The translations under genes and the position numbers were made by a program. A stretch of 64,000 nt of DNA from Naegleria lovaniensis (lineage: Eukaryota > Heterolobosea > Eutetramitea > Acrasida > Naegleriidae). Location of the stretch: NCBI RefSeq assembly GCF_003324165.1, contig NW_025407824.1, forward strand, positions 372,001 to 436,000, written 5' to 3'. Below are positions 1 through 64,000 of the stretch, piece after piece. Numbering within the stretch: position 1 is the stretch's first letter; each line of letters opens with the position of its first letter. A model generated the notes under the pieces. That model searched no databases, was not told the DNA's origin, and saw only the letters and a program-made list of their open reading frames with translations.

Positions 1-381
1 TTAAGTGAGAAGATTGAATTCAAGTTGCAACTCTCTATTTTTTGTAAATGGATTGTAGATGAATTGGCGCTCAATATGATTGTCAGACTGAAGTGCACGG
101 TGGTACTGCATAATAATACCAATAGAGATTATTGATCCTTTTTGGGATCATACACGACCCTGCGAGATGCATCTCAGGTGTGATTTTCAATTCACGTGTA
201 ACACGAGTTCAACTCATTACATCTCATGGTGGTATATACATAACTAATACATCTCATGGTAGTATATACATCTCATAGTACACACATTAAGAATCGATTA
301 GAATGATTCATCATATGGTTTTTATCTTCTCTCAAGGAATGATACATGATGCGAAAATATTCACACACACACACACATTCG
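1..381. other. Intergenic left edge, no gene seen
   Basis: No coding frame of useful length was found. The stretch holds a short direct repeat (219-280) and a CA dinucleotide run at about 362-377 just outside the stop codon of the neighbouring minus-strand gene. It is probably 3' flank of that gene plus flank of a gene outside the window. Confidence 0.5.
219..280. repeat. Imperfect 30-bp direct repeat
   Basis: A 30-base unit beginning with ACATCTCATGGT and containing GTATATACA is followed by a 22-base second copy with one change, then a partial third copy. It lies in non-coding DNA. It looks like simple local duplication, not a mobile element. Confidence 0.7.
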
Positions 382-1734
382 TTACTCATGACAGTCATGA
401 CTACCCTTATTGATGGAAGCATTCCATACACTTTTCAAATCAATATATTTTCCATGTGTCAATTGTAAATATTGTTGTTGTCTCTTAATTTCTTCATAAC
501 TATATAATATCGAATTGAGAGTATGAGTGAGTTCAAGACAATCTTGAAAGGTTTTATATGATCTTTCAGGTAAATATTCATCAATCATTTGTCTAACAAT
601 TTCAATGTCATTGTGTGGATTTGATGTTGTTGTAGTGGTATTATTATTATCAGTATTATCAGTAGTATTATTATTATCAGTATTATTCATAGTACTACTA
701 TTACTAGTATTATTATTAATAGTATGATCCTGTAAATTTACAGCATGATCATCTACATGAGTAATACTTGGATATTCCATAGGTGATACATCTATAAAAT
801 CCATTGGAGAATTTTCTAATAATTCCATTAACATTTCAAAGAGAGGTGAATCTTCACTCATTCGATTCAATACAAATAAATTCATTGCAAGTGAATGATT
901 ACAATCAAAACCAAACCAATATATGGATTTGAAATGTTTTTTAAATTGAGAAATGTCATGTTGATCCATTTCCATATATTGAATTGTAGTGTTATGATCA
1001 TTGGAAGTAGTGATGATATTATTAGTATTATTATTGTTATTATTATTATTGTTATTACTATTATTATTATTACTATTATTACTATTATGATTATTATTAC
1101 TATGATCATTGGAAGTAGTGATGGTATTATTATCATCGTCATTGATATTTTTGGTAATCTCATCATTATGAATATTTAATTTTGAAAAGATTGAAGGTGA
1201 ATATCCATGATAATCAATGGGTTTCTCAAAATGATTCACTTCATGAATAAAAACATCTTGACATAGATCAGTCATTCCAATGAGTGGAGAAATGGATGTA
1301 TTCAATGATTCTTGATGATTTATATTTTGTAATAGAGAGAATTCAAAGGAATTGGGAGTATCAAATTGTGTAATTGTTGTTGTTTGGAATGATGAAGGTA
1401 TTCCAATAAATCCTTTCCAACATTGGAATACACCATCTCGATGCAATAGGAAATATCGAATGGATGGAGAAGGGGTTAAAATGGTTGTGGTGGAATTTAC
1501 TGCTGTTGATGATGAAATGTTGGAATTTACTGCTGTTGATGATGGTTGTTGTTGAATCGATTCCAACGAATCATTAACATTTTTGGTATGTTCACTGTTC
1601 ACATTGATGGACTCACTACTATTTGATAATAATTCATGAACATTGGTGGTAATTTTGAAAATGTAATTCGTGTGTGGATAGAGAAGAGTATCTTTTCGAA
1701 TGCGTTCGAGTTGATGTTCGGCGTGATTCGTCAT
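382..1734 (-). CDS. Asn-rich protein of unknown function
   Basis: A single-exon frame of 450 residues. The ATG at 1734 sits directly after seven A bases on the coding strand, the start context seen in many genes of this window. The N-terminal half has a more ordered part around residues 95-200 with the motif YFLLHRDGVFQCWKGF. An Asn run of more than 25 residues follows near residues 215-245, then a second ordered segment containing IYWFGFDCNHSLAMNLFVLN and another Asn/Thr tract. The C terminus is helical and rich in Glu, Tyr and Gln. No family was recognised. The two ordered blocks separated by Asn tracts resemble a conserved domain expanded by low-complexity inserts. It diverges from the plus-strand gene at 1966, with 231 bp between the starts. 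Confidence 0.7.
   Translation of the reverse strand: MTNHAEHQLERIRKDTLLYPHTNYIFKITTNVHELLSNSSESINVNSEHTKNVNDSLESIQQQPSSTAVNSNISSSTAVNSTTTILTPSPSIRYFLLHRDGVFQCWKGFIGIPSSFQTTTITQFDTPNSFEFSLLQNINHQESLNTSISPLIGMTDLCQDVFIHEVNHFEKPIDYHGYSPSIFSKLNIHNDEITKNINDDDNNTITTSNDHSNNNHNSNNSNNNNSNNNNNNNNNNTNNIITTSNDHNTTIQYMEMDQHDISQFKKHFKSIYWFGFDCNHSLAMNLFVLNRMSEDSPLFEMLMELLENSPMDFIDVSPMEYPSITHVDDHAVNLQDHTINNNTSNSSTMNNTDNNNTTDNTDNNNTTTTTSNPHNDIEIVRQMIDEYLPERSYKTFQDCLELTHTLNSILYSYEEIKRQQQYLQLTHGKYIDLKSVWNASINKGSHDCHE
1018..1118. repeat. Trinucleotide repeat coding for polyasparagine
   Basis: Repeated ATT/GTT triplets (AAT/AAC on the coding strand) encode the long Asn tract of the 382-1734 protein. Mixed synonymous codons show that it is not a freshly slipped pure repeat. 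The opposite strand is open too, giving Ile-rich frames that are artefacts. Confidence 0.8.
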
Positions 1735-1965
1735 TTTTTTGTGTGATGCACACTGTTTTGTAAAGTGTTAAAAGCAACGTTGAAGATTTGTGTTTTGATT
1801 CAAATTTCAAATATTCATGTATCAATAAAACATGGAATCATGGAATAATATGAGGGAAGACTTCTGCAATCACCTGGCGATGACTCTAGAGTTTGCAAAT
1901 AAATTAAAAATAACGACACCCCAACCGTCGTAACTGTCTTCGGAATTACAAAATTCGTCGTCCTC

Positions 1966-2697
1966 ATGTATCACATCTCCACAACCTCTAACAACAACAA
2001 CCACTCCAATGAGTCTACAACATGTCTTGATATTCATAGTCATGTATATAAATACTATGATGATGGATTATATGAAGAAGAACAACCATGTGTCATTCCG
2101 AATTGTAATGGAATTCATCCAAATATTAAAATAGATATTTCTCAATCCATGATCATTCATTCACTTCAAAATATTAAATTGAGTGATCCATCATCATCAT
2201 CATCATCAACATTATCGACTAGTATTTCTTCTTCTCCTACGCCAAATTCCGATAGCAAGATGGTCCATAACTTTCTCGAGAAACGGAAGGATCATTCAAT
2301 GACGAGTAATAATGGTTGTAATAATGGTTGTAATAATGGTTGTAATAGTAGTAATAGTTGTAATACTTGTACCATTCCTCATCAAATGCCAATTTGTCTT
2401 GCTTCTGATGTTAACATTGTTAGTCCAACTTTGAACACTCCACACGCATCAACACCATTCATTTGCTCCAAACCATCATTCAATTCTTCAACAACGGCAA
2501 TAACAACAAACACCACATCTCAACCACCAGCCAACCCTTCTATTACTGTAACAACACCACAATTCGATCATAACAGTATGGATGACATGTGTGAAGATGA
2601 TGAAAATTTTGAATATAACGATGAGTTGAATTTTCTAATATCTAATTTTGATTTATCAGAAGAAGAAAAGAATAAATTCATGCCCTATATTTACTGA
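1966..2697 (+). CDS. Ser/Thr/Asn-rich unknown protein
   Basis: A frame of 243 residues from ATG at 1966 to TGA at 2695-2697. The N-terminal ~60 residues contain a Cys/His-bearing stretch (DGLYEEEQPCVIPNCNG) that could be a small conserved motif. The middle is poly-Ser followed by a Cys-containing tandem repeat (NNGC units). The last ~35 residues are acidic and end with a short helix-like segment, NFDLSEEEKNKFMPYIY. No family was recognised. Coding status rests on the uninterrupted frame and on organism-typical composition; it could also be the first exon of something longer. Confidence 0.5.
   Translation: MYHISTTSNNNNHSNESTTCLDIHSHVYKYYDDGLYEEEQPCVIPNCNGIHPNIKIDISQSMIIHSLQNIKLSDPSSSSSSTLSTSISSSPTPNSDSKMVHNFLEKRKDHSMTSNNGCNNGCNNGCNSSNSCNTCTIPHQMPICLASDVNIVSPTLNTPHASTPFICSKPSFNSSTTAITTNTTSQPPANPSITVTTPQFDHNSMDDMCEDDENFEYNDELNFLISNFDLSEEEKNKFMPYIY
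2308..2343 (+). repeat. 12-bp tandem repeat, three copies
   Basis: Three copies of AATAATGGTTGT encode Asn-Asn-Gly-Cys repeats inside the 1966-2697 frame. The period is a multiple of three, so copy number can vary without breaking the frame. Confidence 0.85.
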
Positions 2698-3311
2698 ACG
2701 CGAATTGGATTGTTTATTACCAATGGTTTACACTTTGACAATCAATGGTGAGCTCATTTAAGAGTTGTGTGGTAGCACCTGCACGCTTCCAAGTCGAACA
2801 TGATTAGAATTGAGTTTCTAAAGTCAGTTCCTTGTGCCACTACAGCTCCTTATTCTGAATTGCTGTTGAGCAATAACGCGCATCAGCAGTAAGATTCGAA
2901 AGTTGCGCGGAGCGACATAACAGAAGGGTAACGATTTTAAAAAACTCTCTCAAAAAATATTCTCAAAGTCTCTGGGTAAGTCTTTTTTTGCCGATGGCCT
3001 AAATCACCCATACGATGAACGTTTACTTTTGAAATTCTAATCATGATGATGAATGTGGTACTATTTTGTCATGATCTCTTTTTAAAAATTTTGGTATCCA
3101 ACGATGATGATTTGTTGATGATCATTTCCTTTGGTTTTCTCATTCAACACAACATCACTTCCTCGCATCTAATGATGTAAATCACTCTCTCATTGATTAT
3201 GTAATGGGACAATATATTCTTTACAACTGGTCTACCATTTCAATCCTATACGATCCTATACAATCCTATACGATCCATTCCCATAATATTGAAACAAGAC
3301 AGTGATTGAAA
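2698..3311 (+). other. Intergenic region with possible 5'-UTR intron
   Basis: No coding frame was found. A GTAAGT donor at 2976-2981 and a CAG acceptor at about 3300-3302, nine bases before the next start codon, could bound a 5'-UTR intron of the BAR-domain gene. A 10-bp tandem repeat (3241-3276) lies inside that interval. Transcript data would be needed to accept the intron. Confidence 0.35.
3241..3276. repeat. 10-bp tandem repeat
   Basis: Three and a half copies of CAATCCTATA, with A and G alternating at the second position, lie just upstream of the BAR-domain gene. No secondary structure is obvious. Confidence 0.8.
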
Positions 3312-4322
3312 ATGAAAAAGCTCTGGGTGATTGGAACTCAAACCATTAAAACCAAATTAGGAAAGGCTGAGCAAACGGAAGATGATGAATTCTCAATGCT
3401 CCATAACAAATTCAAAGCATCTGAAAAGGCTTCTGAAAACTTTGTAAAACATACAAATCAATTGATTGAGAATTTCCATGCCTTTTCTACTACATTGGCC
3501 TTTTTAGCTGAAGATTTTCGTGATGTGAATACTCAAAATTCACCAAAAATAGAACAAGCAGGTGCAGTTTTAGAAAAGGTCGCCAAATCAGTCGAAACCA
3601 ACTGTGTGTTGCCTTTCCAGAGCAATGTCACCGCCAATGTAGCAACTCCCGCCAATGAATACTATGTCCTTTTTGAACCTACAAAGAAACTATTTAAGGA
3701 AAGAAAAGATATTACTTTACAATATGATTATTATAGACAACAAGTTGAAAAGTTGAGTGAAAAACAATCAAAGAATCCTCTTGAATTACCCAAGGCTAAA
3801 GAGAAGATGAATACTTTTAAAGAAAAGTGGGAAGAAATTAACTTGCAATGCAAACAACACATTCTTGATATTCTTGAAAAGGAGCAAGGTGTATTTGAGC
3901 CTGCTATTCAACAATTATGTGCTAATTTATTGGAATGGAATTCAAAATTGGCAACTTGTATGGCAGAATTGAAGAATCATTCGACTACATTGATTGTTTC
4001 TCCAATCTCAGCAAGTAGTAGCAGTAGTAGCAGCAGCACTACTCAATCGACTCATGTGGATCTCAAGAGTGGTAGTACTGCAACAAGATCTCAATCTGTT
4101 ATGGGTAGTAGTAGTAGTTCTGCCATTCCTCCTGCATTTGATTGTGAATGGTTCTATGTGGATTCCAATGTTGAGACTCAAGGACCAGTGTCATTCAGAG
4201 CCATGCAACAAAAATTCAAGAGTGGTGAGATTAAACCAGATACTCATGTGTATGGTGGTGATTTGACTGATTGGGTTCAGATTAGAACTGTGGCTGGATT
4301 AGAGCAAGCTTTGAAACAATAA
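3312..4322 (+). CDS. BAR-domain protein with C-terminal GYF_2-like domain
   Basis: A protein of 336 residues. The start is taken as ATG at 3312, giving MKKLWVIGTQTIKTK; an upstream in-frame TTG is ignored. Residues ~1-230 fit a BAR domain: an N-terminal amphipathic segment, then a LGKAEQTEDDEF motif, then long charged helices with FHAFSTTLAFLAEDFRDV and KLFKERKDITLQYDYYRQQV. BAR dimers sense or bend membranes. A Ser/Thr linker follows (~235-275). The last ~60 residues carry WFYVDSN, QGPVSF and IKPDTHVYGGDLTDWV, matching the GYF_2 fold, a small adaptor domain. The two domains in one protein suggest an adaptor that couples curved membrane to a partner. BAR and GYF_2 are my readings of motif and pattern; the partner is unknown. 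Confidence 0.8.
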   Translation: MKKLWVIGTQTIKTKLGKAEQTEDDEFSMLHNKFKASEKASENFVKHTNQLIENFHAFSTTLAFLAEDFRDVNTQNSPKIEQAGAVLEKVAKSVETNCVLPFQSNVTANVATPANEYYVLFEPTKKLFKERKDITLQYDYYRQQVEKLSEKQSKNPLELPKAKEKMNTFKEKWEEINLQCKQHILDILEKEQGVFEPAIQQLCANLLEWNSKLATCMAELKNHSTTLIVSPISASSSSSSSSTTQSTHVDLKSGSTATRSQSVMGSSSSSAIPPAFDCEWFYVDSNVETQGPVSFRAMQQKFKSGEIKPDTHVYGGDLTDWVQIRTVAGLEQALKQ

Positions 4323-4523
4323 ATTTTTTAACTTGACAAAGTCTAGATCGAGAGTTTGTTTCACAATCACCAACTTGAAAATTAGTCTTTGCTTATCCTC
4401 TTCGTCTGGTCAATCAAAAGTTAACTTGTTGGAAAAATATGAGCACTCAATTGTCCGACGATAGTGTGTCTAATGTAGGTGTGAGAATTGAAACACTCTC
4501 GAAACTTGTTATTGGAAAAAAGA

Positions 4524-4841
4524 ATGGACTACTCCTGCTTCCAACAACTACAACTCCCTCCTCTCATGGCACTCATTAATCTTGTCAGACATTTCAAATT
4601 GAAAAATAAGCCTTACATTGAACGTTATGAGAAAGAACGGAAGTCTTTTGGATGTTGGTCTTCGATTGGTTTTGGTAACTTCGAACAATAAACTAATACC
4701 ACTACTGCACCACAACAACACCCATTATGTTTAGAATTCAACACTTTGTAGAATAAATTGGCTTTTTGGTTGTTGGTTTGCTCAGTGATTTTCTTTGCGT
4801 CTGTGGTTGGCTTTGGTCTTATCATTGACAGGTTTCATTGA
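4524..4841 (+). CDS. Candidate small single-pass membrane protein (two exons)
   Basis: Proposed exons are 4524-4674 and 4786-4841, giving 68 residues. The first exon begins ATG after AAAAAAG and encodes a basic segment with LINLVRHFKLKNKPYIERY. A donor G|GTAACT (phase 1) and acceptor TTTGCTCAG (phase 1, 111-nt intron) join it to a strongly hydrophobic exon, VIFFASVVGFGLIIDRFH, then a stop. Without splicing the first frame ends at 4691 and the hydrophobic stretch has no start. A different short frame begins at ATG 4439 and would act as an upstream ORF. The size and the basic arm followed by one membrane helix recall small mitochondrial or ER subunits, but no family was recognised. Low confidence. 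Confidence 0.3.
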
Positions 4842-5787
4842 CTTCTTTGGGTGGCAACCAACAATTGTTTTGCAGTTGTTCCGAGAAATAGATACCAGAC
4901 TGCGACGAAAAAACTAGAGAAAAAATTAACCTTTGTTTAACTTTCAGAAAACCACCAGTCCGTTTATCACACAACAAGGTTTCTTTTATACCCTAACTTT
5001 TGTTAGATTATAACTATTTGAAAACGGGAAACAATAACGGTAAAAAGATAATCCTCCATGTGTCATCATATTATTACAAACGAACTGCTGTACATAGAGT
5101 AGTCAATTGTTCAAGTGATGTTCACAATGGAACAGTATTAACATTAATTATGTTGTCCAACTCCATTGCTGTTGTTTGAACAGTCGGAACTGTAATCCAT
5201 CGTCCGTAGAGAAGTGGAAAGTAGAGCAAATATTCAACTAGATCATGAAAATTACTTTCTACTACGATGTTAACCAAGTTGTATAACAGTAACTATGACA
5301 GTAATAAAATTCGTCATTATACCCTCAAAATCTCATGAAATTTGGGACATGTAAGCGCAATTGTAACGGTAATCGTTTTTGAACGAAAATGTTCAGGTTA
5401 TATGGTTATACGTAACACAACTGATCATGAAAACTATTGGCATGGATCTGTGATTGGTAATGCTATGTACAAACTTCTTTAGTGTTTTGTACTGTTAACA
5501 GTAGTTTGTTGTGAGGCAGTGTTTTAATTTACAGAACTAATTTATTTTGGAGCCATATAAGGATTGGTGTTAGAACTCATGGCATGTTTCTAACTTTGGT
5601 TGTAACGCTCAGCTTTGGTGGAACATCATACTATTTCACAGTGAATTAACAACCTTTTTATTGCTACGCCGCTACATATAAATTCATAGTTCAAATGGTT
5701 CATGAAATATCAAAATTAAATTCCGATAGAAATGGAAAGTTTGCATGAATAAATGGCACACTAGGATGAAAAAGCCATCAAGAGAAA
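4842..5787. other. Non-coding stretch, nothing recognised
   Basis: About 950 bp without a frame of more than 60 codons, without tRNA-like arms and without strong repeats. It lies between the small plus-strand candidate and the stop codon of the minus-strand mS25 gene. A divergent ncRNA could be hidden here, but I see nothing to support one. Confidence 0.45.
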
Positions 5788-6285
5788 TTATTTCTTTTTC
5801 TTCTTTGCTCCAGCCATAGCCTCTGCTTCCTCCTTCTTGTCTTGTAACGCCAAAGGATTTTCTTCATCTTCAGTATCATAATAATCTTTTCCAATTGTTT
5901 GATAATAGGTTTTAATTTTCTTCTTTTTTAATTGAATAGCTTCCATGATGGCTGCCGTAGATACATAACTAACATCTGTAAAGTCTAATTTTCTTCCGTC
6001 CTCAAACTCAATTAAAAGAGATGGTGGTTTAGCATTTTTGTCGTAATCATAGACATTGATTGTAATAGCACAATCGGGATTCGTGTTCTTTACTTTTGGA
6101 GCCCAGCATCTATCATAAAAGTCTTTAGCACCTTTGTTCACATCTCGAAGCATGAGTGGACAATAGTTAAAGTGTACTTTTTTAATCATACGGAGTGAGA
6201 ATTTCTTTCGAAGTAAGTGAGGCTTGGCAGTGAGCGAAGTGATGGACTTGAGAGCGAAAGCGGTTGTGTGTTGTGATGATGACAT
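5788..6285 (-). CDS. Mitochondrial small ribosomal subunit protein mS25-like
   Basis: A single exon of 165 residues whose ATG at 6285 follows eight A bases. The first ~30 residues are basic and Ser/Thr-rich, suitable as a mitochondrial presequence. Residues ~35-125 fit the thioredoxin-like L51/S25/CI-B8 fold: VHFNYC, then GAKDFYDRC, NPDCAITINVY, PPSLLIEFEDGRKLDFTDV and AIMEAIQ. Spacing and order agree best with mS25 (for example the G-A-K/R-x-F and K/N-N-P motifs), not with mL43 or NDUFA2, which share the fold. A lysine-rich tail ends the protein. Assignment to the fold is firm; mS25 over its paralogues is inference. Confidence 0.75.
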   Translation of the reverse strand: MSSSQHTTAFALKSITSLTAKPHLLRKKFSLRMIKKVHFNYCPLMLRDVNKGAKDFYDRCWAPKVKNTNPDCAITINVYDYDKNAKPPSLLIEFEDGRKLDFTDVSYVSTAAIMEAIQLKKKKIKTYYQTIGKDYYDTEDEENPLALQDKKEEAEAMAGAKKKKK

Positions 6286-6363
6286 TTTTTTTAATTATTT
6301 TTTAAAAAATTCAAACACATGCAACACTCCACAACATGCAAAGAACCCAGTCCATGTTGATCT

Positions 6364-7770
6364 TTACTCCTCCAAGTCCATTTGAATCAATCGAAGTGTA
6401 CCATCATAAAAAGTGCATGTCGCCAAATACAAACGATTCGAATCCTTTCGAACGAACTCGATATGGTTGGTGCTGAGGTGGTCGTCAACCAGGTTTGTAT
6501 CATCATCATCATGGTGATGCATCTCCAAAACAGAACCACACCAATCAATTCCATACGACAGTAAATTATCTTCAGGAAGGTAATGAGCAACAATGGTTTG
6601 ATTGGAAATATCCAACACATGAAATCCATTATACATGGTAGCAGTCGCAATAAGGCTTGATGGATTGTTCCTTAGAGGACTTGTTCGTAGTAACGACGAC
6701 ACATTGGGTTTAATATTCCACACTCCACCTCCTAATTCAAAGGTATGAATGGGTTGGAATCCTCTCATCTCTCTATGACTACTATTACTACCACAACTAC
6801 TACCACAACTACTACTCATTTGAGATGCCGAGAACATTCGACAATCCCATACTTTCAATGTATCATCATAGGAACCTGTATAAAATTCAAATTCTTTAAA
6901 AGGAGAATGTTGAATGCAACAAATACCAGAGGCATGCATATTCATTGATTTGAAAATACTCTTTTGATTATGAATGTCATATAATTTGAAGAGAGAATCA
7001 TCTCCACCACTATACATGAGTTTAGAATTAAAATAATGAAATGCACTGGTCCAACATTCACATTCATGTGCATTGGAAAAGGTATAAAGGTGTGACAATT
7101 GAACGTTGTGATTGTTTGAATCGAGTTGACATGTTGATGATAACGAAACAGCAGTTTGTATGTTGCCAGAGTCGAGAGGTGATGATGAAAGAGAATGCAA
7201 GGCTTTGTGACCAGTATGCATGTCAGTATCCATAATCGATGAAAAGTTCAATAATTCCAAGACATGAACATGACCATACGAATCTCCACAGGTCAATAAG
7301 AGTTGAGTAGAGAGCAGCTCATCATCACGATGGTCATTCCAATCCACACTGGTCATCATTCCACTTTCATGAAATGAATAATCACAAATAAATTCCAATT
7401 CTGAATAATCTTTGCCTTTCACATGATAGATGGAAAGAGTTCGATTCGTCTGACACACAGCAAGCAATGGATAATAAGGATGATATTTCATATCAAAGAT
7501 TCCATACGGAAGTGAAGATAGAGTTTGAACAAGTTCAAGATGTGATGATTGTATTATTTTGAAATGATAAATGGTTCCTTTGTGTTGTTGTTGTTGATGA
7601 TGAGTGGTTGTATTGGTGCTTGTTTCGGTGCTTGTGTTGGTTGTTGTGTTGGTTACTAATTGATAGGTACAACATGTAATGATAGAAGGATTGAGAGGAC
7701 AAGTCTCCACACAATCAGCACTTTCAATGGTCGAGAAGGAATCGAGAGTGGTCATCTTATTGGTTGGCAT
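6364..7770 (-). CDS. DPH7: Diphthine methyltransferase, WD40 protein DPH7
   Basis: A single exon of 468 residues; ATG at 7770 is preceded by six A. DPH7 removes the methyl ester from the diphthine intermediate on elongation factor 2, before amidation to diphthamide, in the cytosol. WD40-type repeats are visible: YGIFDMKYHPYYPLLAV, SVDWNDHRDDELLSTQ, ECWTSAFHYFNSKLMYSGGD, CCIQHSPFKEFEFYTGSYDD and the family-typical GGGVWNIKP and LLSYGIDW. The order HE-x-E-x-W, SGGDD, TGSYD, GGVW is diagnostic for DPH7. Low-complexity inserts (Thr/His/Gln near residue 50, Ser/Cys near 330) lie in loops. The gene ends 78 bp from the mS25 start. Confidence 0.92.
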   Translation of the reverse strand: MPTNKMTTLDSFSTIESADCVETCPLNPSIITCCTYQLVTNTTTNTSTETSTNTTTHHQQQQHKGTIYHFKIIQSSHLELVQTLSSLPYGIFDMKYHPYYPLLAVCQTNRTLSIYHVKGKDYSELEFICDYSFHESGMMTSVDWNDHRDDELLSTQLLLTCGDSYGHVHVLELLNFSSIMDTDMHTGHKALHSLSSSPLDSGNIQTAVSLSSTCQLDSNNHNVQLSHLYTFSNAHECECWTSAFHYFNSKLMYSGGDDSLFKLYDIHNQKSIFKSMNMHASGICCIQHSPFKEFEFYTGSYDDTLKVWDCRMFSASQMSSSCGSSCGSNSSHREMRGFQPIHTFELGGGVWNIKPNVSSLLRTSPLRNNPSSLIATATMYNGFHVLDISNQTIVAHYLPEDNLLSYGIDWCGSVLEMHHHDDDDTNLVDDHLSTNHIEFVRKDSNRLYLATCTFYDGTLRLIQMDLEE

Positions 7771-8113
7771 TTTTTGAAATTTTCAAATCATTTTTATTAT
7801 TTTAATTGAAGAATGCCCAATGCTTGTCCATGACACAACCACCACACTTCAAAAAATTCAATCTCTTTCAAGTGGTCACTTGGAACGGTGGTGCTGTTCA
7901 TTCATCTCATCATCCAATAACCACCGTCGTGTAAATACAATCATCATCCAATAACAACAACCCTTTGTACAGATAATACCAACAGACTCGTCATATCCGA
8001 GACGTGACTCAGACATCATCTCTCGGGTCATTTGAAATCACTCTGAAGTGGTTGATCATTAAAACTCATCACAAAATAATTAAATACTGTCATAGTCAAC
8101 AACAAATTCAGAC
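7771..8113. other. Divergent promoter region
   Basis: A 343-bp gap between the DPH7 start (minus) and the large plus-strand gene at 8114. It is AT-rich, with CATC-type simple sequence and no coding frame. It presumably carries both promoters; no conserved motif was identified. Confidence 0.45.
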
Positions 8114-11100
8114 ATGGCTCATCGACTCTTCACAAATCCAAATAATAATAATAACAGTAACAATAATAATCACATGATGTATGGATCTCTTTCTCCACCA
8201 ATAGATCAAGTACGTAGACACTCGTTTGAAGGTGTTGGTAGTGGTGTTGGTGGTTCGAGTAATAGTATTGGCACTTCTTCTTCTTCATTGTTAAACAACA
8301 ATATTCACTCTTCTGAAGCGCTAGTGTCAAACAACCATCCAACAGGATCCATCCTTGGTAGTAGTAGTAGTAGTAGTGCAATTACTACGAACAATACAAG
8401 TACACACAGCAACCATACACCACCACTACTCCTTTCATCTTCTCTTCCATTGCAACCATACACCACCACAAGTCGTTTGATGCAACAACAACAACAAACA
8501 TCTTCACCTCATCATCATCATCAAAGAACAGCATCAGCATTTCCTGCATCACCTCTTCATCGAGGAACCAGTGAATCTAAAATCAATCCAGAATCTCATG
8601 GTGCACCATCATACATGATTAATGGTGGAATGAATAGTCCTTCAAGTAATCATGTATTTGGTGGTACAAGTAGTAGTAATAATAATAATTCACCACGAGT
8701 ACAAACTCCTTCATCACTCACTCCATCACGTCATCATAGTGTTCATGTGAGTGGTAGTGGTGGTATGAGTAGTGGTGGTGCTAATAATTTTATTCATGAT
8801 CTCTCACCATCTCTATTGATCCATTCAACAACAACAACTAGTAGTAGTAGTACTAGTAATAATAATAGTAATACTCATAATAATATTCAACACTCGAGTG
8901 ACACATCTTCCAATAATGATATGAATTTAATGTTCATGATGATGGATCAGTCTGTTATTAATCAATCATCAAATATTAGAACTTCGTTGAAATATGATCG
9001 AAATAATTCATCATCCAATAATAGTAGTGATAAGAATGCACCTAAATCTGTGTTAATTCAAAATATTGTTCATGATCTTATTGAAGAATTGACAAATATT
9101 ATTAAAAAAGATTTAAATGCACATCATACAGGTCATACTAGTAGTAGTAGTGGTACGAGTGGTATTGGTGGTATTAGTGGTATTGGTGGTATGAGTGGTG
9201 GTCATTCAAGTCATACCTCTCATCATAACAGTGGACAATATTTATCAAGTCATGGAAGTATGGATTTTACATCATCCATGATGATGCATGGTATGAGTGG
9301 TAGTGGTGCTGGTGGTGCTGTTGGTGGTATGAGTGGTGGTACGAGTGGTGGTATGAGTGGTGGTAGTACCGGCATGACAATGAACACTAATTCAATGACA
9401 ACAACCACATCAACTACTACTACAAGTCATAATCAAAATAATAATATCAATAACAATGTCACAACACCAATGAATAACACCAACAATACCAACAATAATA
9501 TTGCCACTACCAACAATATTCTACTTCCTAGTAATATCATGATGATTGGTGGAACAGGTGGATTATTAATGAATAGTGGAATGAATACATCTACTTTGAA
9601 TACTTCTCAAAATAGTTCGAATAGTTCAGGATTATTAATGGGTAATCATTTGAATCATCATTCTTTTAGTAGTGGTATGGGATCGAGTCTTGCAGCTTCT
9701 CTATCGACTAGTACTCTGAATTCGTCGACGAGTAATAATATATTGTACTCTTCATTGAATTTTCAATATGAATATCCTTTTATGACTCCACTTGCAAATC
9801 ATCATGATGACACGACAAGTAAGTATCCTTTTATCGATATACATTAAAGTATATATGAATATTTGCACATTCATTCACAATACATATCATCCATCCATAC
9901 ATATATCACCCATCCATACATAACCCACACACAAAACCATCCATCCATATAACCTATCCATATAACCCACACATACATATATCACCCACACACAAAACCC
10001 ATCCATCCATACATAACCTACACACATACATATCACACACACACACACACACAAAACCAGACAAGTATACAAATATTTATTTTAATAATTCTCATTCTTT
10101 GAAATTACTTTTTAAATATCATAATGAGAATATCATTTCCAAAGTATTTATTTACAAGGAAATTCTTAAAAGAATGCAAGACAATGAAGATAATATTACC
10201 ATTCTACTTTATTGTCTCTATTTATTAAAAACAATATTAACAACATTTAAAAGAGATGATCGACTAGTAGATCAATATAAGAGTATTTATTATTATTGTA
10301 AAGATGTACTTGTAAAGAAACATCGAAATGCTCATTTACAATCTCAAATATCATTTACTATTAAATATTTATATAGATATTTAATTAAAATATTACAAAA
10401 GAATCAATTATATATTCTCAACATGTTAAACTATGATAAGAGAATATCAGGATTGACTTCTCGAGTATTTGAATATTATTTATACAAGAATCGATTATTG
10501 AATAATGAAATATTGAAGTTGTATCAACAACACGAAGATTTTATGAAACAAAAACAATCCTCCAGTGTCATGGATTTTGTTTATTTTGGATCTCAATTTA
10601 GAAAATTTACTAAATTTGAAGATAAACAAGCAGAATTGGATTTGAGTCATCGAGTATTAAATGTTGAGAATATGGATACCATTAGACATCAAATTGCAAG
10701 TATTGAACATGAGATTAGAAATCAAGGTCATCGAGAAGAACATGACACTTCTATTATTGATGAATTATTATTACCAAATATATCTCAATACATTGATCAA
10801 TACTATGAATATAAGGATAATAATGATCAATATATTGAATCTATTATAGATAATTATGATCAATTTAATACTATATTAAATCAAATCGTGAATGGATGTA
10901 GTAGTAACTTGATTGCAGATGAAAACAAACTCAATGACGCATGTCTATTATTTGTCATGATGGTTTCACATGCTGTTTATGGTGGTAGTGCTCAAAATGG
11001 TCATGTGTCATCCATTCCTAGTCATATTCATTCGTATCATCATAACAAACTCACCATGAAACAATTGAATAGTTTCTTTTTAGAAATGATGGACAATCAT

Positions 11101-13665
11101 TCACTCACATCCGTCTATTATGTATTTAAACTTTTATTTAATATTTATTATTATAATTTGAGTTTATATGAAATGTATCAAAATATTCCAAGTATTGAAG
11201 TTGTGTTGAGTGATTTATTTTCTAAATTTTGTGATATGGCCATGGTGTTTTATACAAGTCATCATGACAAGTTGAATAGTACCAAATCAATGAGTAGTAG
11301 TACCATGAGTAGTAGTACCAAATCAATGAGTAGTAGTACCATGAATAGTAGTACCAAATCAATGAGTAGTAGTACCATGAATAGTACCATGAATAGTATC
11401 CATCCAAGTCAAAGAGATGAACAATTATTGGAACAAATCAAAGCATCAATCTGTGAAATGTTATCCTTCTTTTTATATCATCATTTTATGATTTATAATA
11501 CGAATCATAATCCACTCTTATCAACGAACACTCATGGAATCAATGTATTGGTCATTGAATTGAATCCACAAATTCTCATTGATGATTTAGATATTCGAGT
11601 CGTCTATGATTTGATTTTGTATAGTTTGAATGGTGAAATGAGTGTGAATAGTACGAATAGTACTACTACGACGAAGACCAAGACGACGACGACGACGAGT
11701 GCGAGTACTACTACGAACACGAACAGTACTACTAACACGAACAGTACTACGAACAGTACTACAGAGAATACTACCACTTCTTCTTCGAGTACGACTACTA
11801 CTACTACTACTCAACAACATGTGGGAGAGCATTATGATCTATTAATAGCATTATTGTGTTTCCAACTGAATCAACAACCTCAATTATTACAAAAATTACC
11901 CTCTAAAATTGATTCTATCATTGATCTCTATAGCTCTTATAACTATTTATTGAATATGAATAGCAAATATAATCTATTTCTCATAATATTTGATTATATC
12001 ATTCAAAAAGAATTACCAAGTATTGATCCATTTCAAAGAGATTTATTATTTTTAATCTTTGATAAGAGTAATTTACCAATCTATGGTCATTATTTATTTA
12101 AATTTATGCCCAATGTTGATAAGAATTTTACCTTTGTTAAATTATTTACTAAATTCTTTTATTCGAATTTTGTCATGAAATCAGAGAATACATTGATACC
12201 ACTTGGTAATAATTTTGATATGGAGAGTATGATGAAATTTATTATTGGATTACAACGATTGTCATGTCATTATTTAAATTGTGAATTTAAACCATACATT
12301 TCTCAACTTTTAACAATTCACTCGAATTTGACATCTCCTCGTAGTGGTGTGAGTGTTACTTCTTCTAGTGCTGCTATTTCTTCTTCTAGTACTACTAGTT
12401 CTACTAGTTCTACTAGTTCTAGTACTACTACTGCTTCTACTACTACTTCTAGTACTACTCACTCATTGAATTTATTTGATCATTTATTGAAAGATTTAAT
12501 TTTTGATATCCATGATGAATCCAATCGAAGACAAGGTGAACTTGCATTATTTAATATTATGAAATTTACTGAAGATTATGATTCATTGACGAGTTCTTCG
12601 ACATTGAATTATTCGAGTTATTTGGGAAGTACTACTACTAGTGGCGTTTTGAATCAAACAACAAATTCTTCTTCTTCTACTACCATCAATCATTACTATT
12701 CAGAATTGAGACAACAAATGAATCAATTACTCAATGAAATGATTCATCATGATTATGCTCCAATTCGAATGATTTATTTAAATTTATTAGAAAAAAAGAT
12801 TCAATTATTGAAATCGAAATGTACCACACATGGTGATAGTGAAAAAGTGAAACTCATGATCAAAACATTGAATGAATCTCTTCTAGAATGTATTGTAAAT
12901 AGAAAAGAGACAGATACAAGAATATTGATGAGAGCCTTTCATTTGGTGTTTGATTTTATATCCGTGTGTACATTTCCACATTCTTATCATCAAATGTATT
13001 CCAATTCTGGTGGTAGTGGTAGTAGTGGTGGTGGTATTGGTAGTAATAATAATAACAATACTAATAGTACTAATAATGGTACTACGACTACTACTACTAA
13101 TAGTAATAATCATAATACTAGTACTGGTAATCATCGTACAACAACCTCACACTCTTCATCCTTTCATTCGAACAATAGTAGCAATGCAAATCATTCTACT
13201 AATGGTATTGCTGGTCACTCTTCCTATCCACTCTATCATCAAGTCTTCAATATGGACATTTATGATTTATTCTTGAATGGACATGTTAGTATTCCATTCT
13301 ATTTATTGAAAGATATTAGTATTAGTATTTTGTATTATTTATTTGAGTCATTACATGCTTCCACTCCACAAACTCGTCAACTCTCTTCCATTTCTTCGAT
13401 TTTACTCATTCTCATTATTGAAAAGTGTAACAAATCTCCACATGTATTGGCGAGTATTGGTGGTATTACATTCTTTAAGAATTTACTTCAACAAGAGAGA
13501 TATAATGCTACCATTCTCTATTACACAAGCAAGTATTTGATGAAACAATTGAGTCAATCTTTTCCAAAAGAGTATTACAAGTATTTATCAAATTTAATTT
13601 TAAAAGCACAAACAGAGAATTTACCAAACTTGTTGCAAAATCCTTACAATCCTTTCTTTATTTAA
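8114..13665 (+). CDS. 1769-residue Ser/Asn-rich protein, one intron
   Basis: Exons are 8114-9818 and 10061-13665. The donor is ACAA|GTAAGT (phase 1) and the acceptor AAAACCAG at 10060; this is the only nearby AG that restores the frame and it gives a 242-nt CA-rich intron. The first ~560 residues are almost wholly Ser/Asn/Gly/Met/His low complexity, with one helical segment (SVLIQNIVHDLIEELTNIIK). After the junction a long alpha-helical body begins (KVFIYKEILKRMQ, LLYCLYLLKTIL, TIKYLYRYLIKILQKNQ), broken by Ser/Thr/Asn inserts, and continues to the stop. The body reads like a helical-repeat or ANTH/VHS-like scaffold; a weak resemblance of the first helices to ANTH domains is noted but not claimed. 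No function is assigned. Confidence 0.75.
9880..10058. repeat. CATCCATA and CA-rich simple sequence in intron
   Basis: Degenerate CCATCCATA/ACACATAC repeats end in a pure CA run (about 10033-10053) just before the 3' splice site of the 8114-13665 gene. The pyrimidine tract normally expected before an acceptor is replaced by CA repeat, which may affect splicing efficiency. Confidence 0.75.
11284..11388 (+). repeat. 36-bp coding tandem repeat
   Basis: Two full copies and a 33-base third copy of a unit beginning AAATCAATGAGTAGTAG encode repeats of 12 residues (KSMSSSTMxSST). The unit is a multiple of three and stays in frame within the 1769-residue protein. Confidence 0.85.
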
Positions 13666-13827
13666 TAAAATTTATTGTCAAGTGTTAATGACTGTGTTTT
13701 TGGGTTTGACTCTGCGATTTCTTCTTGATCATGGTGTCGCTCCTAAACTCGCCCTGTGTGACTCTGACGGGTTCAAGAGATGGGAACTGACAACATTGTT
13801 TATTTACAATTTATTGGAAAACACAAT

Positions 13828-14577
13828 TTACTCCCAATCATCTTCGTCTGAAGCTTCAGTAGTGTTTGTTGTTGTGTGATGGTCTAGATGAGTGGTTGCC
13901 ATCTCTCGATTCGATTCAACAGCATGACTGCTAGGTGTAGTAGAAGCACGAGCAGCATCGGACACGAGTAACGAACCATTATTGCTTTCAACAATACCTG
14001 ATAATTGTATCTTAATAAATTCTTTTACATCGTTGACTGTTTTAAATTCATCACTTTCAAGTATTTCATTCAAAACATTTAAATAAAATTCTTCACGAGT
14101 CGTAGTAGTGTTCGTATTCTTTGTCTCTTCTTTCAACGATTCAAATAATTTTCTCTTTTTTTCAAATTCTTCGAAATTAATTTTCAATTGAAAGTATCTC
14201 TTCCAAAATAATAAATAGGAGACTTGAGAAGGTACTAATTTCATATGAATATCTTTAAGAATTGAATCATTTTCTAATATTAATGTAATATCTGTTGTCA
14301 CTTGATCAGAATTGATATCAATTTGAATTGTATTTAAATCATTTTCATCTGTTAAATAAATGGGTTGTAAATAAGATTGTTCATTATGAAGTATTTCCGA
14401 GAGTGTGGTTGTGAGAGATGATGATGGTTGTTCCGAGGATGACGATGGTGGTGGTGGTAATTGTAATTCATTGGAAACAACTGCAGCAAATTCGTTTAAA
14501 TCCTTCTTGTACAGTTCAATGAGATTGGCACTGTTTTGAGCAACAGTTTCTGTGATGGATTTGAAATATTCAAACAT
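13828..14577 (-). CDS. BSD-domain protein (BSDC1/SYAP1-like)
   Basis: A single exon of 249 residues from ATG at 14577. Residues ~105-165 form a BSD domain, with the diagnostic hydrophobic pattern and paired aromatics in LVPSQVSYLLFWKRYFQL after an acidic stretch (ILENDSILKDIHMK). The N-terminal helix (FEYFKSITETVAQNSANLIE) and acidic C-terminal end (EASDEDDWE) match the layout of BSDC1/synapse-associated-protein-like members, in which the N-terminal region is a coiled helix and the tail is acidic with a Trp. Family function is poorly defined; some members act in endomembrane or signalling roles. It diverges from the SDHAF4 gene with 105 bp between the starts. Confidence 0.85.
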   Translation of the reverse strand: MFEYFKSITETVAQNSANLIELYKKDLNEFAAVVSNELQLPPPPSSSSEQPSSSLTTTLSEILHNEQSYLQPIYLTDENDLNTIQIDINSDQVTTDITLILENDSILKDIHMKLVPSQVSYLLFWKRYFQLKINFEEFEKKRKLFESLKEETKNTNTTTTREEFYLNVLNEILESDEFKTVNDVKEFIKIQLSGIVESNNGSLLVSDAARASTTPSSHAVESNREMATTHLDHHTTTNTTEASDEDDWE

Positions 14578-14682
14578 GTTGGGAATTATGATGATTGGGT
14601 GGTTGTTATTTTCAGATCACAATCAACGTTCCCGTGAAGAGAATGCACAAAAAATCGAACGATAATTTTTTTATTAAAAAAA

Positions 14683-15297
14683 ATGAAAAGACAGTTTATA
14701 AGTTGGAAGAGACCATCCGCAATGTTGTTGCAACTTGAAGGCTCAACAAGAATACCATTCTTCCGATACTTTTCAACAACATGGCATACAAATAATAATA
14801 ATAACACAACAAATACATCATCCAATCAACCCAACAATATCACCACATCCAACACCACAACTAACGATAATTTTGTCTTTTCATTAGAAGATTTAGAAAG
14901 AGTCAAAGAACAATTAGTACAAACAATAATGACACAAGAAAATTCAAGAATACCATTACCATCTCCAGGTAAATCAAGTGGTAATGAAGCTATTGATGAA
15001 GCAACAAAACAATGGAGATTAACAAACACCAAAGACGATGAAAATTTACAAAAATTATTCAAATCCACACGAACCAAACACAACACTCGTGCTGCAACGA
15101 CTCTTCTCGAACAATCACAAATGAATATGGAAGGTGATGAAAATTCAGATGATTTTGAAGTGGGTGTTGAGAAGGAAGAACTTGCAAAATATGTCAATCC
15201 CTATAATCCAGAGACTGGTGAAGTGAATGGACCAAAAGGTGCAGAACCAACGAGATTTGGTGATTGGGAAAAGAGTGGAAGATGTGTTGATTTTTAA
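14683..15297 (+). CDS. SDHAF4: Succinate dehydrogenase assembly factor 4
   Basis: A protein of 204 residues; ATG at 14683 follows eight A. SDHAF4 binds flavinylated SdhA in the mitochondrial matrix, limits off-pathway oxidation and hands SdhA to SdhB. The C-terminal block is unmistakable: YVNPYNPETGEVNGPKGAEP followed by TRFGDWEKSGRCVDF, the DUF1674 signature. The N terminus is basic with Arg, Ser and aromatic residues (ISWKRPSAMLL, RIPFFRYFSTT) and fits a mitochondrial presequence. Between them lies an unusually long Asn/Thr linker and a helical segment, making it about twice the length of the human protein. The complex it serves feeds the same citric-acid cycle as the aconitase at 45.7-48.3 kb, but the two are not close neighbours. 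Confidence 0.93.
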   Translation: MKRQFISWKRPSAMLLQLEGSTRIPFFRYFSTTWHTNNNNNTTNTSSNQPNNITTSNTTTNDNFVFSLEDLERVKEQLVQTIMTQENSRIPLPSPGKSSGNEAIDEATKQWRLTNTKDDENLQKLFKSTRTKHNTRAATTLLEQSQMNMEGDENSDDFEVGVEKEELAKYVNPYNPETGEVNGPKGAEPTRFGDWEKSGRCVDF

Positions 15298-15410
15298 TAG
15301 TTTGTATGCATGACTATGGTTAAAATTATTATCATGGATCCATTCAAGTCATGGATGATGCATGGATAGAATGATGAGAGTGTGTGATGATGAATGATGG
15401 ATCGAAAGTT

Positions 15411-16832
15411 TTATGGTTGATTCATGACCTTTGAAATAATTCTTCTAAATCTCATGACATTCAACTTTTCCAAAATAAACTTGAACAGGAAGGTAATCTT
15501 ATTCACTCTCTTCCTAAATCCAATGGTTGCCATACCTTCACTATATTTCTGACATGTATCAAAACTCAATTTAGATGATTGTTCATAGAGTGTGAGTGCT
15601 TCACGTGTAAAACCATGTTCTTTCAAATGAATGGCTAATTGTACTGCATCATGAATGGCAATAAATGTTTGTTGATACAGAGTTGGATCCACACTATGAG
15701 CAACATTACCAATAGCAACAACACTCGAATCATCGGTGGAGTGATATAATTGTTTCAATTCATGATCATAGGCAATTTGTGAAGATGCCACCACTCCCAC
15801 CCGATCTCTAGAATGGAATAATTGTCGGACATTATCCAAAACAGAATCTACACCATTGTCTCTCAAATTAGAGTGAATTTTAAAGACAAAATGTAAACAA
15901 GTAGTATTCACTCTTTCTGCACCAAGTGCACTGTGTTTTGGAATGTATTGAATACTACTCAATCCAAGTTGTTGATTTGGAAGAGGAATGAGACTGAGTC
16001 TACTAGAATTATTCCACCATTCAAATATTCTTGATTCATAATCAATATCAGATGGACATGGCATGATAATAGTATCACATTCATAGAAGCGAGATCGAAT
16101 CATGGATTCATTTCCTAATTTAGATTGTAAATATTTCAGTGTAGTAGAGTGTTGAACATCTTCTTCAGCAGCAACTAACAAGTCAACATGTCTCTTTGCA
16201 ATGGCCTTTTTTGATGAAATGGCAATTTTACCATTACTACCATCATTGACTGCTCTGACATTATCATGAACTATATTAATATTTTGGTGTTTTTGAGCCT
16301 TTTCTAATAAGAGTTTGATAAGGAAGCTCTTTTGAATGCTATACAAGCCTTCAGGAGGTGCAATATTTTTCAAATCCATAACAGTAATTGGATTTCTAAT
16401 ATCAGCTCGAATAATATGATAATGTGATAGATTCTTAGCATAGGGTGATTTTGTTACATCAATTCCACAATAATCACGTAACATGTTTACGCATTGTTGG
16501 GACAAAACACATGCTTCATCTTTGAGTGGATTAGGATTGGAATAAACATCAATAGATTTAATTTCATTGTTATCAGTGCTACTACCAGTAGAATTTAATT
16601 GCGAAAGAGCAAGAGAGAATACGAGACCTTCCACGCTATGACCGCTCACTCCGATAGTTTTTGGAGCGAAGGAGCTGAAACAAGTGGAGAAGAAGCGATT
16701 GTTGTTAGTGTTGGAAAATATGTTGCTTGAATAACCATGTTGATAACCAACAATGCTTTTAGACAATTTGTTTTGATGATGAAAGGCTTTGCTTGAAGAT
16801 TGAAGACATTGGAAGAGAGTCTTTTGCATCAT
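15411..16832 (-). CDS. FAD-monooxygenase-like mitochondrial protein, degenerate FAD motifs
   Basis: A protein of 473 residues. The start is ATG at 16832 (with a second ATG beside it at 16829), directly after eight A; the frame stays open upstream but only from TTG. The first ~50 residues are basic and Ser-rich and end RFFST, a likely matrix presequence. The body follows the PHBH-type fold: an N-terminal Rossmann strand (TIGVSGHSVEGLVFSLAL), a middle strand (RHVDLLVAAEEDVQHS) and a C-terminal block (SVVAIGNVAHSVDPT) followed by IAIHDAVQLAIHL. In active members these sites read GxGxxG, a DG motif and GD; here all three are changed. It may be a divergent COQ6/salicylate-hydroxylase relative or a protein that no longer binds FAD. 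Substrate unknown. Confidence 0.65.
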   Translation of the reverse strand: MMQKTLFQCLQSSSKAFHHQNKLSKSIVGYQHGYSSNIFSNTNNNRFFSTCFSSFAPKTIGVSGHSVEGLVFSLALSQLNSTGSSTDNNEIKSIDVYSNPNPLKDEACVLSQQCVNMLRDYCGIDVTKSPYAKNLSHYHIIRADIRNPITVMDLKNIAPPEGLYSIQKSFLIKLLLEKAQKHQNINIVHDNVRAVNDGSNGKIAISSKKAIAKRHVDLLVAAEEDVQHSTTLKYLQSKLGNESMIRSRFYECDTIIMPCPSDIDYESRIFEWWNNSSRLSLIPLPNQQLGLSSIQYIPKHSALGAERVNTTCLHFVFKIHSNLRDNGVDSVLDNVRQLFHSRDRVGVVASSQIAYDHELKQLYHSTDDSSVVAIGNVAHSVDPTLYQQTFIAIHDAVQLAIHLKEHGFTREALTLYEQSSKLSFDTCQKYSEGMATIGFRKRVNKITFLFKFILEKLNVMRFRRIISKVMNQP

Positions 16833-17076
16833 TTTTTTTGTGGCGTTCAGAAAACCAGCACTATCAATGACAAAGGCCCAAAAAACTTTAAGATGTAGTT
16901 CGAATCCCAACTTTGCATTGGTGTGCTCATATTACCACAATATATTATTTTTGAGTGGGAGCTCCGTTCTCTTAATAGCCACCATGCTCGACCCATATTG
17001 AATCAAGTAGAGAAATTCTTGTTCATTTCATGAACAATATTACAATGAATGGATCGTCTCTTTATGTAAAAGAAGG

Positions 17077-20000
17077 TTACTTTTTCGATGTGTGTGGTTG
17101 TTGTTGTTGTTTGGTAGTGCTGCTGCTGCTACTATGTTGTGAATTTGCCAAAGTTGCAACTGATTGAGGCTGTCTAGTGGCTGTAGTCAATGTAGTAATA
17201 TTAGAAGAAGGTGCACCATGAATATGATGATGATGCACAACGGTGGTAGGTGTAGATACGACTTGAATGGAGGGTGGTTGTGATACAGCCATTCTCATTG
17301 CAGTGTTGGAGTGAGTGGTTGTTGTTGTGATCTGACCTCCACTTCCATCACTGCTCGTCACTGTTGTTAATGTTGTTGGATTCAACACACCTGCTGTTGT
17401 TGAAGCTGTTGTTGAAGCTGTTGTTGAGGTATTGGATAACTGAATGAAACCAGGTGTTGTTCCTTGATGTGTGGGTGGTGGTGGTGGTGGGGGTGGTAAT
17501 AAACCTGTTGTGAATCCAAATGGTGGTGGTGGTGGTGCATACGAGGGATGAAAATTAAACATTGAAATCATGAAGGGGTGAGGTTGAGAAACAAAACCAA
17601 GAAGTGGTTGAGTGGTCGTTATTGGAACACCTAGAGCAGTCATGACTGGTGGTGTGATGAGGGAGGGAGTAGGAGTTGTAGTTGCAGTCGCTGTAGTTGC
17701 AGTACCACTCGAACTGGATTCACGTGTGTGGGTGGTTCCTGCACTCAAGGAACGATTGGATCTGGAAGGTTGTTGTGTGGAATCTTTCTTTGGCCTTCCT
17801 CGTTTTTTGGATGGCTCTGTGGCCATTGAGCTTGTACTAGTCGTGCTGCTACTTGTGGATACTGTGTTGTTGCTTGTAGTAGTAGTCGCAGTCGCAGTTG
17901 CAGTCAAAACATCATGATCTGCAGATGAGGAGGACATACCCGTCTCAGCGACCACACTACTACTTGCTTGTAAAGAAGACAATGTAGCAGGACCACTACT
18001 ATTATTACTACTAGTATTGCTAGTATTAATAATACCACTCATAGTAGAATTTGTACTTCCAAATGCCAATGCAAGATTCAAACTAGTATTGAGTGTACTT
18101 TCATAGTTCATTCCAATGACATCCAATGCATCTCTTTGCTCCCCAACCATGCATGCAGTATCTACAAACTCATTCATGATGGTATCCTCGTCCTCCTTTT
18201 CAGTAATATTACATTCAGACAAGGATTCATGATGACTCTGAGTGGGGTTGGTCATGACGACCATCGAATCAGCATCAGAAACCACTTCTTTCATAAATTC
18301 AAAATTCTCAGCAAAATATGAATCATAGAGAGTATTCTTCATTTCCAGACGTGGTGTAGAATCAACGATTGATTCCATGGATGTATTGGCAGCCACAGAA
18401 CATGAGGCACCTGATGTGGATCCAGGTTGTATGGTATCAAGTATCAATTTTGGTGGTTGTAACTTTTTAGATTGTGCTGCAGACATGAATACAAAGGATG
18501 ACTCATTCTTCTTCTTCTTTTTCTTTGGAATCATACATATGGATGTTACAAGTGAATTAATCATTGGTGCTCGAAGTGGTTTTCTGAAACTAGGTGTCTT
18601 GGTCAGAGAAGGTATGGAATGTGGTTGGGAAAATGGTGTGAATGGAGTGCTAGTTGTTGTTGTTGCTGTTGAATGATAGGGTCCAATATTATGGTTCATG
18701 CTGCTATTACTACTCATGTTACTAGTCATATTACCACCCATATTACTACTCATTATTCCACCAATAGAAGTGTGAATTTTTCGTAAACGACTCATCCTTA
18801 ATGACTCAATAATTTCACTCTCAGATTTCTCATACCTTGACAAATTCTCCATCTGAGAATAGGATGCTTTTGGTGTATGATCTAATTTAGAGGCAAGTTG
18901 ATGGTATTTGTGATAACATGACTCGGCACTTCGAAATGGTATTAATGCATTAGTTTCTAAATGCTCTAAATAATTTGAAAGAATTTCTGAAACACTATTC
19001 CAATTCACAACAAGCATTCCTTGTGAATCATCCGTAATCATCATATTCTTTACAATTTTCATTAAGAGAATCTCTTCTTCTTGTGACCAAGGAATGGAAT
19101 CCTCTAAATATCCTCCTCCTGTTGTGGTGGTAGATGATAAGGATGGTGGTCCCATTAGTGGTGGAAATGTCATTGCGGACACATTCTTTTTTCTTCTCGG
19201 AGGACTGAGAGGATTCATGGTATTCATGGGAGCGGTGATGGGGGTGGTCGTTGTGGTGGTAGTAGTACTGGAACTCGTCATGGCAGTCATACTAGTACCA
19301 GCAGTAGTACTAGTAGTAGTAGTAGCACTGGTACTGCTAGAGGATGGCATCACTCCACTAGTCGTAATACTTGTATTCGTTTCTGTGCTTCTACCACGTG
19401 TGTTCATGGTCATATTTTGTGGAAGTACCATAATCTTTGAAGATCTTTGAAGAGATTTCGAAGGAGGTTTGAGAGGACTGCCATGAGGTTGAATAATGGT
19501 AACCGTTGAGGCTGTGTTAGGCATTATGAATGAAGAGGTACCACTCGAAGATTGTTGTTGTAATTTTGCTAAACGTGAGGTTGGTTTCTTTAGACTGCTA
19601 CTCGTTGTTGGCCTAGAGTGTTGAGGAGCCTTAGAGGTTAAAGTCGAGGATATGGAAGGATTTGTTGTAATAGTAGTATTGCCATGTAATGATTGTAGAC
19701 TTGGTGATGATCGATGGGAATGTTCAATAATTGGTTCGTACCTGTAGTGGCAGTAGTAGTAGAATCATGATGAGGAGTCCCACTCATGGGTTTGTTGTTG
19801 TCATTGGATGTTGCTGTTGCTGGTGGCACGACCTGTTTTTTGTCATGAGAAATTCTCTTTTTTGGACGACGTTGTAAAGTGACGATGGGAACAGTTTCAT
19901 TCAAAGGATCTAATTCCTCTACATTCAAGTTTTGGGGAGGGTCTTGTACTTTCTGTGTAGTTTGAACAAGAGCAGTATGATTATGAATGGTGTTCATACC

Positions 20001-20504
20001 AGTACTTGGTGAAACGCGACGACCCACGTTAGAGTCAATCGTTGAACTCGAAGGGTTATTCATGATCGGGTGAGATTCATCCAAACCAGAAAACAGTATC
20101 ATGTCATCAATGGATCCACTTCCAATTTCACAAAAATCATCAAGATGTGAGGATGGTAAGGAGGATGGATTCGATTGTTCTTCATCTCTTGAATGACTAT
20201 TACTGTTATTAGAATGGTTGTGCAGTAGTGATTTCTTGTCAACCGATACTACTCGATGCGTGTCGTTATGAATGGATGATTCATGCTCTAATTGAGAAGA
20301 ATTACTACTCGTGGACTTGTTCAACCAAGAGCAGTGAGAGGGTGTTTGTTCAAGTTCAGCATGTAATTGTTGTGAAGGTGAAGGTGAGGATGGAAGTGCA
20401 TCCTTATTAAGGAATAGTTCATCAATATCTCCATACAAATCTCTAAGAATTGAAGTTGGAATACAAATTTGTAACGAGTTCCACAATTCTCTTTGATCCT
20501 CATA
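17077..20504 (-). CDS. SANT/AT-hook nuclear protein, possible C-terminal part of EP400-like gene
   Basis: Exons are read as 19742-20504 and 17077-19568 (1084 residues). The first exon opens after a TTAG acceptor at 20505 with YEDQRELWNSLQICIPTS and has no nearby in-frame ATG. A basic motif RRPKKRISHDKK follows. The frame then changes: either a 173-nt intron (donor ACAG|GTACGA, acceptor GTTTAG) or a one-base indel. After it comes a Thr/Ser-rich stretch, then a SANT/Myb-like domain (SIPWSQEEEILLMKIVKNMM, VVNWNSVSEIL, RSAESCYHKYHQL). Next are a KKKKKKN basic patch, an AT-hook (KKRGRPKKD), polyproline and a Gln/His tail. The long helix insertion before the NW motif resembles the SANT of EP400/Domino. 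It probably belongs to the upstream Snf2 gene. Confidence 0.6.
17393..17428. repeat. 12-bp tandem repeat, three copies
   Basis: Three copies of GCTGTTGTTGAA (last copy one base different) encode repeated Ala-Ser-Thr-Thr on the minus strand near the C terminus of the SANT protein. Confidence 0.8.
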
Positions 20505-20691
20505 CTAATCCAAGTATTAAGCGCAATATATTTGCAACATTAGAGTGAAAAATATTTGTACATAGTTAATTGATATATATGAATATTTTCAATAGTATCA
20601 ATTCATTTGATATTCATAAAAATAAAAAGGTCAGTATGTGAAAAATCATAAAATCGTTTATAGAAGTAATTACGTGAAGAGAGTTGTTAGG

Positions 20692-23600
20692 TCATTCCTT
20701 ATTCTTTCTTTTTCTTGAAGATCTTCTAGAATTTGATGATGCTGTATCATCCTCACTATCATGCTTAGGTGATACTGAAGATGACTTTCTAGAAGACCTT
20801 TTCGAAGATCGTGTAATGTTAGTTGAGTGTGTGTCAGTGTTGTGTGATTGTTGTGATGAATGATGCAGTACCTCATAAAAATTTTGTGTTGATTCATCGG
20901 AACTATTAGATTCTACTTCATCTTTTGATTCATTATCCGCATTATTTTCATCTGACATGTCCAAATCTGAATCTATTTGTTGCAATTGATTTTTCCAATT
21001 TTCAGTGCGCTCCTTTTCACTTTGTTTAATTTCCTCAATTTCTTGTTGAACTGCGTTCATTGTGCGCTCAGTAAGTTGAGTAAAGGCAAATCTGTAGTGC
21101 GAATATAATGTCAAAAAGTATTAATGAAGAATCATGATTACAAATGGAACTTACTGTTCGACTGGTGTCAAATGATTGATGATATCATCTTCTGCCGTTG
21201 CTTCAACGTCTGCAAAATCATTTTGAGATTGTTCCGTTTGCTCTTTTCTTGCATTGCGGAGTGCTGTTGTGATACAATTATGAGTGCATAAAATGTTTCA
21301 AAAAAAATTCGAAACACCATTGTTGTAAGAATGTCATAGCATCAAACCAATACAAACCTTCCACATCATTTTCATCTTCTGCACTTGTGAGAATACGATC
21401 TAAATCTTTCTCATTGTATGTTTCTGTCTCTGATTCCTTTTGTTTGTTATTCTCATTGTTGATCATGTTATTATAAGCACTCATTTGTTCTTCTGCATCG
21501 AGTAGAGCATTCGAAAAACTCTTTTCTGAATCTTTAAACAAATCTCTCACTTCCATTTGATTCTTCAAGAAATCAGGTGTAAATGCTCCATTATGAATCA
21601 CAATTTCATTCATGTGTCTCTTTTGATTCGCTTTCAATAAAATTCTTTCTTCAATTGTAGATTCACTAATGAGACGATAAATATTGACATTTCTAGTTTG
21701 TCCAATTCTATGGCATCTATCTTGTGCTTGTGCGTCCATTGCTGGATTCCAATCACTGTCATAAAATATAACAGTATCCGCCCCTGTTAAATTGATACCA
21801 ACACCTCCACTTCTTGTAGACAAAATGAATGCAAAGATTTTTGGATTGTTATTAAAACATTCCATCATGTACTGTCTTTCTTCAAGTTTCGTTTGACCAT
21901 CAAGTCTAAAATAGGAATGTCCATTCATAGACATAAAAGATTCCAGAACATCTAACATTTTGCTCATTTGTGTGAAAATTAAAACACGATGTCCCTCACG
22001 CTTTAAATCTTTCAACATTGAAGAAAGCTTTTGAAGTTTACCACAATCATATTGCAGTAATCTCTTGTCAGGAAAGTGCATTTGCATTCGAATAGAAGCT
22101 TTTCTAATGAGGTCCAATGTTGGAGAAATTACATGTCGAACCACATGTTGTTCGATTAAATCTTTCTTGAATCGTATGGTAGAGACCTCACGAATTTCAG
22201 GTGCTTCGCTTCTTGCATGAGGAATGAAGCAAACAAAATTGTCCAATTCAAAAGAGAGCTCTTGTTCAAGTTCTTCTAAAGATTTGCACATTGAATGGAG
22301 TACATCTTCAAACTCGTTGCATTTGTGGAAACGTTTCATTTCCTTTTCAAGTGCTATGGATTCAAGAATCTTGATGAAATTGTAACCATAAATTGGTTTT
22401 CTTTCACATCTATGACTATTCACAGATTGCATATAGTTTGCTCTTTCAACTCTGTCTCGATATCTATTCAAAGCCATTTCAAGCGCTCTCTTTTTGAAGA
22501 AGGAGTTATCATTGTGTTGATCAACGTTCAAGTCATGACTGTACATGTGGTATAATTGATCTTGATCTTCAGGTGAAAGGTCTTCTAATTTGAGAAGGGA
22601 AGAGTCTGTCCTGGGAGCGGTGATTGTATTACTTGCAGAAGGGGTTGTCAATGGTGTGGGTATTTGATTGCTGCTGGTATTACTACTAGCATGGTCAGCT
22701 GGTATTGGTCGTAGTGATGAGACTTGATCAAAATTTTCCATACTCATTCGATTTTCATGTTGGGTGAATACAAAATTAAAATAATTCGAGAGAGTAAAAT
22801 ATCGTGATTGCAAGTCATGATAACAATTCAAATAATCATCACTACCATAATAAATAGGATCTAGAATGATCGATTGAATTGGTGCTGATAAAAGAGAAAG
22901 TGGTACAGAAGCAAATGGGGAAATAATTGGTCTTGGTTCAAATAAATCGGGATGGTTACAAACTTTTCTCAATTGCATAACAACATTGATCATTTTGAAA
23001 ACATTTCCAGATGCTAAAGTCTCTCTAGTATCTGCTCTAGAAATAAAGTCTTCATAGAGATTACGTTGCCTCTTTGAAAGCCTAACACGAACGACATGTT
23101 CTTGTTTGGATGGTAATTGCTCAGAAACTTCTTTTTTCAATCTTCTCAAAATAAAAGGTCTTAGAATGGTATGCAAACGAGATATGAGTTCCTTGTTCAT
23201 CTCCTGTTTGCCTTCAACCATACCTTGAATGGAATTGGAAAACCAATCTTTAAACTCGGAGTGTGATTGAAACACATGAGGCATAATAAAGTGCATCAAA
23301 GACCATAACTCCATGACATTGTTTTGGAGAGGTGTTCCAGTCAATAAAAGCCTTCTCTCAGTGTTGAAGTTGAGCAAGCTTTGCCATGTTTGTCCTTTAA
23401 AATTTCTAATGTGATGAGCCTCATCTAAAATTAAATAATGCCATTTTTTGCGTTTGAACATGATCTTGTCTTGAACCACCAAATTATAGGAAGTAATGCA
23501 AACATGAAATGCATTAGGCTTATTCCATCCAACTCTCTTATCTTTTCGTTGTTTTTGTGTTCCATGATAGGCAAGAATTTTCAATGATGGACACCATCGT

Positions 23601-25607
23601 TTAAACTCAATTTCCCAATTCAATAACACGCTCGATGGAACCACCACTAAATGAGGTCCCCATATTTTTTCCGTACAAGCCAAATGAGCAATCAAGGAAA
23701 TAGTCATGATAGTTTTTCCAAGTCCCATTTCATCTGCTAGAATCCCATTCAATCCTTTGTCATGCATGGTTACTAACCAATCTAGACCAATTTGTTGATA
23801 CTCTCTTAATTTGAGATTTTCGTTGAGCAGAAATGGAATGGGTGTTTTCACTTTGGAAGTGGTTAATGTGAATCCTGTTGGTTGATATTGTTTGGCATCT
23901 TCTGCTACTTGATTCATTAAAGAAGATTGTGAATCTTCAAGTGATGGAGGTTGTGAGAGTTCATTGTTTGTTGCTGTGTTTGTCAATGAGGATTCCACAG
24001 GAGCTGAATATTCAGCAGGTTCTTCCGAAACCATCATTGAAGAATCTTTCATTTTATCTGTCAACATGTTCTCATCCTCAACAGGTGCATTGTTATAATT
24101 TTGTTTCATGATGGTATCAATGTCCATTTCACTTTCCTTCTTGAGTTGCTCAATTTCATCTTCGTAATCTTCATCCTCATCCTCTGTATCAATGATGTGA
24201 TCACTATCATCATCCTCACTGGAAGGAGTAAAATCTTGATTGTTAATTTCTTCTTCAGCTTGACTTGTATCATCTTGAAGAGTAGAATTTGTTGTTTCAC
24301 TTGTCACCGATATTAAATCTTGAGATATGAGCTGTGTGTACTTTTCTGTTTGTTTAACAAGCAAATCTCTCTTTTCAGCAAGTAATTGTTGCTTGGTGTC
24401 ATCAATGATGGATTGATTTTTGTATTTGACTAATTTGGCAATCTTTTCCCAGAAATCCTTTTTTACCAATTTTGCAATCTTTGAGGCTTGTTTTCTCAAA
24501 TTCAATTCAATCTCTTTCTGCTTCTTAATTTCTTGTTGTTCCAATTGTTGATGATATTTTGCAACGCTTTTTGCATATTTTTTAGCTGTTGTAACTTTCC
24601 ATTTTCTACTTTGAGCAAAATCTTTGGCTATAAATTCCATTTCCTCGAGTAAATAATCCCAATGACTTCTATTTCTTTTTGGTTCTTTTCCAATCTTTTG
24701 TTGTGTCTGTGGTAGCCATTCACCTTTTCTTTGCATTTCTTTAATCTCTTTAAGTATTGTTTCTTCTTTAGAAAGTAATTCATCTTCCATTCTCTTTTGT
24801 TCATTCTCCTCTGTTGTTGTTTTTACTTTCTTTCGTGAAGGTTGATATTCAACATCTTCATCTTTTGATTCCTCATTCTCTTCATCCGATAAATTGTCCA
24901 TTGTAGTTGCTGACTGTGTGATGAGTGAGTCATGATCTTTGGATCTTGTCTCTTCATATTGGTTGTCTGATCGGGATGATGATTCGCCTACTTTTGAATC
25001 AGAGTCAATACTCGTAGTAGCAGCGGGAGTGGTAGTAGATGGTGGTTTGTGGATGGCTGTCGACGATTGGGTGGTGGGAGGTGTTGAAGGAGGTGATGTT
25101 GTTGAGTTTGGAGAGGAAGAAGTGGCTGATGAGGAGGTTGTTGATGGTGTATGAGAGTATGATTTGCTGCTGCTGTCGGATAGAGGATGCATAGAAATTG
25201 TTGATTCATCACGTGGCTGATGAGGCTCTAAACTCTGCTGCAAGGCTTCCATAATGGAAAAATCAATTCTAGATGATTCATCCAAAGTCTGAGAATGATA
25301 CCGCGAATAATTAGGATGATGATTCGATTTGATAAATGTTATTTCATTTTGAATATTTTGATGATGCTTTTTGAGAATTCTTTATGGAGATTGATCACGA
25401 GAGAAGGACCATATTAATTATCATCTCTGTTTTTGAATATACAATAACAAGTACTTACTCAATTGCTCGTTGCGGAGTTAAAGCATCATCGCTACTATTT
25501 CCATCCAAAGACGTTGGTTTATGAATTCCATTCGAGTCGTGATGGTGGAGAAGATATGGATCAGTTTTCGTTCGAGTCGTATGTCTCGTTTGCCTTGTTG
25601 GAGGCAT
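20692..25607 (-). CDS. SWR1: SWR1/SRCAP/EP400-type Snf2 chromatin-remodelling ATPase
   Basis: Four exons: 25459-25607, 21358-25268, 21155-21263 and 20692-21091 (1522 residues). All phases agree, though the first acceptor (TCTAG) is weak. Members exchange H2A.Z for H2A in nucleosomes. Domains: an acidic/Ser-rich N terminus; HSA at ~250-325 (SHWDYLLEEMEFIAKDFAQS); Snf2 ATPase from ~537 with LADEMGLGKT, LILDEAHHIRN and GTPLQNN; a long insertion between helicase lobes; HELICc with LIFTQMSKMLD, RSGGVGINLTGADT and QDRCHRIGQTR. The exon 3/4 junction restores EALRNAREQTE and LTPVEQFAFTQL, the post-helicase motif of the SWR1 class. A Ser/Arg/Lys tail then ends at TGA. Two donors upstream of that stop (20871, 20775) are in phase with the SANT block at 20504. 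Confidence 0.9.
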
Positions 25608-25945
25608 GTTGAATGTTGTTGCGAATATATTCCTAGCAAAACAGTCCTCCAAATGATAAATGATTTTTTGTCGGGAGAGTCGTGCGTTTCTCTAGCTGTC
25701 TATTTTAAATAATTTTTTTGTTTTGGTTGAAGGTTGGATTAAAGCTTTGGCTTGAATTATTGTACCATCCTGCATTTCAGCAAAATAGGAGTCATTTTCT
25801 GCCAATATATTTCTGCTGAAAGTATATCGCTTGAATCGAGTACAATTTTGATTTATTGTATGCTAAAATTCAGAGTCAACCTTTTTTCCATTGCTTCCAA
25901 AATTCAATCCATTGCATGAAAAAAGAGAAGACAAATGATTCAACC
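25608..25945. other. Intergenic, promoter of the Snf2 gene
   Basis: A 338-bp gap between the Snf2 start and the stop of the BTB-ARF gene, both on the minus strand. It is AT-rich, with a T run near 25715. No gene was recognised. Confidence 0.45.
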
Positions 25946-28270
25946 TTACATGCTGGGAATGGAAGAAAGCGAGCTAATACTTCCAAATATTACTCCCTTT
26001 CTCATTACCTTCTTTGGTGGCTGAATTTGCAGAGTTTTGAGGATCCATTTCATTCCTTCCTCAAATCCTTCCAAAGTTAAAACGGACAAGGGTTGAATGA
26101 AATAGTTGGTTGTACTGGGTAATGGTTTCGAATCCAATAATTTGCTCACTTCAGAACATGGAACTGCTTGGGGACGATCTATTTTGTTCACAAATATGAG
26201 AATTGGAACATTCTCTAAGTCTTTCGCATGAGCTACCCTATTTAATTCATCAATAGCTTCTTGCAATCGATCCTTATCTGAGCTGTCAATGACAAAGATG
26301 ACACAATCTGTGCGTTCATAGTAATGACGCCAAAGTGGTCGAATTTTTTCTTGACCACCAACATCCCAAACTTTGATGCAATAATCACCATGGTGGTGCG
26401 CACGTCGTTGGTCATAACAATATGATGAATGCAGTTCGTAATCATGATGAGTGTGTACAAAAATATGCTTACCAGTAAAGTCAACATTCTCATAGAAAAG
26501 AGTCTCAACATTAAAACCGATGGTTGGTATTGTTGTAACTATTTCACCCAGTGTCAACTTGTAGAGAAGTGAAGTTTTACCACTTTGATCAAGACCCAGT
26601 AACAAGAGACGAGGTTCTTCCTTTAGTGAACGAAAGGTTTTAAATGGTGGATGATGTTGTTGTTGATGATGATGATTGCATGATCGAGCATGTGGACCAA
26701 ATTTAATCTTCTCCCATACATCATCTGAAATTGCATTTTGGAGTCTAAATAAAGTTTTTAAGAGATGGTCTTTCAAATCCATGATCATTGTTGAGAGTTT
26801 GTTTCGATTATCACTATCTTGCATCACTAGTACTGGTATACTATTATGGGTCACATTTGGATCCATACTACTACTACTACTACGAGTAGTGTTGTTGTTG
26901 TTGTCCTTGTGCAATTCCTTTCCCATTTGAATAAAAATATTAAACACAACCCCATAGAGAATTTCTCCTGAACATTTTAACCAAGGCAAAAATTCATTCA
27001 ATAATTGAACTCCATACACATATCGATGTTGAAAATCATGTAGAGTCCACATACTAATAAGAATAGCAATTTGATCCACTGCCAAACGACAATGGTTCGA
27101 TTGAAAAATTCCTCTCAATATTTCCACGGGGAGTGTGATTATAATACGTGCATGAACACTAAATTGCATGGAAGCTAACAATGCACATACTTCCCTCTTA
27201 GAACTGAGGGTTTTGATCATGGGATATTCATCCTCCATACATTGAGCAAAATCATCAAGAGAGTGACAATGTGAAAATTTTAAAATAAGATCATCTCGTT
27301 TCAATGGAATGTTATGATAGACATGATCACTCAGAATACATTCAACATGATTGGCAATAATATCCATGGCTTGATTAAAAATAATATTCTTTGAATTTTC
27401 ATATTGTAAAGAGTGCAAACACATGAGTGCAATGGTTAATGCATTAAATTCATTCACAGTGTTACGAATTGCTTTCAATAAACTCGTCACTTGAAAGTAA
27501 TCTGCTATTTTCAATAATTGAAAAACATCTTTCATGGTTATTATTGTGTGTGAAGAAGGTATCGATTCTACAAGTTCACCTTTTGAATAGTCACAACTAC
27601 TCTTCTCGAGGTGTGAATCATGCATCTTTTCGGAAGAAGAAGAAACATACAGAACTTGTGGAACACCTAATGAACCTGTATGAATAAATTCAAGTAGTAA
27701 TTTAAAATAATGAATGATCTGATTACAATGATCATCACCCATGGATGATGTCATCAATAATAAATGTTCATTCATGACTGAGTGGGTGAGAAGTATACTA
27801 CTACTACCTCCATCGTCGTTACCATCATGATGTGAAGAAGAAGTAATCTCATGAGTATTCACAAGATTGGCCAACACTGAACTATAATTACAAATAGCAC
27901 TCTTTGAAACCCAAAATTGTTTTTGAAGTGTGGAGAGAATGCAATAATCTTGAATGGGTTGACCATCCCATGTTGTGAACTTGAACATGGAATTATTGAT
28001 TTCTTTGGAGGGAGTACTATGGGAGTGAGCATTGGTTCCATATTCGAAATGGTTGATGATGGTGAATTCACCATGGTCATCAAGATCTTGATGCGACACC
28101 GAATCTTCGCCATTCTCTTCATCTCTCACCAAATAAAAATACAAATGATGTTGCGCCTCACCAATGAGTTGCTCATTGGGCTGACTCGAAGACCCTCCGT
28201 AATAAATTGATTTTTGTGGTACTATCTTTTCATCAAAATACCAATGAGAATGATCGAATTCAGAGTTCAT
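25946..28270 (-). CDS. BTB/BACK-ARF GTPase fusion protein
   Basis: The start is ATG at 28270; the frame extends upstream only from GTG. The N-terminal part has a BTB-like domain ([17 protein letters not shown], then [11 protein letters not shown] and [12 protein letters not shown]), with a long insert, then a helical BACK-like region ([17 protein letters not shown]). The C-terminal ~190 residues are a canonical ARF GTPase: [11 protein letters not shown] (P-loop), [10 protein letters not shown] (switch I), [17 protein letters not shown] (switch II) and FVNKID. Between the switches the raw frame carries 34 extra residues; these are an intron, 26371-26472, with donor ACTG|GTAAGC and acceptor CATCAAAG, phase 1. 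Removing it gives NVDFTVWDVGGQ, exactly the ARF spacing. Spliced length is 740 residues. BTB domains commonly bind cullin-3; here ARF may serve as a regulated module. The usual ARF myristoylation site is lost in the fusion. Confidence 0.88.
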
Positions 28271-28525
28271 GAACGAATGGTTTTGAATGGACACTCAATT
28301 TTTTTGGTAGAATGAAAATGGTTCACTGCCACGACTATGCCACATCCTAGTCAATGATCTTGCTATTATCGTGAGCATGCCATTACATTGTGATGAGAGA
28401 TTCAGCTCTGATGAATGAATACAACCTGGTAGTCATCGATGCACATGCAAAAAGCCAGGAAGAAGGAAGGCTTTCGGAAGTCAAAAAACAACAAAAAAAA
28501 TACAACACAGGCTAACCTCATCATC

Positions 28526-30404
28526 ATGTCCGATATCTTGAAACAAGGATCCCACGAAGAGAAGGGAGAAATGGCATACTTGGTACGTTGAATTTGAATG
28601 TAAATAATAGGATAATCGATAAATCTTTGATATCATCATCTTTATCAATTCCGTTGTATTGCTCGGCCCATCATCATTATACAACCAATGACAACACTCT
28701 TTTATCGACTTGTATGAACACAATACACACTTGAAATCATCCTCTCAATTCATCATCATCATTACATTCATCATCACCTCATACTCTCATACTCCTCACA
28801 TGTGTGTGTGTTTAATAACACCTCATTGGACGATTCAATTCTACTCATCGACCGTTAACATCAAACAACAACAACATCATGAATAGAGCAACATTATTGG
28901 TGCCATTGCTATTGCAGACCTTCTGAAAACCACTCTCGGCCCAAAGGGAATGGATAAAATTCTTGTCAAGGTCTCTGAAGGTATTGATGGAAAAGTGGAA
29001 GTCACCAACGACGGTGCTACCATCTTGAAAGCACTTTCGGTTCAAAATCCTGCTGCTAAAATCTTGGTAGATATTGCCAAGACTCAAGACGACGAAGTTG
29101 GTGATGGTACTACTTCAGTTTGTGTATTCACAGGTGAATTGTTGAGACAAGCAGAAAAACTTTTAGAACAAAAGATACATCCTCAAACAATTATCGATGG
29201 TTGGAGAAAGGCAACAAGAGTTGCTCATGATGCTCTTTTGAAAGCCTCTGTGGATCATGGTCAAGATAAAGAAGCATTGAGACAAGATTTGTTGAATATT
29301 GCTCGTACAACTTTGAGCTCTAAGATTTTACAACAAGAAAAAGAATTGTTTGCAAATCTTGCTGTGGATGCGGTTCTAAGATTAAATGGAAGTACAGACT
29401 TGAATCACATTCAAATTTTGAAGAAGCCAGGTGGTAGTATGAAGGACAGTTATTTGGATGAAGGTTTCATTCTTGATAAATCGATTGGAGTTGGACAACC
29501 AAAGAAAATGCAGAATTGTAAAATCCTTGTTGCCAACACACCTATGGATACTGATAAAATCAAAATTACTGGAGGTGTGGTAAAGACATCTAGTATTGCA
29601 ACACTTTCTGAAATTGAAAAGGCAGAAAAGGAAAAGATGAAAAAGAAATGTCAAAAGATTATTGATCATGGTATTAATGTTTTCATTAACAGACAGTTGA
29701 TTTATGATTTTCCACAAGAATTCTTTGCTGATAATGGTGTAATGGCTATTGAACATGCAGATTTTGAAGGTGTTGAAAGATTGGCACTCGTTTTGGGAGC
29801 AGAAATTGTTTCTACCTTTGACCATCCAGAATTGGTAAAATTAGGATCTTGCGCCTCTGTTGAAGAAATTATGATTGGTGAAGACAAACTCTTGAAATTC
29901 AGTGGATGTGCAAAGAATGAAGCTTGTACCATTGTGTTACGTGGTGCTTCTACTCATCTCTTGGAAGAAGCTGACCGTTCTCTTCATGATGCTCTTTGTG
30001 TGTTATCACAAACTGTTCTTAATACCAAGACTTGTCTTGGTGGAGGTTGTAGTGAAATGTTAATGGCAAAGGCAGTTATGGAAGCAGCAAAACAAACACC
30101 TGGAAAGGAATCCATTGCTATGGAAGCATTTGCCAACGCTCTTAAGGCAATGCCAGCAATTATTGCAGATAATGCTGGATTGGATTCTGCCGAATTAGTT
30201 TCAGTTTTAGAAACAGATCACTATAAGGGACTTTCAGACAATGGTATCGATATTGTTAAAGGAGAAATTGGCAATCTCAGAACTTTAGGAATAACGGAAT
30301 CATTTAGAGTGAAAGAACAAGTGCTTTTGTCAGCATCTGAAGCTGCCGAAATGATTATTAGAACCGATGATGTTATTTATAGTGCACCAAGAGATAGACA
30401 GTGA
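28526..30404 (+). CDS. CCT2: Chaperonin CCT/TRiC subunit beta
   Basis: Exons are 28526-28582 (19 codons) and 28887-30404, giving 524 residues. The intron (donor TTG|GTACGT, acceptor GAATAG, phase 0, 304 nt) is accepted because joining MAYL to [16 protein letters not shown] gives the exact spacing of plant and yeast CCT2. CCT is the cytosolic double-ring ATP-driven chaperonin that folds actin and tubulin. Visible motifs are [31 protein letters not shown] (ATP site), [10 protein letters not shown] and [11 protein letters not shown]. The beta identity rests on EKGE near the start, [13 protein letters not shown] and APRDRQ at the end. The stop overlaps a GTGAGT donor, so a slightly different C terminus is possible. 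Confidence 0.93.
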
Positions 30405-30661
30405 GTTCATGATGATGAAGAATCACAAGAAATTAAATCATGAAATAATTCTTCTTTATGTACGATGTCCTTATCTCTGTTATGAGGTTCTCTTGTTCTG
30501 AGGAACCACTGACAGTAATAATGTTTTAATAACGTCTGCAGATTGAGAATATGATGTTCTGGTGAGCATTGAGAGGAGTTCACAAGAACTAAATGCTTAT
30601 TTATTACATATCTTCACAATAACAACACGCATTGAGTCTCTTGCACATTCAAACGGGAGAG

Positions 30662-32012
30662 CTACTCCAAGGAAGGTAAATTTTTGTCAAATTCCTTCTT
30701 TTGATCCTCGTCCACAAACACTTGTCGAGCATTGATATTGATTCTCATCATGTCTCTCTCCATATATGCTGCATAACTCTTGTATTGGGGATCTACATGT
30801 GCTGTTTGAAGATAGGCAGGAATAGTGTCTTTGAGAATACGAGCAATGCCATGGAAGCAGTATCTCGCTCTGCCTCCCATCAACATGCAATCACCCGACT
30901 CGAGAAAAATGGCCTTAATACGATAGGAACGGGTGTGTGACATAACTCTAATAACACTCACTTACCTTTGGTTCAATGTCCTTTGTTTCTCCCCCTAACA
31001 GAAAGATAGATTTAGAACCAATACTCAAGCTAACAATTGGTTTTGACATTTCATACTCTGCGTCGTCAACATGACCTCCCATTAGTCGATCTTTGGAATA
31101 GAAATTCACAATTGCTATCATTATCATGGATGATAGTTAAGTTGACAACTTTGAATATCACTTACCAGCCTCAGGTTTGTATGGTCCGTAACCACATTGA
31201 CATGCAATCATTTCAACAAAATTTCCAATGTCGTCTGGGAATTTTACGAATTTATCCTTATGATATTTTCTTGTTGTCCATTCATATTGATATCCTAAAG
31301 TGCACCACGCTAATTTTTTAAGCAAAGATTTAGCTTCTTCATCTCCATTGACGCTTCTTTTAAAAATATCTAAAATTTCACCCTGTTTCATAGTATCTGT
31401 CCGCAGAAAAGAGTGTGAAAATTAAAAACCTCAAATAAAAACATACGGTTAGTAATATTTGGTGGATTGGGATACTGTTCTAATGCTTGTTTAATCCAAT
31501 AAATTTGCTGTTCTGGTCTCATGAGGTCCTTAATTACATAAAATCCAGGATATCCTTTAAAGGTATAAATTGATTTACTCATTAACTCTTCTTTCGTGAA
31601 AAGCATTGTATTTTTCAAATATTCGTCTTGAGAGAAGTATGAATTATACTTTTGCAGTGCTTCTTCGAAATATTTCATATCGAGTTCGTTAGTTGGTAAT
31701 ACTACTTGTTCAAGAACTTGTCTATTTTCTGGAGTGTTATTTTCCAAATTATGAAAGTCAATAACTTGGGTAGTATCGGGAAAATCAGCCTCTTTTTTAA
31801 TGATTGTTCATGCAATTATTATTTCATTCATGATGATCAGCAATGATGATGATAAAATGGTTTTAAAACCTACCAACCATCTTTCCGTGTTTGTTACTCA
31901 CATGATGTTTCCGGTACATCTTTTCAACTTTTCTGTATGCATTGTTATCAGAATCAGTTACTGCGTTTTGGTAGAGTGATGACGAATTCAAAGTATCGGT
32001 TGTTGGTAACAT
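30662..32012 (-). CDS. ALKBH1: ALKBH1-like 2-oxoglutarate/Fe(II) dioxygenase, five exons
   Basis: Exons: 31874-32012, 31447-31791, 31166-31396, 30966-31114 and 30662-30913; 371 residues, all phases consistent, with introns of 82, 50, 51 and 52 nt. ATG at 32012 follows nine A. The family demethylates tRNA (m1A, and tRNA-Met m5C processing) or DNA, in nucleus or mitochondria. The assembled protein keeps the ALKBH1 order: [29 protein letters not shown], then PEAGAIVNFY and [10 protein letters not shown], with His and Asp of the HxD iron site. [21 protein letters not shown] and a distal iron-binding His (RYCFHGIAR) follow, with the 2OG-binding Arg in RININARQV. The last intron was chosen for phase and for continuity with the family; an alternative acceptor cannot be excluded. 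Confidence 0.9.
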
Positions 32013-32226
32013 TTTTTTTTCAATTCAACGACGTGTGGTCGAAACCGTACTGACCTTAGGTTGGTTTCAAATAATAAATGACAAAATACAGCATTGTATG
32101 CAACGAGATTCAACGTGGCAATAGGATTTATATTGTTAACACGTTGGACGCCAATATTTATTGTGTCTTTGAATATATATTTACATTTGGTAGGGGCTGA
32201 GTAGTAACATCTAAGAGTTTGATTGC

Positions 32227-33635
32227 TCACTCAATTTGTTTTTTCTTTCTTGGTACTCGTTTTCTCATCTGAGGTTGTTTTTGATTGCTAGAGACACTGT
32301 GGGTAGTATGATCTACTACTGTTTCATCATGATGTTTCTTTTGTTGAGCTTTTGAATCTTCAGACTCGATGTGTCCCTCTTCTTCATCTCTATCACTTGA
32401 GGAAGTCAGCATATCAGCATGGCTCACTTGAATTGTGTGTTGCTTTACCAATGATGATGATGGAGTCTCTACTCTCTTTTCTTGATGTGTGGATGGCTTT
32501 GTTGGCATGTCGTAAGATGAATGATGTTTTAAATGTTGCTTTTGGCTAACATACAACTGTTGATTCTTGTTCGAACGAATAAAAATTAAATAAATAAGGA
32601 ACAATCCAAATACGATCCAACCAAATATGTTAAAGCTCAGAAATATAGGAAATAATATGAAAAAGCTTGTAATAGGATAGTTGAAAAAGTAATACCATAT
32701 TCCAGTGACTTGAGCCATCATTTGAATGCTTGCGGAATAAATTTGTACATCAGGAGATCCAACCCACACATGAATATGAGAAGCTTTCTGTAATATTACT
32801 CGATGATTAAATTCGAGTAGTTGTGTTTCAGTTAACATTTCCAATATTTGTCTTTCAGGTTCATTTTCATTTCCAAATATAATATATGGTATACTCATCA
32901 AATCTTTGACAGTTCTTATAATATTTGAGTTATATTTGATCATGCTCTGTGAATAAGATAAGTGTCATGAGAGTTGAATTGAACTCAGTAACATACACTT
33001 CGAGAAGTTGAAAATAGTCTCACATTATTTCTGTCATAAAAATCAGCGTGTACTGTAAACATTCCAACTTTTCGGTTTGCCACTGACTCGGGTAGGTTTA
33101 GCTTAATTCTAAATGTGTCAATAAATAATCCAGATTGGATGAGTGATCGTGATGAATCATTCGGAAGAAGTGTGACATTGGCATAGAGTGATTTATCTTC
33201 CTTTACAAAGAATAATGGATGATCATATTGCGTGGGAGGACGACGATAAAACAGTACTATCATCACCACAAACATGGCTGTCAAGGTCGAAAGTACAAAC
33301 GCCACAAATAAATAAATCAAAATTGCTAAAATTTTAAAAAAGTGTTTTTTCAAAAAATCAGTTAGAGGATTATTGATCAACAGACTTTGTACGGTTTGTA
33401 AAATTCCTAAATAACTTTTTATCATATTCATGAATGGTTCGGTAAGCCTCTTGATCATTGAAGTGAGAAAGGACGGACAACAACACGAGATGCATAGGCT
33501 CATCAACACTTTTGAAATTCCACGGGAATGATGTTTTGAATCGTCATGTTTTCTCAACGTTGGGTGATGATCCACATGCTGACCACTGTTCTCGGAAGGA
33601 GTGTTTGTGTCGACATGCAAAGTGGTTCGAGTCAT
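32227..33635 (-). CDS. Seipin, ER lipid-droplet biogenesis protein
   Basis: Exons are 32997-33635 and 32227-32946; 452 residues, a 50-nt phase-0 intron (CGAAGT|GTATGT, TTCACAG). ATG at 33635 follows eight A. Seipin oligomerises in the ER at droplet contact sites and controls droplet formation. Two membrane helices are visible: one at about residue 105 (FKILAILIYLFVAFVLSTL) and one after the lumenal domain (FFILFPIFLSFNIFGWIVFG). The lumenal beta-sandwich carries the family motif NRKVGMFTVHADFYDRNN and the post-junction MIKYNSNIIRTVKDL and PYIIFG. Long hydrophilic N- and C-terminal tails, the latter lysine-rich (RKRVPRKKKQIE), exceed the core fold and resemble the extended animal form. Its neighbours, a lipase and PEX11, hint at a lipid theme only by position. 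Confidence 0.9.
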
Positions 33636-33860
33636 TTTTTTTGTTTGGAATTTTATAAAAGAAAGGATCAAAGTGATAATGACTAATAATGGAGCTTGAG
33701 AGTTTCAAAAAGTTTCATCAATGTATGGTTTTTTGAAAACAAATTTCTTTAATAGTTGTTGGATTGCCATTTTCATGAATTACCTTAAAGAATTATTAAA
33801 ACACCACCAACACTCCAATACTGTAAGGCTCAATAATTCTCTTCACAAAAAATCATATTT

Positions 33861-34283
33861 TTAAATGAAATGGCTAAATTTTCCACTCTGATACAATAAG
33901 AATGCATTGATTGCATGAATGGACATGTCATAGAGTGTCAAAAAGAAATCCACAGTGACATAGGGTGCCTCTCGAGAATACTCTGCACTACTCCATTTTC
34001 TAATTCTAATCGAATAGTAACCATTGTGCCAAGTCAACACATAAAACATGTGTGCAATGAAATGGAACATTACAAAATAAAAGTAAATGGAATTCAAGGT
34101 TTGTTCCGATAAAACAAACAAAATACTCAAACCACTCACTCCATCATAGAAGAACCACATGCCCATATTCTTCAATGCTTGTTCTTTAGGTTTATAAAGA
34201 CGAGTGAATACAAAGGCATGGGAAACGAGAAGATAAATCTCTGAAAGAAATAAAAGACGAGGAATGAGAGATGTAACGTCCAT
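33861..34283 (-). CDS. Small polytopic membrane protein, unknown
   Basis: A protein of 140 residues from ATG at 34283 (MDVTSLIPRLLFL); upstream there is only an in-frame TTG within a CA/GT-repeat leader. Four hydrophobic helices are visible (LFLSEIYLLVSHAFVF, WFFYDGVSGLSILFVL, FYFVMFHFIAHMFYVL, FFLTLYDMSIHAINAFLLY). Loops carry conserved-looking residues (RLYKPKEQ, WHNGYYSIRIRKW). The four-helix layout with His residues inside the third helix could be a small redox or lipid-modifying membrane protein, but no family was recognised. Confidence 0.65.
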   Translation of the reverse strand: MDVTSLIPRLLFLSEIYLLVSHAFVFTRLYKPKEQALKNMGMWFFYDGVSGLSILFVLSEQTLNSIYFYFVMFHFIAHMFYVLTWHNGYYSIRIRKWSSAEYSREAPYVTVDFFLTLYDMSIHAINAFLLYQSGKFSHFI

Positions 34284-34663
34284 GTGTGTGTGTGATTTCA
34301 AAAGAAGTGTGTGTGTGTGGGTGTGTTTTCAGAATGGTGTAGTGTGTATTGCGGTGGGAAGGAACCTTTTTTTCGCGTGTGGCTGTGAGAGAGACCACAC
34401 ACGGTATGAGACAAACACCTTTTCGAGCTTGAATTGAAATTGGATTCACTCCGACTTTGATCTTGGTGATTTTAAATTCTGCAAATTTTCCTAACCTCCA
34501 CTCTGAATGTATTGCTCGACTCTAAATTGAATCACAATTTTGAAAAAACAATTACTATTCATAAAGCACAAGATTGAGATTTATGGTTTGACTCTTCACA
34601 GCACAACACTTTGAAAATCCAATCCTCTTCCTTTCAATATGACCACACACATCCCATGTACGC
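34284..34663. other. Intergenic with GT-rich leader
   Basis: About 380 bp between two minus-strand genes. The part next to the 34283 start is rich in GTGTG runs (about 34284-34325). No coding frame of interest. Confidence 0.5.
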
Positions 34664-35776
34664 TTATTGTGGTAAAGATGAAATGACTCCTAATTTTGTT
34701 TTAAAAGCTGACAAATAAAAGGTCATATCATGACATTTCACAAGTCCTCTCACAGGACAAGTTAAATCAATGCGATGACCAGCGTGTTGGAATCCAAAAA
34801 TCTTTGGTGGTACTGTGGTCACGATATCATCTTGAGCAGGAGTAATCACGACTCGACCTGTGATCCAATCTTTAATACTTTCAGATGCCAAAATAACAAA
34901 TCGAGTATAATGTTTGATGTAATTATTAAATGTTTTCAAGAAATCAGACTTGACAGTACGAGGTTGACCAAAGGTAATTAATTTTACATTTTGATTCATT
35001 GATGGATGATGGAATGCAAAATCTAGAGCAGCAATCATGGCAACGGCACCTCCTGTGATTTGTTTTCATGGATGTTGTTGTTATTTCATTGATCAGTTAG
35101 TTGTTTCATGATTATTCATCATTTGGTTCAATGCAGAATGATTTGTTGTTGTTGTGAGTTCATAAAAATGGAAGATATCCACAACAACAACAACAACAAT
35201 AATAGTAACGTTCATAAAAATCAATCGATCCATCAAATTCAATTTCCACACACACTCGCACACGCACACACACAACATACCTTGTGAATGACCAGTGAAA
35301 ATAATTCTCGTGTTTGGACCAAAGAGTTTGCTGAGATAGGAAATCATGCTCGACTTGGTGGATGAATAGCTATCCCAAAATCCTTCATGAACATTTCCTG
35401 CGTGGGATGATGATGGACCGAGATAGGCTGGCTCAGAGTCAACATTTAAATTATTGGCCCAATCGATGGCAGTCTTGGATCCACGATAGGAAACAATGAC
35501 AGTATCTCGATTTTTCACGACATAGGTCTTACACCAAGCACCAGCAGGATGTTTAATGGTTTGCACTAATTGTAACTCGGCTATCACATGACTACCCGCA
35601 TCTCGTGCTTTGAATACTTGACCAATACGGTCAGTGGTGTCATAGGCATATTCACTGGCATGAGCAGCGAGTAGCGAGTCAATATCAAAAGATGCTGCCT
35701 TGACCATGATGGTGCTGAGGAGGAGCACAAGGAGCACAAGGAAACTCATTGTCTTGGCACTGGACATGTTTGACAT
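34664..35776 (-). CDS. Secreted class-3 (fungal-type) lipase
   Basis: Exons are 35281-35776 and 34664-35052; 294 residues with a 228-nt phase-1 intron that splits the catalytic elbow (GHSQ|GGA). ATG at 35776 follows six A. A signal peptide is clear (SFLVLLVLLLSTIMVKA). The alpha/beta-hydrolase core includes a YRGSK motif (lid side), then GHSQGGA with the nucleophile Ser at ~164, then the acid in PAQDDIV and the His in GHRIDL. Class-3 lipases hydrolyse triacylglycerols or related esters, here extracellularly or in phagosomes, which would fit a bacterivorous amoeba (inference). The family's conserved ITFGQPRTV strand is present in the second exon. Confidence 0.92.
35143..35193 (-). repeat. Inverted repeat inside lipase intron
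   Basis: A TTGTTGTTGTTGTG arm at 35143-35156 and its exact complement at 35180-35193 enclose a 23-nt loop, giving a 14-bp perfect stem in RNA. It is made of GTT/AAC triplet repeat. It may simply be simple-sequence DNA in two orientations. Confidence 0.75.
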
Positions 35777-36067
35777 TTTTTAAACGGATGCTTTTCAAAG
35801 TGAGATTTGGATTATGATAATGTAACCATGAAAGTTCGTGTGTCATTTCCACTTTGAAAAACCACAAACACTAGCTCCCTATTGTTTTGCAACCTGTAAT
35901 GTTACAATATAGATGCTCCTACAAATTACGTGAGCCATGTGTCGTGGATTCACGACTGTAACGCTATTTTTTTTCCATTTACAGACAACTGCAGTTGACC
36001 AATTTTCCTTGACTGCTCTTTTTGTGCGCCATGGTTTCGCTGCCCAAACAGTGCAAGGAGAAAAAAA

Positions 36068-36838
36068 ATGAGTCAAGATTTGAAGACTTCACCCTACAAG
36101 GCTGTAATTAATTTCATCAACCAATTCCAAACACTGACCAACACCGGCCTCGGAAGAGACAAGGCAACCAAAGTTCTTCAATATGGATGCAAAATTATTG
36201 AAGAAATTTTGGAACGATCTGCATCTCCTGCTGTTGATCATAAAGATTTGATTGTTCGTGTCCAAAGAACAAGTGCTGGATTAGCAACTGCCAGAAGAGT
36301 GATGCGTTTTTGGAAGCCATTCCAAGGCTATGTCGCATTGATTCAATTTATTGAAGCATTAATCGGAGGAAAGAAACAAACCGTGACTGCAATTTTAGAT
36401 CTTGTTTCCAAGTTATGTATGGCACACTACTTTTTAATGGATCACTTAACTTGGTTGAGTCGTGAGAAGATTCTCTCCGATATGCCACTCGAGTTGGCAC
36501 AAAAGAGTCAATCATTTTTTGCTTCTACATTTAACAACAACAAGAATGCAGATTATTCACGCAGCAGCTCAAACTTTTGGTTTTATGGTGTGATCTTTGC
36601 TATTCTTGCCCATGTGTTGAGATGGTCCGAGTATTTGACAAAAGAAAAGAAAGAGCTTGATATTGTCAGAGATGCCAACCAACAAAAGATGTTTAGAACG
36701 TTTATTGCACTTCTTTGTGATTTTGGAACAGCAGCCATTCTTGCAAAGAAGACAAGCTTCCAAAACAAGGCAGCTCTAGGTGTATTTGGTGTTGTTTCTT
36801 CATTGATCTCTATTTATGATGCATGGCCATCCCAATAA
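36068..36838 (+). CDS. PEX11: Peroxisomal membrane biogenesis protein PEX11
   Basis: A single exon of 256 residues, ATG at 36068 after eight A. PEX11 elongates peroxisomal membranes before fission and recruits fission factors. Diagnostic segments are ATKVLQYGCKIIEEIL near residue 35, the amphipathic LATARRVMRFWKPFQGY around residue 80-95, and a C-terminal hydrophobic region (IALLCDFGTAAILAKK, ALGVFGVVSSLISIYDAW). The length and layout match the family. It lies head to head with the lipase gene (291 bp between starts). Confidence 0.93.
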   Translation: MSQDLKTSPYKAVINFINQFQTLTNTGLGRDKATKVLQYGCKIIEEILERSASPAVDHKDLIVRVQRTSAGLATARRVMRFWKPFQGYVALIQFIEALIGGKKQTVTAILDLVSKLCMAHYFLMDHLTWLSREKILSDMPLELAQKSQSFFASTFNNNKNADYSRSSSNFWFYGVIFAILAHVLRWSEYLTKEKKELDIVRDANQQKMFRTFIALLCDFGTAAILAKKTSFQNKAALGVFGVVSSLISIYDAWPSQ

Positions 36839-36967
36839 TTCCAACAATCCTGACAACTATTTTACACATTGTACATAATTTGCCAACAAGTGCTTCAATC
36901 ATTCTCCATTTTGGCAAGTAGACTTGTTTTTTGCAATTGAACAAACTGATCATGGCCAATAGTACTA

Positions 36968-38076
36968 TTAAATATAATAAAAATTATTATCTTCGTTTGA
37001 TATTTTGGATTCATTGAGCAGATCAACCACAACTTTTTGAATGTCACCCTTGTACTTTTCCAAAAGAATTAAATTTTTGGACTTGTTCAAAAATCCCATG
37101 TCATGCAACATTAATAGTTCCTTTTCAAAGGGAGCTTGACTCGATAGGCTATTGCTACTTGGAGAGGTTGTTAATGTTTTGTCAAAAGATTGGGTGAGGG
37201 ATTGCATATTTGCTGCATCATCGGTTTGCTCTGGAATTTTTGGCAAAACATGCAACATAAATGTATGATTTCCACTAAAGTGTTGTTCTCTGATTGAAGG
37301 ATTATTGTAGCAGTCCTCACACAGATCAAAGTTGTCACAATCTTTACATTTGTATCTCTTTCCCATCCAATCTTTGATTTGACAACCGTCACATACTGTT
37401 CCATAATGTGGGCCTTAGTAAAAGAATTTTGGATTTTCATTCAAAATTTTGAAATATTCGTGCTTTAAACTTACCATTTTCAGCATCAATAGAAGTTGAA
37501 TTTTCTTGGGAAGTAGATGCCATTTTGCCGATTAATTGTAACAGATTTCGTTGCATTTCAGGGGGCACTAAAATATCTACAACATTTCCAAGATAATCTC
37601 TATCGTTTTGTCTATTATTTCGTGATGATGTTGTATAGGGTGTAAATCTGTGACTTGTCAACATTTTATTCTTTTTTAAATATAATTCTTTGGGGACGAT
37701 TTGAATTTTAAATAATGTGATTTGCGAAGTGTAGCATAAATGCAGAGCTGATGTCCATTCTACCTCAGATGAAAAATCAATCCAATCTGTACCAGCTCTA
37801 TGAACCACTACTATTTAAAAAGCACAGCAACTTACCTTTTTCATCATCTTGATATCTCAGAGAATATTTATCAATCGTGATCGCGTTCGGGCTCAATGGA
37901 GAAACTTCCAAGGCTTCATTGACTTGTTGTAAAAACTTTTCAAGATTGCATTGTCCATAAGGAAGGATCATTCTTCGGACTTGAGTGGCTGTGTGTTCCA
38001 AGCCATTTTCATGAATAAACACTTTGGCGTTAATGTTCCGAATATGATCTGATGATGTAGAAGCGGATGGCTCCAT
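36968..38076 (-). CDS. PB1-ZZ-UBA autophagy receptor, p62/NBR1-like
   Basis: Exons: 37836-38076, 37475-37786 and 36968-37413; 332 residues, introns 49 and 61 nt, phase 1. The N-terminal PB1 domain has the basic cluster (ATQVRRMILP) and acidic OPCA-type motif (RYQDDEKDWIDFSS) made contiguous by splicing. A ZZ zinc finger follows: VCDGCQIKDWMGKRYKCKDC then DLCEDCY, with the family's C-x2-C pattern. The C terminus is a UBA domain (KELLMLHDMGFLNKSKNLIL, then IQKVVVDLL). PB1 polymerisation plus UBA ubiquitin binding defines p62/SQSTM1- and NBR1-type selective autophagy receptors. The FW domain of NBR1 is absent and I see no clear LIR motif. It starts back to back with the RNA polymerase III gene, 193 bp apart. 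Confidence 0.88.
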
Positions 38077-38269
38077 TTAATTCGTTATTTTTTTTTTAAT
38101 GATTGAAATTGCTAATAATATTTAGTTTCCGTTTTTCCATGCTGCCTCAGGTAATTATTTGTGATTCATTATGATGAAACTATTGATAATTTGGTTTCAA
38201 TATTGGCCAATTCATGTTCCATCATCAAATTGCATCTCGAAAACAATAAAAATTCAACAATCAAAAAAA

Positions 38270-41200
38270 ATGAGCATTCAACCAAGCCAAAACGTTACGC
38301 TGGAAGACAAAGTGCATGAGCGTGTGGTGCAACACGTTCATCTTCCAAAGCGAATTTCTCAAATTCGGTTCAGTGTTTTTACTCCGGAAGATATTAGAAG
38401 AATGTCTACAATACAAGTTTTTAACCATTATTATTATACACCAGATAGACGAGGCTTTCCTCATGGTCCTCTTGATCCGAGATTGGGTACCGGAACGAAG
38501 AAAGATATCTGTGAGACGTGTGGCTTGGGAGTAGCAGATTGTATCGGGCACTATGGATATGTAAAACTAGAATTACCAGTGTTCCATATAGGCTTCATTT
38601 CTAATGTTGTAGAGATTTTACAAAGAATTTGCAAAGACTGCTCACGTGTTTTATTGACAGATTCAGAAATTCAAACTTTCAGAAACAAATTTAAGAAACC
38701 AAATCTAGATAACCAACAGAAAAAAGCAATTTACAAAAAAGTGGGAGAATTATGTAAAAAGTGCTCTACGTGCCCTCATTGTGGTGCATTGAATGGAAAG
38801 GTAACAAAATTGAACGCAATCAAAATTGTTCACGAAAAGTATAAAGTACCTTCCACTAGAAAAGGAAAAGAAGAAGTGGATCAACAAGCTAGAGAATTTC
38901 ATTCAGAGTTTGAACGAGCCACTCAATTAAATCCAGAAATTTCAACTTATATAGGTGAGGCTCAAGATGACATCAACCCCATAAGATGTCTTAAATTATT
39001 CAAAAACATTCCAGATACAGATGTTGAGGCTTTTAACATGAATCCCCGAGTTGTGAGACCAGAAAATTTTATACTCACTCATATTTTAGTCCCACCACTT
39101 GTTATTAGACCCTCTGTAAACACTGATGGCGGTACAAACGAAGATGATCTCACTGTTCAAATGAAAAAGATTATTGAAACAAACATAATTCTAAGAGAAA
39201 GCATCGAAAAGGGTCATTTTGTCGAAAACTTTATGGAAAAGTGGGACGCACTACAATTAGAGACTGCCCTCTACATTAATAGCGATACGAGAAACATTCC
39301 TTCTTACGTGACAAAGAAAAAGATTGGCAAAACTCTATGCCAAAGATTGAAGGGCAAACATGGTAGATTTAGAGGCAACCTGAGTGGTAAGAGAGCAAAT
39401 TTTACGGGACGTACAGTCATTTCTCCAGATCCAAACTTGGAAATTAATCAAGTTGCAATTCCAGAGCTGGTTGCTAAAGTTTTGACGTATCCTGAGGTGG
39501 TCAATAGAAATAATAAGAAATTACTTCAGTCATTAATTTTGAACGGACCTGAAGTTCACCCAGGAGCCAACTTTGTGGTTAAAAGTGATGGAGTAAGAAA
39601 GAATTTGAGTTTTGTAAAGGACAAAATGGATATTGCAAAGAACTTGAAATTTGGTGACATTGTTGAACGCCACGTCATGAACGGAGATTATGCCTTATTT
39701 AACAGACAGCCCTCGCTGCACAGACTCAGTATTATGTGTCACCGTGTTAAGGTATTGCCTTACAGAACTTTCAGATTCAACGTTTGTGATTGTGCACCAT
39801 ATAATGCAGATTTCGACGGAGATGAAATGAACGTACACATTCCTCAAACCGAAGAAGCAAAAGCTGAAGCAGGAATGCTTATGGACATTCTAAAAAATCT
39901 CATCACACCTAAGAACGGAGATCCAGTTATTTCTTGCAACCAGGACTTTTTAACAGCTGCTTGGAAAATGACCAGAAAGAATACTTTCTTTGATCGTGCA
40001 GAATTTTGCATGTTGTGTTCCTATATGGGCATTGAAGATAAGAAGATTGACTTGCCTCCACCTACCATTTTGAAACCTATTGAACTATGGACTGGAAAAC
40101 AACTATTTTCCTTATTGATCAAACCTAACAATAACACAAAAGTGTTTGTAAACTTCGAAACCAAGGCCAAAAACTATTGGAAAGATGAAACCATGTGCCC
40201 AAATGATGGTTACGTATGCTTTAGAAACAGTTACTTGATTTGTGGAAATTTGGATAAGAAGATTTTGGGAGATGGCAGCAAGAGTTCGCTATTCTATGTA
40301 TTGATCAGAACAGTAGGTCCTGCATATGCTGCTGCGTGTATGGCAAGAGTGGCTCGAGTAGCTTCCAGATGGTTAATGAATCATGGTTTTTCTATTGGTA
40401 TTGATGACGTCATGCCTTCACCATCTCTAACAGAAAAGAAAAAGATGATTTTATCGGAGGGTTATAAGGTGTGTGATCAGTACATTAAACTTTTCAAAGA
40501 TGGTAAACTGGAACCTCAACCTGGTTGCAACATGGAACAAACTCTTGAAGCGAAACTCAATAAGGAATTATCAGAAATTAGAGGTAGAGCAGGTAGTATG
40601 TGTGTGGATGAATTGCACTGGTCGAATGCTCCTCTTACAATGTCAGTGTGTGGTTCTAAGGGTTCTGTGATCAATATTTCACAAATGATTGCTTGTGTTG
40701 GGCAACAAACGGTTGGTGGTACTCGTATTGCTAATGGTTTCATGAATAGAACGTTACCTCATTTTCCAATGTTTGCAAGAGATGCAGCAGCAAAAGGTTT
40801 TGTTTCTAACAGCTTCTTTACTGGTCTGACTCCAACAGAATTTTTCTTCCACACTATGGGAGGCAGAGAAGGAATTGTCGATACAGCTGTTAAAACTGCA
40901 GAAACTGGTTATATGCAAAGAAGATTAATGAAAGCTCTTGAAGATTTATTTGTTGCCTATGATGGATCGGTGAGATCTGCAGACAATTCAATCATTCAAT
41001 TCAAGTATGGTGATGATGGAATGGATCCTCATCGAATGGAAAGCGAAGAGAGTGGAAGACCTCTCAATTTCTCGTTTATCATGATGCACGAAAAGAATAC
41101 CAATTTACCAACAAAGAATGAAAGAGCTCTCACTCCAATCGAAATTACAGAAAAAGTTGAACAATATCTCCAAGAACCTTCTTCACGCACACTATTTTCA

Positions 41201-42562
41201 GACAAGTTTATGGATGAACTGAGAACCTTCATGAACAATTACACCAGTAAGCTTGAAAATATGCTAAAAGGAGTAGAATCAGCTCGATCCAAGAGAACAT
41301 CTGAATTTGAAAAAGATGCATGGGATGTAGTTGTACATTATATTGAGAAAATTACTGAAAGACAATTACTTGCATTCTTACATTCTTGCAGACGTAAATA
41401 TGAAAAAGCATGTGTAGATCCTGGAGAACCAGTGGGAGGTATTGCTGGTCAATCCATTGGTGAGCCAACCACTCAAATGACTTTGAAAACTTTCCACTTT
41501 GCTGGTGTTGCCAGTATGAACGTTACGTTGGGTGTTCCTCGTATTAAGGAAATTATTGATGCTACTAAGAACATTAGTACTCCAATCATTACAGCATATT
41601 TAGACACTCCAGCAACAGCTTCAAAGAAACAAAAGGAAATTTCTGCACGTATGGTCAAGGGAAGAATCGAAAAAACAACATTGGGTCAAGTTGTTAATCA
41701 CATTCGAGAAGTTTACAATTTAGGAATTTGCTACATTGAAATTGAACTAGATATGAAGCAAATTTCTGCTCTTCAACTTGATATCACTCCAGAAACAGTT
41801 AGACATAGTATTTTGCATTCTCCTCTTATGAAATTTGAAAAGTCAAAAGATAAGTCAAAAGACAGCAAAACTAAATTATCTGATGATCCTAATTTAGTTA
41901 GAATTCAAAACGGTAATATCAGAGTATATCCTCCATCTGTAGATAGAGACAGCATGTATTTCAATATTCAAAGATTGAAGAGATATTTACCTGAAGTAAT
42001 TGTTGCAGGTATTCCAACAACTAATAGAGCTGTCATTAACGAAGAAAAGGGAAATATTTATCTTTTAGTTGAAGGAATGGACTTACTTGCAGTCATGGGA
42101 GTTCCAGGTGTGCATGCCAAAACGACCAAGACCAACAACATTATTGAAATCTCAACAACCCTAGGCATTGAATCTGCTCGACAAGTCATTATGGATGAAA
42201 TCAAATACACCACAGGTAGTTACGGTATGAATATTGACACGAGACATATCAAATTATTGGCTGACATTATGACATTTAAAGGAGATATTTTCGGTATTCA
42301 AAGACATGGTATCATTAAGATCAGAGACAGTGTGTTAAAGATGGCATCTTTCGAACAAACAACAGACCATCTCTTTGAAGCTGCATCACATACCAGAGTT
42401 GATGATGTCAATGGTGTCAGTGAATGTATTATCATGGGCGTTCCAATTCCTATCGGTACTGGTTTGTTCAAGCTGTTGCAAGATGCTCATGTAGAAAAGA
42501 AGAGAACACTTCCAATTAACAGAAAACGACCAATTTTCTCTACAAAATCACTCCTCAAATAA
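38270..42562 (+). CDS. RPC1: DNA-directed RNA polymerase III largest subunit
   Basis: A protein of 1430 residues; ATG at 38270 follows eight A. The frame is open 99 bases upstream from another ATG (38171) but that stretch is not family-like. It transcribes tRNA, 5S rRNA and U6 genes in the nucleus. Zinc-binding elements are visible early (CETCGLGVADCIGH; CSTCPHCGALNG). The catalytic NADFDGDEMNVHIPQTEEAK loop with three metal-binding Asp lies at about residues 512-530. RFRGNLSGKRANFTGRTVIS precedes it, and GEPVGGIAGQSIGEPTTQMT is the trigger loop/bridge region. RPC1 identity over Pol I and II comes from HEKYK, GPEVHPGANF, the absence of a CTD heptad repeat and overall length close to human POLR3A. 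Stops of this gene and of the next are only 41 bp apart, tail to tail. Confidence 0.97.
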   Translation: MSIQPSQNVTLEDKVHERVVQHVHLPKRISQIRFSVFTPEDIRRMSTIQVFNHYYYTPDRRGFPHGPLDPRLGTGTKKDICETCGLGVADCIGHYGYVKLELPVFHIGFISNVVEILQRICKDCSRVLLTDSEIQTFRNKFKKPNLDNQQKKAIYKKVGELCKKCSTCPHCGALNGKVTKLNAIKIVHEKYKVPSTRKGKEEVDQQAREFHSEFERATQLNPEISTYIGEAQDDINPIRCLKLFKNIPDTDVEAFNMNPRVVRPENFILTHILVPPLVIRPSVNTDGGTNEDDLTVQMKKIIETNIILRESIEKGHFVENFMEKWDALQLETALYINSDTRNIPSYVTKKKIGKTLCQRLKGKHGRFRGNLSGKRANFTGRTVISPDPNLEINQVAIPELVAKVLTYPEVVNRNNKKLLQSLILNGPEVHPGANFVVKSDGVRKNLSFVKDKMDIAKNLKFGDIVERHVMNGDYALFNRQPSLHRLSIMCHRVKVLPYRTFRFNVCDCAPYNADFDGDEMNVHIPQTEEAKAEAGMLMDILKNLITPKNGDPVISCNQDFLTAAWKMTRKNTFFDRAEFCMLCSYMGIEDKKIDLPPPTILKPIELWTGKQLFSLLIKPNNNTKVFVNFETKAKNYWKDETMCPNDGYVCFRNSYLICGNLDKKILGDGSKSSLFYVLIRTVGPAYAAACMARVARVASRWLMNHGFSIGIDDVMPSPSLTEKKKMILSEGYKVCDQYIKLFKDGKLEPQPGCNMEQTLEAKLNKELSEIRGRAGSMCVDELHWSNAPLTMSVCGSKGSVINISQMIACVGQQTVGGTRIANGFMNRTLPHFPMFARDAAAKGFVSNSFFTGLTPTEFFFHTMGGREGIVDTAVKTAETGYMQRRLMKALEDLFVAYDGSVRSADNSIIQFKYGDDGMDPHRMESEESGRPLNFSFIMMHEKNTNLPTKNERALTPIEITEKVEQYLQEPSSRTLFSDKFMDELRTFMNNYTSKLENMLKGVESARSKRTSEFEKDAWDVVVHYIEKITERQLLAFLHSCRRKYEKACVDPGEPVGGIAGQSIGEPTTQMTLKTFHFAGVASMNVTLGVPRIKEIIDATKNISTPIITAYLDTPATASKKQKEISARMVKGRIEKTTLGQVVNHIREVYNLGICYIEIELDMKQISALQLDITPETVRHSILHSPLMKFEKSKDKSKDSKTKLSDDPNLVRIQNGNIRVYPPSVDRDSMYFNIQRLKRYLPEVIVAGIPTTNRAVINEEKGNIYLLVEGMDLLAVMGVPGVHAKTTKTNNIIEISTTLGIESARQVIMDEIKYTTGSYGMNIDTRHIKLLADIMTFKGDIFGIQRHGIIKIRDSVLKMASFEQTTDHLFEAASHTRVDDVNGVSECIIMGVPIPIGTGLFKLLQDAHVEKKRTLPINRKRPIFSTKSLLK

Positions 42563-42603
42563 TAAATTATTGCTCTATGTGAAATAATGCTCAACAACCT
42601 TTA

Positions 42604-44844
42604 TCAGTCCTTTTTGCCACCATGAACGAAATAAGTTCTGGGATACAAATCTCGCAACGACTTTTCGTTCCAATCTGCATGCCACCAATTTTGAACAAAA
42701 TCATGGAAAATAATGCGATTCCAAATGTGTTTTGTGAAGTCATAGTGTTTTGGGTTAAACAAAAAGACAAATGGATCAGTATCATAAGAAAAATGAAAAA
42801 TACTATCCACATGCTTCAGGAAGGATCTAAATGCAACATCAGTAGAATAAATAGCATTTCCATTGATGTGATATCTTGTTTGAAGCTGATCTCCTAAATC
42901 ATAATCACCTCTATAATTTGAACCAATATACCAAAAATCAGGTTTTGAAATTGAATATTCTTTGGTAATGGATTTCACTGCATCTAGCCAATTGGGTCTA
43001 ATGGCTCGACAATCAGGTTCCATATAGAAAAAGTGATCATATTCAGAGTAAAATGTTGGATCATGTATCAAATCATAGAATTGATTGGTAGGTCCATTAG
43101 GATACTTGTCTCTATCAGCCGTCAAATCAGCATACTTGAACACAACATTTCTAAAACATTTCAAAATGGGATGTTTCGTTGATCCTGTCGATCCAGCATT
43201 AATTTTCTCGAGAATTTTTTCTTCCAACTTGTCATTACGTTTCTTGTTCGAATAGAAAATTAAATCTGAATCATATTCTTCATCTTGAAACATGTCATTA
43301 CATGGTTCATAATATGGAGTGTTCCAAATTTCAATATTTTGTAATACTGATACCAATTGTCTTTCAATGAATGGAATGACCGTTGCAAATTTCTTCTTCT
43401 TTTCAACGTGAGAAATGTAAGGTTTAGTTCGATCTCCTTTTCTCAAATAAATCACAATTTCATGATCTGGAACACCATCACGATTACCTGGATTTCCCCA
43501 TAATCTCACATCTTTTTCACATGTAATTCCTGCTTTGTGAATATGAAGTGAAAAGATGGATTGATCTTGTCGATGATTGGCAAGACTTGAACCAGGTGGT
43601 GTAATACACTTCTCGTCCCATGCACATTCCAAAGTAGGAATTAATACATTTCGATAGGAATACGCTCCTCGAATATAACCTTGAATTCCACCGCTACACA
43701 TTTCTTTCGAATGATAGTCTGCACGTTTCAAATTCAAATAATTGAAACTTCCGTCGTGTGTTAATTCACCAACAGTACCACAACATTTCCAAGAAGTATG
43801 CAAACCTTCTTGTACAACATGAAAATGTCCTTTTTTCAGAAGAATATCTTCCACTCGATCGAGTCGATTCCATAATTCTACTCCTGAATCAAGGAAAATA
43901 ATCGATGGAAATCTTTGAAGAGCGAGATACATGGCAAGAGGTTTCCAAGCAAAAGTAATTAAATTTCTAAAATGATCTGGCAATAAATCGAAATGGATGG
44001 GTACCAATTCTACATTTTTCCATGTTTTAACTTGGTCACGTTGTTCTTGTGTGAGACCCAAATCATAGACAAGAATGGGTCTATTTTCTGAAGTGGTCAC
44101 ACTGTTCCATACCAACCAATAATTCGATCGCATTTGAGATTTGAATGTTTGACCAATTTTTGTAATAGTTTTATCATTGGGATGAGTGGGAGGAGAGGCA
44201 ACTTGTGGATTAATTTGTTGAGTGTTGACCTTGTTGTTACTATAGAGTCTGTGAATGGAACCAACAAAATTTTCTAATCGATCAAAATAATCTCTTGAGG
44301 TGGCAGTGACAATGTGAGGAACTCCGAAATTAATTGGATCTCTATTCACTCCATTTCTCAAATGATGATTCATTTCTTCTTGTGAAACCATAAATTTCAA
44401 AATGTTCCACATTTCACTCTTATCTTTTGATTTAAATTGATGTTGTGCAAATCCTTTCCAATCACTTGCATATGGACATGGTTTCTCAATGACCTTTTCA
44501 ATAATCACACCTTGTTTAATGACTTGAGGAGAGTCCACTTGTTGTTTCTTCTTTAAATCCTCTTCGTGGGGTTTCTTCTTTAAATCCTCTTCGTGGAGAA
44601 TATCCTCTCGTATGTCTGATGCTACTTTTGCCACAGAAGTACTAGTACCAGAAGTTGTTGTTGTGGTTGTTGTTTCGGATGATGAACTTCTTGTATGTGT
44701 GCTCCACATCATTAACAAAATTAAATTCAAAAAAATAGAAGCAATTAGAATGAAGAGAATCAATCGACTGGTCATGGTGTTGGATCCAAGATGAAATATC
44801 AGGTTCTTGGTCGGAGAATAACGAGATTGGTCTAACATTGGCAT
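42604..44844 (-). CDS. Type II membrane protein with two glycosyltransferase-like domains
   Basis: Start chosen at ATG 44844 after nine A, 746 residues. The frame is open further upstream, but an earlier ATG (44967) would leave only 41 bp to the divergent neighbour. A short cytosolic tail precedes a membrane helix (LILFILIASIFLNLILLMMW) and a Ser/Thr stalk with a KKK/HEEDL repeat. The first lumenal domain resembles the DUF1647 class (PHIVTATSRDYFDRLENFVG, ILVYDLGLT, FAWKPLAMYLALQ, IFLDSGVELW). The second resembles a bacterial-type GT (FFYMEPDCRAIRPNWLDAV, HINGNAIYS). Each has a putative metal/sugar motif (LDSG; EPDC). Glycan substrate unknown; Golgi location inferred from topology. Confidence 0.7.
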   Translation of the reverse strand: MPMLDQSRYSPTKNLIFHLGSNTMTSRLILFILIASIFLNLILLMMWSTHTRSSSSETTTTTTTSGTSTSVAKVASDIREDILHEEDLKKKPHEEDLKKKQQVDSPQVIKQGVIIEKVIEKPCPYASDWKGFAQHQFKSKDKSEMWNILKFMVSQEEMNHHLRNGVNRDPINFGVPHIVTATSRDYFDRLENFVGSIHRLYSNNKVNTQQINPQVASPPTHPNDKTITKIGQTFKSQMRSNYWLVWNSVTTSENRPILVYDLGLTQEQRDQVKTWKNVELVPIHFDLLPDHFRNLITFAWKPLAMYLALQRFPSIIFLDSGVELWNRLDRVEDILLKKGHFHVVQEGLHTSWKCCGTVGELTHDGSFNYLNLKRADYHSKEMCSGGIQGYIRGAYSYRNVLIPTLECAWDEKCITPPGSSLANHRQDQSIFSLHIHKAGITCEKDVRLWGNPGNRDGVPDHEIVIYLRKGDRTKPYISHVEKKKKFATVIPFIERQLVSVLQNIEIWNTPYYEPCNDMFQDEEYDSDLIFYSNKKRNDKLEEKILEKINAGSTGSTKHPILKCFRNVVFKYADLTADRDKYPNGPTNQFYDLIHDPTFYSEYDHFFYMEPDCRAIRPNWLDAVKSITKEYSISKPDFWYIGSNYRGDYDLGDQLQTRYHINGNAIYSTDVAFRSFLKHVDSIFHFSYDTDPFVFLFNPKHYDFTKHIWNRIIFHDFVQNWWHADWNEKSLRDLYPRTYFVHGGKKD
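44545..44596 (-). repeat. 27-bp tandem duplication in coding stalk
   Basis: Two near-identical copies (period 27) encode repeated HEEDLKKK(P) in the stalk region of the glycosyltransferase-like protein. It is in frame. Confidence 0.85.
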
Positions 44845-45008
44845 TTTTTTTTGACTTGACTTTTCTGGATGATGACAAGTGGCGTCATCATGTTTTGTTT
44901 CATTCATCAACTGGAGAGACCCACAGAGGTTGTTGTTATTTGAGATTTTGATATCACACAACGACATTTTCGTAGAATGTTTCTTACACAAACTCTTCAA
45001 GTAAAAAA

Positions 45009-45681
45009 ATGAGTGGAACACTTGAAAGCAACAACAACCACACGGATGATCATCCGACAACAGCAACAACAGATTCAGTGTTACATTCTCCGACCGAAGT
45101 GAGGACACCTTCAGAGCCATCATCACAAAATAATGTCCATGCTTTGAAATCTTCAATCTCTGATTTGGCATTTGGATTTGAATCAATATTTAGACCAGAA
45201 TTTGATTCTGTTTGTTCTCATCTTCAAGAATTAATGTATGTGTTTATTTTAATATTCCAAAAAAATTATAATTGTGATGATGAAAATCATTCACAATATT
45301 TGGAATTAATATTGGGGTGATGAACAATTTTGCAATATTGATTCTAAAATGTTAATGATGAAATTTTGATCAAAACTTAAAATTTTAAAGTCGATCACAA
45401 CAAATCATTGGAGATTTATTGAAAGAAGGCAATACTGCCATGTCATCTGTTCCACACATGAAAGAAATTCAAGAAGTGGTATGTTTTAACACCATTTATA
45501 TGGACTCCCAATTCGAACACAACATGTATTTGTTGAACTAATAATTTTATTTCGCAACTATACTTAGCTTTCGCACATGCCTTCTTATATCAACAAGTTG
45601 CATTCCATAAAACAAGATATGCATCAAATTCAAGACAAAACTCACAAAATGAAAATTAGATCCGACAAGTTGCTGAAATAA
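45009..45681 (+). CDS. Snapin/Pallidin-family subunit (BLOC-1/BORC type), three exons
   Basis: Exons: 45009-45235, 45391-45478 and 45568-45681; 142 residues, introns 155 and 89 nt. ATG at 45009 follows seven A. The assembled sequence, after a Thr/Ser-rich start, reads GFESIFRPEFDSVCSHLQEL, then IRSQQIIGDLLKEGN, then LSHMPSYINKLHSIKQDM and DKTHKMKIRSDKLLK. This matches the coiled-coil pattern of Snapin and Pallidin, subunits of BLOC-1/BORC that drive lysosome-related organelle traffic. Pallidin and Snapin share this fold; I cannot separate them from sequence alone. It starts 164 bp from the glycosyltransferase gene in the opposite direction. Confidence 0.72.
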
Positions 45682-45728
45682 TCGACGAATAAAAATTGTA
45701 AATAAATTTATCATGTACACGATAATTC

Positions 45729-48308
45729 TTAACAACTGTCATGCAACAAATCTTCATTCTTTCTTCGTATCCAATTGATGGCACTGCCTGCCTTAAACCA
45801 CTCAATTTGTGTTTCATTCATCGTGTGTTGTAGTGGAATTTGAATTTGTGGTTTTCCTTTAACTGTTAAAGTTAATTTTGAGTTTGGTGACAAAGTTGTT
45901 ACTCCAGTAATGGAAATGATATCAGTCTCAGGATTAATAAGATCATAATCCGATGGATTTACAAAAGTTAAAGGTAAAATACCTTGCTTTTTCAAATTTG
46001 TTTCGTGAATACGCGCAAAGCTCTTTGTAATGATTGCCTTGCAACCAAGGAATCGAGGTTGAAGAGCTGCATGTTCTCTTGCACTGCCTTCTCCATAATT
46101 TTCTTCTCCAATCACAATCCAAGATGTTTTGTGTTCTCTTTGGTACTGTTTTGCAACTTCAGGAACAGTATCTTCTTTTCCTGTGAAGATATTCTTGACA
46201 CAATTAATCTTGTTGTTCATGGCATTCTGAGATGGACATGATAAAAATTCATGTTTTTAAAACATGCTAGAAGATCAACCATTTGTACTTACCATAGCTC
46301 CAATAAGAGTACAGTTACTAATATTTTCTAAATGACCCTTATAGTTCAACCATTTACCTGCAGGTGAAATGTGGTCAGTCGTACATTTTCCTGCAACCTT
46401 AATGAGAACTGGTAGATCAATAAAGTCGTTCTTGTTCCATGCCTCGAAAGGTTTTAAGAACTGCAGTCGATCACTCTTCGGGTCAATGTTGATGGTTACT
46501 TTTTTACGTTCTTGTAAAGGAAGTGGTTCCAAATATGGTGACAAGTTCAGTGAAGATCTTTCAAATCCTCTTGATGGTAACTCTTCGCTTTGAGGAGAAG
46601 TGAATTTGAATTCCTTTCCATCTGAACCAATCAAAGAATCAGTGAGTGGATTAAAATCAATTCTACCAGCAAAGGCCATGGACATGACCAACATGGGAGA
46701 AGTTAAAAAGTGAGAGGTCAATAAATTTCCATCGTTTCTGCCTGTGAAGTTTCTATTAAAAGATGAAACAATGGAATTCTTCTTTCCTTTATGGTCGGTT
46801 CTATTCCATTGACCAATACAAGGTCCACAAGCATTTGCTAAAATTTTAGCACCAACTTGTTCAAATATTTCTAACAAACCATCTCTCTTCATGGTTGCAA
46901 ATATTTGTTCTGATCCTGGACTGATAAAGAGTTGAGATTTGCTCTTCAAGCCATGTGCAAGAGCTTGTTTTGCAATAGAGGCAGCACTTGTTAAATCTTG
47001 ATAGGAACTATTGGTACAAGAGCCAATCAATGCTGCAGATAGTTCAGGAGCATATTCATGCACTTTGACTTGTTCTGCAAATTGAGAAAGAGAGAATGAA
47101 CGATCAGGAGTAGCTGGACCATTAATCATTGGTTCCAATTCATTCAAGTTGATTTCAATCACTTGATCGTATGTTGCACCTTCATCTGCCTTCAAATAGT
47201 CTGCATATTCATCTGCCTGATCCGCAATGGATGCACGATTGGTTGCTCTCAAATATCTTGACATGGCTCTAGTATAGGGAAATATGGAAGTGGTTGCACC
47301 AACCTCAGCACCCATATTACAAATAGTGGCCATACCTGTACATGATAACGAATGCACACCTTCACCGAAATATTCAATAATGTATCCAGTACCACCCTTC
47401 ACGGTCAACATTCCAGTTAACTTTAAAATCACATCTTTAGCACTGGTCCATTCATTCAATGTTCCAGTCAATTTGACACCCAGAATCTTGGGACGTTTTA
47501 ATTCCCAAGGAATGGCGCTCATGACATCTACGGCATCAGCACCACCAACACCAATCGCAATCATTCCCAAGCCTCCAGCGTTGGGTGTATGGCTATCACA
47601 TCCGACCATCATTCCTCCAGGAAAAGCATAGTTTTCTAAAACAATTTGATGAATAATTCCTGAACCTGGATTCCAGAAACCTAATCCTAACGCCTGAGAT
47701 GCAGATTCTAGGAAATTAAACACTTCACCACTCTCTTCAAAGGCTTTTTCAACATCTTTTTTTGCAAGAGTTTCCTTTTTCTGAGATATGGTACTACTCT
47801 CCAATGATCCTTCACCAACAATTAAGTGATCGCAATGAACAGTTGTTGGAGTTTGTGTCTTGGGTAATCCTGTAGTCAAAAATTGTAAAATGGCTGTTTG
47901 AGCACTTGCATCTTGCAAAGCAACTCGATCTGGACGAAATGGTAGATAACTATCCTTGGTACTGGCATTAAATGATTTAGCAACAAGATCCTTTGCTTTT
48001 TCGTAGTCATAAATGTGGGCTTTTAGAATTTTCTGGGCATAGGTCAAGGCTTGTGATTGGTCTTGTTTCAATCGTTCATAAATTATTTTTTGGGCCTTTA
48101 ACGTTTCTTCCACATCGTATTTCGGTGGTAAAGTGGATGAAGACGAGGTACTACTATTGCTGCTCGTTGATGTGGTAGACAATGATGAAAATCGAATATT
48201 TTGATGACTTGATAATTGTTGATTCATAACGGAGCTATTGCTTCGGAGCTTTGTGTGTAAACCAAGTGATGATTGAATCACTTTTGATGAAGTACTCGTC
48301 TTTAACAT
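45729..48308 (-). CDS. ACO2: Mitochondrial aconitate hydratase
   Basis: Exons are 46293-48308 and 45729-46226; 837 residues with a 66-nt phase-0 intron (CTATG|GTAAGT, CATCTCAG). Aconitase isomerises citrate to isocitrate in the matrix. Iron-sulfur ligands are visible in GSCTNSSY and in NACGPCIGQW. Other signatures are CDHLIVGEG, GGMMVGCDSHTPNAGGLGM, NRNFTGRNDG and, in exon 2, GEENYGEGSAREHAALQPR. The first ~60 residues are Ser/Thr-rich with basic residues and no acid, fitting a long matrix-targeting presequence; that explains a length above the usual ~780. Mitochondrial over cytosolic (IRP-type) identity follows from family similarity. Confidence 0.97.
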
Positions 48309-48479
48309 TCTGGAATTTATCAGAGAAAAGTTTCAATTCTACTTGAATGCAACGAAACGAAAAGGATCAATTGCTGCGAATTTTTTTCTTGATTCTCGGG
48401 GAATTTCAAATAAAATAGAAAGCATGCTGTTTTTGTCAAAGACACGAAATGCATCGTCACAGTCTGAAATTTATTCGTC

Positions 48480-50516
48480 TCAGAGCAATCGATCACACTC
48501 CATGAATCCAAAACGTTCAGCAAAAGTGCTTCCGATATCAATCTCTGAGCTTGACTTGAGGCCTTCCATTAATAAAGTTTGTTGAACGATAATTTCTTCG
48601 AATTTAGTCCATTCGCTCAAGTGCTGCTGAAATAAGAATTTGTTAATTTCCATGTCTTTGCTTGAGCACTTTGAGCTTAATCTAATCATGTTGAGCAATT
48701 GAAGAGTGTGTCCCCACTGATCTACTTTGTGTTTGTTTTCAAATAATTGTAAAGCTTTGTGGAAGAAGCATTCCAAAAAGTGTCTGATAACTGATCCTTC
48801 ATTTCTAAAAATCACTTCCATGAATAGAATACAGTAAATGTTGTGGAAAACGTTGCAATGGTTATAAGTAAAAAAGTATTCAGTTAAAATGGAAATCATT
48901 TGGTTGGTTTCAAATGGATACAATTGGAATACGGATTTCTCAATACAATCCAAATATGAAAAGTGAACGACAAACGTAATTAAATAAACCAGTTCTAATC
49001 TCAGAGCAGTAAACCTGCTTTTAACAGAATAAGCTGAAAATTGAACCCCATATTGATAAGTTCGCATGTTGTAGTCATCAACAAGAAGAAAAGTCAAAAA
49101 AGTGAACCGTTTTTCGAGAAGAGTTTTCAAAAGCTTGAAATGAAAATTTGTCACAGTATCCAATGCCGAATTACTTGTTTCTCTAACTAAATTGTTGAGT
49201 AACTGAAGATATTCTACAGCTTGTTCATAAGACTCTCGTTTTTTTACAACATCCAACCATTGATCGATTACTTTTGAAAATAATGACTCTTGAAGTTTTT
49301 GGAACATCAATCCAAAATTGTGGTCTTGTAGTAATCTAATAGCTAACTGCCAAATTTCTACAAAATAACTAGTTTCAGTAAGCTTCCAGTATGAACTTTG
49401 TGCGCAAAAGTACTCAACAAATTTGAGCCTGTCATCCTCAATCCTTGTAGAGACGGAAACAGCTTCAGTTAGCAGATACAACACCAAGCCAGTGTTGGAA
49501 GAAATAAAGGGGAAAAGGTTGTTGGACTGAATATTTGTGAAAACTCGAGTTCTGTACATAACGTAAAGCTGTTTGATAAGCTTTACAACCAACTCGTCGT
49601 GAAAGTAATGTCCAGAGCCAAACGACTTGCAAAGCTCCTTCAGGGTGATAGTAAGGTTCATACAAATTAGCTCTTCAAAAGGACCTGAAGATGTAAATAT
49701 GATGTGAACAAGCTTTTCTCCCATCATCAATGTGTCTTTTTTCGCTATCCCGATTGAAAGAGGGTCTGTTACAACCTTTAAGAGCTTAATGAAATTGTCA
49801 TCACTTGCACTGAATACATTAGTCATTTTCTTATTTACAACTGGGTTTTCAAGAGAGAGAAGGCGTAAAATTAAGGATTCAATGTTTTTAGTTTCATTTT
49901 CAGCTTGAAAAGTCAATTGTTGGTGCACATGCTTAGAATCTAGAGTTGGTGCTGACGAAATATGAGGTAAAGAGCTTGTTTTGGATGGAAAAGTGGAAGA
50001 CAGATTGTGAGTAGATGGAGAGACATTCTCCTTATTATTGATGTTTAGAAACAGATCCAATCCATTTACAATGGCCGATTTTGTTGATTGTGGTTGGGTA
50101 TGAGCCTTGGGAGTGGCGTGTTGTTTTTCGAGAGTTTTTCTTGGTGAAGAGATGCTAAAAGTTTGGTCCATATGGATTGGTGTAGAGGTTGTGTTTCTTA
50201 GTTGATTTATCTTGTTGCTATTGTGCTGCTGGAGTCTTGTTTGTGTTTTGATTGGAGTGAGCACTTGTTTGAAATCTGAATACTGTTGTTGGGTTGATGA
50301 AGATGTGCTGTTCGTCGCTGTTTGAACACGAGTATTGTGGTTGGCTGGCTTTGGGGTACCAGTGGTCATCATTATTGGGGAATTGAAAGCTTTATGAGAG
50401 TTTTGGGAAATAGATGATTGATGTTGCTCTACAGGTGTATTTGTAGAGGGAGTTATCCGTGAAGATGTTGTTTGATGGTGATGCACAACAGACACTGGAT
50501 TATATTTACTGGTCAT
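48480..50516 (-). CDS. Helical-repeat protein, possibly SAPS-like (PP6 regulatory)
   Basis: A single exon of 678 residues from ATG at 50516. The first ~210 residues are disordered (Gln/Ser/Thr-rich with TP motifs, e.g. SISSPRKTL, likely phosphorylation sites). From ~215 onward the protein is all alpha-helical, with HEAT/ARM-like periodicity (NIESLILRLLSLENPVVNKK, LTITLKELCKSFG). Its late segment (RLELVYLITFVV, YCILFMEVIF with HNI between) resembles the SAPS family that docks PP6/Sit4 phosphatase. The resemblance is weak; another ARM-type scaffold is equally possible. The start faces the P450 gene across 549 bp. Confidence 0.55.
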   Translation of the reverse strand: MTSKYNPVSVVHHHQTTSSRITPSTNTPVEQHQSSISQNSHKAFNSPIMMTTGTPKPANHNTRVQTATNSTSSSTQQQYSDFKQVLTPIKTQTRLQQHNSNKINQLRNTTSTPIHMDQTFSISSPRKTLEKQHATPKAHTQPQSTKSAIVNGLDLFLNINNKENVSPSTHNLSSTFPSKTSSLPHISSAPTLDSKHVHQQLTFQAENETKNIESLILRLLSLENPVVNKKMTNVFSASDDNFIKLLKVVTDPLSIGIAKKDTLMMGEKLVHIIFTSSGPFEELICMNLTITLKELCKSFGSGHYFHDELVVKLIKQLYVMYRTRVFTNIQSNNLFPFISSNTGLVLYLLTEAVSVSTRIEDDRLKFVEYFCAQSSYWKLTETSYFVEIWQLAIRLLQDHNFGLMFQKLQESLFSKVIDQWLDVVKKRESYEQAVEYLQLLNNLVRETSNSALDTVTNFHFKLLKTLLEKRFTFLTFLLVDDYNMRTYQYGVQFSAYSVKSRFTALRLELVYLITFVVHFSYLDCIEKSVFQLYPFETNQMISILTEYFFTYNHCNVFHNIYCILFMEVIFRNEGSVIRHFLECFFHKALQLFENKHKVDQWGHTLQLLNMIRLSSKCSSKDMEINKFLFQQHLSEWTKFEEIIVQQTLLMEGLKSSSEIDIGSTFAERFGFMECDRLL

Positions 50517-51065
50517 GATGCGTAGGAAAGCCTACAGCAAACAATTTAAATATTACGGAAGAGCTACGGAAGGATCGGATGAAAATTGCTCTCTTCTAAA
50601 ATCACTACTTCATAAAGACCTTCAATGTAGTTTGTGTTGCTCTTCGTATTTACAATTCAGAAATGTACGGAATAATCAAATCTGCGAGCTGATGATTGAT
50701 TCACTTTTTTTTTTGTTTGAACCTTGCCCGTCGATCTCTTGTACTGTGGGCAAGCTCGAGCGATTTTATTATTTATTGAACATTTATTTTTTGTTCGAAT
50801 AACGGTCGGTCCAAGCGGGAAGTATTTTCTTGTTATTGCTTTTAACAAGTGAATTAAAGAGAGGTCCATTATGTTGAGGTTTTGATATCGTAAAACGATA
50901 GAGGTTCTAAATGATGGAGCTCCTCTCGCATCTCCTTTTTTAACGTCGCACCAATCGCAATTGGATTTTGTATTGAGATAACTCCAATATTAGGTGAGGA
51001 CAAACAACTCTCATTCAAAAAAAAACACCAACTCTGTTCAACACGCCACGACAAGTATTGAAGCC
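50517..51065. other. Divergent intergenic region before the P450
   Basis: Short frames exist here (for example from the ATG at 50515) but they are not family-like and lack organism-typical composition. An A-rich run at about 51019-51027 lies 40 bases upstream of the chosen P450 start. Confidence 0.45.
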
Positions 51066-52948
51066 ATGCGTTCATCCAGAAAGTTATTTGATCCTCTCCT
51101 TTCTTTCCGGAAATCCTCATTGGCAAATTCAACAGTGTTTGAACGTGTTACAAAACAAGCTCAATTCCATACATGTCTCAATGTCATGAATTTTGAAAGA
51201 GACAAGTCCAAGCAAAGAGAAGCACTGACTGGAACCCTTTCGTCAGAGAATATCTCTTCTACGACTTGCCCATTTCATTCCGTGGAAAGGAACCATCCAA
51301 TGACCATCACCTCTCATGAAAGCACCTCATCTCAACCACATGTTTTGAAAACCCAAAAGACCTATGAAGAAATTCCAGGCCCTAACGAATTACCATTTTT
51401 CGGTTCATGGTTTTCCTTCTTGAAACATGCTAAAAACACAAGTCCATTCTTTTTAGAGTTGTGTGAAAAGTATGGAGATATGGTTCGAGTGACTGCCTTG
51501 GGACATAAAATGTTGATCTTGGCTAATCCACACATGATTGGAGATTTATTCAAAGTAGAAGATAAAAGATCACCTTTAAATAGTGTTCGCTTTTACAAGG
51601 ATCAGAGAGGAATGGAATTGTCTTCGGTTGAAATGAAATACGATGAAGATTGGAATTCAGTTCGTCAACTCTATAACATTGCCATGAAACCTGAATTTGT
51701 TGAGAAAGTTTCAGTACCTCAATTAACTGAATTGAATGGAGAGTTTTTGAGAAGAATGATCAAGTATTTACACAAGACTCAAGATGGAAACATAGACACC
51801 TATCGATTGTTGAATGGTGTCGATGCTATTTCAAGATATGGATTTGATGCTGTTTTGAAAGTGTTTCTTGGAGTGACAATGACCGATGACCTGGTTCAAT
51901 CGTTCCCTTTCAATGTTGCAGATTTTGTGAACTATTCAGTGAGAGGACTTGATCTAGCAGTTCGATTAGACTCTAAACCTGCCATTTACAAGTATTTTAA
52001 AACCGCTGAATTCAAAGAATTAGAAATGGTCTTTGATCGTTCGTTCGAATACGCAAGATATTGTATGGCACGATTCAAAGACAATCCAAGTGGAAAGCCA
52101 CGTTTTGTAGAGCTTTTACAAGAACGTGCCAAAGACCTTCCAAATGCTCAAGCAAAAGTTGAAAGTGTCATGATTGCCTTTTTACAAGCTGCTGTGGACA
52201 TTACGATGAGAATCATGACCCATGTCATGTATCGAATGGCCCATCACACAGAGTATCAAGAAAAGCTGTATGAAGAATGTGTACAGATCTTTGGAGAACC
52301 AACCATGGATGAAATCACTTCTGAGCATGGTTTAGAAATTACAGCTGAACAATACAAGAAATTGAAACATGTGAAACATTTTCTTGAAGAAACTTTACGA
52401 TTGAATTCTTTTGCTTACATGACACAAGGTAGAATATTGAATCAAGATCGAGAAATTGGAGGTTATTTAATTCCAAAAGATACACAAATATTGATCATGC
52501 AAAGATATGCTACTTTGAGAGATGAATTTTGTCCAAGAGGAACCGAGTTTATTCCTGAACGACATGAGAAGGGATCTCCATTGGCCATGAAGAGTAATTA
52601 TGTTTCAGTTCCATTCGGAGTTGGTAAGTTGAAAGTTATTGTGTGCAAATTGGAATATTGATGCTGTTGGTGTTGTGTTCAAATTGGAATGACTCTTGTA
52701 TGAACTCAATGAATTCAGGTGCCAGAAAATGTCCTGGTTCTCGAATTGCAACCACTGAATTACACTTTGGAATTATTAATTTGGTTCGTCACTTTAAACT
52801 CTCTCATGAAAACCCTCAAGTATTTCCAGAATCATCGTTTGATCAAGCCTTACTATATATTGATCTCAACAAACATCCTCTTTACTTGACACCTCGAGAT
52901 CATGTCAAGGAATATATGAAATCAGTCAAGATGAACAACAACTATTGA
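51066..52948 (+). CDS. Cytochrome P450, mitochondrial-type candidate
   Basis: Exons are 51066-52623 and 52719-52948, 595 residues; a 95-nt phase-1 intron (GTTG|GTAAGT, GAATTCAG) splits the heme loop. After joining, FGVGARKCPGSR is intact, with the heme-ligand Cys at ~524. The proximal K-helix motif EETLR and an I-helix AAVDIT (A-A/G-x-D/E-T/S) are visible. The N terminus (MRSSRKLFDPLLSFRKSS) is basic and lacks a membrane anchor, so mitochondrial import fits better than ER anchoring. That would place it near the CYP11/CYP27 mitochondrial clan, needing adrenodoxin-type electron transfer. Substrate unknown; sterol oxidation is a guess. The start is the first ATG after a GTG-opened frame. Confidence 0.88.
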
Positions 52949-53075
52949 GTGTGTTATTAAATATATTTTTACAAATTATTATTTTCTTTGAAATGTTGGG
53001 TGTGATTACAATCATTGGAATTATAATCATGGATTAAAAAGACCTTCTTCATTCACAACAAGAAAAAAATAGTGG

Positions 53076-54674
53076 ATGGCAAACCAACGATTTCAATCAC
53101 TGCTGCTGGGACATTGGCGTGTCATGTGGCCAAATGTCCTTGTCATGTTGTTGTTGTCGTTGTTGTGGATTACTCTATCACTCGTTCAATCACTTGATAT
53201 TATTCCAAACAGTGTTGGCTCTTCCGACGTTTATCAACATATTGTCAAGATTTCAAAAAGAAGAGGAGGCCACGATCTGTCACCACTTGATTTTCAATCA
53301 AAAGGATTTACTGTAATTCCTACCAGTGATGATCACGAAAATATTTTCATGTTTTTAGGAGATGAAGAATTATATCAATTGAAATCTCTCTCAGCAACAA
53401 GAAATGAATTACAAATTTTATATTCTCGAAACAAACTCGTGTCAGATCATGTTATGAATACAAATGAAGATGAAAATGATATTGAAATGGTAAAGGAAAT
53501 GATATTGGCACAATTTAATCCTTCTTTGAAAAAAGAATTATTGAAACTCTACAGTGGATTTAATCAAGTACCAACAGATTATCCAACCATTGAAAATATT
53601 AATAATTATTTGAAAGGTTTAGAAACGAGATTTCCAGGAAGAGCTAAAATGGTGAAAATTACACAACAACCAACTTTTGAGAATCGACATATTTATGGTG
53701 TGAAAATATCCAATAATGTCAATGAAGATCGAGATGTTCCCAATATTCTTATTGTGAGTGCTCATCATGCAAGAGAAATTAACACAGTCATCACGAGCAT
53801 AGTTATTATTGAAAAACTGCTTTCTGACACGAACAAATTTGGAAAGATTCTACAACATTATCAAATTTATATCATTCCAGTGGTGAATGTGGACGGATAT
53901 CATTACGTTTTCTCAACAAATAATTGGTGGAGAAAGAACAGAAGATTTATAGGATATCATAATGGAACAAAATCATTTGGTGTGGATTTAAATAGAAACT
54001 ATGACATTGGATTTGAGAAATGTGCTGGCAATTCAACATTGAACTCGGATTTGTTTAAAGGAGAATTTGCATTCTCTGAAATTGAGACAAGTGCAATCAG
54101 AGACTTTTCCAAACGTGTGGGTGGATTTTCCAAAGTTCTTGATTTTCATAGTTTAGGAAGACAAGTACTCACAGGTTACACTTGTACGTTTAATGCTCAG
54201 CAAGATTATATTGCCAAGTTAGGAGAAGAGTTGGCTTCCAAGGTTAAAAATTATAAGACTCGTGTGCCTCATGCTGATGGAGAACATCAAGAATATCACA
54301 TCAAACAGTATACCTCCTATTCATTTTTAATTGAGATTATGGACTCTTTCCAACCACCTTTTGCTGAAAGTGTGAAAGAATCGATCGAATTGATGCCTCT
54401 CGTCGAACACTTTTTTAATAAGGCCATTCCATTGAGGGGTCACGTGTATGACATCCAAACAGGCAAGCCACTCAACAATGTGAACATTCAAATTATTGGC
54501 GTTGATTGGAAAGCTGGAGAGAGTAGACACACCAATCACTTTGGAAGTTTTTATTTATTCTTACCCTCCAATACACAATACGATCTCCTATTTTCATACC
54601 AAGGTAGAGTGTTAAAGACCAGGGTTCTCTTGGGTCACGACAATGAGTCACAAATTCTAGACGTACGTTTGTAA
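53076..54674 (+). CDS. Secreted M14 zinc carboxypeptidase with C-terminal TTL domain
   Basis: A single exon of 532 residues; ATG at 53076. A signal/anchor segment (VLVMLLLSLLWITLSLV) opens it, followed by a ~130-residue pro-region. The M14 core has the zinc ligands in HAREI (H231, E234) and in the DFHSLG strand (H358), the substrate-binding DLNRNY and the catalytic Glu in LIEIMD (E420). After the catalytic domain comes a transthyretin-like domain (RGHVYDIQTGKPLNNVNIQI), typical of the carboxypeptidase N/E subfamily. It would trim C-terminal residues in the secretory pathway or lysosome. Confidence 0.93.
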   Translation: MANQRFQSLLLGHWRVMWPNVLVMLLLSLLWITLSLVQSLDIIPNSVGSSDVYQHIVKISKRRGGHDLSPLDFQSKGFTVIPTSDDHENIFMFLGDEELYQLKSLSATRNELQILYSRNKLVSDHVMNTNEDENDIEMVKEMILAQFNPSLKKELLKLYSGFNQVPTDYPTIENINNYLKGLETRFPGRAKMVKITQQPTFENRHIYGVKISNNVNEDRDVPNILIVSAHHAREINTVITSIVIIEKLLSDTNKFGKILQHYQIYIIPVVNVDGYHYVFSTNNWWRKNRRFIGYHNGTKSFGVDLNRNYDIGFEKCAGNSTLNSDLFKGEFAFSEIETSAIRDFSKRVGGFSKVLDFHSLGRQVLTGYTCTFNAQQDYIAKLGEELASKVKNYKTRVPHADGEHQEYHIKQYTSYSFLIEIMDSFQPPFAESVKESIELMPLVEHFFNKAIPLRGHVYDIQTGKPLNNVNIQIIGVDWKAGESRHTNHFGSFYLFLPSNTQYDLLFSYQGRVLKTRVLLGHDNESQILDVRL

Positions 54675-54690
54675 CAAACTCAACACCAGT

Positions 54691-55841
54691 TTATAAATTA
54701 TGTTTTTCACATATAAATTGGAATGCCTCTCTCACTGATGGAAACACGTGTTTTGCTGGATTGTGATCATCATTCGCCTGTTTAGACTGCCAAACACCAG
54801 TCCTCAACAACATGGACACAAAATTAGGACCAGCAGAATTTGCTCCTTTACCATTTGAATAAATGTTCAAGTTGAATGTACGATGTTTAACAACTTACCT
54901 TTGATGTCACTTAATGGATTGTCTCCAATGGCATAAATTATGAGATCGTCTACGGAATTTCTGTCTTCATGACCCTCATGATAAGATTTTAACTGCTCGA
55001 TGAGAACATTTTTTGCATAGTCATATGTCACCTTACATGGTTTTCCATAATATTCACATTTCAAATGTTGATGTTTTCCATTCATGTTATAAAACAGTGC
55101 ATCTAAAGACTCAATAAACGCTCCCATTGTAAACCTAGGTCTGCAAGCAACACCTTGATACACTAAATCTGGATTGCAAACTTTGACTTTCACTTTTTGT
55201 TCCGTTTCTACTTTTGAATAATCCAATAAATGTCCAATATGACCATCAGAAAGAACCAAATCACAACAAATTTGTAAAGTTTCTAACCAATCCACTGGTG
55301 TATCTACTAAAATGATGGTATCAATAGGTTCATGCATTGCTGACATTTCTAATTGTTCTTCATGTGAAAATTTATAATAATTTTCGTGATCTTTCCGAGA
55401 ATATGGTAATAAAAAAGGATATTGGTCAGCAAATTGTGTTAAAGATATCCTGTTCGTGTATCCGTAATTGTTTAAAATTCTATCAATTTCCTCATCATTT
55501 CTACCAACATGTAAAATCTTTTGATGATATTCATTGTTAAACATTCCTTTTCCAGATTTTCTATTTAAAGGAGTATGTGAAAGAATAATTCTAGATGCAT
55601 CAATTTCAACTCCAAATAATTTAGAAAGTCTTTGAGCTCTAGATTCTTCACTTTCACCACCACCATTCGTGAGCAATACAAATGGAATATGATGAGCGTA
55701 GAGAGATTTCAAAATTTCTGAAGCACCTTCAATGACCGTTCCATCATGAATCAATACACCATCAATGTCAAAAACAATGGCAAAATCTGTTGTTTTATTC
55801 TTGTTATTCAAGCAAGGAGAGTCGGAAGGAATGGATGACAT
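54691..55841 (-). CDS. HAD-superfamily hydrolase, CECR5/HDHD5-like
   Basis: Exons are 54899-55841 and 54691-54845, 365 residues; 53-nt phase-1 intron (ATCAAAG|GTAAGT, TAAAG). Joining gives DIKGANSAGPNFVSMLLRTG, the expected C-terminal HAD motif region. The nucleophile motif is FDIDGVL (residues ~24-30), the second is LLTNGGG, and the acid motif is IGDNPLSDI. VILSHTPL-like (IILSHTPLN) and DTPVDWLETLQ are CECR5 hallmarks. Members are thought to act on phosphorylated small molecules, often mitochondrial; substrate unknown. It lies 123 bp downstream (minus sense) of the ATP-grasp-like gene. Confidence 0.92.
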
Positions 55842-55964
55842 GTTCGACGATTTTGGTGTGTGGTTGCGGAAGGAGAAAATATTTTTTTTGCGTCTTTGCT
55901 CGTATCTGTTGATGCTTCATAGATGATGACATTTGCATAGTTTTCATCTCTCAGAGAATAACCA

Positions 55965-56966
55965 TTATTCTTGATAGAGAATGGGTTCACTACGAGCGAG
56001 TGAATGATCAAAAGTCTTCAAATCAATGTTTTTTTCTGCAAATCCGAGGCCAGTCACTCCCTCTAATAAACAATTGACCTCAATGATTTTCCAATCCCAT
56101 GTATGATGGTTTCCCTCAATCATGGCCAAATCAAGCGTGAAATTGTCCCAAGGCAAAATAGAAGCTACTGTTTTTACCACTCTTTGAATTGGTTTCATCA
56201 TGGTATTCTCATCAAAGGGATAAAAGTTCTTTCCTCGTAAATCGGACCATTCTTGAGAGTCTTCGTCTATCAAGTAATGCAATTGTTGATCAAGGATAAT
56301 ACATCTCATCTCTTTGAGAATGTTCACAACAGGACGTGCAATCAATGTCCAATTTTCAGCATGACCCGAAAGCATTCTACATCGTTCTTGAAATGCGCTA
56401 CATCTTTGAGAACGTTTTACGGCATTCATGGCTTCATTCCAACCCTGTTCATGGATTGGAAAAAAGCAATCTGCAACAATATCCTTAGGAGAACATCCAT
56501 CTAGCCTCACAAAAACTCTCTCATATGGTAACTCTAGAAACTCCTCCTTGCTTTTTATGAAATGAACACAGGAAAGTAATAAATCCCTCGTTTTCAATGA
56601 TTCATTGAGAATGGGGTACCATGAAGATACATCAAAATGTTGAGAGACTACTCCAACAAGAACAGGCAAGTCGGCGTGGACCAGAAAATGTGTATGCTCA
56701 TCATGAAATGTATCACTTTCTTCATCACAGACAAGACTATGCTCCATAATTGCTTTAGAGTCGGAGAGTTGCTGGACATGATGTTGTGAAATCATTCTCG
56801 TTTCAAACTCCTTCTCCAAAAAGTGATCCAAGAATATTCGTCTTGAAACGATACACCAACAGTCGGACTCATGTTCATCCAGTTTCCACAAATCTCTTTC
56901 CGTTTCGTTTGGAAACAGTAAATGTTTGGTAGTGGTTGGAGAGTGAATTAATTTGGCAATGAACAT
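55965..56966 (-). CDS. ATP-grasp/CDC123-like protein
   Basis: A single exon of 333 residues; ATG at 56966 follows eight A. Motifs resembling the CDC123/D123 ATP-grasp family are visible: VFVRLDGCSPKDI (nucleotide-binding strand), ARPVVNILKEMRCIILDQQL, DNFTLDLAMIEGNHHTWDWK and IIEVNCLLEGVTGLGF, in the expected order. CDC123 acts in eIF2 assembly; giant-virus and bacterial relatives also exist, so the precise role is open. The N-terminal ~100 residues have no clear match. Confidence is for the fold, not the role. Confidence 0.55.
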   Translation of the reverse strand: MFIAKLIHSPTTTKHLLFPNETERDLWKLDEHESDCWCIVSRRIFLDHFLEKEFETRMISQHHVQQLSDSKAIMEHSLVCDEESDTFHDEHTHFLVHADLPVLVGVVSQHFDVSSWYPILNESLKTRDLLLSCVHFIKSKEEFLELPYERVFVRLDGCSPKDIVADCFFPIHEQGWNEAMNAVKRSQRCSAFQERCRMLSGHAENWTLIARPVVNILKEMRCIILDQQLHYLIDEDSQEWSDLRGKNFYPFDENTMMKPIQRVVKTVASILPWDNFTLDLAMIEGNHHTWDWKIIEVNCLLEGVTGLGFAEKNIDLKTFDHSLARSEPILYQE

Positions 56967-57008
56967 TTTTTTTCAACCTTTAAATGTTTATTGTGAAATT
57001 TATCTCTA

Positions 57009-60000
57009 TTACATTTTGAAAGCACTGATTGGCAAGGTGAGAATGGAATTTTGTTCTACCTTATTATTCTTCACTAATTGTCTGATGAGAGAGATGGCCA
57101 GAGCTAGTGGAGTTTGTTTGTGTGAATTTTGAATCCATGTGGATCGAGAGTCTTCTGGGAAGTTCTGCAAATCAGTAAACAGAAATTGCAAGTCTCCAGC
57201 CAAGTCGATGGCAGAGAATGTATACGTTTTTAAGCTGGTAACATCAATGACTTGATGATAAATAGTTGCTGTCTTCAATTGTTTGATAGATTTTCCATAC
57301 TTGACTTGTACGACAGGTTTGCGTTTCAACTCCAACTGCGCTCCACAATCGTATCTTCCATCCTTTTTAGCTCTAGTAATGTCACCTTTGTAAACCGCTT
57401 CAATCAGATAAGCATTCATCTTTTGTACACATTCTCTTACAGAAACTCCATTAATATAGAAAATTCTTCCACCTGATTCTGTTATATCTTTAAATTGGGC
57501 TTCATTTAAATTAGGAGATCCATAGCTTCTAATTTTCAGATAATAGTTCGCATCCTTGCTCGTTGAACCAGGAATAAAATTGACGGACTTCTTTCTAAGG
57601 CCCGTGTCCATGCCTATACCCATATACATTCTATAAGGTCTCTTGTGATTTCTTTTTGGTGGAGTAATGAACTGTTTGAACGTTGAAATGATACAAAATT
57701 TCACAACCTCTGCATCAACAATCCCTTCTAGCAATCCATGATCTACAATGATAAAACTTTCATTCAAACCAAACTTGACAATTTGATTCCAGCAAGAAAT
57801 CACAAAATCATTATATTGGTTCATTCTCTCCAATGAGCCAGCATGAGCTAGCAATAGTCCACAATCTACAATTGGGCTTCTGAACCATTTGTTCTCTGTT
57901 TGTATCTTATGAAGAAGCAAAATTGGATTCTCATATTTTGGACCATTGTCTTCAGAGTAAACGTATCGAATGTAGCAATGTAAAAATGTCTCTCCATGTT
58001 CATCTTGTGCATTTCGAGAAATATCGGCTCTTTTACAGAGCTTTTCAATCATTTCTAAATTGTTGGTGATGGCACATAGGTGTAGTGCTGTCCGTTTCAT
58101 TTTGTCTGCCTCATTAATTCTCAAATTAGGATGATCTAACAGAATCTTTGCAGTTCCCTCAAGGCGAAATATACAAGCATAATGTAACGGAGTCATTCCA
58201 AAGTCATCCTTTACGTTCGGTCTAATCTTGGATTTCTTTAAACATTGATACAAGGATTTAGTGACGTGCTTCTTTTTAGCACTCAAAACATCTCTCTTCA
58301 AAATTTCTCTTAACTTATCGTTGGATAACAGTTGCAACGAATGACAAGATCCAATAATATAAAGAGAGCATGATAAATTGTGTTGAGTGATACAATAGTC
58401 CAACGGATATTTTCCATCGTTGTTTTTCAACGCCAAGTTAGCTCCTTTCTCTTTGTGAAGATATTCTAAAACATCTCTATAGCCGTACCAGCAGACTGCA
58501 TGTACTAACGTATCTCCCTTCTCGTTGAGCTTTGTATTCACATTATTAACTTGTTGTAAATATCGATCGACCGCTTTCTTTTCTTTGACCATGGCTTTAG
58601 GTATCATTTCTAACTCGTCAATTTGTTCATTATTATCAGCTTCAGTTTTGGAAACAGTAAATTGAGAACTCGTTTCAAACTCTTGCCTTAAATTGATTAA
58701 ACTTTCTCTAGCAATGTCTCTAATACTCTTTTCAATAAATTGAACACCTTGCGAAGTGTTATTTCCATCGAATATTTTCAAATCTTTTTTCTTATCTGAG
58801 TTTGTTCTTTCAATAATTGCTAATACTATTTCTCTAATTACGCTCTTACTTGCTATTGAAACCAAAGATGAGAGTTGAGATGAACATTGTTTCTCAAGTA
58901 AATTCAAGCTACAATCATTTGGAAGCATTCCAAACTTGATATAGAGTATCTCAAAGATTTTGTACAATGTTTGTGTAAGAGTATCAAAATCTTTGGGATC
59001 TAACAATCCAAGTTGGATAAAATCAAAATAATTTTGATTATCGTCCAAATCATCGTCATCGTCTTGAATACTAGAAAATCCATTTGGCATTGCATTTGAG
59101 GTATTTGGAATAGCATTGGGATTGTATGAAGAGCCTATACTGAAAATGTCAGATCTATTGTCATTGTCAAAATGTGACGGAGGAACATGAGGATACTCAA
59201 TGGCATGATTATCTCCAAAATCGGTTTCAAATTTTGAAGAAAATGATGGTGCAATAAACGATTGTCTACACATAATGGCTTCTAAATTATGACCGTCATG
59301 TTTCCAACTAGTCTTGTCAAAGGAATCCTCTCTTACAGTAAGAGGAGTCGTCAAGGAGGGAGTTGGATAATCTATTTCATCTTCCTCCGGCCTTACATAA
59401 ATATCAAAAGAAATTGTAGCTCTGTGATCGAATGCTTCTTCACTTTTAGAATATACAGAGCTAGTAGTATTGTTGAAGGGTACATTATTGGGCATGTGTA
59501 TTGCTGCTGTAGTGTTGGTGTTGTTGCTCATGTTGATTGAAGGTGGTCTCGGAAGAGGTTTGAGTTTTTTCTCTTCTTCTTCTACATTAAAACTCACGCT
59601 CTTAGATCGTCTCTTTTGCTCAACTTGAGGGTTGTGCTGCTGAGAGATGTTATTCGACGGTGGAGTTTGCGGCGACAAGCTATTTCTCTTGTTGTTCGAA
59701 TGTAATGTTGGAGACAATTCTGCATGACTTTTTTGTGGTGGTTGAGCATGAGGATCATAAATTCCTGTCACGGAATGACGATGTAACTCGTGTGGTTGTT
59801 CATGAATCACATGTCTTTCATACGGTACAAGAGGATGTTGTTGCCCGATTACGGAATCGTGAGTTGATGATGAGCCTTGTTGATGATGAACCGAGGAAGA
59901 AGGAAATGTGTAGAGAGAGGAAGTACGAATAGGAAGAGGAGGAAGTGGTGAGTTTTGTGATGGTGGAATGACATGAGGTTGTACAACGAAACTGTTCAAT

Positions 60001-60233
60001 GGAGATGTAACGTCTTGTTGCTGAACACTGTTCAAAACATTTGGATGTTGATGGATCGCTCTATTTTGAAAGTAATGATCCACTTTTGAAAACAATTGGT
60101 CGACATTGCTATCAAACACGCCGTTGTTATTATTGTTCATGGAGGTGTGATGATTATTGAAATTATAATTAATAATGGCATTCAATGGTGGTTGTGTTGT
60201 GGTTGATACCACTGTATTGCTTGGTTTATTCAT
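57009..60233 (-). CDS. Ankyrin-repeat protein of unknown function
   Basis: A single exon of 1074 residues from ATG at 60233. The first ~400 residues are disordered (Asn/His/Pro-rich, with acidic DDDDD). A helical domain follows (DFDTLTQTLYKIFEILYIKF, LVSIASKSVIREIVLAI), then about four ankyrin units: GDTLVHAVCWYGYRDVLEYL, GKYPLDYCITQHNLS, GMTPLHYACIFRLEGTAKIL and RTALHLCAITNNLEMIEKL. A long C-terminal globular region (~850-1074, e.g. GGRIFYINGVSVRECVQKM) has no family I recognise. Cytoplasmic or nuclear scaffold is inferred from ankyrin alone. Confidence 0.75.
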   Translation of the reverse strand: MNKPSNTVVSTTTQPPLNAIINYNFNNHHTSMNNNNNGVFDSNVDQLFSKVDHYFQNRAIHQHPNVLNSVQQQDVTSPLNSFVVQPHVIPPSQNSPLPPLPIRTSSLYTFPSSSVHHQQGSSSTHDSVIGQQHPLVPYERHVIHEQPHELHRHSVTGIYDPHAQPPQKSHAELSPTLHSNNKRNSLSPQTPPSNNISQQHNPQVEQKRRSKSVSFNVEEEEKKLKPLPRPPSINMSNNTNTTAAIHMPNNVPFNNTTSSVYSKSEEAFDHRATISFDIYVRPEEDEIDYPTPSLTTPLTVREDSFDKTSWKHDGHNLEAIMCRQSFIAPSFSSKFETDFGDNHAIEYPHVPPSHFDNDNRSDIFSIGSSYNPNAIPNTSNAMPNGFSSIQDDDDDLDDNQNYFDFIQLGLLDPKDFDTLTQTLYKIFEILYIKFGMLPNDCSLNLLEKQCSSQLSSLVSIASKSVIREIVLAIIERTNSDKKKDLKIFDGNNTSQGVQFIEKSIRDIARESLINLRQEFETSSQFTVSKTEADNNEQIDELEMIPKAMVKEKKAVDRYLQQVNNVNTKLNEKGDTLVHAVCWYGYRDVLEYLHKEKGANLALKNNDGKYPLDYCITQHNLSCSLYIIGSCHSLQLLSNDKLREILKRDVLSAKKKHVTKSLYQCLKKSKIRPNVKDDFGMTPLHYACIFRLEGTAKILLDHPNLRINEADKMKRTALHLCAITNNLEMIEKLCKRADISRNAQDEHGETFLHCYIRYVYSEDNGPKYENPILLLHKIQTENKWFRSPIVDCGLLLAHAGSLERMNQYNDFVISCWNQIVKFGLNESFIIVDHGLLEGIVDAEVVKFCIISTFKQFITPPKRNHKRPYRMYMGIGMDTGLRKKSVNFIPGSTSKDANYYLKIRSYGSPNLNEAQFKDITESGGRIFYINGVSVRECVQKMNAYLIEAVYKGDITRAKKDGRYDCGAQLELKRKPVVQVKYGKSIKQLKTATIYHQVIDVTSLKTYTFSAIDLAGDLQFLFTDLQNFPEDSRSTWIQNSHKQTPLALAISLIRQLVKNNKVEQNSILTLPISAFKM

Positions 60234-60728
60234 TTGGGTCCAAAATGTGTCTTTGGATGATCGTGTATTGATGATGAAAAGGATTCGGAGGAGGTTGATT
60301 TTGTTCGAAGAAGATTGATTCAGAGTGATACGAGCCGTTCCACTATTCTAAGCATGGAGTTTTTCTTTTAGAAGACTCGAATTAGAAAAAGGGTGAGGTT
60401 TGAAAAAATAAAAAGGAATTGCAAAACAACGGTAAATGACAGCATGCTTCTCTGCTGCTCAATAAAGAAGGCATTTACCTCATGATGTGTGTTCAAATAA
60501 GAGCATTCAATGCCTCAAGTAGCAGCGCTTATGAATTTACTGTGGAGTACTTTTAAAAAACAACTGAAGTCTCCCGTTCTACGGTCGTAATGAACCACAC
60601 ACAATAAGGAGTGTGTTGTCATTCATAAATTAAGGTTAAAGTACAGTGGTCTCAAAATTGAAGTTCTCTCATCAAAATTAATGTAAGCCAATAATTTGCT
60701 CCCATAAATGACTTTGAGTCAGGTCGTT
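60234..60728. other. Intergenic, promoter of ankyrin gene
   Basis: A 495-bp gap, AT-rich with A/T runs and no coding frame; it lies upstream of the ankyrin-protein start and downstream of the 60729 gene's stop. No gene was recognised. Confidence 0.45.
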
Positions 60729-61478
60729 TCAGTCTTTGAGTGGATCTGGTATGGAAGTTCCATGTATGAAATGCTTGTGATAGGGAGAATAAATTTTCTT
60801 GAACTTTTCCTTCTCAGCTTTTTCTTTCCTGAGTAAACTCTTTTCTTCTTCGTGTCTTCTATGATCATCTAGAATTGTTTCTCCAACTGTTGATTTTTGT
60901 TGGCTCTCATTTCGTGAATCAGAGAAATATCTAGAGCTTTGTAAATTGGTGGCAGTAAGTCCAATAAATATTAAATAACCCAGTAAGCCAGTAAGTGAGC
61001 ACAAAAAACAACACGACACAGCTGTTATGGCAAACCACTCACAGACGACAATAATGACCACAGACACAAAAAGAGAATTGTTGACACCTTCACAATCCTC
61101 GGCAAATAATAAATAGGTCAAATAACATAGTACCCCTAGTGATCCGAAAAAACAAATAATTTTGAGCCCTAAAAACGTAATTGATGTATACTGATTAATA
61201 TCATCGTCAAGTCTTCGTTTTCTAGTTTTCGGAGTTTGTAAACAATTTTCGAAAAAAGCACTTGCAATCACACAAATGCTAAAAAGAACAGATAGAAAAT
61301 CAAAACAAGACCATGCTAATAGCAATGTTGATATTGTTCGTTCCGAACAATATTCGTTGTTATCAGAACCATAGTAATTGTCGAAAAAAATGGTTAAAGT
61401 ACCAATAGCAAATCCTAATGTGAAACAACAAGTTAAAACCTGACAAGCCACATTGACACTATTTTCGTCGATGATCAT
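60729..61478 (-). CDS. Four-helix membrane protein, unknown
   Basis: Start taken at ATG 61478 (MIIDENSVN); the frame opens two codons earlier at GTG. The protein has 249 residues. Four or five hydrophobic segments are visible (VLTCCFTLGFAIGTLTIF, LLLAWSCFDFLSVLFSICVI, IICFFGSLGVLCYLTYLLF, FVSVVIIVVCEWFAITAVSC), with many Cys residues in the membrane part. A charged cytosolic tail (EEEKSLLRKEKAEKEKFKK) follows. The Cys-rich multi-span pattern with a basic tail is organism-typical, but no family was recognised. Confidence 0.65.
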   Translation of the reverse strand: MIIDENSVNVACQVLTCCFTLGFAIGTLTIFFDNYYGSDNNEYCSERTISTLLLAWSCFDFLSVLFSICVIASAFFENCLQTPKTRKRRLDDDINQYTSITFLGLKIICFFGSLGVLCYLTYLLFAEDCEGVNNSLFVSVVIIVVCEWFAITAVSCCFLCSLTGLLGYLIFIGLTATNLQSSRYFSDSRNESQQKSTVGETILDDHRRHEEEKSLLRKEKAEKEKFKKIYSPYHKHFIHGTSIPDPLKD

Positions 61479-61628
61479 CGACACAGTTGTGTGATTTTCA
61501 CAAATCGGAGTTCTTGAATGAGTCGGAAAATTATACTCACGTCATAAAAAGTACTTTCATTTTTTTGTGACCGATATTATTTAACATTGTGGCCATGAAC
61601 AACTTCAAAATGTCACCATCATGCTTAT

Positions 61629-62763
61629 TTATTCATCGTCCTCATCATCCATTTCGCTAAGATTCAATCCTTTCTTAAACAAGTTTTGATATGAACCATA
61701 TCTTGTACAAGTCAACGACTTCTTTTGCTCTCTGATATATTGTTTGTAACCCTCAATTCCTTGCTCAATAATTTTCATTGCCTCAGATCTTGGTAAAAAG
61801 TCTTTAACAACGACAGTTTGGGTGTTCTTGTCCAATTTCTTATAGTCCTCATAAAAGATTTTAATTTCGTTCAAGATGTGTGGTCTGAGTTGACTCAATT
61901 CGTTAATTCCACGGTACTCAGGGTCATCAGCATGAACAGCTGTGGAGAATAAAATTCAATAAACTCCAATTTTCAGCATGGATGTGAACTTACCAATAAC
62001 TTTGTACTCCATGACTCCATTGTCAATTAATGGCATGACTCCAATAGGATGACAACGAACAATGCTCATTGGATGGCAAGCACTTTGCATCAACACTAAT
62101 ACATCAATTGGGTCCTTGTCCTCACCGAATGTTTGTGGAATGAAGCCATAGTTAGCAGGATAGGTCAATCTATTGTGATTACAGCGAAAAATGGCAGCAA
62201 CGCCGAATTATTCAACAAATATGATGATTTTGTGTGAAGTCAGAATTAGAGCAAGGCAAAATTTCATAGTACGGTTATGATGATGTTGTAATAATAATTG
62301 ATGATGAAATAATTGAGAAGCAAACGTATTCAACAGGAAGAGTCCAGAAGATGAGTGGATCAAAGGTCATTTCTAAATTCTGTTAATACTACTACTTACG
62401 AACTAGAGAGGATGTGGCTCACCTTCAATAAACCGTACTTGGTATCGTATTGATACTTGATTTTGCTTCCCTTTGGAATTTCTGCCAATAACGGAATAAT
62501 CAACAAATAAAATCATCAGAGCCAAAACTTACCAATAAGGGCATTGAAAAGTTCTGATGATCCTACATCCAGATCATGCCAACTATTCAATGATTGGTTT
62601 CGTAATGTCCGAATATTTAAAGTTGATGAATATTAAAAAAACAAACTGGGCTTAAAACATACGCATGAATAATCATGTGCGGGAAAGCAACAGAAGGAGT
62701 AATCTCTGGGGACTCCTTGGTATCTTCTGAAAATTTTACGGTCTTTGAAGGTGTTCCGCTCAT
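61629..62763 (-). CDS. Family I inorganic pyrophosphatase, five exons
   Basis: Exons: 62663-62763, 62533-62582, 62400-62481, 61994-62169 and 61629-61939; 239 residues. The introns are 80, 51, 230 and 54 nt with phases 2, 1, 2, 1. Pyrophosphatase hydrolyses PPi made in biosynthesis. The protein reads WHDLDVG, then IEIPKGSKIKYQYDTKYGLL, KVSHILSSSLTYPANYGFIP and GEDKDPIDVLVLMQ (metal-binding Asp residues). VRCHPIGVMPLIDNG and FYEDYKKLD follow. An acidic tail ends it. Length and motif order fit the plant/bacterial soluble type. Several positions that bind phosphate or metal in E. coli pyrophosphatase look substituted (see findings). The first ~30 residues are not a clear targeting signal. Confidence 0.88.
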
Positions 62764-62985
62764 TGTGTTTTCTTGTGTTCGTTTCATGCACCGTGAGGTG
62801 AGTTGGCAGAAGGCTTGATGGTGAAGAACGAGAAGAATCTCGGCAATTTTTTATTCGCTCGATTTGCGACAAAAGCAATTCTTTTCGAAATAAAAGTGAG
62901 ACACTTGTGAAAAAATTTGAAAGAGATTTGATGAAGAAGGCTCTGAGACGTACATTCGCTAATGCTTGAGCAAATAATTCATTGT

Positions 62986-64000
62986 TTACTTCTCCATTTT
63001 TCTAAGAGCTTGTTCAAGATAAAAAGGATAAATCAAATCCACAAGTTCTACCCATTCCAAAACCATCATATAAGGATAAAGTTGTGTAATACGTTCCTTT
63101 TCTTCTACAAGTTTATCATCAGCAGAATTTTCATCACCCCCAACAATGCAAAAATCAGCCTCTTCAATCTTGTCAGTAAAATCTCCACTTCCAAATTCGA
63201 CAAGCATTTGACAGTGTTTATAAGTTAGAGTTTTTGTGGGATGTTGTTTTAAAAAGGTTTCATGTAAAAAAACTTTCTTTCCACTAATTGGCCTGTCTAA
63301 TCTTCTAACGCCAAATAAGTGCAAATTATGTAAACTGCATTTTCCTTCTGTAATCCATTTGGTTGACATGATCCAGCGACCTGTGGCAATCGCCTGTAAA
63401 ACTTTCATTGTCCTAGCATATGGTGGAGCTGTTATGTATTTAGTATGTCAAATTAATACAATGAATAAGTGTTAACTTACCAATGATGTGAGTGATGTCA
63501 TTAGAAAGAGTATCTATACCACAATTCAGCTCAGTAATTCACATCCTTATTTTGAACTAAAAACTTACCTCGGTCATCGATTGATTCTTCTTTCACAATC
63601 ACATTGTTCTTAATTGCTTCATCTGTTAACATTTTCTTGACATTTTTGCTAAATTTGTCATTGGTGTTCTTAAATCCGCTGAATGTAATCACGGTTGCTG
63701 GAGCTGTTGCAGTACTTGATGCATGATCGGAATTATTTGTTATTGATTCTCTTTTCACTTTTTTACTTTCTTGTACAACATTTTGAATATTGGTCGATTC
63801 TTCTTCGTCATCGTCACGTTCTGTGTCCTGACTGGCATGAATGGATGTTATCACCTGAACTTCTTCATATTTTCTCTTAGTTGATCCGAGAGGTGTCGTC
63901 GTGTTTGATTGATGACTAGAAATCCTCTTTGGCAAGCTTACAATTTCTTTTGAAGGAGTTGATGCTTTGGGGCTTGTATTAGCAAAGGAGCTTCTTCCTT
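62986..64000 (-). CDS. Tandem BRCT-domain protein (partial, runs off right edge)
   Basis: Exons seen: 63569->64000 (5' part beyond the window), 63481-63513 and 62986-63428; introns 55 and 52 nt, phase 1. An Asp/Glu/Ser-rich nuclear-type region precedes the domain. The first BRCT starts at VITFSGF and continues through SNDITHIIAPPYARTMKVLQ, made contiguous by the tiny 33-nt middle exon, to GRWIMSTKWI (BRCT Trp). A second repeat follows (GKKVFLHETF, ADFCIVGGDEN, MMVLEWVELVDLI). The tandem arrangement resembles MDC1/PTIP-type phosphopeptide-binding BRCT pairs acting at DNA breaks; the specific orthologue is not determined because the N terminus is missing. Confidence 0.82.

Follow-up and report, generated by a model that had tools for sequence, protein, structure and literature searches.

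The question raised by this locus is whether a long open reading frame of the amoeba Naegleria lovaniensis really encodes a BTB module and an ARF-family GTPase in one protein, and what such a protein could do. The window, by which we mean the whole 64,000-nucleotide stretch of DNA that was analysed, has a GC content of 35.5% and carries on its minus strand an open frame of 782 codons running from 28294 to 25946, the first ATG of which lies at 28270. The coding score is positive in 20 of the 23 scoring windows along the unspliced frame. Judged from the sequence, the most likely product is that of a spliced gene encoding about 740 amino acids, in which an ARF-class GTPase is carried, as an internal, C-terminal domain, on a BTB/BACK-like module (Table 1).

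Table 1. Predicted features of the BTB-ARF gene and ordinary neighbouring genes, in positions of the window.
Feature	Position	Strand	Description	Basis
Exon 1	26473..28270	-	ATG to interswitch: N-terminal motif, BTB, BACK-like region, linker, P-loop, switch 1	open frame, spliced model
Probable intron	26371..26472	-	102 nt, GTAAGC...AAAG (ends CAAAG), phase 1, stop-free in reading frame	
Exon 2	25946..26370	-	remaining ARF domain (WDVGGQ, NKID), C-terminal tail with FGSI, stop	
N-terminal motif	28127..28156	-	counterpart in all five paralogs	alignments
BTB domain	27446..27946	-	first half diverged; Pfam stretch is residues 219-271, ~27458-27616	limits by eye
Insertion of ~36 residues	27749..27856	-	between BTB helix 3 and the phi-x-E position	
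BACK-like region	27023..27445	-	LPVEIL...W.LHDFQHR at 27023-27145	pattern by eye in window copy
ARF GTPase domain	26024..26614	-	probable intron inside	Pfam Arf after splicing, G boxes
RNA polymerase Rpb1-type subunit	38165-42559	+	ordinary neighbour	Pfam
Aconitase	46278-48332	-	ordinary neighbour	Pfam
Cytochrome P450	50994-52658	+	ordinary neighbour	Pfam
M14 carboxypeptidase	53073-54671	+	ordinary neighbour	Pfam
Ankyrin-repeat protein	57012-60347	-	ordinary neighbour	Pfam

Both halves of the protein can be recognized by profile searches, with very different strength. The unspliced frame matches Pfam Arf (PF00025), its best GTPase family, with 182.6 bits (E 5.9e-54; cut-off 22.3), and a single BTB stretch lies N-terminal to the GTPase. 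The BTB match (PF00651) is marginal, with 21.9 bits unspliced and 22.2 bits spliced at a cut-off of 20.5. In the alignment, all GTPase boxes are kept, namely the P-loop, the switch threonine, WDVGGQ with Q71, and NKID, as is the F51/W66/Y81 triad, for which we assume the Arf1 numbering and meaning. A first-pass annotation of this DNA had proposed a complete ARF GTPase, in good agreement with the boxes from P-loop to NKID and with the Arf score after splicing. Pfam gives nothing ahead of the BTB stretch, so no N-terminal Rab domain was detected, and no RING or B-box match anywhere in the frame; in NCBIfam, only the general small_GTP domain is above the cut-off for the BTB-ARF protein. The protein starts with MNSEFDH, has no N-terminal Gly2 and enters its ARF domain only at about residue 553 of 740. 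These features support the earlier view that the free, myristoylatable N-terminus with its helix has been lost and replaced in the window copy. Multidomain ARFs are still counted as members of the ARF family (PMC8358228). Collectively, a BTB-ARF fusion can be predicted here with near certainty.

The fusion is not confined to this locus. The genome (30.69 Mb in 97 contigs) was searched with the window protein (at least 41 matches), with Pfam Arf (at least 83 matches, Rab-like and other GTPases included) and with Pfam BTB (at least 87 matches), and a BTB region precedes an ARF domain at five loci: the window copy (A) and paralogs B (L021), C (L022), D (L023) and E (L024). The five copies are only 23.5-35.2% identical in pairwise comparison. 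All of them share an N-terminal motif, [IA]Q-x-x-[LM]-[YL]-[YF]-YL, which lies outside BTB and ARF, together with F[IL]H-x-G-x-x-G-[VI] within the BTB domain and [IK]AD-x-x-x-[VI]-x-x-L behind it. Four of the five also carry a C-terminal FG[SQE][IL] motif past the ARF domain, with IGN at the corresponding place in B. Used as a genome query, the BTB-linker half of D gives eight matches, seven of them at the five loci and the eighth in a BTB frame elsewhere (E 1.4e-4). Pfam BTB is above the cut-off in D (38.2 bits), B (35.4 bits), E (26.5 bits) and the window copy, and C has no match; in a BTB search of the whole genome at E 1e-3, B, D, and E are present and the window copy and C are absent.

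The first-pass annotation had described the N-terminal module as BTB plus BACK, and its BACK part fares less well than its BTB and Arf parts. Pfam BACK is at or above the cut-off in none of the five copies, B alone giving a sub-threshold match (15.9 vs 20.9 bits, E 0.014), and none of the 10 genome-wide BACK matches falls at the five BTB-ARF loci. Furthermore, a PDB search with a profile of the BACK-like region matched no solved structure.

The junction from BTB through the linker to the P-loop lies in an unbroken frame in the window copy and in B, D, and E. A splice boundary or two separate genes at this point, which would have undone the proposed fusion, was considered and rejected, as B, D, and E carry the junction in one frame. 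Paralog C shows a frame break at about position 4360 of its locus, between the BTB part and the linker-ARF part, which many GT-AG junctions could bridge, none of them prominent; an atypical intron, an error in the sequence or a pseudogene state might account for the break.

A separate issue is the 102-nt stretch that sits in the interswitch between VDFT and VWDVGGQ. Its removal gives VDFTVWDVGGQ, and the Arf match, which was split into two stretches with 182.6 bits, becomes a single stretch of 199.5 bits spanning profile positions 8-173 of 174, a gain of 16.9 bits. Under a simple coding model, for which 18 other frames of the window served as the training set, the stretch has a score of -2.97. 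Lower scores are found in only 4.4% of 362 coding windows, and higher ones in 66.8% of 482 stop-free non-coding windows. The absence of a stop codon is not rare for an intron of this size, because 19.5% of 2478 non-coding windows of the same length are stop-free. In addition, a phase 0 intron immediately precedes the W66-aligned codon in paralogs B (241 nt), C (135 nt), and D (165 nt), as placed by script in B and D and by eye in C, and a stand-alone Arf gene (L036, contig C30) has a 139-nt intron at the same place. Paralog E has no intron there and reads through.

The alternative is that these 102 nt encode a real interswitch loop of 34 residues, in which case the protein would be the single frame first read. 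The stretch is divisible by three and without a stop, its GC content of 39% exceeds that of the corresponding introns in B, C, and D (22-31%) and in the stand-alone Arf gene (27%), its splice sites are displaced 2 nt upstream from the shared intron place and fall in phase 1 instead of 0, and its retention would put a strand-like YCIK ahead of VWDVGG. Against this stand the coding score, which is low compared to coding windows and exceeded by most stop-free non-coding windows, and the return of the canonical sequence with its 16.9 bits upon splicing. We therefore regard the loop as distinctly unlikely and the stretch as very probably an intron. The description of the gene as one continuous frame thus holds at the BTB-ARF junction, but over its whole length it requires read-through of this probable intron. 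For the N. lovaniensis genome, this is a caution that an open frame, however long, may include a probable intron.

When the five copies are compared, the GTPase and the BTB halves appear to have decayed in opposite ways. Known ARFs that lose the catalytic glutamine can no longer hydrolyse GTP. At Q71, the window copy has Q, and G, M, T, and S are found in B, C, D, and E, respectively; D also has NMxD at the NKxD box. The triad is complete in B, lacks W66 and Y81 in C, F51 and Y81 in E, and all three residues in D, although W66 is also missing in two stand-alone Arfs of the same genome. The phi-x-E motif, described as the Cul3-contact motif in the BTB alpha3-beta4 loop (PMC3616122), shows the reverse distribution. 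Placed by eye, it reads M-I-E in three paralogs (C, D, and E) and M-M-E in B. The window copy has either E-I-T or, at 27731-27748, M-G-D, depending on which of two possible alignments is used, and the strict motif is absent. A profile of B-E matches the window copy with 93.5 bits over positions 37-162 and with only 0.5 bits over positions 9-41, which makes its alignment in the first BTB half insecure. The resulting pattern, which comprises five genes only, is that the window copy appears to have live GTPase boxes without a strict phi-x-E, and B-E a phi-x-E without the glutamine.

In the simplest reading, one fusion involving an Arf1-type gene would have been followed by duplication. In BLAST comparisons, the stand-alone Arf of contig C30 is the closest match to the ARF domain in A, B, and D (51, 63, and 45% identity, respectively), and the ARF domains of C and E come closest to other Arfs of the same genome. 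A tree of 18 ARF domains of this one genome splits the five copies, with no starred branch; a five-copy clade occurs in 0% of 200 bootstrap trees, and its enforcement is not rejected (p-AU 0.336). Because the ARF tree lacks a five-copy clade, the case for a single origin rests on the shared flanking motifs and the shared intron place. A viral origin is unsupported, as none of 49 pattern matches with the BTB-region profile and none of 84 with the whole-family profile were confirmed in viral contigs. A scan of prokaryote genomes with the whole-family profile gave 38 pattern matches, likewise none confirmed.

The architecture itself is of a known kind, because such fusions are described by Vargova et al. 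(2021, PMC8358228), so that the earlier statement that no described family has it does not stand: their BTB-bearing ARFs, one with detectable BTB and BACK, combine BTB and ARF in one polypeptide as the window copy does. According to the main text, in which the name Naegleria does not occur, 75 of more than 2,000 sequences are multidomain ARF proteins, and the presence of BTB or F-box in some points to recurrent recruitment into ubiquitin-dependent circuits (PMC8358228). The closest layout in that text is a Rab-BTB-BACK-Arf protein of Malawimonas californiana, in which ARF is C-terminal to BTB/BACK as in the window copy. It differs in its N-terminal Rab (PMC8358228), of which none was found in the window copy, and the Naegleria proteins form five paralogs with N- and C-terminal motifs of their own. 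What is newly described here is the set of five BTB-ARF paralogs in one Naegleria genome with halves decayed in opposite ways; neither the set nor the opposite decay was found in the open-licence literature searched. In the partial texts of Naegleria genome papers, Arf does not occur and BTB occurs once, in a reference (PMC8296547), BTB and Arf do not occur (PMC9928731), and BTB does not occur (PMC6125883). The fusion has thus been kept and duplicated into a small family within one amoeba genome.

Among better-known proteins, the BTB-BACK Cul3 adaptors SPOP and KEAP1/KLHL are the best solved BTB matches and resemble B-E in their phi-x-E. The substrate part of these adaptors is a MATH or kelch domain, whereas the window copy lacks the strict motif and has a GTPase as its other half. 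In RhoBTB proteins the GTPase comes first, and TRIM23 has a RING. RhoBTB and Dictyostelium RacA, like the window copy, carry a Ras-superfamily GTPase and BTB in one protein, and the BTB of RhoBTB is linked to cullin-3; however, RhoBTB has a Rho-type GTPase and two BTB domains, compared to one BTB and an ARF placed last in the window copy (PMC8305917). RhoBTB3 is without most of its GTPase domain, which can be compared to the altered GTPases of B-E (PMC8305917). TRIM23/ARD1 also joins an ARF to a ubiquitin-linked module, but has B-boxes, for which the window copy gives no Pfam match (PMC8358228).

A link to cullin-3 was approached from the BTB side and from the cullin side. Against the PDB, the best matches of the family BTB profile are SPOP (E 1.2e-7) and KEAP1 (from 7.8e-5); 47 distinct sequences are matched at E ≤1, the weaker of which include zinc-finger BTB proteins. 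A cullin search of the genome gives 14 matches, some of which are fragments of one gene; of the cullin frames taken from four of six loci, three match Cullin-3 best and one Cullin-4, and that of L030 scores 501 bits to Cullin-3 and 391 bits to Cullin-4B. By sequence similarity, the genome encodes a cullin-3-like cullin.

Most likely, the window protein would act as a GTP-switched BTB scaffold with a weak, indirect or absent Cul3 link, where both binding and mechanism are what we infer. The explanation that best covers the data as a whole, with a probability of about 0.4, would be a spliced BTB-ARF gene with switched ARF heads, BTB dimers, and a Cul3 contact that is weak or supplied by sister proteins. 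As in Arf1, the partners of the ARF half would alternate with nucleotide exchange and GAP-stimulated hydrolysis. The BTB half would form homodimers or, as pure conjecture, mixed dimers, so that two ARF heads would be presented together, or one live head beside a GTP-locked or dead sister head. Contact with Cul3 might be made weakly by the window copy itself, with M-G-D standing where phi-x-E would be expected, or the sisters might provide most of it in mixed dimers.

A scaffold unrelated to Cul3, which only oligomerises and clusters ARF heads on membranes or the cytoskeleton, is possible but on balance less than probable. Many BTB proteins act without Cul3. Such a scaffold would also be consistent with the diverged Cul3-contact loop of the window copy and with the zinc-finger BTB proteins among the weaker PDB matches, but the phi-x-E kept in four of the five sister BTBs speaks against it. 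The proposal of the first-pass annotation, a GTP-switched Cul3 adaptor, seems unlikely for this copy; the window protein itself would then dock on Cul3 by its BTB, and its ARF head would pick substrates in the GTP state. The closeness of the family BTB to SPOP and KEAP1 among solved structures, the encoded Cul3-like cullin, and the repeated recruitment of the ARF family to ubiquitin-dependent circuits (PMC8358228) would all suit it, and for the family, with its phi-x-E in four of five members, such a role may be possible. It is weakest for the window copy, in which E-I-T or M-G-D stands at the phi-x-E position beside the insertion of about 36 residues; the substitution E85A in the corresponding motif of KLHL3 is described as severely disrupting Cul3 binding (PMC3616122). 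A divided-labour ubiquitin ligase switch is quite improbable; in it, the window copy would combine a live ARF head with a blunted Cul3 contact, B-E would combine the Cul3 contact with GTP-locked or dead heads, and BTB heterodimers would let the single live head gate four different Cul3 ligases. Finally, that two adjacent genes or a mis-assembly have been read as one is a general possibility of negligible weight, given that B, D, and E, elsewhere in the genome, have the same junction within a single open frame. The five copies provide a concrete set of proteins for asking whether an ARF-type GTP switch can control a BTB/cullin-3 assembly.

The neighbouring genes named by Pfam are ordinary (Table 1). 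The frame is adjoined on one side by what we take from its sequence to be a helicase-like gene (21278-25285, minus strand) and on the other by a presumably chaperonin-like gene (from 28950, plus strand). In a Pfam scan of ten long frames of the window, four have no match at 1e-4 and one matches only DUF1647. Several other Arf-like genes were noted in the genome. One stand-alone Arf-like frame (L052, C9:684100-685700) has a long Asn/Ser-rich N-terminus, an altered switch 2 (FDIGGFFFKTKQ) and a Ser/Thr-rich insertion ahead of the last strand. Another Arf-like gene (L042, C4:312700-314300) has a long Glu/Lys-rich C-terminal tail and, as far as we can judge, resembles Arl13. A two-exon Arf-like gene is found with similar scores at C35:453k, C42:43k, and C63:105k, perhaps on repeated or haplotype contigs.
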